Origin: a virus
Reading direction: 5' to 3' (one strand)
Virus record (IMG/VR): IMGVR_UViG_3300015373_000022
Location: 1 to 35,518 of that record
DNA length: 35,518 nt
Part shown: positions 1-35,518 of the stretch, piece after piece
Numbering within the stretch: the stretch's first letter is position 1
Layout of the letters: every line of letters starts with the position of its first letter
Translations under genes and position numbers: made by a program
The notes under the pieces: generated by a model
What the model was told of the DNA's origin: nothing
The model's database searches: none
Seen by the model: the letters and a program-made list of their open reading frames with translations, nothing else

Positions 1-303
1 ACGGCTCCATTCGGATTAAATAAATGGCGGGAACTAATCACTGACGCAATGACCGGAGAAGTTGAAGATATGCCACTGACACAAGACGAGATTAACAAGA
101 TCGCGGAAGCTGTCTGGTCTTACAAGATCGACACTACGAATCCTGAAAGCAAGGTTGATCCACAGCCTGCTAGATTCCTGCTTCATCGAGCCTTTTTGAT
201 TGTAACCCAATATCTTGGGAGTTACGGAGGAAAGCCTATGGACACTTACCGTCCATCTTGGTTGAATCAAATCCTTACTAATACAAAGCCGAAGTCACAA
301 TGA
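1..303 (+). CDS. 3' end of a gene cut by the window edge; possible lysin C-terminus
   Basis: The frame is open from base 1 to the TGA at 301-303, so about 100 C-terminal residues are visible and the true start lies outside the window. ATGs at 49 and 70 exist, but the sequence before them is equally open. The visible part has a soluble helical look, with a segment starting PLTQDEINKIAEAVW followed by a conserved-looking ARFLLHRAF helix. Short helical C-terminal segments of this kind occur at the ends of actinophage lysins, and the next gene is a tiny membrane peptide, so a lysis gene is a reasonable guess. It could equally be a tail or hypothetical protein; no catalytic motif is visible. Confidence 0.55.
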   Translation, partial: TAPFGLNKWRELITDAMTGEVEDMPLTQDEINKIAEAVWSYKIDTTNPESKVDPQPARFLLHRAFLIVTQYLGSYGGKPMDTYRPSWLNQILTNTKPKSQ

Positions 304-377
304 CTCCCTGGATGTACATCCTGCTTGGGGCGATCGTAGCGGTTGTAGTGGTTCTGTGCTTAGTAGTGTTCCTTTAA
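300..377 (+). CDS. 25-aa single-span membrane peptide
   Basis: ATG at 300 overlaps the TGA of the preceding gene (ATGA), a standard translational coupling. The peptide is almost entirely one transmembrane helix (about residues 6-25), with a short MTPWM start and no C-terminal soluble part. Its position directly after a possible lysin makes a small holin-like or lysis accessory role conceivable, but nothing in the sequence proves it. It is too short for most gene callers. The overlap and the uninterrupted hydrophobic stretch are the evidence that it is real. Confidence 0.55.
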   Translation: MTPWMYILLGAIVAVVVVLCLVVFL

Positions 378-387
378 ATGAAAAAAG

Positions 388-532
388 GACAGACTAGGCA
401 TAGGACTATCGGCCTGTCAGTACGTCTTACACCGTAAGAGGCGTTTCTTGAAACCGGAAGTCCATTTAACTAAGCTTTGGCCCCCTGTAGGGCTACAGGA
501 AGTCGGAAAAACACCCTCTGACCAGGGGTTAC
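388..532 (+). other. structured non-coding region before the packaging genes
   Basis: This gap carries four successive possible hairpins: GACAG (388-392) with CTGTC (414-418); TCTTAC (425-430) with GTAAGA (434-439); GTTT (443-446) with AAAC (451-454); and CCTGTAG (484-490) with CTACAGG (493-499). A fifth, AAC/CCC with GGG/GTT, lies at about 510-530. It sits immediately upstream of the terminase gene cluster, where cos or pac sites often lie. A tRNA was considered and rejected because there is no T-loop. Candidate roles are a packaging site, a leader RNA or a small RNA; the sequence does not decide between them. Confidence 0.4.
483..492. repeat. dispersed motif, perfect copy (CCCTGTAGGG)
   Basis: A perfect copy in non-coding DNA, next to an inverted partial copy (CTACAGG at 493-499), so the two form a tight inverted repeat before the packaging genes. 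Confidence 0.75.
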
Positions 533-571
533 GTGGCGGAGCCAGGGCCGCTGAGGGACTTTAGTAAGAAC

Positions 572-787
572 ATGCATAAAAGATTTCAACTAGAGAGAGA
601 CGAAGATATCACTGGAGTTTCTGGAACTGGTGTAGTTGCAGAAGGGATTGAATTCAGTGATGGAGTAGTCTGTTTACATTGGATATCATCATGGCCTTCT
701 TCTATTGTTCATTACGATAGAGGCATGGATTCAGTTCAACATGTTCATGGTCATGATGGTAAAACACGTATTGTGTATTTAGACTAG
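572..787 (+). CDS. small conserved phage protein upstream of TerL
   Basis: A 71-aa protein with the pattern RFQLERDEDITGVSGTGVVAEG, then a VxLHW strand and a GHDGKTRIVYLD ending. I recognise the SGTGVVAEGxxFSDG pattern from many small actinophage proteins of unknown function. ATG at 572 begins where those homologues usually begin. A GTG at 533 in the same frame would add 13 residues. The stop TAG overlaps the GTG of TerL by one base (TAGTG), so the two are probably translated together. It is mostly beta and has no catalytic motif. Confidence 0.75.
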   Translation: MHKRFQLERDEDITGVSGTGVVAEGIEFSDGVVCLHWISSWPSSIVHYDRGMDSVQHVHGHDGKTRIVYLD

Positions 788-2286
788 TGGCGAGAAAACC
801 TCACATAGCTTCCCCGGTCGAGATTCTTACTGAACTAACTGAGGGAATTAAAAAACTAGCTCAGAACCCAACCATAGCAGCTTATAAACCTCTGCCTCAT
901 CAAGAACGTTTCCACAAATCTGAGAAGTCTGGTAAGCTTTTTATCGGAGGAAACAGAAGTGGTAAAACGGTCGGGGGAGGAACGGAGGCGGTTTTCTGGT
1001 TAACGGGAAAACATCCCTACCGTAAACTGAAACCGCCTCCGATACATGGACGTATAGTAGCCGTTGATTTTGACCAGGGTGTTGAAAAGATAGTCAAGCC
1101 AGAAGTCAGGAAGTGGGTTCCTCCCAGTATGTTGATTAACGGCAACTGGGAAGATAGCTATCAGAAACAACTGAGAACTCTCGTGTTATCGAATGGTTCA
1201 ACAGTTGAATTCATGAGTTATGACCAGGACGTAGAGAAGTTTGCAGGAACTAGCCGTGACTTCGTTTGGTTTGACGAGGAATGTCCTGAACCAATCTTCA
1301 ATGAATGTATGTTACGTCTTGTCGATGTTGCAGGTTCATGGTGGATGACAATGACACCATTGATTGATATGTCTTGGACTTTTGATAGAATTTATGATCC
1401 TTGGACAAAGAGTGACAAAACGTACGACGTTTTTGAGGTCGATACTACAGAGAACACCTATGTCTCAACAGACATACTTGAGCTTGCCCTTAAAGGACTA
1501 TCTGAAGGAGAAAGAGAAGCACGCAAGAGAGGGCATTACATTTCCCACACAGGACTTGTATATCGTCTTCGGTCCGCAAACTTACTCGATGATATTCTCA
1601 CAGACGTGGACAAGTGGCCCGAATATAAAGCAAATTGGGGACATTTCGCCATGCTCGATCACGGACTTAACAACCCGACGGCGATCCTCTTTGCAGCATT
1701 CGATAGAGAGGGACGTATCGTAGTATACGATGAGATTTACCAAAGTGGCAAGCTGGTTTATGAGAATGCCAGAGACTACCTACAGAGAGTTGAAGAACTT
1801 GGAGTCGGGCCGGTATATATCGTCGGAGACCCCTCAATTAGAAATCGTGATCCAATTACGGGAACCAGTATCCTTCAAGAGTACGCAGACTACGGTGTTT
1901 ACATTTCCCTTGGAAACAACGATATGCGAGGTGGAATCGCTAGAATTCAAAATAGACTCGAAAGGGAACTACTCTTTGTTACTGAACGATGTGAACATCT
2001 GCTCTGGGAGTTTCCTAGGTATAGATGGGATAAGTATGCCTCTTCTAGACTTGCACAAAGAAAAAATCCCAAAGAGATGCCAATGAAGAAAGATGACCAC
2101 GCTCTAGATGCTTTGAGATATGGAGTGGCAAGTAGACCAGCGCTAGATAACGAAGTTGACATGCCTGTAGGGAATGTGCTTAACTTGGTCAACGCACTAT
2201 CCAGCGAAATGCCAGATTATGCTTGGGCATTGGCAACCGAAGATAAACATAGAAATCAATACGATGAACAGCTTGGAATCTACTAA
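787..2286 (+). CDS. terL: terminase large subunit
   Basis: The 499-aa DNA packaging motor. The N-terminal ATPase has Walker A GGNRSGKT at residues 54-61 and Walker B VWFDEE at 160-165. The C-terminal RNase H-like nuclease has acidic residues Asp291 (LDHG), Asp349 (GDPS) and Asp437 in DDHALDALRYG. Length and motif order match the TerL family. The start is GTG, coupled to the preceding stop as TAGTG, with no clear Shine-Dalgarno. The stop TAA overlaps the next ATG by one base. No small terminase subunit is obvious next to it; the 71-aa protein upstream does not look like one. Confidence 0.95.
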   Translation: MARKPHIASPVEILTELTEGIKKLAQNPTIAAYKPLPHQERFHKSEKSGKLFIGGNRSGKTVGGGTEAVFWLTGKHPYRKLKPPPIHGRIVAVDFDQGVEKIVKPEVRKWVPPSMLINGNWEDSYQKQLRTLVLSNGSTVEFMSYDQDVEKFAGTSRDFVWFDEECPEPIFNECMLRLVDVAGSWWMTMTPLIDMSWTFDRIYDPWTKSDKTYDVFEVDTTENTYVSTDILELALKGLSEGEREARKRGHYISHTGLVYRLRSANLLDDILTDVDKWPEYKANWGHFAMLDHGLNNPTAILFAAFDREGRIVVYDEIYQSGKLVYENARDYLQRVEELGVGPVYIVGDPSIRNRDPITGTSILQEYADYGVYISLGNNDMRGGIARIQNRLERELLFVTERCEHLLWEFPRYRWDKYASSRLAQRKNPKEMPMKKDDHALDALRYGVASRPALDNEVDMPVGNVLNLVNALSSEMPDYAWALATEDKHRNQYDEQLGIY

Positions 2287-2663
2287 TGGCTAGAGGAATT
2301 ACAGTTGCAAAGCCAATAATGTTTCCAGCGTGTTGCATCTCCTGTGGGACAATAGAATTATCAGGTCGTTGGTTCGTAGACCTAGGAATCGATATAGACG
2401 AAAAATTTGATGCGATGCCTGATGGGGTAGTCTATCTTTGTTCAGTCTGTGTAAAGGAACATATCCGCATACTGATGCAAATTGTAGAGGAACAGGAAAT
2501 GGGGTTAGATCGTGTCCGATTCGACAGAAACCGAACTGATCCCCTTTTTGATGAGTACCGTGAAATCCTTGATGGAATCGAATCAACGGCTGACTCAGAC
2601 GATTCAGATGATAGCGAGACAGAAAAACGTCCCAGTGGTCTTTCAGCAACATTTGGAGGCTGA
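2286..2663 (+). CDS. small zinc-ribbon-like protein with acidic tail
   Basis: A 125-aa protein coupled to TerL by TAATG. Two Cys pairs (Cys17 and Cys20 in CCISCG, Cys52 and Cys55 in LCSVC) could bind zinc. The second half is acidic and rich in Ser and Asp (ADSDDSDDSETE). It lies between TerL and the portal. Its last ~150 bases are overlapped by another open frame starting at 2512. The function is unknown; a packaging accessory or DNA-binding role is only a guess from the zinc ribbon and the position. Confidence 0.7.
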   Translation: MARGITVAKPIMFPACCISCGTIELSGRWFVDLGIDIDEKFDAMPDGVVYLCSVCVKEHIRILMQIVEEQEMGLDRVRFDRNRTDPLFDEYREILDGIESTADSDDSDDSETEKRPSGLSATFGG

Positions 2664-2847
2664 TGAAGATAAGATTTACACAACCGATGAGACAGAGGAC
2701 GAAGCATTACTCGTCGTAACGGAATATGGGGATATTAAGTTCTATGACGAGGAAGTAACGAGTGAATTGTCAGAATTATTTGGAGAGGTAGAGAGTGGCA
2801 ACAACGAGTACGAGCACGACGAGCAAGAGCAGCACATCGACCACTGA
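2512..2847 (+). CDS. acidic hypothetical protein overlapping both neighbours
   Basis: A 111-aa frame starting GTG at 2512 (ATG at 2551 is an alternative). It overlaps the upstream gene by 152 bases and the downstream gene by 53. It is the only frame that fills the gap 2664-2794. Its product looks like a real acidic soluble protein (ETEDEALLVVTEYGDIKFYDEE). The three genes from 2286 to 3250 use all three frames in turn, each shifted +1 from the last. It might be an independent gene, or the second half of a frameshifted version of the 2286 gene. The function is unknown. Confidence 0.5.
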   Translation: MSDSTETELIPFLMSTVKSLMESNQRLTQTIQMIARQKNVPVVFQQHLEADEDKIYTTDETEDEALLVVTEYGDIKFYDEEVTSELSELFGEVESGNNEYEHDEQEQHIDH

Positions 2848-3250
2848 GAGTTCAGTTGATAAGATGCTGGCGGAATACGTTCCTCCTGCTGGATCAGCAG
2901 AGGAAGTTAAACTTACCGCAGCAGATTTTAAGACCAGTGATGACGCTCAGATTGCTTTCCTTGAGGAAAGAATTGATGAGGACGTTTTCGCTCAGGTCGT
3001 GAATAAGTACGGAAAGCCTTCTAACAGATCAGAAGTTTCCCGTGACCGACTTGACAGGTCTTATGAGCGCGATCTTCCAAAGTGGGCTTTTGATCCTCCC
3101 GAAGGAGCAGGTCTTACTGTTAAGGAACAGATCGCAGCACTTGAAGCCGAACAAAAGGAGGCAGAAGAAGCAGCAAAAGAAGAAACAGATACATCATCTA
3201 CAACTCCCCCTGGAAGTTCAACTTCTAGTTCCTCAACTAGCTCAAGCTAG
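2795..3250 (+). CDS. hypothetical protein with Ser/Thr-rich ends
   Basis: A 151-aa protein starting GTG at 2795 behind a good ribosome site (GGAGAGG about 7 bases upstream). Both ends are low-complexity Ser/Thr (MATTSTSTTSKSSTSTTESS at the start, a Ser/Thr run at the end). They flank a folded middle with acidic helices (KTSDDAQIAFLEERIDED) and a coiled-coil-like EAEQKEAEEAAKEE segment. The position between terminase and portal suggests a head-assembly or packaging accessory. I do not recognise the family. Confidence 0.7.
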   Translation: MATTSTSTTSKSSTSTTESSVDKMLAEYVPPAGSAEEVKLTAADFKTSDDAQIAFLEERIDEDVFAQVVNKYGKPSNRSEVSRDRLDRSYERDLPKWAFDPPEGAGLTVKEQIAALEAEQKEAEEAAKEETDTSSTTPPGSSTSSSSTSSS

Positions 3251-3256
3251 TTGAAC

Positions 3257-3314
3257 GGGGGATAAATAAACGCTGTCCGCCGCCCCGGTGACACTGTTCC
3301 CTCATTTATCCCCC
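3257..3314 (+). repeat. 11-bp perfect inverted repeat in an intergenic gap
   Basis: GGGGGATAAAT at 3257-3267 is exactly complementary to ATTTATCCCCC at 3304-3314, with a GC-rich 36-base loop. It fills the gap between the 151-aa gene and the 56-aa gene and ends 9 bases before the latter's ATG. No T-tract follows, so it is not a classic terminator. It could be a translational control stem, an RNA-processing site or a protein-binding site. Confidence 0.7.
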
Positions 3315-3323
3315 ATAACTTCT

Positions 3324-3494
3324 ATGAGCACAGCACACCCAGGTTTTCAAGCTGTGGCAGCTAAAATAGCTGCTAAAAATAAAGTTTCTAAAGCAAGAGC
3401 TTCTGCCATTCTTGCTGCTTCATCAAGAAACGCATCTAAGGCAGCTAAAGCGAAGAACCCTAGACTAAAGAAGGTCTCTGGTGGCAACCGCTGA
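3324..3494 (+). CDS. small basic Lys/Ala-rich protein
   Basis: A 56-aa basic protein with the pattern HPGFQAVAAKIAAK, ASAILAASSRNAS and a KNPRLKKV ending. I recall this arrangement (xxHPGFxxVxxxIA ... AAKxxNPRLxxV) from small phage proteins of unknown function near structural genes. ATG at 3324 begins the conserved part; a GTG at 3288 would place the start inside the upstream hairpin loop. There is no clear Shine-Dalgarno. The 3' end overlaps the portal gene by 14 bases. The charge and helix pattern would allow DNA binding. Confidence 0.65.
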   Translation: MSTAHPGFQAVAAKIAAKNKVSKARASAILAASSRNASKAAKAKNPRLKKVSGGNR

Positions 3495-5661
3495 CGAATC
3501 ACTTATCAGCAAATGGGAACTGAAATTTAAAGCTTGTGCTCAACAACGGGTTAACTTTGAGAAGCAATGGCACGCTAATCTGGCTTTCTACTTCGGTAGA
3601 CAATGGATACAAGTACAAAACATTTCAGTCACTGGATCAAATGTCATTGGCTTTGCGATATCTGACCCACGACCTTCCGAAAGGTGGCGTGTTCGCCATG
3701 TATCCAATAAAATTAAGCGCATCATTCGAACCGAGATTACTAAACTAACTAAAGAAGAACCACAATTCTATACAGTTCCAGCTTCTACGGAGGAGAGTGA
3801 TCGTGCAGCTGCGTTGGCGGCTGATTCTATCTCTGATTTTCTTCTACACTCTCGTTATTTTAATATTACTAGAGGCCAAGCAACTTTTTGGGTAAGCGTC
3901 TGTGGCACCGGATACATTAAGACCTTCTATGATGAAACTAAGAAGGACGTAGACGGTAAACAGGGTAAGATCATTTACGAAGCTGTATCTCCATTCCATG
4001 TATTTGTTCCGTGGTTACAGGTTCAGGACATTGAAGATCAACCTTTCGTCTTTAACTGTAAGGCAGTAGATAAAGACATTGTTCAGGATTTCTACGGTAA
4101 ATCCCTAGAAGGTTCTAAGGATGTAGCTAAGGATATTCTAGAATCTCGTTTCCTGACTTCACTAGGTATCAAGACTGATCCCAGTAAGGAATTGAAACAG
4201 GCTTACGTTAAAGAAGTTTGGGTTAAGCCTTGTAAAGAATTCCCTAAGGGAGTGATGTTCGTTTACGCCGAGAACAAACTCCTGTACATGTATCAACCAA
4301 CTCCTGCTCCTATTGAGCAACCTACTTTAAATCCACAACCTCCTACTGTTACTCCACCTGTAGGGGGAGGAAATGAATATGCTATGGGGAATAATCCAGA
4401 TGCCGGAATGGGAATGGATTTATCCCAGCTTGGATTACAGAATCCAGAAGCATTCGGAATGCAATCTCCGGCACAAACAACGGAATATCCGTACCAACAT
4501 GGGGAATTCCCGTTTGCGAAGATCGATCATATCCCCGCTGGAAGATATTACGCTCAATCGACTATAGATGACTTAATGTCAATCCAGAAGGATTATAACC
4601 GAACTAGATCGGTTATGAAAGAGGCAGCTAATATTGCAGGGAAGCCTCAATGGTGGATGACCAAAGGTAGCTATGACGTAGCCAAACATACTTCCGAACC
4701 AGGGATTATCCTCCAAGTAAATCCCGGTATGGAAGGGCCGCAGCCGCTTCAGCAACCTGAGCTTCCTCAGCAAGTCAAAGACGAACTCGATATCGCTATT
4801 CGTGATATGGACGATATCTCTGGCCAGTTCGAAATTGCTAAGGGAAGAACCCCTCCCGGTGTTGAAGCGGCTTCGGCCATTGCTTATCTTCAAGAAGAAA
4901 ATGACACTATTCTCTATCACACTGTGGCTTCCATCGAAGCTGCTATCCAAAAGATTGGAATTCAATCTCTGTCTCTCGTCCATGAATTCTGGACAGAAGA
5001 TAGGGTTGTTAGAGCTACATCTCAAAACTCCTATTTCGAAGCCAGAATCTTTAAGGGAGCTGACCTTAATCCGTTCATGGATTTTAGGGTCGAATCTGAA
5101 TCAGTGGCTCCCAGATCAAAAGCTGCCAAACAAGCCTTCATAACTGAGTTGCTTAAGACAGGTGCATTGCCTATGGATAAGGCTATGCGCTACCTACAGA
5201 TGAATGAAACTAACAAACTCTATGAAGAAATGATGGTAGATTCTCGTCATGCTCAGCGTGAAAACTACATGATGAGTAAAGGACAACCACTCTACAAAGA
5301 TTCAACTGAGATGGACCCGAACGATCCTATGGGACAAAGGAGATTGCCTAGAACTGAGATTATGAAGGACGATCAAGGTAAAGAGATTGTTCAAAAGGGA
5401 CAACCTGTGATGCGTCCAGTAACAATTAATGACTTTGACAATCATCCAGTTCATGTTATGGAACATGAAAATTACATGAAATCTCAGGAATATGAATTGC
5501 TTTCTCCTGAAGTTCAACAGATTTTCTTGGATCACCTACAGGAACACAAGCAAGAGATTTATCAGGAGACAATGGCTCAGCAACAGCTAGGGCTACAACC
5601 TGAGGGTGGTCAAACTCCATCTTCTACGCAACAACAAGAAAGTGCTCCCGCAAGTGGATAA
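3481..5661 (+). CDS. portal protein
   Basis: The 726-aa dodecameric channel through which DNA enters and leaves the head. Supporting features are its position after TerL and before scaffold and capsid, its size (typical of podovirus portals), and the regions FGRQWIQVQ near the N-terminus, VSPFHVFVPW, and the long helical GRTPPGVEAASAIAYLQEEND segment. A Pro/Gln/Met-rich insert (about residues 272-345) and a Gln-rich C-terminus are low complexity. The start is GTG at 3481 with GAAGG six bases upstream. The last bases overlap the scaffold gene. Confidence 0.9.
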   Translation: MATADESLISKWELKFKACAQQRVNFEKQWHANLAFYFGRQWIQVQNISVTGSNVIGFAISDPRPSERWRVRHVSNKIKRIIRTEITKLTKEEPQFYTVPASTEESDRAAALAADSISDFLLHSRYFNITRGQATFWVSVCGTGYIKTFYDETKKDVDGKQGKIIYEAVSPFHVFVPWLQVQDIEDQPFVFNCKAVDKDIVQDFYGKSLEGSKDVAKDILESRFLTSLGIKTDPSKELKQAYVKEVWVKPCKEFPKGVMFVYAENKLLYMYQPTPAPIEQPTLNPQPPTVTPPVGGGNEYAMGNNPDAGMGMDLSQLGLQNPEAFGMQSPAQTTEYPYQHGEFPFAKIDHIPAGRYYAQSTIDDLMSIQKDYNRTRSVMKEAANIAGKPQWWMTKGSYDVAKHTSEPGIILQVNPGMEGPQPLQQPELPQQVKDELDIAIRDMDDISGQFEIAKGRTPPGVEAASAIAYLQEENDTILYHTVASIEAAIQKIGIQSLSLVHEFWTEDRVVRATSQNSYFEARIFKGADLNPFMDFRVESESVAPRSKAAKQAFITELLKTGALPMDKAMRYLQMNETNKLYEEMMVDSRHAQRENYMMSKGQPLYKDSTEMDPNDPMGQRRLPRTEIMKDDQGKEIVQKGQPVMRPVTINDFDNHPVHVMEHENYMKSQEYELLSPEVQQIFLDHLQEHKQEIYQETMAQQQLGLQPEGGQTPSSTQQQESAPASG

Positions 5662-6478
5662 CATTCAGTTTGGTGGTGGAGCAGATGATAACGGTGATTC
5701 CGCTTCCCTGGAAACAGATACTAGTCAGCTTTATCATGGATTCCTCAATGACATTCCTGAGCAAGATCGGGAAATCGTAGCGAGGTATGCAAAGAACTGG
5801 GACGGCAACGTTACTAAGCAGTTCCAGAAAATCCATGAAGGTTACAAGCCCTACAAAGAACTAGGTGATCTACAGCGTTTGCAGATCGCTAATGAGTTCT
5901 TCAATAGATTTGAAACCAATCCTCTCGAAGTTTATCAAATCTTCAAGCAGGGTTTGGCAGAACAATACGGAGAGGATTTCGAGAACGAAATGTATACACA
6001 AGATGAAGACGATCAAGAATTTGAAGAAGATGATGATGAAGAATATGATGACGATGAATATGAGGAAGTCGATCTACCAGATTCAGTTGTAGAGTTTCTT
6101 GAGGGAATCGGAGCATCTGTCCAAGACTTGGTTGATTGGAAATCATCCCAAGAAAGTCAGGCACAAGAAGCTTATGAAAATGAGCAACTTGACAATATGC
6201 TCACGGAGATGCATAATACTCTCCTCAAAGGATACAAGCTCGATGAGGATGACGACGATTGGTTGCTCATCCAAATGAGTAAAGGGAGAGAACCAGCCGA
6301 AGCCGCTCAGGCATGGGTTAATAAGTTTGGCGGTCAACAGTCTGCATCGCGTCCTGTAGCCAGAATTCTTTCTGGGCAGGGTGGCGTTCCAAACGACCAG
6401 GTTGATTTATCTAAACTAAGAGGAACAGATCGCAGGTCTGCGGTCGCAGCACTTTTAGAACAAGCTAACAGGGAGTAA
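5654..6478 (+). CDS. capsid scaffolding protein
   Basis: A 274-aa acidic, helical protein immediately before the major capsid gene, the classic scaffold position. It has a strongly acidic tract in the middle (EEDDDEEYDDDEYEE) and a basic C-terminal helix (KLRGTDRRSAVAALLEQANR) like the capsid-binding end of known scaffolds. I chose GTG at 5654, which overlaps the portal stop by eight bases (GTGGATAA). An earlier GTG at 5606 would add 16 residues of unlikely composition. No protease motif is visible, so maturation cleavage would need another enzyme. Confidence 0.8.
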   Translation: MDNIQFGGGADDNGDSASLETDTSQLYHGFLNDIPEQDREIVARYAKNWDGNVTKQFQKIHEGYKPYKELGDLQRLQIANEFFNRFETNPLEVYQIFKQGLAEQYGEDFENEMYTQDEDDQEFEEDDDEEYDDDEYEEVDLPDSVVEFLEGIGASVQDLVDWKSSQESQAQEAYENEQLDNMLTEMHNTLLKGYKLDEDDDDWLLIQMSKGREPAEAAQAWVNKFGGQQSASRPVARILSGQGGVPNDQVDLSKLRGTDRRSAVAALLEQANRE

Positions 6479-6498
6479 TCCCGAAAGGATAAATCAAA

Positions 6499-7698
6499 AT
6501 GCCAGGTGCAGACCTGACTACCGTTAATGGTATTCTCAAAGAAGTTTACGAAGGCGGAATTAACAACCAGCTTTCGGAAGAACGAGTTACCATCAAGAGA
6601 ATTGAGCAGACAGCCGAAGGTACAAGTACTGACGCTGTTGGCGGTAAGTACGTTGTTTTCCCTGTTCGTATTTCTCGTAACGCTGGTATCAGCTATCGTG
6701 CAGAGAATACGGCGCTTGCTCCTGCTGGTAACCAGGGATTGAAGTCAGCGCAAGAAAACCTGCGATATGGTTATGGTCGCGTTCGACTGACTGGTCAACT
6801 TATTGATCTTGCTGCATCTAAGCCACAAGCATTTGCTAACGCAATGGATGTGGAAATGGATGGCCTTAAGAATGATATCGCTCGTGATGAGAACGTCATT
6901 GCTTATGGTCATATTGATGGTGCGGTAGCCTCTGGAATTCGTTCCAAAGTTGCTTCAATTGCAGGTCAGGTTGTTACTGTAGATTCAACCAACCTTCTTG
7001 AAGTTGGTATGGTTGTTGATTTTGTTAACGCAGGAACTCCTGTCGCTGGTGGTACTGCCGTTACTATCACTGCAATTAACACACCTACTACTTTTACAGT
7101 TGGTGGTACTGCTCCTACAACTGTTGCTGGTAACTACGTGGTTCGTACTGGTGACTGGGATAAAGAGCCGCATGGTCTTAACAAGATTGTGTCTGCTACT
7201 GGTGCTTTGCACGGTCTTGATCCAGCTACTACTGGTGTTTGGAAGTCCACTCAAGATACCACTACTGCTACGTTGACCGAAATTGCAATGGTTACGAACT
7301 GTGACGCAGTTCGTCGTGCAGGTGGAACTTCCGGCCCGTCAGTTATCTTTGCATCATTCGGTGTGCGTCGTGCGTATTTCTCTTTGATGCAGCAACTCCG
7401 TCGTTACATCGCTCCAAAGGAATGGACTGGTGGACTTATCGGACTCGCCTTTAACTACGGGAAAGAGATTCCTGTTGTTGAAGATCGTGACTGTCCCGAT
7501 AAGAACATGTTTGGACTCAAGGAGTCTGAACTTAAGATTTGGCGTGATGAGCGCTGGCACTGGGAACAGAAGGATCATTCCATTCTCAAGTGGGTTACGG
7601 ATTATGATGCATACGAAGCGCTGATGAAGCAGTATTGGCAGCTTGGTACGCACACTCGTAATGCTCACTGGAGGATGTCGAATATCACTGAGGTTTAA
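6499..7698 (+). CDS. major capsid protein, HK97 fold
   Basis: A 399-aa protein following the scaffold, behind AAAGGA nine bases upstream of its ATG. Size, position, and the helix-rich start with Gly-rich loops fit an HK97-type capsid. Residues about 157-217 (GQVVTVDSTNLLEVGMVVDF and the Thr-rich strands after it) look like an added beta domain, which would project from the capsid surface. The C-terminal part contains the typical WHWEQKDHSILKWVTDYDAYE region. A strong hairpin terminator follows, as is common after capsid genes. Confidence 0.9.
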   Translation: MPGADLTTVNGILKEVYEGGINNQLSEERVTIKRIEQTAEGTSTDAVGGKYVVFPVRISRNAGISYRAENTALAPAGNQGLKSAQENLRYGYGRVRLTGQLIDLAASKPQAFANAMDVEMDGLKNDIARDENVIAYGHIDGAVASGIRSKVASIAGQVVTVDSTNLLEVGMVVDFVNAGTPVAGGTAVTITAINTPTTFTVGGTAPTTVAGNYVVRTGDWDKEPHGLNKIVSATGALHGLDPATTGVWKSTQDTTTATLTEIAMVTNCDAVRRAGGTSGPSVIFASFGVRRAYFSLMQQLRRYIAPKEWTGGLIGLAFNYGKEIPVVEDRDCPDKNMFGLKESELKIWRDERWHWEQKDHSILKWVTDYDAYEALMKQYWQLGTHTRNAHWRMSNITEV

Positions 7699-7745
7699 TC
7701 CTCCCTTCCTGAAGATTTCATTAATCTCCGAGGAAGCGGAGAGGG

Positions 7746-7780
7746 AAGGGGAGTGCGTTTGCACTCCCCTTCTTTTATAT
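7746..7780 (+). terminator. Rho-independent terminator after the capsid gene
   Basis: AAGGGGAGTGC (7746-7756) pairs perfectly with GCACTCCCCTT (7761-7771) around a GTTT loop and is followed by CTTTTATAT. A smaller stem, CTCCG with CGGAG, lies just upstream. It is 48 bases after the capsid stop and just ahead of the next gene's ribosome site. It would trim or attenuate the long virion transcript. Confidence 0.88.
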
Positions 7781-7790
7781 TGGAGGTAAA

Positions 7791-8138
7791 GTGGCATTAG
7801 AACATTCGATCGAAATAAGAGGATTACAGCAAAACTTCGTTACTCCCTTCGGTGGTAATCTTTACTCTGCTGATAGAATTGATTTCCAGCTTGTAGGAAA
7901 CTGGACTGGAACTGTTAAATTTGAATGTAGCTTAGACGGAGAGAATTGGGTTCCTATTGGCGCCTATCCAATTGGAACCGGCGGGGGTCATGGAAATGAA
8001 AGTGCTGTAACTGAATCTACTGGTCCTGGATTTTTTGCAATTCCTGGGCATCCTTTTCATTTTAGACTTAACTGTGGCTCCCCATTTGTAGGGAATGGGG
8101 AAGTAATTTTTGACTTGATTCAAGACAAGCAATCATGA
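7791..8138 (+). CDS. probable virion surface or head-tail accessory beta protein
   Basis: A 115-aa protein starting GTG at 7791 with a perfect GGAGG five bases upstream. It is mostly beta strands. The motif VGNWTGTVKFECSLDGENWVP (strand, turn, strand, ending in DGxxW) is common in phage decoration and fibre-base proteins. Its position right after the capsid terminator fits a capsid decoration or head-fibre role. It has no signal peptide or catalytic residues. The exact family is not recognised. Confidence 0.7.
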   Translation: MALEHSIEIRGLQQNFVTPFGGNLYSADRIDFQLVGNWTGTVKFECSLDGENWVPIGAYPIGTGGGHGNESAVTESTGPGFFAIPGHPFHFRLNCGSPFVGNGEVIFDLIQDKQS

Positions 8139-8141
8139 CAA

Positions 8142-8384
8142 ATGCCGTTGCCACGTCCACCTGTCAGAAACATGACGGACTTCGTGGTATTTTGCTTCGT
8201 ATTCATAGTAACTACAGGATTGCTAATTTCATTCCTAACTATAGCAGGTATGGCTATCTTTACGGATAAAGACTTAGCACAAGCTTTTGGAGCTATGTCA
8301 GATATTCTGACAACTCTTATAGGTTCTTTAGTAGGGTTTATAGCAGGTAAGAGTGCAGCTAGAGAAGAAGATAGAGAGTCATGA
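8142..8384 (+). CDS. small two-helix membrane protein, holin-like
   Basis: An 80-aa protein with two predicted transmembrane helices (about residues 14-39 and 55-69, ending LIGSLVGFIAGKS) separated by a short polar FTDKDLAQAF segment. The C-terminus is charged (AAREEDRES). This is the topology of small class II holins. However, its neighbours are virion genes and the next gene is a membrane-anchored collagen-like protein, so the pair may act together at the membrane. The stop overlaps the next start as ATGA. The start ATG at 8142 lacks a ribosome site; ATG at 8172 is an alternative. Confidence 0.65.
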   Translation: MPLPRPPVRNMTDFVVFCFVFIVTTGLLISFLTIAGMAIFTDKDLAQAFGAMSDILTTLIGSLVGFIAGKSAAREEDRES

Positions 8385-9058
8385 CTCCCCTACAGGGGGT
8401 AGGTTTTTGCGGAGGATTTGTTTTTCTGATAGGTAGCAGCGTTTTATTAAGCCTGATCGGAAATACTGGTGAAGGTTCTGCATCTACACCCAGTACATTG
8501 GTTACAACAATTACAGTTGTTGAACCAATACCAGGTCCACCAGGACCAAAAGGAGAACAAGGTGAGCCAGGAGAACCAGGATTGGCCGGACCCAGAGGAA
8601 TTGCAGGAGAAAGAGGAGAAAGAGGCAAGCAAGGAAGACCAGGAAAAGCGGGGCAAAATGGCGTGGACGGCTCCATAGGTCCACAAGGTTTACCCGGAAT
8701 AAATGGAACTAATGGAACTGATGGTCTAAATGGAGAACAAGGACCACAAGGAATTCCAGGAAATATGGGGCCACAAGGTTTACCAGGTCCACGGGGTGAA
8801 CAAGGAGAAACTGGGAGAATTGGTCCCAGAGGAAAACAAGGTATTCCTGGTAAGCAAGGAAATGTTGGACCAGTTGGTCCAAGAGGCGAAACAGGTTCAA
8901 TTGGACCTATTGGACCCGAAGGACCGCAGGGAATTCCTGGACCTATTGGTCCAGCCGGGCCATTTTGTCCAACTGGATTCACACCAACGGTTATTGGAGT
9001 TCATGAGAGAGCACCCGACGACATAACTGTAAATGTTCTCGTCTGTTTAGAAGATTAA
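8381..9058 (+). CDS. membrane-anchored collagen-like protein
   Basis: A 225-aa protein with an N-terminal hydrophobic segment (about residues 7-27), a short Thr/Val linker, and uninterrupted Gly-X-Y repeats over about residues 51-194. Its C-terminal head of about 30 residues has two cysteines. Collagen-like repeats form rod-shaped trimers and are common in phage fibres. The membrane segment is unusual for a virion fibre: it could anchor the rod in a membrane, or the segment could be buried in the virion. The ATG overlaps the preceding TGA. A perfect CCCTACAGGG motif begins seven bases into the gene. Confidence 0.85.
   Translation: MTPLQGVGFCGGFVFLIGSSVLLSLIGNTGEGSASTPSTLVTTITVVEPIPGPPGPKGEQGEPGEPGLAGPRGIAGERGERGKQGRPGKAGQNGVDGSIGPQGLPGINGTNGTDGLNGEQGPQGIPGNMGPQGLPGPRGEQGETGRIGPRGKQGIPGKQGNVGPVGPRGETGSIGPIGPEGPQGIPGPIGPAGPFCPTGFTPTVIGVHERAPDDITVNVLVCLED
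8388..8397. repeat. dispersed motif, perfect copy (CCCTACAGGG)
   Basis: A perfect 10-mer inside the first codons of the collagen-like gene, read as CCC CTA CAG GGG. It is extended on both sides to CCCC...GGGG. One of seven perfect copies in the window. Confidence 0.75.
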
Positions 9059-9059
9059 G

Positions 9060-9596
9060 ATGACTCACGTATTCGACCCCAATACTGGCTACGTTGTAAT
9101 TGATGGGCAGATCGTAGAGAAGGACGCTCTACGGGTTGCTGAAGAACTAAAGAAATATGATCCTAACCTGGAAGTGATTTGTGTCGATCCTGCTCATTCG
9201 GATATTAATGACGCTCCGTTCATCATTTGTGAATATGTGAATGGAGTGTTTAAGCGGGTCTTTGAATGTTGGCAACTGGATGACCGGGTGCTGGACAGAA
9301 TCAAGTTTGCAGATACTCATAAGACTGACATTCTTGCCGAACTCGACAAAACAAACAAAGTTAGATACGATAGAAAGCAAGCTCGATTCCGAGATATTAT
9401 GGAAGCAAACAAAGACTTGGTGTCTCACGTCGTAGCTATGAAGAAATCTAGATATTCCTTTAAGGATCGTGACACCGGCGAAAAGGTCACCATTTTTGAT
9501 GATCGGCCTGCTGAGCGGCATAACTTCCCTTTGAGTAAATCTACTACCCCTGTAGGGAAGCTTACCTTTTCGTATGGGAGTCACCATGCAATTTAA
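9060..9596 (+). CDS. conserved phage protein of unknown function
   Basis: A 178-aa protein between the collagen-like gene and the tail connector. Its N-terminal half has the pattern YVVIDGQIVEKDALRVAEEL, PNLEVICVDPA and DAPFIICEYVNG. The middle is helical and charged (RKQARFRDIMEANKDLVSHVV) and is followed by YSFKDRDTGEKV. I recall this arrangement from phage genomes as an uncharacterised family near head-tail genes. No catalytic residues are evident. The 3' end overlaps the connector gene and contains a CCCTGTAGGG motif 29 bases before that gene's start. Confidence 0.7.
   Translation: MTHVFDPNTGYVVIDGQIVEKDALRVAEELKKYDPNLEVICVDPAHSDINDAPFIICEYVNGVFKRVFECWQLDDRVLDRIKFADTHKTDILAELDKTNKVRYDRKQARFRDIMEANKDLVSHVVAMKKSRYSFKDRDTGEKVTIFDDRPAERHNFPLSKSTTPVGKLTFSYGSHHAI
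9548..9557. repeat. dispersed motif, perfect copy (CCCTGTAGGG)
   Basis: Read as CCT GTA GGG (Pro-Val-Gly) near the end of the 178-aa gene and 28 bases ahead of the connector start. Confidence 0.75.
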
Positions 9597-10878
9597 TACG
9601 TTAGAACGAAAAGTTCGGCGGTTGTTCGGTGACGAATTTGACATTGTTATCGAACGACAGGATATCATTGACTGGACCAACGCAGCGCAAGTCGATATCG
9701 CACGGAAGACTAATTGTTTACCTTATGATATTGTTTTCCCTGCTCGTGCTTTTCCCATTGTTATTCCTGACCTGTACCTAATGTATAGGGTTACTTATGG
9801 TAGCCCTGCTACTCCAAAGACGTTTACAACTCTTGAACAAATCGATGCAGAGTCTATTGGATATGGAGTTCAATCAGTAGGGACTCCAGCAAGATACTAT
9901 TTGCGTGGAAACAAAATCTATCTTTATCCAACTCCAGATACTGGTGATGAGACTAACGTAACTATTACATATGATCGTGCTCCGCTTGATTTACATTTGG
10001 TTGATCCTTGGTTTAACTATAAAGGAAACAATTCAAGGGTAAACATTCCAGGAAAAACTAAATTTCAAAGTGGTGCTAATAGTTTCTCTGTAGCTGTTGA
10101 TCTTCAACCTAGTAGTTGGGAACCTACTGCTAGATGGTGTATTGGGTCTCAATGGGGAACTACTACTCCTACTAAAGCTTGGAAATTTACTAAGACGAAT
10201 ACAGGTATGTTAGAGGTTACCCTACAGGATGCTGGGGGAACTTCTACTGTAGATACATCAACTGTAGCTTTACCAACATGGTCAAACGGAACTAGGGTTA
10301 AGCTAGGTTTCTACTGGAGTAATAACCCAAAGACTATTAAATTTGCTTATTCAACAAATGGTGGAGTTAGTTGGGTAGCTCTAGGAGCCTTACTATCAGC
10401 AACGGAATTTTCTAATATTAATGCTGGTGTTCAAGGAATTCAATTAGGAGTTCATGGGGCATCATCGGCAGATGGTGTTTACTTTGAAGGTAAAATATAC
10501 GGGATACAGTTATGGACTTCGGCTGCTCCTGTTACTGATATTGGTCAGGGAATTCTACAACTTGAAGTAGATACAAATAACGATTTGGATACAGTTGAAA
10601 CACCTACCATCTCTAGCTTTACGAGTAGTTCTGGTGATGTAGTTGAAGTTGATTCTGGAATTCTTACTAGCGATCCTTCTATTGATCTTCCTATTATGTA
10701 CCATGAGGACGTCGTCCGGTACGTATTGGCAAGAGCTTACGAGAAGAATGAGAACTACGAGGGACAGAATATGTCCGATACGTACTATCAAGAAGGACTA
10801 GCTCAGCGCGTTTTTGAATCTACTCATGGTGATGAATCATTCCCGTTTGTCCGTCCTGATCCAATGGATTGGACATAA
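9586..10878 (+). CDS. tail connector/adaptor with an inserted LamG-like domain
   Basis: A 430-aa protein. Residues 1-137 (helical start, then RYYLRGNKIYLYPTP and VTITYDRAP) and 366-430 (LPIMYHEDVVRYVLARAYEKNE and a helical end) look like the two halves of a podovirus head-to-tail adaptor. Between them, about residues 140-315 form a beta-sandwich of LamG/concanavalin type (FSVAVDLQPSSW, VKLGFYWSN, VQGIQLGVHG, GKIYGIQLW). Such domains often bind glycans. I chose ATG at 9586 because GGGAG lies five bases before it; ATG at 9574 adds four residues. It overlaps both neighbours. Confidence 0.8.
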   Translation: MQFNTLERKVRRLFGDEFDIVIERQDIIDWTNAAQVDIARKTNCLPYDIVFPARAFPIVIPDLYLMYRVTYGSPATPKTFTTLEQIDAESIGYGVQSVGTPARYYLRGNKIYLYPTPDTGDETNVTITYDRAPLDLHLVDPWFNYKGNNSRVNIPGKTKFQSGANSFSVAVDLQPSSWEPTARWCIGSQWGTTTPTKAWKFTKTNTGMLEVTLQDAGGTSTVDTSTVALPTWSNGTRVKLGFYWSNNPKTIKFAYSTNGGVSWVALGALLSATEFSNINAGVQGIQLGVHGASSADGVYFEGKIYGIQLWTSAAPVTDIGQGILQLEVDTNNDLDTVETPTISSFTSSSGDVVEVDSGILTSDPSIDLPIMYHEDVVRYVLARAYEKNENYEGQNMSDTYYQEGLAQRVFESTHGDESFPFVRPDPMDWT

Positions 10879-12554
10879 TGGGAATACAAGGCGAAGAAGC
10901 ATTTCCTCTTGAGATTGGGTTCGGTTTATATTCGGCCGATCTACCATCTGCTATTCCCAATGGCTATTGTCAAGAAGCAATCAATACAGTTTGCTCAGGG
11001 GAATCTCAAGAGAACAGAGTAGGGTTTAACTACGTATCGGCTGTAGATTATTTTATTGAACAGCCAGTTACTCCTGAACATACTGCCTTTGTCTTTTGTT
11101 ATAACGATAATCCTGCCTATCCTGTTCTAGCTTGGCCTGACGGTAACTTCATTTGTTTTATTAGAGGATCGGCTAGGCTTTATTCAGCTGCATATACTGG
11201 TGATGGGTTCATGAGAGTGAACCCAGAAAATAGTATTGTTACGTCAATAGCTAACTATGGTACAATTACTTACTTTTGTACCAATCTTGGTATTCGTAAG
11301 ATAGCTGATATTCCTGGTCCACCATTCGTACCTGGTTTTAACTGGACTTCTGACGTAATTAATTTTACTTCAGTTACTACAGTTTTAACAGGCTTGTATG
11401 GTATGATTACCTTTAAGGACCGTATGTGGGCCTTTAAAGGTAATACTCTGTATTTTACTAATGCAGCTACAACTACTACTAACCCAGAAACTTGGAGTCC
11501 TGTAACACAAGCTATTCCAGTTGAGGGTCCAGGTGGTTCAGGTGAAATTCTTAAAATCATTCCTATTGGTGCTCGTCTTCTCATTTTCACTTCTAATGGT
11601 TTGTATGCTCTTACTGTTCAGGGAGAGCCTGCTTCATGGGTCTTCAAATCACTCGACAACAGATCATTGAGTAATCATAGACAATGTGCATTTGAGAGAA
11701 ACAACTTAATTTATTATGTAAACACTCTTGGTGTATATGTTACCGACGGTTATGAAGTTACTAAACTTTCATCATCTATAGACGATAAGTTCTTTACAGC
11801 AGTAACTGGTAACGTTAGATACTCACTCAACTTCCTACAGGATGGAATGTTGTTGAGTATGAGCCGTATCTTCAAACATACCAATAATCAAATCTACTAT
11901 GACACAACTTACCATCAGATGTTCTATACTAGATTGGATACAATTGCCTGGTCAGAGTGGAATCTAAAGAACTATGATACTGGTCAGACAGGAGTATTTC
12001 AGGATTATAATATTGCGACGATCCTCTCAAGTTCAGATAGTATCTATTCGTTCCTGTCACCCGATCCTTTATCATTTGTATTGCCAGTAGCAGGTAACTC
12101 TAGCGTAGCAGTACCATTAGCATGTTTTTTGCAACTCTGTACATATGATGGGTACTTAAATAAGGTAAGAATTCTAGCTGGTGCCAACGGCGTCAAACAG
12201 GAACCTATACATATTAAGATCAGATCGTCCTATTCTGACTTCGGACAGTCTTGGAATATCAGTTATATTAAGTATGCCTTCGCTGAAGTCTTTACAAGTG
12301 ACCCAAATTACCTTTTTGAGACGTGGTGGGTACTGGATGGTACTACGGATGCTCAACAACAGCTTCTAACAGTGATTGATGGTGGTACTCCTGGTGAGGG
12401 AACCAACCTAGTTAAGATTACAGCAGGTTTTCATAGCCGACGTGCTGGTCTATCTATCCATACTATCCTCCAAAGTGTCAATTCGCAGGTAAAATTCAAG
12501 AATTTCGTTGCAATTATGCACACTGAGCGACGAGAATTCAAGGAAATTCGCTAA
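10878..12554 (+). CDS. tail tubular/nozzle protein
   Basis: A 558-aa beta-rich protein downstream of the connector, coupled by TAATG. Repeated blade-like strands ([53 protein letters not shown]) are typical of the beta-propeller nozzle proteins of short-tailed phages (T7 gp12 type). It would form the distal tube and carry the fibres encoded next. I find no tape-measure protein in the block, which agrees with a short, non-flexible tail. The stop again overlaps the next ATG by one base. Confidence 0.8.
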
Positions 12555-15037
12555 TGGCCACAAATAAAGAGCCTGGTGGAGCGCAATATTCCAGACAAAG
12601 CGGATTACCTTCAAATATTACCGAATTGAAGGAAGCTTCTCCATTCAAACAGTCTTGGATGGACAAAAGAACCCATGATGACCCAGAATTTCACTATATT
12701 GGTGAATCTCTACCCGTTCCTTCGGTAATTAAGAGTGTTGGAGTATCTAACTCTGTAGGGGTTAGCCCAATTCCAGCTAGAGAAGATCATGTTCATGCTG
12801 GTGCAGGTGGTGCAAGTGGAACATCCTCTGGTTTTTGTGCTAGAACCCCAGATAATGTAAATGTTCCTAATGCTACTTGGCAATTAATCTCAGTTATTAA
12901 CTTTGCTTGGAACGACGGTAACTGGACCATCAGTGGTGGGAAAGCTATCTGTCCTACTACTGGTCGTTATTTTATAAGGGGACAAGTTCAGCTTCGTCAG
13001 AACATGACTAGCCCTGCTAGGGTAATGGTTGGTTTCGAAGTTAATGGTACATTACTTGGTCATGCTCAATCTGGTTATGCTGCTTCCATTAACACAAATA
13101 CTGGTCCGAGTGAGTGTGCAGCGGTTCTTAATCTTACTGCTGGTGATGCATTAGGTTTACAATCTTTCCAAACTTCTGGTGGAGCACAACAAACTAATGA
13201 TGGTTGGACGTTTTTAATTGGAGAACGTCTTGGGGGTTTGACTGGACCAAAGGGTGATACAGGATTAACTGGTCCACAAGGAATTCCTGGTCCCCAGGGA
13301 ATCCAGGGAAATACTGGATTACAGGGTCCACAAGGTCCAATTGGTCCAACTGGAAATACAGGACCACAAGGTGCTCAAGGTCCAATAGGAAATACAGGTG
13401 CAACTGGTTCACAAGGACCAAAAGGTGATACAGGAGATATAGGACCACAAGGACCAATTGGTTTAACTGGACCTACAGGAAATACTGGAGCACAAGGTCC
13501 ACCAGGTAATACTGGTCCGGCCGGAAGTACAGGTCCGCAAGGTCCACAAGGTATTAAAGGTGATACTGGTAATACAGGACCACAGGGACCAATAGGAAAT
13601 ACTGGACCTGCTGGACCACAAGGTAATCCTGGTGCTGATTCAACTGTTCCAGGTCCACAAGGACCACAGGGAATAAAAGGTGATACAGGAGCTACAGGAG
13701 CGCAAGGTCCGCAAGGTAATACAGGTGCTCAAGGAATTCAAGGTCCTCAAGGTATTCCTGGTGTAGCAGAAGTTTGGTATTCTGGTGCAGGTGCTCCTGC
13801 TGGTGCTACTGGTATAGTTGGGGACTGGTATTTAAATACCACTAACGGTGATGTTTATGAAAAGACTGGTGCATCAGCATGGACACTAAGAGGTAATATT
13901 AGGGGTCCCCAAGGTATACAAGGTATACAGGGAATTCAAGGACCAACTGGAAATACCGGAGCAACTGGTGCAGATGGTCCACAAGGTCCGCAAGGTCCAA
14001 CAGGAGCAACTGGTAGTCAGGGACCAATTGGTAATACAGGTCCACAAGGTCCGCAAGGTATTAAGGGAGATACTGGAAATACTGGCTCTCAAGGTCCTCA
14101 AGGTATTCAAGGACCACAAGGTCCAACAGGACAAGCAGAAGTTTGGTATTCTGGAACTTCTAACCCTGCGGGAGCAACTGGAGTAGTTGGAGATTGGTAT
14201 TTAAATACTACCAGTGGTGACGTATTTGAAAAAACGGGTGCCTCTACATGGACACTTCAAGGAAACATTAGAGGCCCACAAGGTGTTCAGGGAATTCAAG
14301 GAACTCAAGGTCCACAAGGAACTACAGGAGCTACAGGTTCTCAAGGTCCGCAAGGAAATCCTGGTGCAACAGGTTCTCAGGGTCCAAAAGGAGATAAGGG
14401 AGATACCGGAGATACTGGTGCAACTGGTGCTACAGGAAGTCAAGGTCCGCAAGGTATTCAAGGACCAGCAGGACCGGCTGGTGAAGGTATTGCAGTAGGT
14501 TGTGTTTATTTGTGGCCTGCTTCAACTACTAACATGCCTCTTAAGCATTTAGTGTGTGATGGTGCTGCAATTTCTAGAACTACCTTTGCTGCTTTATTTG
14601 CAGTTATTGGAACTACGTGGGGATCGGGAGATGGTTCTACCACCTTTAATCTTCCTAATATGCTAGATTTTTTTGTTATGGGTGCAAATACTTCTGGTGG
14701 TACAGGTGGTTCTGCTGATTCTGCTGTGGTATCGCACTCCCATACACAGCCTACTCACACACACACATTAAGCAACCACACTCACACTATAGCTCACACT
14801 CACGATGTTTCTTTGCGTAACGTAACTGGTTCTGCTGGTGGTGCAGCAGTAGGTGGAACAGCGCAGTTTGGAACTGCAACAACTACAGCTGCAAGTAATG
14901 CAAATACAGGTACTCCATCAAACAATGCTACTGGTGCAGATGGTAATGATGCTACGGGTACTTCTGGTGTGAGTGGAACAGGGCTTAATCTCCCTCCGTA
15001 TAAAAAGATGATCTATATTATAAGGGCACAAGCATAA
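12554..15037 (+). CDS. collagen-repeat tail fibre with C1q-like and collar domains
   Basis: An 827-aa host-recognition fibre. In order: an N-terminal virion-attachment segment (about 1-90); a C1q/TNF-like beta domain (about 92-227, [13 protein letters not shown] and [10 protein letters not shown]); long Gly-X-Y collagen stretches; two copies of a 47-aa module starting AEVWYSG (bases 13766-13905 and 14135-14274); and a C-terminal tail-collar domain from about residue 645. Residues about 726-750 hold many alternating His (HSHT, THTHT, HTHT, HTHD), like the metal-binding needle of T4 short tail fibres. Gly-X-Y stretches trimerise. Confidence 0.9.
13766..14274 (+). repeat. two copies of a 47-aa fibre module
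   Basis: The segments 13766-13905 and 14135-14274 encode closely similar modules (AEVWYSG, then [18 protein letters not shown], then EKTGASxWTLxGNIRG). They interrupt the collagen repeats as rigid knobs. Similar modules occur in many phage fibres. Confidence 0.85.
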
Positions 15038-15360
15038 TGTCTCTCGACCAAGCCTTCAGAAAAGCCCTTCGCCCTGTTGACGCCAGGGGCCTGCGTGGTG
15101 TATTCTCACGTGGCAAGCCGCAGTACGGTAAGATCGCAAATGTACCCAGACCGGGTGCCCAAATGTTTAGGCCACAATTAGCCGCACAACAAAGATTAAG
15201 AAGGGGTCTTGCAAATGCCTCTGGACCCGGCAACGTTAAACGCCTTAAAGAATCGTTGGATGCTGGACGAAATGGGCCTCGATCAAGAGGCCAACTTGGC
15301 AAGAATCAACGCAAGGCAATCGCTCGAAGACTTAAGGCGCACAAACAAAAGAAGCACTGA
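15037..15360 (+). CDS. very basic small protein
   Basis: A 107-aa protein starting ATG at 15037, coupled to the fibre gene by TAATG. It is rich in Arg, Lys, Gly and Pro throughout and ends in a run of Lys/His/Arg. It is the first of four consecutive very basic gene products. The last 146 bases are shared with the next gene in a different frame. The first ~180 bases have no other candidate frame, which supports at least the N-terminal part. It may bind DNA or be an internal head protein; the function is not known. Confidence 0.55.
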   Translation: MSLDQAFRKALRPVDARGLRGVFSRGKPQYGKIANVPRPGAQMFRPQLAAQQRLRRGLANASGPGNVKRLKESLDAGRNGPRSRGQLGKNQRKAIARRLKAHKQKKH

Positions 15361-15622
15361 ACGTAGCGCTGATCTAATGGCTGATCGTGGTCTAGCTCGT
15401 TCTGGAATTGCCCGTAAAGTAGATATGGAACGAGAGCAAGATTTCCAGAGAGCTATGGGTAGAACAGATACAGCAAAGACTGTTGCTCTATCAGCTATTG
15501 CAAGAAAGCGTTTACAGAATAAAGCTGCTTACGATCAATCCAGAGCACAACTAGCTCTTGGAATGGGAGTTGCTCCATCAGTTGCTCCTTCAACTTCAAC
15601 TGATACAGGAACTACACTATAA
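15215..15622 (+). CDS. helical structural protein, family common near phage fibres
   Basis: A 135-aa helical protein. The segment ADLMADRGLARSGIARKVDMEREQDFQRA follows a pattern (…RGxxxSGxxxxxxxxxxxxF…) I recall from small virion proteins near tail genes. ATG at 15215 has AAGGGG eight bases upstream; a TTG at 15209 is in frame. It overlaps the preceding basic gene by 146 bases in the +1 frame. The overlap may be true, or reflect a programmed frameshift, or an indel in the assembly. The C-terminus is Ser/Thr/Pro-rich. Confidence 0.7.
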   Translation: MPLDPATLNALKNRWMLDEMGLDQEANLARINARQSLEDLRRTNKRSTERSADLMADRGLARSGIARKVDMEREQDFQRAMGRTDTAKTVALSAIARKRLQNKAAYDQSRAQLALGMGVAPSVAPSTSTDTGTTL

Positions 15623-15906
15623 TGGCGCTAACTCCACCATCTAAACCAACAGCTAATCCAGTTAGAAAAGCTGTAGCTAAACAACTAGTTCCACCACCAA
15701 CTACACTCAAACCAGGAATTCAACCAGTAGCTAAAAGACCAGGAGTTCTTCCACCTGTTGTACCTAAACCAGTAATTAACATACCCAGTAGTAGTGGTAA
15801 GTGGTCCATGTTTAAGGGTGGACCATTGAGTAGACAAACGACTGGTCTTAAGCGATCAGTTAGAGCTAAAAAATCCCCTACAGGTAGGAATAACCAATGG
15901 CTTTAG
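15622..15906 (+). CDS. proline- and lysine-rich basic protein
   Basis: A 94-aa protein coupled by TAATG, dominated by Pro, Lys, Val and Thr (for example KQLVPPPTTLKPGIQPVAKR) and ending in a basic RAKKSPTGRN tail. It is likely disordered. It belongs to the run of basic proteins between the fibre and the two large proteins. No enzyme motif is present. Internal virion or DNA-associated roles are inferences from charge and position only. Confidence 0.65.
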   Translation: MALTPPSKPTANPVRKAVAKQLVPPPTTLKPGIQPVAKRPGVLPPVVPKPVINIPSSSGKWSMFKGGPLSRQTTGLKRSVRAKKSPTGRNNQWL

Positions 15907-16988
15907 CAACTTCTAAGCCTAGGGTTTCTGTTATTGGCCGGGGGGTTCCTGCTACACGGGGACCAATGGTTCATACTACCGCCAATACAGCAACTCCTAG
16001 TACAAGAACTACTGGCACAGTCAATAAACGAATTATGACTTCTGCCGGTAATAATCCTGGTGGTTTAAGAACCACGGCTCGTAATCCATTTCCTTCTGCT
16101 CCAGGTAAGAAAAGAGCAGCAATGACTCCTGGTGGACCCGTTCTTAAGAAAGGCCCACCAACTCCCGGAAACGCTGTTCGTATTATTCGTGGTCCAGGAA
16201 TGGCTAGGCGTGCTGGTACTCCTAAGACTGGACTTCGTAATTTACAGACTGTTCAGAGAATTCGTGGAGCTAGAGAAAATATCCGACAGAAGGAAGGTCG
16301 CAGGGTAATCAATCCTGCTGGTCCTAGGAAGATCATCAAGACCAAGGGTCGTACAAAGATCATAGGTAAAAATAGAGTCATCATTGTTACAAAGCGTGGC
16401 TCTGTTGTTAAGAACAAGAAGGCTGGGACAGTTACTAGAACTAAGCTTCTAGGGAAAGAGAACCCTTATTCACGGACCAGAACTACCGTAACTGGTGGAG
16501 GTTCAAAAACGGCAACTAAGGCTGACGACTGGACAGCAGTAAAGCGTTCAGGTCAAAAGGGTTCTCGTCTGATTGTTAAGCAGGAGAGTGGTAGAAAAGT
16601 AGTTGTAGGTCGTAGGAAGGCTACTCCTAATAAACTCCGTGTTAGAGTTATTGGACCTGGTGGAAAGACCAGGATGACTAGAGTTGTCGGTCCTAAGTTT
16701 ACTAAGACTACTCGTGGTGGTAAGACAGTTACGAAAAAGACTCGTATGCTTACTAAGGAACAGTCTAAGAAAACTGCCCGTGTTGGTCAGAAGCGTTGGG
16801 TCAGGGCTGGACTTGGAATTAAGTCTAAGCATATGGAAAAGCAACCTACTTTCCATGAAGGTCCAAAGGGTAAGGGAAATTGGAAGAAGGTTCACACTAT
16901 TCGTCGTCGGCGTCGTCGGCGTGGTGCGAGATTTAATCAGTCTGTGACTAAGAGTCAGCTTAAAAATCAGGGAGCTAGGAGTTACTAA
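15897..16988 (+). CDS. large, extremely basic protein, possible DNA-condensing virion protein
   Basis: A 363-aa protein with very high Arg/Lys content throughout. It includes an IRRRRRRRG stretch near the C-terminus and repeated basic beta-hairpin-like units (KTKGRTKIIGKNRVIIVTKR, SGRKVVVGRRK, TRGGKTVTKKTR). ATG at 15897 has TAGGA seven bases upstream, and a CCCTACAGG motif lies 13 bases before it. Nothing like an enzyme is visible. It may neutralise packaged DNA or be ejected with it. I do not recognise the family. Confidence 0.7.
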   Translation: MALATSKPRVSVIGRGVPATRGPMVHTTANTATPSTRTTGTVNKRIMTSAGNNPGGLRTTARNPFPSAPGKKRAAMTPGGPVLKKGPPTPGNAVRIIRGPGMARRAGTPKTGLRNLQTVQRIRGARENIRQKEGRRVINPAGPRKIIKTKGRTKIIGKNRVIIVTKRGSVVKNKKAGTVTRTKLLGKENPYSRTRTTVTGGGSKTATKADDWTAVKRSGQKGSRLIVKQESGRKVVVGRRKATPNKLRVRVIGPGGKTRMTRVVGPKFTKTTRGGKTVTKKTRMLTKEQSKKTARVGQKRWVRAGLGIKSKHMEKQPTFHEGPKGKGNWKKVHTIRRRRRRRGARFNQSVTKSQLKNQGARSY

Positions 16989-19384
16989 TGCCTAGGCGGC
17001 CTGGTGTCCTTACGGATGCTCAAATTCGGCAAATGATTGGTAGAATGTCTGGTAGTCAAAGACCAGATCAACCAAACATTGGGCCTGTAGGGGCACCAGT
17101 CCCTGGTTTTAATACTCCAGTTGCAGATCAATTACTAAATAGACCAGTTGATCCTGCAACTGGAGTACAAGCACCATTAAATCCAGGTCAAGTTAATAAT
17201 GTTCTAAAAGAACTTATGCGTGGATCATTGGGCCAATATGGATTGACAGAACGTGACATTCGCAGATTATATCGTGGCGTCAATTTTAATCTTCGCTCTC
17301 TTAGTGACCCTTATCTTATGCGTATGGTTCGGGGACTCCTCGACCAAGGATTGAACATGAAACAGATCATGCGTGATCCTGCTTTCATGGACTATCGCCA
17401 GAATTACCAGGGGATGAGGGAAACTGGCGAACAAAACATGGCTACTGATCTAGCCTGGGTTGAGAAATTCCGTAACGTAGCTCGCGATTCTTTTAATTCT
17501 CTCTTACTCTCAAATACAATGGGCGCTACTGCTGCTGCTGCTGGAGGTTCTGGTGGTGGAGGAGGCGGAGGTGGTGGGGGAGGATTTAGAAGATTTGGTG
17601 GCGGTGGCGGCGGAGATGGAGATAGTGGATTTTCCTCTGATTATGATATGGGTAGAGCTACTAGTCGAAAGATTGACTGGTGGCAACCATTTGTAAACCA
17701 AATTATTGAAGTCCTACCTGGAATTAAATCAGATAAACAACTTAAAGATTTTATCATTGGTATTAAGTCTACTATGGGTACAGATGAACCTACCCTACAG
17801 AAGATTCTTGACTCAGTAAGATCAAGGTCTACTGAGAGACAGAGGAATCAGATTCTCGATCTATGGGGTAAGACTGGTGCTGAAACTGGTGGACCCAATA
17901 AATATTTGAATGAAGCTCCTGAACTTAAAGAACAATACGCAGCAGTAGGAACTGAGCTTCAAGGTGATCTTAGTGCTTCCGAGAATAGAGAGATTCTAGC
18001 TAGACGTAAATATGAAGGGCCTACTAACGTTGATCAAATGAGGGCCATTTGGAATAAACTTGGTTTAGCACAGCAGGTACAAGTTGATCCCGCTGTTCAA
18101 CAATACATTCAAAATAGACCTACAATTACAAAAGCTTCAACTGAACGTCTAACAGAATTGACTAATAAAGAAAAAGAAGGTGATCTTTCTGAGGAAGAAG
18201 TAGCAGAACTACAAACTCTACGAGATACTAAACTAGCTCTAATTAACCAACCACTTGCTGAAGCTGGATATAGTCCTACTGCATTGAGAGTTCAAGATAT
18301 TCTAGCTGATGCTATGCCAAATGCTGTTACTGGTCAAGGTGCTTATACTCCAAAAGCCGTCATGATGAGTGCTTACAATAGAAAGCAGAGACGGCTAGCT
18401 AAAGAAATTGTAAAGAATCAGCAAGAGCAACAACAATTAGCTATGACTCAAACTGTTGCTAGAAACCTTTCTGGTAACTGGGGACCAATGGAAACCTATA
18501 GGGGTGTGAAGTTGGATTCCGATATTGACTGGGATATCGATGTTCCTAAACTTCCTCCTGGTGGCTTTCCTGGAAAAGGTTTACCTGGTGTTGGTATAGA
18601 TGAAGGTACTGGTCAGGCAGGAAACTATATCCCTAACTTGAAAAGAGCGCCTAGAGTTATTTCAGCAGCGGCTAGAAGGAGAGCTGTTTTAGCTGACGCT
18701 GATCCGATTAATGCTATGAATCCAGCTAGGTTGCCTTATGGTGCTAGGTCAACTATGTATGGAATTCCTGATCGAAGTGGGCAAGGACCAGCTAATCCAA
18801 ATGCTGCAAGGATTGGTGCTCGTACAGAACCACCTCCTTCTAATATTATAGATACTATTGTTAATCCTAAACTTCCTACAGGTAGAAGAAGGCAAAGAGC
18901 AGAAGAACAATCCGTTAGAGTTAGTCAACCAGGACAGAAATCCTATACCAATCTTTTGAATCCCTTTAGACCATCAATTCCACAAGCTCCACGGAATTAT
19001 GATACAATGAATCCATCTACTACTGCTGACGTGTTTGGTTTACCAAAGACTGGTGGTGGAGGAGGAACTAGTGCTCCTACTTATTCTTTCCAAACTGGTG
19101 GTTATGAACAGATTGTAAATGACGCTATTACAAAGGAAAGAGAAAAACAAGCTGCCGCTGCTGCTGTTCAGAGGATAATTTCTTCTGCGTATAAATCAGC
19201 TGGTAGCAGTGGTGATAGTGGTGGTACTTCTTATCCTGGTGCTGTTTCCTCGTATGGTACTCCTGAAATCCAAAGGTCTGTTAGGGCACAGAACGCTATT
19301 AATAGATTGATTTCACCACAGAAGAAACAACAGTCTTACTATCAACAAACCCATCCTAGCAGTTATAATCCTGGCGGAGCATAA
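16988..19384 (+). CDS. large virion protein with glycine-rich linker
   Basis: A 798-aa protein coupled by TAATG. The N-terminal ~180 residues are helical (TERDIRRLYRGVNFNLRSL, QIMRDPAFMDYRQNY). They are followed by a Gly-rich linker (about residues 186-213, two nearly pure Gly runs) and then an acidic and helical region. The C-terminal third is Pro/Gly/Asn-rich and probably disordered. The position before the 1270-aa protein and after the fibre suggests an internal or ejection protein of a short-tailed phage. No lytic domain is apparent. Confidence 0.7.
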   Translation: MPRRPGVLTDAQIRQMIGRMSGSQRPDQPNIGPVGAPVPGFNTPVADQLLNRPVDPATGVQAPLNPGQVNNVLKELMRGSLGQYGLTERDIRRLYRGVNFNLRSLSDPYLMRMVRGLLDQGLNMKQIMRDPAFMDYRQNYQGMRETGEQNMATDLAWVEKFRNVARDSFNSLLLSNTMGATAAAAGGSGGGGGGGGGGGFRRFGGGGGGDGDSGFSSDYDMGRATSRKIDWWQPFVNQIIEVLPGIKSDKQLKDFIIGIKSTMGTDEPTLQKILDSVRSRSTERQRNQILDLWGKTGAETGGPNKYLNEAPELKEQYAAVGTELQGDLSASENREILARRKYEGPTNVDQMRAIWNKLGLAQQVQVDPAVQQYIQNRPTITKASTERLTELTNKEKEGDLSEEEVAELQTLRDTKLALINQPLAEAGYSPTALRVQDILADAMPNAVTGQGAYTPKAVMMSAYNRKQRRLAKEIVKNQQEQQQLAMTQTVARNLSGNWGPMETYRGVKLDSDIDWDIDVPKLPPGGFPGKGLPGVGIDEGTGQAGNYIPNLKRAPRVISAAARRRAVLADADPINAMNPARLPYGARSTMYGIPDRSGQGPANPNAARIGARTEPPPSNIIDTIVNPKLPTGRRRQRAEEQSVRVSQPGQKSYTNLLNPFRPSIPQAPRNYDTMNPSTTADVFGLPKTGGGGGTSAPTYSFQTGGYEQIVNDAITKEREKQAAAAAVQRIISSAYKSAGSSGDSGGTSYPGAVSSYGTPEIQRSVRAQNAINRLISPQKKQQSYYQQTHPSSYNPGGA

Positions 19385-22300
19385 ATGGGTATTGCTGACT
19401 ACTTCCAGAAGGCCATGCAGGCCGACCTGGGTAATCGCCTAGGTCAAAGGTTGTCAGTACCTCAGCCTTATATACCCCAAACTAAAAACGTTATTCCAAG
19501 ACCAAGTGATGTAGTTTCAGGTATTAGACAAGGAATTATTGACCTTCCATCTGAAATTGAGAAAGGTTACGAAAGAGTCTTTGGAGAAAGAGCCACTGGT
19601 GGTGAGGGTGGTGGCTTGATGGCAAAGATAATGAGGGAAGCTGGGAAAGAACAAGACATAGCAAGAAATATAGAAAACAGAAGAGTCGCTGGTTTAACTA
19701 AGAAGATACTTGAAAAGAACCGAGTTGATTTCGCTGCTCAGATGGAAGATATGAGAGCGAAGGAAGGTGAAGAAGCTAAGAACGACCTGTTTGAACAGTA
19801 TAAGAAAGAAGGTCTATCTGACGTTAATGCTAAGTGGCTTGCCGATCAACAAGGCGAGTCACAAGGCTTTAGTGGTTGGGTAGATAAGAACGTTGGTAAG
19901 TACGTATCGCCAGTTTTCAACAATCCGCAGAATGCCATTTTTGGAATGCTGCAACAACCTCAAGAGGAAACTGGTGGTAAACCGGGATATGGAGATATCC
20001 TACCTGGTATGCTCCGTGGCTTACAGTATGGTATTACTGGTCATAAACAGTATGATGCTGGTAAGATCATGGAACAGTATTTTCCTTCGGCTCCACATGC
20101 TGCAAAAGTTGGTGGTGCTGCTGCTTTAACTCTTACTGCTGACCCTCTAAACCTTTTTGGTGCAGGAGCACTTAAATATTCAAGGGAAGGTAAATATCTA
20201 AACGACGTTGGGATGGCTGAGAATGTTGCTGAGCAGGTAAGGAAAGCTGCTACTGAATCTGGAATTGATTTAGGTCGTTATGCTACTAGTGGTAGTAAAA
20301 TTGTTTCTCATGAAGCTGCTCTTGATAACATTGTACAGAAGGTTGTAAGTCAAGTTCAAAGTCGAGTTCTTGATATTAAGGGTGGTGGTGCTAAGGGTCG
20401 TCTTAATGTAGGTTCTCGAAAGGGATTCGCTGCTGCTGCTGCCGCTGATGCTACGAATGAGGCACGTAAAGGTATACTTGGTAGGTTTGAAGATATTCTA
20501 GATGACTATCGTAAATGGGTTATGGACCCAGCTAATAGAGGTAAGGTTTTTGATCCTGTTCGTATGATTTCTATGCGAGCAATTGATAGGCATTTTGATG
20601 ATTTTATGAGAATCCTGAACACTAAGACTGGCAGGATTACTGATAAAATGCTTGATGATGTTGCTGAACAGGTTCGTAGAAACTTCGATAAGGGTGGCGA
20701 GGAATTCGGCCAAGCTGTTTATAGGAATGTTGGACAATCCTATTATAATGCCCCTGCAATAAGAGTTGCAGGTAAGTATGTGAAGATTCCATTCCTTGGT
20801 AAGGCAATGTCATCTATCCAGACTGGTAGTAGATTCAATGATATGGAAGCTATTACCAGTCTTTCCCATGCTGGTCAATTCCCAGGTAAGTTGGCTCTAC
20901 TACAGAACCGTGGGCGTGCTCATGGGGTTCAGCTTCTAGAACAACTTAGAGAAGAAGTAGAGAAGTTCGCAACTGACTACGATAAGGGTCAACGTGAAGC
21001 CATCATGGAGATGGCAGAAAAACCTATGGGAGCATTCCCACATGACCCACATCTACAGAGTGGGTTAGATTTCTACCGTCAGAAGATGGATGAAATATTT
21101 GATCGGGAAGCTAAATCTGGTGTTCCAGGTCGTAGTCCAGATCAAAAGCTGGATAACTATACCTTCGTATGGAACAGACGAGGAAGTCCTAAGAGACTTA
21201 GAGAATTTAAGAATGGTAGACGTGATCAAATTTGGGCAAAAAAGGGTGCTGCAAACTATAACGTAGCAGCAGCTAAGCTCAAGAAGTTCAATCCAGTTAC
21301 TGATCCATTTAAACAAATTCTTCTTCGACAAGCTAAGAGTAATCGTGACGTTACTAGAGCGTTGTTCATTTCTGATCTTGCAGAAAACTACGGCCATGTG
21401 GCTAGGGGTTTGCCTGTTGATGCAGCAGAAAGACAGAAGCTAGTTAAACTAAATAAAGAGCATCTAGCCGAACCTTTGCGAGATTTAGCTAAAGGTCGCG
21501 GGGATGAATGGTATCTACCTCAATCATATCATGACGCTTATGATGACTTTAATGAACTATCTAAATTTAACGCTGACTATAGGCCAGTTCGTTGGCTTAG
21601 AAAGATAACCAACTTCATCAAGGCTTCCGCCACAGTCTATAATCCCGGTTACCATCCTAGAAACATGATATCTGATGCTGTCATGGGATTCCTAGATGGA
21701 GTTGGGCTTAAAGCATGGAGTACTTATCTCTCTAAGGCTGGCTTCTATAGGAAGGGAATAGAAAAAGTTCCAAGGTTCCATTTGAGATCAGGCGCTAAGT
21801 TTAGAATTGGTGAGAACTACGTACTTAGTGCTGATGAAGCTCAGCGTTTGTTCAAAGCTAACTCTGCTGGTGGTGGCTTTGCTGTAGGGGACGTTGGTGG
21901 CAATCTTATGTCACAAGTCGGCTCTAAAATTAACGATAGAGTGAGAAACATATCTGAGGTTCGTGAGGACTTCGGACGTATGGTTCACTTTATGGAAGCT
22001 TTAAAGCAAGAGTATCGTGGACTTAGAAAGTCTGGCTTGTCTCAAACTGCCCGTGAAGCAAAGGCAGTAGAACAAGCTGCGTGGCGAGTTAACCATTACA
22101 AATTTGATTATGGCGCACTTACCAAATGGGAACAGCGGGTTATGAAACCTGCTATTCCTTTCTATACATTCACTCGTAAAGCCGTTCCTACTTTGATGGA
22201 GAGTTTTATAACTCATCCAAAGTGGTTGTTGAGATACCAACGACTTCGTGAAGCTAGAGATGGAGATGAAGCTAAGAACTTCATGAGCTATCAGCTTCCT

Positions 22301-23197
22301 GATTGGATGAAAGAAACTGGCTTCGCTACAATAGCTGACGAGAAAGAGCCATTGAACTTCACGTTTGATACTCTCCCTACAGATGCACTAGCTAGTGTGA
22401 TACCGCCTGGTAAGAAGAACATTTCTAACCTTGCACAAACACTTGTAGAACAAGTTAACCCTCTAGCTCAGGCACCATTTGAACTAGCTAACAGGCGTCA
22501 GATTTTCTCTGGTAAGAAGATCGATAGCCCTTGGGAATACATGCTAGATAAAATTGGTGGACCTTTGAATGCCGCTGAGCAATTCAAGACTAACTGGGAT
22601 AGAGGCAGGCCGTTCATGGAGAACATTCTCAGTAGTCGTCTAGGACTTGGATTGCCACTTCACAGAGTGTCTCGTGAACAGATGGATTTCCAGGCTAAAC
22701 AATGGGAAGATAAGAACATAGAAGCCCCTCGTGATAAGTTCAACGAGGGAGAGGGTAAAAAGAAGGGTATTCGTATTGTTATCTCTAAGGGACAGAGACC
22801 TATAGATCCATCGTCTTATAAGGTGGTAGATGACAATACAGGTAAAACTCTTTGGGAAGGTGTAGACCCTTGGGTAGCTATACAAATGGCTAAGAGAAGT
22901 AAGGGTTCTCAACTAGATACTAACCTAGACGATTGGAACGAGGGTTATACTGATGACAATGACGTATTCCATCGTGGAGTAGGAGAAACACACAACCTTC
23001 GTATTTATTACTCTGAGAGGAAAGACGGAAATTCCTACAGGGTAAAGGACACAAAGTCTGATAAGATTCTCTTTGAATCTAAAGACCCTCAGAAGGCTTT
23101 GAACTTTGCTCGTAGCAGAGCAAAGAATAGACCTGCCTCTTACAAACGAGACAGGAAAGAACGCAGAAGCATAATGCCATATGAAAGGGTAGGCTAA
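19385..23197 (+). CDS. giant internal/ejection protein with duplicated C-terminal domain
   Basis: A 1270-aa protein, the largest in the window. The first ~230 residues are helical and charged. A small hydrophobic stretch (about 243-264, GGAAALTLTADPLNLFGAG) could touch a membrane. Around residue 752 is a YNPGYHPRNMISD motif followed by a hydrophobic GFLDG segment; I recall this NPGxHxRNxxS pattern from large virion proteins of uncultured phages. The C-terminus carries two copies of a ~48-aa domain (about 1127-1174 and 1202-1248) and a basic tail. It may be the equivalent of T7 internal proteins. The exact role is unproven. Confidence 0.75.
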   Translation: MGIADYFQKAMQADLGNRLGQRLSVPQPYIPQTKNVIPRPSDVVSGIRQGIIDLPSEIEKGYERVFGERATGGEGGGLMAKIMREAGKEQDIARNIENRRVAGLTKKILEKNRVDFAAQMEDMRAKEGEEAKNDLFEQYKKEGLSDVNAKWLADQQGESQGFSGWVDKNVGKYVSPVFNNPQNAIFGMLQQPQEETGGKPGYGDILPGMLRGLQYGITGHKQYDAGKIMEQYFPSAPHAAKVGGAAALTLTADPLNLFGAGALKYSREGKYLNDVGMAENVAEQVRKAATESGIDLGRYATSGSKIVSHEAALDNIVQKVVSQVQSRVLDIKGGGAKGRLNVGSRKGFAAAAAADATNEARKGILGRFEDILDDYRKWVMDPANRGKVFDPVRMISMRAIDRHFDDFMRILNTKTGRITDKMLDDVAEQVRRNFDKGGEEFGQAVYRNVGQSYYNAPAIRVAGKYVKIPFLGKAMSSIQTGSRFNDMEAITSLSHAGQFPGKLALLQNRGRAHGVQLLEQLREEVEKFATDYDKGQREAIMEMAEKPMGAFPHDPHLQSGLDFYRQKMDEIFDREAKSGVPGRSPDQKLDNYTFVWNRRGSPKRLREFKNGRRDQIWAKKGAANYNVAAAKLKKFNPVTDPFKQILLRQAKSNRDVTRALFISDLAENYGHVARGLPVDAAERQKLVKLNKEHLAEPLRDLAKGRGDEWYLPQSYHDAYDDFNELSKFNADYRPVRWLRKITNFIKASATVYNPGYHPRNMISDAVMGFLDGVGLKAWSTYLSKAGFYRKGIEKVPRFHLRSGAKFRIGENYVLSADEAQRLFKANSAGGGFAVGDVGGNLMSQVGSKINDRVRNISEVREDFGRMVHFMEALKQEYRGLRKSGLSQTAREAKAVEQAAWRVNHYKFDYGALTKWEQRVMKPAIPFYTFTRKAVPTLMESFITHPKWLLRYQRLREARDGDEAKNFMSYQLPDWMKETGFATIADEKEPLNFTFDTLPTDALASVIPPGKKNISNLAQTLVEQVNPLAQAPFELANRRQIFSGKKIDSPWEYMLDKIGGPLNAAEQFKTNWDRGRPFMENILSSRLGLGLPLHRVSREQMDFQAKQWEDKNIEAPRDKFNEGEGKKKGIRIVISKGQRPIDPSSYKVVDDNTGKTLWEGVDPWVAIQMAKRSKGSQLDTNLDDWNEGYTDDNDVFHRGVGETHNLRIYYSERKDGNSYRVKDTKSDKILFESKDPQKALNFARSRAKNRPASYKRDRKERRSIMPYERVG
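22763..23128 (+). repeat. tandem C-terminal domain duplication within the 1270-aa gene
   Basis: Bases 22763-22906 and 22988-23128 encode related units. Both have RI-strand, SY(K/R)V, D, (T/S)(G/D)K-L-(W/F)E, DP, A and then a basic helix (AKRSKG / ARSRAKN). The nucleotide match is weak, so the duplication is old. Confidence 0.65.
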
Positions 23198-23331
23198 TGC
23201 CTGGCGTTGATATGAGTTCGATTAAGAACCCTAAAGCCTATGAAGCCCTAAAGAAAAAGGGCATGTCCAAGATGCAAGCCGCCAAAATTTCTAACAGTTT
23301 GATGAAGAAAATTTACAACCTTAAGAATTGA
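23197..23331 (+). CDS. 44-aa protein of the KNPxxYEALKKKGMSKxxAAxISN family
   Basis: This short gene starts at ATG 23197, overlapping the stop of the giant gene (TAATG), and ends at TGA 23329-23331. The core KNPKAYEALKKKGMSKMQAAKISN is a pattern I recognise from small actinobacterial and phage proteins of unknown function, sometimes annotated as DUF7218 or Rho-termination-like. It is the last gene of the + strand block and overlaps the convergent - strand gene by 11 bases. The small helical basic fold suggests nucleic-acid binding, but this is not shown. Confidence 0.75.
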   Translation: MPGVDMSSIKNPKAYEALKKKGMSKMQAAKISNSLMKKIYNLKN

Positions 23332-23611
23332 AACTATACTGTGTTTCAATAGGCCAACCTAAGATATGATATAAGTGGTTCTTCCTATCAGATAGACTCA
23401 TGATAGATAACATATAACCACAAATCTGAATAGCCTTAGCATCCCGTTCTTCAATAGCCTTACGCAGACACCATAGAATATCTACATCTTCAACTTCTCT
23501 AAGTCTGAGAAGCTCACGTAGTACTCCACCTTCCTCTTGTTTGTTATCCTCCCAATAAGTTTTTATCCGCTTCCCATCAGGACTCTTGGCTTCTGATCTC
23601 GAAATTGCCAT
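23321..23611 (-). CDS. hypothetical protein at the end of the right block
   Basis: A 96-aa charged, helical protein (ATG at 23611; a GTG at 23620 would add three residues). AGGGAG lies about ten bases upstream. The N-terminus is basic and polar (AISRSEAKSPDGKRIKTYWED). The middle is a Leu/Arg/Glu helix (GGVLRELLRLREVEDVD), followed by a second helix with a Cys pair seven residues apart. The start overlaps the end of the HNH-fold gene by 35 bases, so the two are probably co-expressed. I do not recognise the family. Confidence 0.6.
   Translation of the reverse strand: MAISRSEAKSPDGKRIKTYWEDNKQEEGGVLRELLRLREVEDVDILWCLRKAIEERDAKAIQICGYMLSIMSLSDRKNHLYHILGWPIETQYSFNS
23327..23350. terminator. inverted repeat at the convergent gene junction, possible weak bidirectional terminator
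   Basis: ATTGAAAC (23327-23334) pairs with GTTTCAAT (23343-23350) around an 8-base loop, exactly where the two blocks converge. It is AT-rich, so only a weak terminator. No better candidate lies nearby. Confidence 0.4.
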
Positions 23612-23846
23612 GAGTACCACACTCCCTACATATTAGGTTATCCAGGGGGATTCCCGCTCTTAAACCTAGGAACAGATTTTCGATAGAGCAATCTGTCCTA
23701 TCACCGTTTCGATAACCGACGGTTACATACTTTGGTAGAGGATGACCAAGATGTTCTTCCATCACCGCTCTAGCTTTTAATACAACTTTGCCGTCTTTGT
23801 TGTAGACGTATTCGTAGCCGCTTCCGCTTCTCAAGGAGCCTCCCAT
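23577..23846 (-). CDS. HNH-fold protein lacking the catalytic histidines
   Basis: An 89-aa protein that follows the common phage HNH pattern (AVMEEHLGxPL, then a turn, NGDRTDCSIENLFL). Where active members have HRxVMEEHLG and VVHHxNGD, this one has KARAVMEEHLG and VTVGYRNGD, so both key His positions are gone while the scaffold and the ENL ending remain. A single CxxC (CREC) follows. ATG at 23846 shares one base with the TTG of the divergent WhiB gene. The frame stays open upstream to ATG 23987, but that would lie antisense to the WhiB cysteines. It may be a DNA-binding regulator derived from a nuclease. Confidence 0.6.
   Translation of the reverse strand: MGGSLRSGSGYEYVYNKDGKVVLKARAVMEEHLGHPLPKYVTVGYRNGDRTDCSIENLFLGLRAGIPLDNLICRECGTHGNFEIRSQES
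23833..23838 (+). promoter_or_regulatory. ribosome-binding site that decides the WhiB TTG start
   Basis: AAGGAG lies seven bases upstream of TTG 23846. No ATG or GTG follows at a better distance before the first conserved Cys, so TTG is the start. Confidence 0.75.
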
Positions 23847-24253
23847 TGAAGAATGAATGGGTGGATTTAAGAAATTGTCGTACCGCAGATTTAGGGTTAT
23901 TCTTTTCTCTATACGAGGATGAACAGAAACTAGCAAAGAAGATTTGTAAAGGTTGTCCTGTGAAGGAACCTTGCTTAGAGTACGCATTGAAATCAGGGGA
24001 GTTTGGTATATGGGGTGGGACTAACGATAGAGAACGGAATCGTCTTAGGATTAAGCGATATCAGGAGCAGATAGGTTTGGTTGTGCATGTAACTGTTTCA
24101 CAGCATAGTAATATATGTGTGCCAGAGCATCCCACTTATGCATCCCCTTCTTCCCTTTCCGGTATTTCTTTCCCAACCACCCATACCCCACCGGCTTTAC
24201 CGAAGCTGGCTGGAGTACGATTTCCTTCCCAAGCTGTGAACAAAGCGTCCTGA
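23846..24253 (+). CDS. whiB: WhiB-family iron-sulfur transcription regulator
   Basis: A 135-aa protein with the WhiB signature: Cys11, Cys34, Cys37 and Cys43 (CKGCPVKEPCLEYAL) as ligands for a [4Fe-4S] cluster, then GIWGG at 54-58 and a basic RERNRLRIKR helix. WhiB proteins are confined to Actinobacteria and their phages; they bind the primary sigma factor and modulate transcription. It is the only + strand gene in the right block. The start is TTG with AAGGAG. The last ~68 codons are antisense to the RuvC-like gene and read as low-complexity Pro/Ser, so the functional part is probably residues 1-75. Confidence 0.88.
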   Translation: MKNEWVDLRNCRTADLGLFFSLYEDEQKLAKKICKGCPVKEPCLEYALKSGEFGIWGGTNDRERNRLRIKRYQEQIGLVVHVTVSQHSNICVPEHPTYASPSSLSGISFPTTHTPPALPKLAGVRFPSQAVNKAS

Positions 24254-24494
24254 TAGCTCCGATCATTTGCGGAGCTATCATATCGTCGTAGTCAAAAGCT
24301 CCTGATCTTGCGAAGCGAGGATCAATTAGGAAGTTCTCTACTATGATGATATCAGCTTCCTGTAGGAGAGGTTGTAACTCCAGTCCAGTGGTATCTTTGG
24401 ATTCCCCAAAGTTAGTTGGATGAATAACGTTATCTTCTAGTTCAGCAGTAGCCCATCCAGTTGTACCTCCTGGATCAATTCCCAGTAGGTGCAT
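24051..24494 (-). CDS. RuvC-like Holliday-junction resolvase
   Basis: A 147-aa RNase H-fold nuclease beginning MHLLGIDPGGTTGWA. The acidic residues expected at the active site are Asp7 (strand 1), Glu53 (IIVEN) and Asp122 (HKWDALAH). It would resolve branched DNA during replication or packaging. ATG at 24494 has GGAG eight bases upstream, and the conserved fold starts here. The frame stays open to 24566, but that extension lacks a ribosome site and overlaps another small gene. Codons 81-147 are antisense to WhiB. Confidence 0.85.
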   Translation of the reverse strand: MHLLGIDPGGTTGWATAELEDNVIHPTNFGESKDTTGLELQPLLQEADIIIVENFLIDPRFARSGAFDYDDMIAPQMIGAIRTLCSQLGKEIVLQPASVKPVGYGWLGKKYRKGKKGMHKWDALAHIYYYAVKQLHAQPNLSAPDIA

Positions 24495-24624
24495 AAACTG
24501 TACTCCAGAACTTGACGATATCCTCAGGATATGGACGTGTGTGTACTGCTTCGTTAAGCATTGCATTACATCTACACGTCGTTGTTATTAAAGGACAGTT
24601 GTTCAAACTTTGTGGGTTTCCCAC
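24475..24624 (-). CDS. candidate 49-aa Cys-containing small protein
   Basis: A short frame from GTG 24624 to TGA 24475. It overlaps the preceding gene by 53 bases and the RuvC-like start by 20, which is the spacing style of this block. The product has NCPLITTTCRCNAMLNEAV then RPYPEDIVKFW, which looks like a real compact protein with a possible CxxxxxxCxC metal site. It is the only frame that bridges 24495-24571. The ribosome site (AGGA) is closer to the GTG than usual. It may start at a later codon, such as ATG 24561. Confidence 0.45.
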   Translation of the reverse strand: MGNPQSLNNCPLITTTCRCNAMLNEAVHTRPYPEDIVKFWSTVYAPTGN

Positions 24625-24817
24625 TTCCTGCCCTCTCGGACACAGCATCTTTATCTCCCGCTAATGATCTGATGGTCCATGACAGACCAATTGCTTCAGT
24701 CCTTGTACAGTTGATAACTGTATCAGTTTTGTGGTCATAAATCAAACAACGATTGTGTGGTAAAAAGGTAACGTCAAACCGTTCTTGACGTTCTGTAGAA
24801 ATTGCTCTACCGTTCAT
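24572..24817 (-). CDS. hypothetical protein
   Basis: An 81-aa protein starting ATG at 24817, overlapping the upstream TGA (ATGA). It has a beta-rich middle (RFDVTFLPHNRCLIYDHKTDTVINC) followed by a helix (RTEAIGLSWTIRSLAGD) and a polar C-terminus. It sits between a small protein and the RuvC-like region, downstream of the polymerase. No motif is recognised. A replication accessory role is only suggested by the operon. Confidence 0.6.
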   Translation of the reverse strand: MNGRAISTERQERFDVTFLPHNRCLIYDHKTDTVINCTRTEAIGLSWTIRSLAGDKDAVSERAGSGKPTKFEQLSFNNNDV

Positions 24818-25035
24818 CTTCCTTTATCTTCCTCATACACTCCCATATGTTCTCTAACTTCTGCTAGCTCTTGAGTGATATCCTCATCATCTCCCCAATC
24901 CTCTAGTAGGAGTTCGGCAAGACGAAAAGTTATGGGGCTGAACCTCACTTGAGCACAGTGAATAGCTGCATTTGAATTATCCAGGTGGTAATTCTGGAGA
25001 AAACACCACTGCAAAATAGTAAAATATTTGTTCAT
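24814..25035 (-). CDS. hypothetical protein after the DNA polymerase
   Basis: A 73-aa protein with ATG at 25035 overlapping the polymerase stop (ATGA). The N-terminal half is aromatic and uncharged (YFTILQWCFLQNYHL). The C-terminal half is acidic and helical (LAELLLEDWGDDEDITQELAEV). It is tightly coupled to the polymerase and to the following gene, so it is probably made in similar amounts. No family recognised. Confidence 0.6.
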   Translation of the reverse strand: MNKYFTILQWCFLQNYHLDNSNAAIHCAQVRFSPITFRLAELLLEDWGDDEDITQELAEVREHMGVYEEDKGR

Positions 25036-26711
25036 TGGGCAAGTAGCTTTCGATCGGTTGTGAACTTTAGATCAAAGATTTCTGTAGTCCAATCTTCCAT
25101 GAGTTTTTGAATTTCTATTACCTCAGATTCTCCATCAACGTTGACCCAGATAGAATCGTGAACTTGGTTTGAGATGCAAGCCCCTCCTCCTCTAGCTTTA
25201 AGCATAGCTCGTTTAACAATTTCGAAAGCCCCTCCCTGGACGACGGCGTTAAAGGCTTTTCTGTGCTCAGAACTATATTGAAAATGTCGTTTTCGTCCGT
25301 TCCACATAGCAATCTCACCATACTCATTTGCGTATTCCTCCGCTTCGATCACCTTGTTGAACAACATAGGATAAGCTGAACGATAGTCCATATGGATTTG
25401 TTCAGCCTTCTTAGAGTTAGTTCCAAGTGACTTTGCTAGGGTATTAACTCCAGCTCCATATCCCATAGCATAATTAACAGTCTTGGCGTTGAACCTTGAT
25501 ATACCAAGGTCATTCGCAACCATTTGATGAAAGTCACCTTCGTTTCTAAAGATTTCGAGAAGTTTGGGTTCTTGGCAATAGACGGCCATGAGGCGGTATT
25601 CAATTGTTCGGAAGTCAATCTCCCATAATTGCTTTCCAGGCTCCGGTCTAAAGACGTCTTTAACATTCGATCCCTTGTATTCTTCTCGTGGTATCTGCTG
25701 CAAGTTGGGCAGCTCTCCGCTCAGCCGGCCTGTCACCGTCCCATGCTGCTTGAAATTTGTGTGGAGTCGGGGATAAGCCCTGCTAGTGAGCCTGAGATAA
25801 GCCGAGAAATAGCTTGACTTTTGCTTGCCCAATTTCCTATACTCATAGACGAGGGCCGTGACCGGGTGCCCTACACTTTGTAAATATTCTGAGGATACTT
25901 GCGGTTTACCTTTTGGAGTACGTGATGGAACATCTAAACCTAGTCCCCAAGGTGGAGAACCAAAAAGTTTGGAATGTAATTGATCGGGTTTGGCAGGATC
26001 GAATTTCAGAGCCTCAAGAATCTGACTCATACGGTCAGCGCATTGCTGCTCCAAAGACTCGCAAAGTTCGCGGTCGATTGGAAGCCCCAGTTCCATAATC
26101 TCTACTAACAACAACATGAAGTCTCGATCGAATTCAACCCATTGATCTATCCAATCCTTCTCCATATACTGCATCAATATGTGATACAAGTCTCTAGTTA
26201 GGAATGCATCTGTCTCCGCATACGTTGCCATTACATACGGAGGCACTTTGTCCCAGCTAGAGTGCATAGCCTTAGAGAGTTTGGTTTTCTTTTCATCTTT
26301 AAGATAACGGAGAGCTAAGCTCTCTAGGCTATGTCCCTCTCCGCTTCCCATTACATTCTCATTGATAAAGTGGGACATTAACATAGTGTCCCAGATATCC
26401 CCTGTAGGGATCGTTACGCCCAATTTACTGAGCACCATCAAATCGAATGCTGCGTTATGGAAAATGATCGGTCCCTTGAAGGACTCGAAAAGATCAGGTG
26501 GCACTTTAAAATTGGCGTGCTCATGTCCGAACCAAGGCCGATGGTCTACAGGTATGTAATAGTGATTCTTATCTGTAGCGAAAGATACACCAAGGCAATA
26601 CCTATTTTTATATAGATCAGTAAAGTTAGTCTCCGTGTCTATGGCTAAAACCTGGCTGGCTTGGATTTCCTCCCGTAGGTTGTTTACTTGATCCTGGCTG
26701 TCCACCAACAT
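25032..26711 (-). CDS. polA: DNA polymerase I family (family A) with 3'-5' exonuclease
   Basis: A 559-aa phage replicase. The exonuclease has Asp25/Glu27 (IDTET), Asp90 (NAAFD) and Tyr164/Asp168 (YAETD). The polymerase has TGRLSG and PNLQQIP, motif A DFRTIEYR (Asp366, Glu371), an O-helix with Arg406, Lys410, Tyr414, Tyr418 and Gly419, and motif C VHDS (Asp519). Tyr414 matches E. coli Phe762, a change common in virulent phages. Motif C has Ser where HDE is usual. There is no 5'-3' exonuclease domain. ATG at 26711 has AAAGGG six bases upstream; TTG at 26717 is an alternative. A CCCTGTAGGG motif lies in the gene. Confidence 0.95.
   Translation of the reverse strand: MLVDSQDQVNNLREEIQASQVLAIDTETNFTDLYKNRYCLGVSFATDKNHYYIPVDHRPWFGHEHANFKVPPDLFESFKGPIIFHNAAFDLMVLSKLGVTIPTGDIWDTMLMSHFINENVMGSGEGHSLESLALRYLKDEKKTKLSKAMHSSWDKVPPYVMATYAETDAFLTRDLYHILMQYMEKDWIDQWVEFDRDFMLLLVEIMELGLPIDRELCESLEQQCADRMSQILEALKFDPAKPDQLHSKLFGSPPWGLGLDVPSRTPKGKPQVSSEYLQSVGHPVTALVYEYRKLGKQKSSYFSAYLRLTSRAYPRLHTNFKQHGTVTGRLSGELPNLQQIPREEYKGSNVKDVFRPEPGKQLWEIDFRTIEYRLMAVYCQEPKLLEIFRNEGDFHQMVANDLGISRFNAKTVNYAMGYGAGVNTLAKSLGTNSKKAEQIHMDYRSAYPMLFNKVIEAEEYANEYGEIAMWNGRKRHFQYSSEHRKAFNAVVQGGAFEIVKRAMLKARGGGACISNQVHDSIWVNVDGESEVIEIQKLMEDWTTEIFDLKFTTDRKLLAQ
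26400..26409. repeat. dispersed motif, perfect copy (CCCTGTAGGG)
   Basis: Inside the polymerase exonuclease region, flanked as ATCCCC...GGGAT. On the gene strand it is read as CCT ACA GGG (Pro-Thr-Gly). Confidence 0.75.
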
Positions 26712-28275
26712 CTTCAACCCTTTCGTAATTCAAATGCTCGTTTCGTCGGACGTAGAACTTGTCCTTCGGTCCGAAACGAGTCTTAATAGCAGATAGTTCG
26801 AGACGCTTACCCTCATCCCATAAGCAGAGAACAGTCTCAACAACTCTGGCAAAGTGAAAGCTTCCATATAGATCACTGAGCTTGTTGGGTTTTTTGTTAC
26901 CCTCAGTGGCTTTCCTGTTGTGGTGAATAGCAACAACTGCACAATTATATCGTCGTTGAATCTTACGTATCCACCGCATAACTCTCTTAGCTTGATCGTT
27001 GGCATTGTCTCCTTCTTCTAGTAGCTCTGATAGAGAATCTATAATCACCACGTTAGGCTGATGTTTAAAGATTAGATTTTCATACCCAATCAGTTCTCCA
27101 CTTTCGTCGATTACTTGTACCTTTGTTCTGTCTAGGTTCTCTGGCCACTCCTTTGACTGGAAATCCAATACGTATTTGATTTGGCGAACTTCCATCTCTA
27201 GAGATAAAATCAATACGGAGATATCCTTGACTTCGGATATCTTCTTCCCTAAAAATTCTTGCCTCGCGGTAAGGTCCACTGCGAATTGTAAAGCAAGCTG
27301 AGTTTTCCCAACGCCGGGTGCTCCTGTTAAAATTAGAAACCCGCTTGTATGGAGCCACCCTGGTACTATCCAATCTATCTTCTCAGTATGATCTAGAATG
27401 TGTTGAAGGTTGTAGACGATGATTTCGTCTTCAGAGTTTACTTTGATAAGGGCGTATTCAGCTAATGAAGATAGTCTCTCAAACTGGTCAGTTCGACCTT
27501 GAAATTTACCTACCCGATCATCTACATGATGAAGCAAGGAAAATATTTCCGCGTGGTTTAATCCTTCCTCAGCAAGTTCAAGCGCGATTTTTGCTAGGAA
27601 AGAGCTACGAGCACCTTGCTCTACAGTTTCGTCTCGAATCCGCTTCTTCAGAGATAATGGCAGAGCAAGTATCAATTTCCCTACAGGGAGAAGGTCTGCC
27701 TGTTTTAACTCAGCTTGTGGAGCAATTAAAGCAGGGGCAGCGTCGAACAAACCCAGTGACGATACCCCTCGTGAGAAATGAGAAAGACTTACCGGAAGCG
27801 GACTCTGATACTTGTGATTCAAAGTCCCCGGTGGACGAAGTAACTGAGTCGCATCCCACCCAGAAGAATCAGCCCGAAGATAAACAGTCAGTCTCCGGTT
27901 CAAATCCTCTAGAGTTTGGACGTTAACTTCCTCTATTTCCCAATAGCTGTGGAGATGGGTTGAGGTAGAAGTTTGGACAATGGCCGATGGATTAGGAACT
28001 TCTCGGAAATCAATCTGAGTGTCACCATCGAATTCAACCCACGCAACCTTCGAACACTTAACCGCGCTCTTAACGGCCCGTCGTTCTTTGTAAAGAACTG
28101 GAGAGAGGTAAACGTCAGAGTCTATAGAACGCGTCGTTATCCAGTCGTGGAGTTCAACCTTTTCATCTGGCCAATTGAAGAACTTTTGATCCCAAACATC
28201 CCCTTTAGCTGGCGAGTATACAATTCCCTGGAGATTTCCAAAAAGTAAGTTGGTGAATTTCTCTAGATCGTTCAC
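26626..28275 (-). CDS. primase-helicase fusion (AEP/RepB-type primase plus RecA-fold ATPase)
   Basis: A 549-aa protein. The N-terminal part carries the motifs of archaeo-eukaryotic-type primases: WVEFDGD (Glu81, Asp83, Asp85), a HLHSYW motif near 107-112, and LRPPGTLNHKY near 146-156. The C-terminal part is a RecA/DnaB-like ATPase with Walker A GAPGVGKT at 318-325, Walker B VVIIDS at 409-414 and an AIHHNR sensor loop near 449-454. It would prime and unwind at the fork with the polymerase encoded next. The start is GTG with no ribosome site, eight bases after a 14-bp hairpin. The last 86 bases overlap polA. Confidence 0.85.
   Translation of the reverse strand: MNDLEKFTNLLFGNLQGIVYSPAKGDVWDQKFFNWPDEKVELHDWITTRSIDSDVYLSPVLYKERRAVKSAVKCSKVAWVEFDGDTQIDFREVPNPSAIVQTSTSTHLHSYWEIEEVNVQTLEDLNRRLTVYLRADSSGWDATQLLRPPGTLNHKYQSPLPVSLSHFSRGVSSLGLFDAAPALIAPQAELKQADLLPVGKLILALPLSLKKRIRDETVEQGARSSFLAKIALELAEEGLNHAEIFSLLHHVDDRVGKFQGRTDQFERLSSLAEYALIKVNSEDEIIVYNLQHILDHTEKIDWIVPGWLHTSGFLILTGAPGVGKTQLALQFAVDLTARQEFLGKKISEVKDISVLILSLEMEVRQIKYVLDFQSKEWPENLDRTKVQVIDESGELIGYENLIFKHQPNVVIIDSLSELLEEGDNANDQAKRVMRWIRKIQRRYNCAVVAIHHNRKATEGNKKPNKLSDLYGSFHFARVVETVLCLWDEGKRLELSAIKTRFGPKDKFYVRRNEHLNYERVEDVGGQPGSSKQPTGGNPSQPGFSHRHGD
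27679..27688. repeat. dispersed motif, perfect copy (CCCTACAGGG)
   Basis: In the primase-helicase gene; read on the gene strand as CCT GTA GGG (Pro-Val-Gly). Flanked symmetrically as TCCC...GGGA. Confidence 0.75.
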
Positions 28276-28283
28276 ATGATTGA

Positions 28284-28330
28284 GTAGGGGAGGGTTCTAC
28301 TCCACGGGCGGTAGAGGAACCCTCCCCTAC
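28284..28330 (-). repeat. 14-bp perfect inverted repeat before the primase-helicase gene
   Basis: GTAGGGGAGGGTTC (28284-28297) pairs exactly with GAACCCTCCCCTAC (28317-28330) around a 19-base loop that can form an inner CTAC/GTAG stem. It fills the gap between the SSB-like stop and the primase GTG, which has no ribosome site of its own. There is no T-tract. An SD-like GGGGAGG is buried in the stem. A translational switch or RNA-processing site is possible. Confidence 0.75.
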
Positions 28331-28335
28331 AATTG

Positions 28336-28737
28336 TCAGAAGGGTTCGTCCCCGTCCCTATAAGGACTACTGGGATTCCACCACGTCTTTGGAACTAGCA
28401 CCTTCCGTCCGTTAGGAGCTGTTTCAATTTCGCAGGTTGCTCCAACCTTTTCTCCAACCAAATTGGAAGCTTCAATCTCCAGGACTCCGTCTTGCGGTTC
28501 CCCAATCACAGCATCGAAGAAAAACTGTGATGCCCAAAGAGCATCGGGATGCAAGCTAATCCAAGCCAGAGTTTTACGTCCGGCATATTCTGCTGGAGAA
28601 TCAACTTCAAGTTGAAGATGGATTACCTGCGAGTCGCCCTTCTTAGATGGCTTTTCTTGTGCATCTGAGATTGTGAAGATGTAGTCACCATCGGGAGGCG
28701 TTTCCTGCCTCACTCCGGTGAAGTCAATTTTGATCAC
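28336..28737 (-). CDS. probable single-strand DNA-binding protein (DUF669-like)
   Basis: A 133-aa OB-fold-like protein: IKIDFTGVR, then DGDYIFTISDAQEKPSKKGD, then strands with RKTLAWISL, an acidic middle and a C-terminus ending DGDEPF. Proteins of this type (DUF669-like) are commonly encoded next to Sak4-type ATPases and behave as phage SSBs. GTG at 28737 overlaps the ATPase stop as GTGA and has AAGGA nine bases upstream. ATG at 28755 is an alternative that adds six residues. The acidic C-terminal tip resembles the protein-binding tail of SSBs. Confidence 0.65.
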   Translation of the reverse strand: MIKIDFTGVRQETPPDGDYIFTISDAQEKPSKKGDSQVIHLQLEVDSPAEYAGRKTLAWISLHPDALWASQFFFDAVIGEPQDGVLEIEASNLVGEKVGATCEIETAPNGRKVLVPKTWWNPSSPYRDGDEPF

Positions 28738-29456
28738 TTTACCAAGTCCTTCCATGATGGATTTGCTAGGAATGTTTGTTGGATGTTGAGTCGATTCTTT
28801 GCAACAATCAACCCAGTTGAATTGACATACAGTTTACGGGTTACCTCGCCTCCTTTCAAATTGTTTACCTCTCGATCCATATAAGCTATGACGTTGATAA
28901 GTCTAGAGATAGCATCATTAACTCTCGGCGTCATATCAGGAATGATCCTGGTGAGCCGCTGATCTCCACTATCAGAATCGGTCTTGTACATGTACCGATC
29001 GTGAGCAATGATTACAACATTGATAGGAATATTTTGAAGGATTCGGAATCCTTCTTTCATTTCCTCAGTGGAGATTCTGAACTCTTGATAGAGAGGTAGG
29101 TATCTGCTTCGCTTTCCCTTTGTCTTTTCCTCTATCTCTTTCATCTCATCAGCCAGGAATATATCCTGTTGCTGAGAGACTGAATCAATGACGAGAGTTT
29201 CGTACTCTGTCTTGTAGATAGTTCGGATCAGTTCCAGAAACTCTTTGCGGTTTTCGGGTTTGACTGTCTTAATATCTCCCCGACCAATCCATCTGAGAGT
29301 TTCTGTGGATCGCTCAAAGTCGATCCATATTGGATTGGGAGCGTCAGCACAGAACTGAGTTTTACCGACTCCTGGCGGTCCATATAGTAGCATCTTAACG
29401 AGACTCGGAGTTTCATCTACTGACCTAGCCTTATGCCACAGACTTTCTTTTTCCAC
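28734..29456 (-). CDS. Sak4-like RecA-fold recombination ATPase
   Basis: A 240-aa single-domain ATPase with Walker A GPPGVGKT at 26-33, a WIDFERS segment at 44-50, Walker B TLVIDSVS near 87-94 and an VVIIAHD strand. Size and motifs match the phage AAA_24/Sak4 family, which promotes strand annealing together with an SSB; the SSB-like gene follows directly. The start is GTG at 29456 with no strong ribosome site, overlapping the previous gene by 26 bases. Another RecA-fold function is possible. Confidence 0.8.
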   Translation of the reverse strand: MEKESLWHKARSVDETPSLVKMLLYGPPGVGKTQFCADAPNPIWIDFERSTETLRWIGRGDIKTVKPENRKEFLELIRTIYKTEYETLVIDSVSQQQDIFLADEMKEIEEKTKGKRSRYLPLYQEFRISTEEMKEGFRILQNIPINVVIIAHDRYMYKTDSDSGDQRLTRIIPDMTPRVNDAISRLINVIAYMDREVNNLKGGEVTRKLYVNSTGLIVAKNRLNIQQTFLANPSWKDLVK

Positions 29457-29631
29457 TTTTCTTTAGGACCTTTCCATCTGTGATGTAGACTTCCTGTACA
29501 TTGATGTTTCTTTTGCCTATCTGCATGACGGACTCACGGTAGAATGCCTGGTCATTGTCAACAAAGATGAGGATTTCTCGTCCATCTTTGGTGATAATTT
29601 TAACCTGAGCTATACCGAATTCAGCCTTCAT
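29431..29631 (-). CDS. small basic hypothetical protein
   Basis: A 66-aa protein with several beta strands (AQVKIITKDGREILIFVDND, QEVYITDGKVLK) and a basic tail (KKSGKRKS). ATG at 29631 lies inside the end of the Cas4-like gene (11-base overlap). An earlier ATG at 29703 would add 24 residues antisense-free but overlapping more. It sits between the nuclease and the ATPase, so a recombination accessory is plausible, but no family is recognised. Confidence 0.6.
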   Translation of the reverse strand: MKAEFGIAQVKIITKDGREILIFVDNDQAFYRESVMQIGKRNINVQEVYITDGKVLKKSGKRKSVA

Positions 29632-30577
29632 TGGTGTTGTTTTGGGTAAATGGGACTGGTCTGATAGGGCCACTTCTATCGACAACCTCGTAGTTAGTTT
29701 CAATCACTCTAGTTACTGAAACTCCCTTACGCTCTAAGAAACACGGCTCTCTGAATTGACAGCGAGCGCATGTATCGTCGTAATGCGGAGTAGGCTTAGA
29801 GTGTAGCATATCATCTACGAGTTGTAAAGTCTCTGCGAAGAAATTTTCGTAGACTTTCTCAGAGTGGGAGTGACTGAACAGTAAGAACTGGTTGTCAGAT
29901 GGACCCTTCTTATACTCATACGTACTACAGAAATTCACCTCTACTTTCGGAGCTTCGCCTCTAAGGCGCCAGATCATTCCACCGTAAGTCAATAGTTGGA
30001 AGTTAGCTTCAACCGTGTCCTTATTCCATCGACGGCTATCCGTTCCAGTTTTATGGTCACGGACTACCAAGTCGCCACGAAGTGTGCGATAGATAAGATC
30101 GGCAAAACCAAAAAGAACTATTTCCCTACCTTCGTATACTATCCCTGTAGGGACTCGTAACTCTGATTCAATACCCAATATCTTTAACCCACGGTCGATA
30201 CGTGGAGACTGAATCACCACGTATCGACTCATGAGTTTCATGATTGCGTTGTATACTACTACATTTTCTGATTCAGCGTGCTGGGATACGTCTTTTCTAA
30301 TTCTTGAAAGAAGAGCAGACACAAGGAAATCACTCCCTGGGGCGTGAGTTCCTTGTTGAAGTAATTGGTAGTAAACGTGCATGAGTTCGTGGGTGTAGTT
30401 ACCCTTATCGAAATGCAGCTTTCTACCTCTGGGTTTGAGACATTGGTGATAGATATAGTCATGTTTCTTTGGACACTCTTTCCACGCCCTCAGTTGTGAG
30501 GGGGAAATGAAAAGATCAGGCAATTTCTCGCTGGATGTTTGTTTTAAGCTGGGTGATCCCAGGGTCAACAATTTCAA
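29621..30577 (-). CDS. Cas4/RecB-like PD-(D/E)XK nuclease with Fe-S cysteines
   Basis: A 318-aa exonuclease. Recognised elements: SPSQLRAWKECPKKHDYIY at the N-terminus, THELMH (His63, Glu64), GFADLIYR (Asp160), DHKTG (Asp174, Lys176), QLLTYGG (Gln194) and the C-terminal CARCQFREPCF. Cys35, Cys270, Cys273 and Cys279 are in the right places to hold a [4Fe-4S] cluster, as in Cas4 and AddB. No CRISPR array or other cas gene is present, so it is a phage recombination or end-processing nuclease. The start is TTG at 30577 with AGGA seven bases upstream. Confidence 0.88.
   Translation of the reverse strand: MKLLTLGSPSLKQTSSEKLPDLFISPSQLRAWKECPKKHDYIYHQCLKPRGRKLHFDKGNYTHELMHVYYQLLQQGTHAPGSDFLVSALLSRIRKDVSQHAESENVVVYNAIMKLMSRYVVIQSPRIDRGLKILGIESELRVPTGIVYEGREIVLFGFADLIYRTLRGDLVVRDHKTGTDSRRWNKDTVEANFQLLTYGGMIWRLRGEAPKVEVNFCSTYEYKKGPSDNQFLLFSHSHSEKVYENFFAETLQLVDDMLHSKPTPHYDDTCARCQFREPCFLERKGVSVTRVIETNYEVVDRSGPIRPVPFTQNNTNEG
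30143..30152. repeat. dispersed motif, perfect copy (CCCTGTAGGG)
   Basis: Inside the Cas4-like nuclease gene; read on the gene strand as CCT ACA GGG (Pro-Thr-Gly). Confidence 0.75.
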
Positions 30578-30704
30578 AGTCTGGTCCTGACATTACTTCA
30601 ACTACGTCGTCAAGCGAGTAGCTATGACTTTCGCATTCTCTTAGCCAGTCAATGAGAACTCTTTTTTCCTCATCGCTTGGCCTAAACACTGTCCGTTCTC
30701 CCAT
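30516..30704 (-). CDS. small acidic hypothetical protein
   Basis: A 62-aa protein with a helical, charged middle (SDEEKRVLIDWLRECESHSYSLDDVVEVM) and a C-terminal helix. I chose ATG at 30704; a TTG at 30716 would overlap the upstream stop as TTGA, a coupling used elsewhere in this block. The 3' end overlaps the nuclease gene by 62 bases. No motif recognised. Confidence 0.55.
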   Translation of the reverse strand: MGERTVFRPSDEEKRVLIDWLRECESHSYSLDDVVEVMSGPDFEIVDPGITQLKTNIQREIA

Positions 30705-30712
30705 CTCAATTC

Positions 30713-30958
30713 TCAATCTCTCAACCCAATGTTACTGTACTTAGTGTCGAATCTCTTGAATGCTTCTGTGAATTTTCTGTGAATGTGTTCGTTAGGTTCC
30801 ACCCAGAATGGCATGAAATATCTAACATCTAGGTCCTCCAAGACAAGTCCTAGATAAGTTAGCCCATCCTCAAATGTGAACTCAGCCACACCTAAGAAAA
30901 AACCGTCAAGGAATTTTAAGGGCTTCTCGGGAATTGGTTGGCCGTCCTCATTCGTCAT
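30713..30958 (-). CDS. hypothetical protein
   Basis: An 81-aa mixed alpha/beta protein with a strongly aromatic middle (GFFLGVAEFTFEDGLTYLGL, RYFMPFWVEP). ATG at 30958 has a good AAGGAG four to five bases upstream. It is the first gene after the intergenic region that separates it from the acidic-tailed protein. I see no catalytic or metal-binding pattern. Confidence 0.65.
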   Translation of the reverse strand: MTNEDGQPIPEKPLKFLDGFFLGVAEFTFEDGLTYLGLVLEDLDVRYFMPFWVEPNEHIHRKFTEAFKRFDTKYSNIGLRD

Positions 30959-30984
30959 CAGACTCCTTCCGACAAAGACGAAAA

Positions 30985-31002
30985 GACCATCCGTGGATGG
31001 CC
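30985..31002 (-). terminator. possible short terminator hairpin
   Basis: GCCATCC and GGATGG form a tight 6-8 bp stem. On the - strand it is followed by TCTTTTCG. The loop is only two bases, so the hairpin would open slightly. Confidence 0.45.
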
Positions 31003-31018
31003 TGTCGAGGAAATTAAT

Positions 31019-31069
31019 GGGGGTTTGGGACTAGGAAAGAAGATGACTAGAAACTAGTCCCAAACCCCC
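31019..31069 (-). repeat. 16-bp perfect inverted repeat after the acidic-tailed gene
   Basis: GGGGGTTTGGGACTAG (31019-31034) pairs exactly with CTAGTCCCAAACCCCC (31054-31069) around a 19-base loop. It lies 12 bases beyond the stop of the strongly promoted 257-aa gene. This is a strong stem with no T-tract. A terminator without T-tract or a 3'-end stabiliser is likely. Confidence 0.8.
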
Positions 31070-31081
31070 TGTTAGCAAAAG

Positions 31082-31855
31082 CTATTCGGAAACTTCCTCA
31101 GTTTCCTCGTCTTCGACTTCCTCGTCGGAATCTTCCTCGTCCTCATCTTCGTCCTCGTCATCTTCGCCGGTATCTTCCTTAACGGCGGTGACGATTGTAC
31201 CGGACGGATGATTGAACTCGAATTGATCTGGAGGATTACGAGTGTCAACTCCCGCGTCTCGCAAAGCCTGCGTGAAATCAGCAGCCTTCGCATAACCAAG
31301 GCGAGCAGAAACGTCCTTGACAGTATTCACACCGTCAATTTCCTCGCCATTGAAGAACCAGTCGTAAAGACTGAGAGCGCGCTTTCCACGCTTACCGTGT
31401 GCGCCACGACGCATCTTCGGCATTTTCCAAGTCTCATCTTCTTCGGTCGCCTCGCCGACTTGAATTGCGAGTTCACGAACCGACTTCACCTGCTGATAAA
31501 GAGCGGAACGAGTCTTTCGCAGAGCTTCTGCTTCCTCTTCGGAAATAAGAGGCTCAACAGGAGGCATCTCAGCAACTTGCTTCGCAATGAACTCGCTGGA
31601 AAGATTATCGAACTTTTCCTTGAGTCCACAAGTCAGAGCGAGATATACACCGATCTGAACTTCCTGATCCATGTTCTCCATCTGCTCAATTGAGCCAGAA
31701 AGAAAACCTTCCCACTCGCTCTTTGAAGCCTCGATGAGATCGTTGGAAACTTTGCGCTTCCCAGCGGTTTCTGGATCGGTAAGGGAATCGAGCTTCTTGT
31801 CGATATCCAGTACCGTTTCCATTCCACTTTCGTAGATTGATCTTAGATCAGCCAT
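31082..31855 (-). CDS. acidic-tailed protein behind the window's clearest promoter
   Basis: A 257-aa protein, helical at the N-terminus (RSIYESGMETVLDIDKKLDSL). It has a basic centre (MRRGAHGKRGKRALSLYDWFF), a folded NTVKDVSARLGYAKAADFTQAL segment and a last ~30 residues almost wholly Asp/Glu. The codons are visibly richer in G and C than those of its neighbours. It is flanked upstream by a near-consensus promoter and downstream by a 16-bp hairpin, so it is expressed as its own strong unit. The GAGGAG upstream is 13 bases from the ATG, a long spacing. The family is not recognised; a DNA-mimic, a sigma-interacting factor or an early takeover protein are all possible. Confidence 0.75.
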   Translation of the reverse strand: MADLRSIYESGMETVLDIDKKLDSLTDPETAGKRKVSNDLIEASKSEWEGFLSGSIEQMENMDQEVQIGVYLALTCGLKEKFDNLSSEFIAKQVAEMPPVEPLISEEEAEALRKTRSALYQQVKSVRELAIQVGEATEEDETWKMPKMRRGAHGKRGKRALSLYDWFFNGEEIDGVNTVKDVSARLGYAKAADFTQALRDAGVDTRNPPDQFEFNHPSGTIVTAVKEDTGEDDEDEDEDEEDSDEEVEDEETEEVSE

Positions 31856-31908
31856 TTGGTTTCTATCTCTCCTCTTTTGTTTGTGGGCGGAGTGCCCCTG
31901 ACCCGTTC

Positions 31909-31938
31909 AGTATACTCCCTGGCGGCTATGCCCGTCAA
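31909..31938 (-). promoter_or_regulatory. sigma70-type promoter for the acidic-tailed gene
   Basis: On the - strand, TTGACG (31938-31933) and TATACT (31914-31909) are 18 bases apart. The start codon is 54 bases downstream of the -10. This is the best match to a primary-sigma promoter that I found in the window. Confidence 0.75.
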
Positions 31939-31982
31939 GGGATTCCTGATAGTAGCTTTAGAAGTAAATACGATTTAGCTAT

Positions 31983-32342
31983 TTAGAAATACTTTACAGT
32001 TTTTTGGGCTACCCCTTTTCCTGTCCTTGCATCTGCCCGTTTATGATCCGATGGACAACGCCATACAACATTCTCTACTTCGTTGTTAGCATAGTCCTTA
32101 GATAAGTGGTCAGCCTGTAATCCATACGCAGAATTCTTATCATTACGCAGTACACGATTAGTCTCAGGCCAAATTTCCTCAAACCATTTCGGAGCGTCTT
32201 TCGGAGGCTCGATGTTTGTCTTTCCACAATCAATGCACTCGAATTGTACGTATGCTAGAAATAGTGACTTCCTAGCTTTACGCCTTCCTGTGCTTCTCCA
32301 ATCTACTATGCCTGATTCATCCTTCAAGACGTTCACCCTCAT
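31983..32342 (-). CDS. HNH endonuclease
   Basis: A 119-aa HNH nuclease. CIDCG (Cys36, Cys39) and Cys96 can bind structural zinc. The catalytic segment is ADHLSKDYANNEVENVVW (His79, Asn91) ending RCPSDH (His100). Unlike the degenerate HNH-fold protein near 23,600, all key residues are present. It could be a homing endonuclease or a packaging-associated HNH; the position in the early block, away from TerL, favours the former. ATG at 32342 overlaps the preceding gene by 26 bases. Confidence 0.8.
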   Translation of the reverse strand: MRVNVLKDESGIVDWRSTGRRKARKSLFLAYVQFECIDCGKTNIEPPKDAPKWFEEIWPETNRVLRNDKNSAYGLQADHLSKDYANNEVENVVWRCPSDHKRADARTGKGVAQKTVKYF

Positions 32343-32610
32343 CAGCTACGGAGAATCGAATAGTGCTACCCATAGTAGCGTACTCAATTATATGACTCAT
32401 CCAATACGTAGTGGCAGCAGAAACAGGTAGATCATCTCCCCACATTCTTACCTCTATAACATCTCGATCAGTCATCCAATTCCAAGCCCAGTTAAAATCA
32501 TCACTAGTGACGAACTGGTTAAACCAATCCTCAATAGAACGAACCTCGTCATTTCTCTTAGAAAAGACGTTGGCTAGAACTTGTCCCGGTATCAATATTA
32601 CGCTTTTCAT
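32317..32610 (-). CDS. hypothetical protein
   Basis: A 97-aa Trp-rich alpha/beta protein (DWFNQFVTSDDFNWAWNWMTDR, VRMWGDDLP). ATG at 32610 lies within the end of the preceding gene (53-base overlap). No recognised motif. The run VSAATTYWMSHIIEYATMG suggests a helix packing on a small sheet. Confidence 0.6.
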   Translation of the reverse strand: MKSVILIPGQVLANVFSKRNDEVRSIEDWFNQFVTSDDFNWAWNWMTDRDVIEVRMWGDDLPVSAATTYWMSHIIEYATMGSTIRFSVADEGERLEG

Positions 32611-32998
32611 TCAACATCGGCCATTTCTTGTAGAAATTCTCAATGAACTTTGGGTGTTCTTCTCCTGTAGGTTTGTATCCTAACACATGACAGAAAGTCG
32701 GCGCAAAACATCCTTTCCCTACAGGGTGCCCATGTACAACCACAAATTCCCCCAGAAAATTTTTTGTATCAGTGGGCGGATAACTAACACCGTCGGTCAA
32801 GTAAAGGTTAGTTACTGCCACAGGATTAGCTACCGCTGGAGAGAGGAACTCATAATACAGACGAGTTCTGACGGGTTCTGAGTAAGTCTTAGCTTTCCCT
32901 TTCTGAGAAAGTACCTCCATTGCTTGTGCGAGGATTTCGTCAACAGTTTTCTCACGATCTGATATTTGCGACGAACGCCGATCGAATTCTAATTTCAC
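32558..32998 (-). CDS. hypothetical protein
   Basis: A 146-aa protein starting GTG at 32998. The N-terminal third is helical and charged (DRREKTVDEILAQAMEVL-like). The middle is beta (VRTRLYYEFLSPAVANPVAV, NLYLTDGVSYPPTDT) and contains GEFVVVHGHPVGKG. A perfect CCCTACAGGG lies in the codons for HPVGK, and a second core (CCTGTAGG) occurs 54 bases away. The His/Cys residues near GHP and CFAPTFCH could bind a metal, but no family fits. Confidence 0.6.
   Translation of the reverse strand: MKLEFDRRSSQISDREKTVDEILAQAMEVLSQKGKAKTYSEPVRTRLYYEFLSPAVANPVAVTNLYLTDGVSYPPTDTKNFLGEFVVVHGHPVGKGCFAPTFCHVLGYKPTGEEHPKFIENFYKKWPMLNEKRNIDTGTSSSQRLF
32717..32726. repeat. dispersed motif, perfect copy (CCCTACAGGG)
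   Basis: In the 146-aa gene; read on the gene strand as CCT GTA GGG (Pro-Val-Gly), 46 bases from another core copy at 32664-32671. Confidence 0.75.
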
Positions 32999-33025
32999 CT
33001 TTCGCCCCTACGTGTTAATCAATGG

Positions 33026-33055
33026 GAAAAGGGAGGGTTAAAACCCTCCCTTTTC
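33026..33055 (-). terminator. strong hairpin terminator, probably bidirectional
   Basis: GAAAAGGGAGGGTT (33026-33039) pairs with AACCCTCCCTTTTC (33042-33055). A-tracts and T-tracts flank the GC stem on both strands, as in bidirectional terminators. It begins directly after the stop of the 100-aa gene. The core GGGAGGGTT is shared with the 28284 hairpin. Confidence 0.8.
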
Positions 33056-33358
33056 TCAGCTTACTACTTTGAGCCTTCTCCGTCGTTTCCGAACAAGAGC
33101 GGCACGGAAATCAGAGCGGGAAGGTCTAGTACCTTTCTCCCACTTATAATCTTCCGGCATTGCGTAATGGCGCTGGCTCATATCTCCACGGCGATCCCAA
33201 ATCTCTCGCCTTTCACCACCACATCTCATGCATCGAAAAGTCACAGGATTCCCCCATTTAGGATTCCATGACGACGAATCTACGTCATCCCATGCGTGGC
33301 CCAAACTACCACACTCTGCGTACTTTTCAATTCTGGCGAGTTCACTTCTACTTGTCAA
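33056..33358 (-). CDS. zinc-ribbon protein of a common actinophage type
   Basis: A 100-aa basic protein. Cys16 and His21 (CGSLGHAW) with Cys43 and Cys46 (CMRCG) form a zinc ribbon. Then come RREIWDRRGDMSQRHYAMPEDY and an Arg/Lys-rich tail. I recognise the GHxW ... CxRCGxxR ... RxYxxPxxY pattern from many actinophage small proteins of unknown function, probably DNA-binding. The start is TTG at 33358, overlapping the preceding TGA (TTGA) with GGAG seven bases upstream. The stop touches a terminator. Confidence 0.75.
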   Translation of the reverse strand: MTSRSELARIEKYAECGSLGHAWDDVDSSSWNPKWGNPVTFRCMRCGGERREIWDRRGDMSQRHYAMPEDYKWEKGTRPSRSDFRAALVRKRRRRLKVVS

Positions 33359-33849
33359 TCTTCCTCTCCTTCTTCCTGATTAAGGATTCTGTCGATTTCT
33401 ACCCAAGACTTCTCAGCCGTCATAATGGCATCGAAGATTTTTGTCTGAGAGGGCATCACCCTTATATACAGATCATTATCGTCGGCAATCCAAATCAGTA
33501 TCTCTTGAATAGCGAAAATCTTACCTCCATAGAAAGCTTTCGCCGGGCCAGTGTACCTTTCCATTTCAAGCTTGTAGTTTTCTACGAGCATCTTAAGATG
33601 CTCGATTACTTCTTTCCTATCCAACATTAGCATTGTGCTTTCTCTTAGTGTTGTGGTTATTTCATGGGACTTAAGTCCGTAGTTGGTGATTGCGTACAAA
33701 TCGTCATCATTCCACCAAAGGAACTCCGGTGGATTAGTGTTGCACCTCCATACTATATTTACCCAACGTTTTGCCGCTGTAAGGGTGAATCCAAACCGGA
33801 GAATTTCATCAACCCATTCTTGGTGCCAATCTGGATACTCTCTAGTCAC
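33355..33849 (-). CDS. hypothetical protein
   Basis: A 164-aa mostly helical protein starting GTG at 33849, which overlaps the previous stop as GTGA, with AAAGAG six bases upstream. Trp- and Asn-rich N-terminal part (WHQEWVDEILRFGFTLTAAKRW), central helices (LMLDRKEVIEHLKMLVENYKLEM) and an acidic end. Not recognised. Its coupling on both sides places it firmly in the small-protein operon. Confidence 0.65.
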   Translation of the reverse strand: MTREYPDWHQEWVDEILRFGFTLTAAKRWVNIVWRCNTNPPEFLWWNDDDLYAITNYGLKSHEITTTLRESTMLMLDRKEVIEHLKMLVENYKLEMERYTGPAKAFYGGKIFAIQEILIWIADDNDLYIRVMPSQTKIFDAIMTAEKSWVEIDRILNQEEGEED

Positions 33850-34073
33850 GTCACACTCTTTACGTAGTTTCCGAAATCAATCTCAGGATCGGAATTATTG
33901 GGGCTGTATCTTTTTGTTCCAATGAAGAACAAAAAGCATGATTCGCAAACTGGCAATTCTTCACCAGTTTCGTGAATCAACAATGTAGTCAGATGGTCAG
34001 TCTCTCCACATTGGTAACAGTCCCCAATTTCCAAGTGTTCATTGGGGTCCTCTAGTTTAATCCTCCTTGCCAT
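33846..34073 (-). CDS. small zinc-ribbon protein
   Basis: A 75-aa protein with two CxxC pairs (CYQCG, CESC) about 27 residues apart, the layout of a zinc ribbon. I chose ATG at 34073; a longer frame from 34199 would overlap most of the upstream small gene. The 17-base overlap with that gene matches the style of the block. The end overlaps the next GTG as GTGA. Probably a nucleic-acid- or protein-binding adaptor. Confidence 0.65.
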   Translation of the reverse strand: MARRIKLEDPNEHLEIGDCYQCGETDHLTTLLIHETGEELPVCESCFLFFIGTKRYSPNNSDPEIDFGNYVKSVT

Positions 34074-34227
34074 AGTCTTCATCTTCATCCGGGGTATACG
34101 GATCGTCGTCGTAATCTGGTTCTGGTGGGTTCTCCATGTCATATTTGTTCTCCATGTACCACATGTATTCCGCGTCTTCGTTCCAGTGAGAGTAATCACT
34201 GATAGGTGGAATTCCCCTGTTGCTCAT
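34057..34227 (-). CDS. small acidic Tyr/Asp/Glu-rich protein
   Basis: A 56-aa protein dominated by Asp, Glu, Tyr, Pro and Asn (EPDYDDDPYTPDEDEDYG). ATG at 34227 overlaps the upstream TGA (ATGA), which fixes the start better than the ATG at 34272. It is probably disordered and strongly negative. It could bind a basic partner or mimic DNA; there is no direct evidence. Confidence 0.6.
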   Translation of the reverse strand: MSNRGIPPISDYSHWNEDAEYMWYMENKYDMENPPEPDYDDDPYTPDEDEDYGKED

Positions 34228-34439
34228 TTCTCTGGGTCTCCCAACACCATATCCATCATTTCCAGAACCCATTCGTTTGAGTTGTTACGAACGAGCCTTA
34301 CTCTTTCTCCTGACTCAATCTGGAAAGAAATCTTCCAGATTGAAGGGTTAGCCTTGGCAGACATAAGAGCCATGCCAAGTGTGTTGGCGGTATCAATTCC
34401 TGTTTCTTCGCTCCGAAGTTGAATGTCCATTCTTTTCAC
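34224..34439 (-). CDS. small hypothetical protein
   Basis: A 71-aa mixed protein (TGIDTANTLGMALMSAKANP then WKISFQIESGERVRLVRNNS). GTG at 34439 has a perfect AGGAGG five bases upstream and overlaps the stop of the 37-aa gene as GTGA, so it is preferred over an earlier in-frame TTG at 34475. The strand-helix-strand pattern is compact; no family recognised. Confidence 0.65.
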   Translation of the reverse strand: MKRMDIQLRSEETGIDTANTLGMALMSAKANPSIWKISFQIESGERVRLVRNNSNEWVLEMMDMVLGDPEK

Positions 34440-34549
34440 TTGTTCCTCCTCTTTACGTTGATTTTCTGCCAACAATCATCGGGGGCAGCCTGTAGGGTAA
34501 AAGGACAACCCCATTGAGTGCATCCTGTTTTACTGCATCCGACTGTCAT
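34436..34549 (-). CDS. 37-aa cysteine-rich miniprotein
   Basis: ATG at 34549 overlaps the previous TGA (ATGA) and the TGA at 34436 overlaps the next GTG (GTGA), so it is locked into the operon at both ends. The product has four Cys (residues 5, 10, 15 and 26) in a VGCSKTGCTQWGCPFTLQ context and a basic C-terminus (INVKRRNK). The spacing could make a small zinc knuckle. A CCTACAGG-type motif lies in the codons for TLQ. Too short for ordinary gene callers. Confidence 0.7.
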   Translation of the reverse strand: MTVGCSKTGCTQWGCPFTLQAAPDDCWQKINVKRRNK

Positions 34550-34737
34550 TTCTGAAATTCTTCCTTTTCTTCCTCTGTCAATTCAGATCGTGGTAGGTCA
34601 ATTGGAATCTCCAGACAAGTTCTACAGGCCCCAAAGCTGTGACCAATTCCCGATCCCATATTCTTAACTTTCATCATGAAGTAATCCTTTGGTTGAATTT
34701 TCTCCATGCATAGAGAACAAACATACTGGTTTTTCAT
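34546..34737 (-). CDS. small zinc-ribbon protein
   Basis: A 63-aa protein with two CxxC pairs: CSLC (7-10) and CRTC (38-41). Between them is a strand-rich MMKVKNMGSGIGHSFGA segment, and the tail is acidic. ATG at 34737 overlaps the upstream TGA (ATGA); ribosome-site-like AGGAATGG lies upstream. One of at least five Cys-pair miniproteins in a row. Likely nucleic-acid- or protein-binding. Confidence 0.7.
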   Translation of the reverse strand: MKNQYVCSLCMEKIQPKDYFMMKVKNMGSGIGHSFGACRTCLEIPIDLPRSELTEEEKEEFQK

Positions 34738-34949
34738 TCTTCTTCCATTCCTTCGAAGATTTTATCCCAGCACTTCGGATGAGTGCCGGTCATTATCATC
34801 TCTCTTTCATCTGGTGATTTCTCCGGCCAGATATCCTCGATCTTCGATTCTCCTTCCATGTATTTCTCGTACTTTTCCTCATCGAGTTCGATGATAGATG
34901 TTTCCCCACAATAAATACAGGGAAGTGTTTCAACTCTCACATTTGGCAT
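34734..34949 (-). CDS. small zinc-ribbon protein
   Basis: A 71-aa protein beginning with a CIYCG pair (Cys11, Cys14), an acidic helical middle (LDEEKYEKYMEGESKIEDIW) and a GTHPKCW motif (His and Cys) that could complete a zinc site. ATG at 34949 has AGGAG nine bases upstream. It is followed by the next start through ATGA. Small actinophage proteins with CxxCG ... GTHPxCW are familiar, but of unknown function. Confidence 0.7.
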   Translation of the reverse strand: MPNVRVETLPCIYCGETSIIELDEEKYEKYMEGESKIEDIWPEKSPDEREMIMTGTHPKCWDKIFEGMEEE

Positions 34950-34950
34950 G

Positions 34951-35178
34951 TTACTTGTCTCCTATCGTGAATGTTTCAACTAGGTCTTTGTCTGTGATGA
35001 TTGGCTTGAATCTCAAAAACGCTATGCCATTAAGGCAAATCCAAGTACGGCCATCACTATGAGTTTGAATACCAAAGTCACATCGAGTCAGATCAATTTC
35101 TTTTAGGTGCTTTAGGTTCTCGATCGACACAATCCCGATCATATGAGTTTCAGGGATTGTAGGTAGAGCGTTTTTCAT
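34951..35178 (-). CDS. hypothetical protein
   Basis: A 75-aa beta-rich protein (MIGIVSIENLKHLKEIDL, DFGIQTHSDGRTWICLNGIAFLRF). ATG at 35178 has AAGG seven bases upstream. It lies between the helicase and the zinc-ribbon string. No motif or family recognised. Confidence 0.6.
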   Translation of the reverse strand: MKNALPTIPETHMIGIVSIENLKHLKEIDLTRCDFGIQTHSDGRTWICLNGIAFLRFKPIITDKDLVETFTIGDK

Positions 35179-35188
35179 TATGCGACCT

Positions 35189-35251
35189 TCAGTCCTTCCA
35201 AGTTCTATGTGCTAGTATGTCCGATATTGTTGATTGATCTACATTGAACAT
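35189..35251 (-). other. 20-codon frame resembling the end of a helix-turn-helix
   Basis: ATG 35251 to TGA 35189 encodes a peptide reading FNVDQSTISDILAHRTWK. This matches the recognition-helix end of small phage HTH or homing-endonuclease tails (VxxSTISxIxxxxTWK). It overlaps nothing upstream in frame. It is either a remnant of a longer HTH gene or a chance resemblance. Confidence 0.3.
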
Positions 35252-35252
35252 A

Positions 35253-35518
35253 TCAGATCAGACCCTGCAAGTATTCTTTCCAAGCGCCGGCGGGACGAAT
35301 ATCTGCCGACTCAGTAACAGCGTCGAATCCCCGCTGCTTTTCTGCACTCAAATCCTCAACGAAATAGTCGATGGAGTTCTGGCAGAACAGTTGGTAGATG
35401 AATACCGGCTGTGAACAATCGGCACCCTGGCGATAGATTCGCTTAAGGCACTGATAGTCACGCGACTTATTCCACCAACGGTCGAGGAAAATCCCTACAG
35501 AAGCGCCACCGGGCCAAC
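35253..35518 (-). CDS. C-terminal end of an SNF2/DEAD-type helicase, cut by the window edge
   Basis: The frame is open from the right edge to TGA 35253-35255, giving about 88 C-terminal residues. It reads ASVGIFLDRWWNKSRDYQCL then KRIYRQGA then QPVFIYQLFCQNSIDYFVED. This is the end of a superfamily 2 helicase: the DRWWN segment and the motif VI-like QCLKRIYRQG are characteristic of SNF2-type proteins. A CCCTACAG core lies in the gene at 35493. The ATPase half is outside the window. Confidence 0.8.
   Translation of the reverse strand, partial: WPGGASVGIFLDRWWNKSRDYQCLKRIYRQGADCSQPVFIYQLFCQNSIDYFVEDLSAEKQRGFDAVTESADIRPAGAWKEYLQGLI

What the first reader, a model, noticed from the sequence alone, without database searches (positions are those of the whole stretch)
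23577..24253. WhiB regulator divergent from a nuclease-dead HNH protein, sharing a start base
TTG of WhiB and ATG of the HNH-fold gene share base 23846. The HNH protein keeps the family scaffold but has lost both catalytic His positions. Two candidate DNA-binding or transcription proteins expressed back to back look like a regulatory switch. It is a candidate for the reader of the dispersed motif, though this link is a guess.
Basis: partly seen in the sequence, partly recalled or inferred. Interest (0 to 1): 0.6.

Follow-up and report, generated by a model that had tools for sequence, protein, structure and literature searches.

The report
Phage WhiB, dead HNH, antisense overlap
An uncultured phage carries a WhiB-type regulator gene beside a small gene whose DNA-cutting site has been lost; the pairing itself is a variable slot rather than a switch, but the WhiB gene runs backwards into a neighbouring DNA-repair gene and keeps a long reading frame open there in all 19 related phage contigs examined, so two proteins appear to be encoded on opposite strands of the same DNA.

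Summary
Both genes are real. WhiB (23846-24253,+; Pfam E 8e-18) keeps four Cys and GIWGG. The HNH_3-like protein (-; E 1e-6) has lost its catalytic pair: aligned to I-HmuI, D74->Gly, H75->Tyr, and the 'HR' His->Ala; N87 is kept. The 'shared start base' is probably an artefact: HNH most likely starts at TTG 23834 (SD GGGAGG), where the nearest relative has ATG, leaving 11 bp between starts.

So the HNH is a patchy, probably homing-derived gene; the dead form is under purifying selection (dN/dS 0.22). The dispersed motif is CCTACAGG; phages lacking the HNH have it too, so the HNH is not its necessary reader.

Unexpected result: WhiB's last 66 sense codons are antisense to ruvC. All 19 clade members keep that frame open for 62-145 codons (0 stops in 1,887 codons, against 71 in 925 in the rest of ruvC; 1 of 61 control genes reaches 60); in four contigs all of ruvC lies antisense inside the WhiB ORF. 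This looks like a conserved overprinted WhiB tail. Nothing was tested experimentally; the host is unknown.

The parts
23846..24253 (+). WhiB-like (Wbl) gene, TTG start, 135 aa
   Evidence: Pfam Whib E 7.8e-18, 65 bits against cut-off 23.6; start supported by AAGGAG 7 nt upstream and ATG at the same place in L002
23846..24049 (+). Wbl domain (residues 1-68: W5, C11, C34, C37, C43, GIWGG 54-58): the part of the ORF outside ruvC
   Evidence: invariant columns; nearest solved structures are WhiB entries 8dy7/8dy9; dN/dS 0.16 against L020
24051..24253 (+). WhiB C-terminal tail, antisense to the 3' part of the RuvC-like gene
   Evidence: open in all 19 relatives; residues 81-135 predicted disordered
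23577..23834 (-). HNH_3-like protein without its catalytic pair, 85 aa from TTG 23834
   Evidence: Pfam HNH_3 E 1.1e-6, above cut-off; aligned to I-HmuI; AlphaFold core pLDDT about 90; dN/dS 0.22
23833..23838 (+). Shine-Dalgarno AAGGAG of WhiB (spacing 7)
   Evidence: sequence
23839..23844 (-). Shine-Dalgarno GGGAGG of the HNH gene (spacing 4 to TTG 23834)
   Evidence: sequence; the relative has GGGAG 7 nt before its ATG
24051..24494 (-). RuvC-like (Holliday junction resolvase family) gene, overlapped by the WhiB tail
   Evidence: PHROG 1770 Holliday junction resolvase E 1.4e-4, phrog_1981 E 3.9e-6; 89% identical in L020
23321..23611 (-). small conserved gene of unknown function, overlapping the HNH 3' end by about 35 nt
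   Evidence: overlap kept in L020 (8984-9250 against HNH 8764-9015); dN/dS 0.09

Best explanation
The locus is a conserved phage module in which ruvC and whiB converge, with a variable gene slot opposite whiB. (1) WhiB is a genuine Wbl protein. By the mechanism known for its family (inferred here) it binds an actinobacterial host's primary sigma factor and redirects host transcription. Its gene lies on the strand of the late genes, antisense to the end of the early DNA-metabolism genes. (2) In this clade the WhiB stop codon has moved into ruvC. At least about 60 extra codons, and the whole of ruvC in one subclade, are read antisense to ruvC, and the frame is kept open by selection (shown statistically). 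What the tail does is unknown: most likely a disordered extension, or a coupling of the two genes through antisense transcription. (3) The HNH gene descends from a free-standing HNH (homing-type) nuclease that entered the slot. In this lineage it lost the general base and one metal ligand but is kept as a small folded protein, most likely a non-cutting DNA-binding accessory made with the early genes together with gene 23321-23611 (inferred). The near-shared start is compaction, not a dedicated switch.
For: WhiB: Pfam and PHROG hits and motifs. Overlap: 19 of 19 loci open in the same phase, P(open by chance) from below 0.001 to 0.086 each given the RuvC protein and codon usage; 0 stops in 1,887 overlap codons against 71 in 925 codons of the ruvC 5' part; in that antisense phase 1 of 61 other genes has a run of 60 codons or more; one origin on the RuvC tree, support 83/73; raised synonymous conservation in several pairs; excess tail identity z = 6.0 in the WhiB frame against 2.8 and 3.3 in the other antisense frames. 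HNH: catalytic states HH (intact), IH, SH, TW, IY, GY at one syntenic place; patchy presence, including sister pair L047 (has it) and L048 (lacks it); dN/dS 0.22 in the dead form.
Against: For the window's own pair (WIN/L043) the overlap shows no extra synonymous conservation (35/55 against 40/69 same codon, p = 0.58), and L054/L055 go the other way (not significant). The tail is predicted disordered and its amino-acid sequence is only weakly conserved. The antisense stretch starts from WhiB and ends at the first stop, so the run is defined by being open; the chance models address this but ignore codon-pair context, and the lineages are not fully independent. No expression data, no isolate and no known host. 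DNA binding by the HNH scaffold is inferred only.
Confidence: 0.6

Rival explanations
1. One reading: WhiB and the dead HNH form a divergent two-protein regulatory switch around a shared start, and one of them reads the dispersed motif.
For: The divergent pair is found in WIN, L043, L047, L017, L051 and L064-66. Both ancestral folds can contact DNA or transcription machinery. Start-to-start distance is 11-12 bp in the two closest phages.
Against: The HNH is absent or replaced in many relatives that keep WhiB; spacing varies from 11 to 561 bp; the HNH ATG at 23846 is probably not used; no motif site lies in the interval and phages without a detected HNH keep the motif.
Confidence: 0.07
2. The HNH gene is a decaying homing endonuclease on its way out, with no function left.
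For: Patchy presence, intact relatives and stepwise loss of catalytic residues fit the gain-decay-loss cycle of homing endonucleases; phage homing endonuclease genes are often found next to essential genes (PMC10448857).
Against: dN/dS 0.22 and 66-67% amino-acid identity between the window and L020 although both are dead; frame, fold core, Cys pair and a 35-nt overlap with the next gene are kept. Part of the constraint at the 3' end comes from that overlap.
Confidence: 0.22
3. The protein still cuts DNA, with other residues replacing the lost pair.
For: Asn equivalent to I-HmuI N87 is kept; L046, L017 and L051 keep the general-base His (VIH, VSH).
Against: In the window and L020 the general base is Tyr and the metal ligand Gly; no compensating His is visible at those columns in the 85-aa protein.
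Confidence: 0.07
4. The open WhiB tail is incidental: the Wbl domain is what matters and the frame simply happens to lack stops over ruvC.
For: RuvC's amino-acid sequence itself favours few stops there (P = 0.086 for the window alone); the tail is disordered and poorly conserved.
Against: 19 of 19 loci in about ten lineages with near-saturated synonymous sites; this phase has the highest antisense stop density (7.5%) in these genomes.
Confidence: 0.12

Closest known systems
Phage-borne WhiB-like (Wbl) proteins, e.g. WhiBTM4 of mycobacteriophage TM4 (PMC8612146, PMC6282962)
   Same: Wbl domain with four Cys and G[VI]WGG on a phage genome
   Different: Divergent gene, on a podovirus-like contig (nearest annotated relative ctEqG8 is filed as Podoviridae); long C-terminal tail encoded antisense to ruvC; host unknown
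I-HmuI and HNH_3 (PF13392) homing-type nucleases
   Same: Fold signature, N87 ligand position, sequence profile match
   Different: D74 and H75 equivalents replaced by Gly and Tyr; only 85 aa, so nothing like the rest of the 174-aa I-HmuI chain
WhiA-WhiB of Streptomyces and Corynebacterium (PMC6282962)
   Same: A WhiB protein paired with a protein derived from a dead homing endonuclease; nearest solved structures to the phage WhiB are entries named WhiB, 8dy7/8dy9
   Different: WhiA has a LAGLIDADG domain plus HTH and binds GACAC; here HNH, no HTH found, and the pairing is not constant among relatives
Antisense overlapping genes in prokaryotes and phages (PMC7457138, PMC9927249, PMC7017920)
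   Same: Two protein-coding frames on opposite strands
   Different: Here one partner is a recognisable regulator extended over a recognisable recombination gene, kept across about ten divergent phage lineages

Membership tests
WhiB-like (Wbl) family | four invariant Cys (C-x22-C-x2-C-x5-C here) | tested here: met
   C11, C34, C37, C43 invariant
WhiB-like (Wbl) family | G[V/I]WGG turn | tested here: met
   GIWGG at residues 54-58
WhiB-like (Wbl) family | profile score over curated cut-off | tested here: met
   65.2 against 23.6 bits
WhiB-like (Wbl) family | [4Fe-4S] cluster and sigma-A binding | not testable with these tools
   needs purified protein
HNH_3 nuclease | profile score over curated cut-off | tested here: met
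   28.6 against 24.8 bits
HNH_3 nuclease | general-base His and D/H metal ligand | tested here: not met
   Tyr41 and Gly40 at the I-HmuI H75/D74 columns
HNH_3 nuclease | second metal-ligand Asn (N87 of I-HmuI) | tested here: met
   N53, invariant
HNH_3 nuclease | beta-beta-alpha metal fold | tested here: inconclusive
   model pLDDT 79.8; best HNH match I-HmuI 1u3e, prob 0.33, E 1.7
Homing endonuclease gene | patchy presence at one site among relatives | tested here: met
   L047 has it and sister L048 lacks it; L064 has it and L062 lacks it
Homing endonuclease gene | cleaves the HNH-less allele | not testable with these tools
   needs a cleavage assay
WhiA | LAGLIDADG domain plus HTH | tested here: not met
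   Pfam finds HNH_3 only
Antisense overlapping gene pair | overlapping frame kept open beyond chance in relatives | tested here: met
Antisense overlapping gene pair | purifying selection on the second frame | tested here: inconclusive
   clear in the L045/L052 and L044/L048 pairs, absent in WIN/L043, not significant in L054/L055; overall excess tail identity z = 6.0
Antisense overlapping gene pair | translation of both frames | not testable with these tools
   needs ribosome profiling or mass spectrometry

The most novel reading that the evidence does not exclude
The phage has independently built a WhiA-WhiB-like regulator: a dead HNH homing nuclease supplies site-specific DNA binding and a WhiB protein, with a tail overprinted on ruvC, supplies sigma-factor contact, so that one small block ties recombination, DNA recognition and host transcription takeover together.
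Probability: 0.1. Interest if true: 0.8.

Novelty: new variant of a known kind. Interest (0 to 1): 0.52.

Why it matters
A long antisense overlap between two recognisable protein families, kept open across about ten divergent phage lineages and covering a whole gene in one subclade, would be one of the better-supported natural cases of two proteins encoded on both strands of the same DNA, and it comes with an internal control (the non-overlapped half of ruvC). Gene callers can lose one partner: in MW202795.1 ruvC is not annotated. The HNH series (intact, half-decayed, dead but constrained, absent) at one place is a compact example of a homing nuclease being lost or put to other use.

Tried and rejected
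DNA-level search of named phages: no match. Single-protein or narrow scans found few relatives of the HNH and of RuvC; a diverse RuvC alignment found 80 loci. Fold comparison of the HNH model gave no significant hit, I-HmuI at E 1.7. No Rfam family or tRNA in the window. Promoter and terminator scans gave no excess of promoter-like sites and 5 terminator-like sites against 3.5 +/- 1.8 expected. A shared ATG/TTG start was rejected after comparison with L002. The HNH as necessary reader of the dispersed motif was rejected because phages without it keep the motif.

Full report
What the window is. G000 is a 35,518-base virus record. Genes 49-23331 lie mostly on the + strand (terminase-like, capsid-like, collagen-like proteins) and the DNA-metabolism genes on the - strand (polymerase A 25032-26717, helicase/RecA-like, exonuclease-like) (functions other than those searched are read from the translations). 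The closest annotated relative by polymerase is MW202795.1, Podoviridae sp. ctEqG8 from Manatee Spring, 44% identity. The host is unknown; presence of a Wbl gene suggests an actinobacterium (Wbl proteins are found only in Actinobacteria and, by other work, their phages; PMC6282962, PMC8612146).

Checking the observation. The WhiB ORF passes Pfam's cut-off with all four Cys and GIWGG, and the - strand ORF passes HNH_3's cut-off. Base 23846 does belong to both an ATG (-) and a TTG (+). But in the closest relative, L002/L020 (IMGVR_UViG_3300050498_000056; RuvC 89%, polymerase 88%), the HNH starts at an ATG that aligns with TTG 23834 of the window, and the ATG aligned with 23846 is out of frame and stops after four codons. 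TTG 23834 also has a GGGAGG 4 nt upstream, while ATG 23846 has none. WhiB's TTG 23846 has AAGGAG 7 nt upstream and matches an ATG in the relative. The best reading is two divergent starts 11 bp apart whose Shine-Dalgarno sequences interleave (AAGGAGCCTCCC on + is GGGAGGCTCCTT on -).

Loss of catalytic residues. A profile of seven relatives aligns to I-HmuI (1u3e) at E 0.007. I-HmuI's 'VVDHKDGNKDNN..TNL' puts D74 and H75 opposite the window's Gly and Tyr, and N87 opposite the retained Asn; the His of 'VHRLV' is Ala. (That D74, H75 and N87 are catalytic in I-HmuI is from established knowledge of that enzyme, not tested here.) At the same syntenic place the pair is HH in L064-66 (intact), IH in L046, SH in L017 and L051, TW in L049, IY in L047 and GY in the window and L043. 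The dead form is not decaying freely: dN/dS between window and L020 is 0.22. The model has a confident core (residues 11-60, pLDDT about 90), but fold search does not significantly match solved HNH proteins, so the fold rests on sequence profiles.

The pair among relatives. RuvC-based scanning gave 80 loci. WhiB downstream of and convergent with ruvC is the constant element; the gene divergent from WhiB is not. HNH is present in WIN, L043, L047, L017, L051 and L064-66, and farther away in L046 and L049. Whole-record searches find no HNH of this family in the records behind L044, L045, L050, L055, L057, L059, L062, L067 and others, all of which have WhiB; some of these records are fragments. 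In L044 and L050 another ORF sits in the slot, and in L048, sister of L047, a 187-nt gap without an HNH remains. Start-to-start spacing ranges from 11 to 561 bp. A second, distant set of phages has HNH_3-scaffold proteins without the catalytic pair and with charged, coiled-coil-like C-termini just upstream of ruvC (L085, L087, L109, L121 and others). Dead HNH scaffolds thus recur, but the WhiB-HNH pairing is not a conserved unit.

The antisense overlap. Only the first 68 WhiB residues lie outside ruvC; the rest is antisense to ruvC's 3' part. The same holds in all 19 loci of one group on the RuvC tree (one change; support 83/73), while outgroups such as L057, L068, L073 and L110 have convergent but non-overlapping genes. 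The phase is identical everywhere. Redrawing ruvC codons from each genome's usage while keeping the protein gives P(open) from below 0.001 to 0.086 per locus, 0.086 for the window itself. In the same antisense phase 61 other long genes have a stop every 13 codons, a median open run of 8 codons from their 3' end, and one run of 60 or more. Within ruvC itself there are 0 stops in 1,887 overlap codons and 71 in 925 codons beyond the WhiB stop. The run is bounded by the first stop by definition, so it is the lengths (62-145 codons, 19 of 19) that carry the weight. In L045, L046, L049 and L052 the WhiB frame runs through the entire ruvC gene.

Selection on the tail. In this phase ruvC's wobble base is WhiB's second codon base, so ruvC-silent changes alter the WhiB tail. 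Same-codon use at shared amino acids is higher in the overlap than in polymerase for L045/L052 (107/127 against 319/474, p = 1.6e-4) and L045/L046 (p = 0.002), and higher than in the rest of ruvC for L044/L048 (33/48 against 13/51, p = 2e-5). It is not raised in WIN/L043 (p = 0.58), and L054/L055 point the other way without significance (p = 0.18). These pairs were examined individually and the p values are not corrected for the number of pairs. Across ten lineages tail identity exceeds codon-redraw expectation by z = 6.0 in the WhiB frame, against 2.8 and 3.3 in the other antisense frames, and 2.6 in the WhiB frame over the non-overlapped part. The open frame is well supported; sequence-level constraint is real in some lineages and weak in others. 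The tail is predicted disordered.

The dispersed motif. None lies in 23577-24253. CTACAG is enriched in whole records with and without the HNH: 53 against 1 for the reversed control word in the window, 33 against 8 in G002, 65 against 9 in G003, 91 against 19 in G005, 70 against 0 in G008, 41 against 5 in G010; it is not enriched in G016-G018, which lack WhiB, nor in G013, which has it. The motif changes form between lineages (TTACAGG in L051, CTACAGC in L062-66). The HNH is therefore not needed for the motif; WhiB, RuvC or any clade-wide protein remains possible, and descent confounds the correlation.

Mechanism. WhiB's role is inferred from its family: several Wbl proteins bind the primary sigma factor, and WhiBTM4 of phage TM4 down-regulates host whiB2 (PMC6282962, PMC8612146). 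The HNH most likely persists as a non-cutting DNA-binding protein in an operon with 23321-23611. A parallel worth testing is Streptomyces WhiA, a dead homing endonuclease domain plus HTH that works with WhiB (PMC6282962); here the HTH is missing and the pairing is not constant, so this is a lead, not a membership. Antisense overlaps were listed by annotation in 21 of 347 Podoviridae reference genomes (PMC7017920), so overlap as such is not unprecedented; two recognisable families kept overlapping this way I did not find in the papers searched, which is not an exhaustive search.

Limits. One metagenomic record, one close relative, no isolate, no expression data; chance models ignore codon-pair context; lineages share ancestry.

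Noticed in passing
window, 20 sites of CCTACAGG, e.g. 484, 2164, 4357, 8389, 15877, 23034, 24359, 27680, 32718, 34489: Dispersed near-palindromic word CC(C)TACAGG(G), both orientations, mostly inside genes, about 20 times over expectation; enriched clade-wide with lineage-specific variants (TTACAGG, CTACAGC).
   Followed up: partly
L045 4999-5646, L046 4990-5643, L049 463-1116, L052 4999-5646: Whole ruvC gene lies antisense inside the WhiB ORF; in L045, L049 and L052 the WhiB stop overlaps or abuts the ruvC start codon.
   Followed up: yes
L017 (MW202795.1) 4071-4517: ruvC is missing from the GenBank annotation, where the overlapping WhiB is called instead; a second WhiB gene lies at 2937-3287 on the other strand.
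   Followed up: partly
L085 4350-4688, L087 1644-2030, L109 4524-4838, L121 4501-4839: Distant phages have HNH_3-scaffold proteins without the catalytic His pair and with a charged, coiled-coil-like C-terminus, directly upstream of ruvC.
   Followed up: partly
window 31019-31069: Perfect 16-bp inverted repeat GGGGGTTTGGGACTAG / CTAGTCCCAAACCCCC with a 19-nt loop between early genes; possibly a terminator.
   Followed up: no
window 31983-32342 (-): A second putative HNH-like protein (weak PHROG hits, E 0.006) with zinc-finger-like Cys and 'ADHL' and 'SDHK' motifs, near other early genes.
   Followed up: no
L044 from 5647 (+), L050 from 5716 (+): An unrelated ORF (KOW-like by eye, not tested) occupies the slot where other relatives have the HNH gene.
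   Followed up: no
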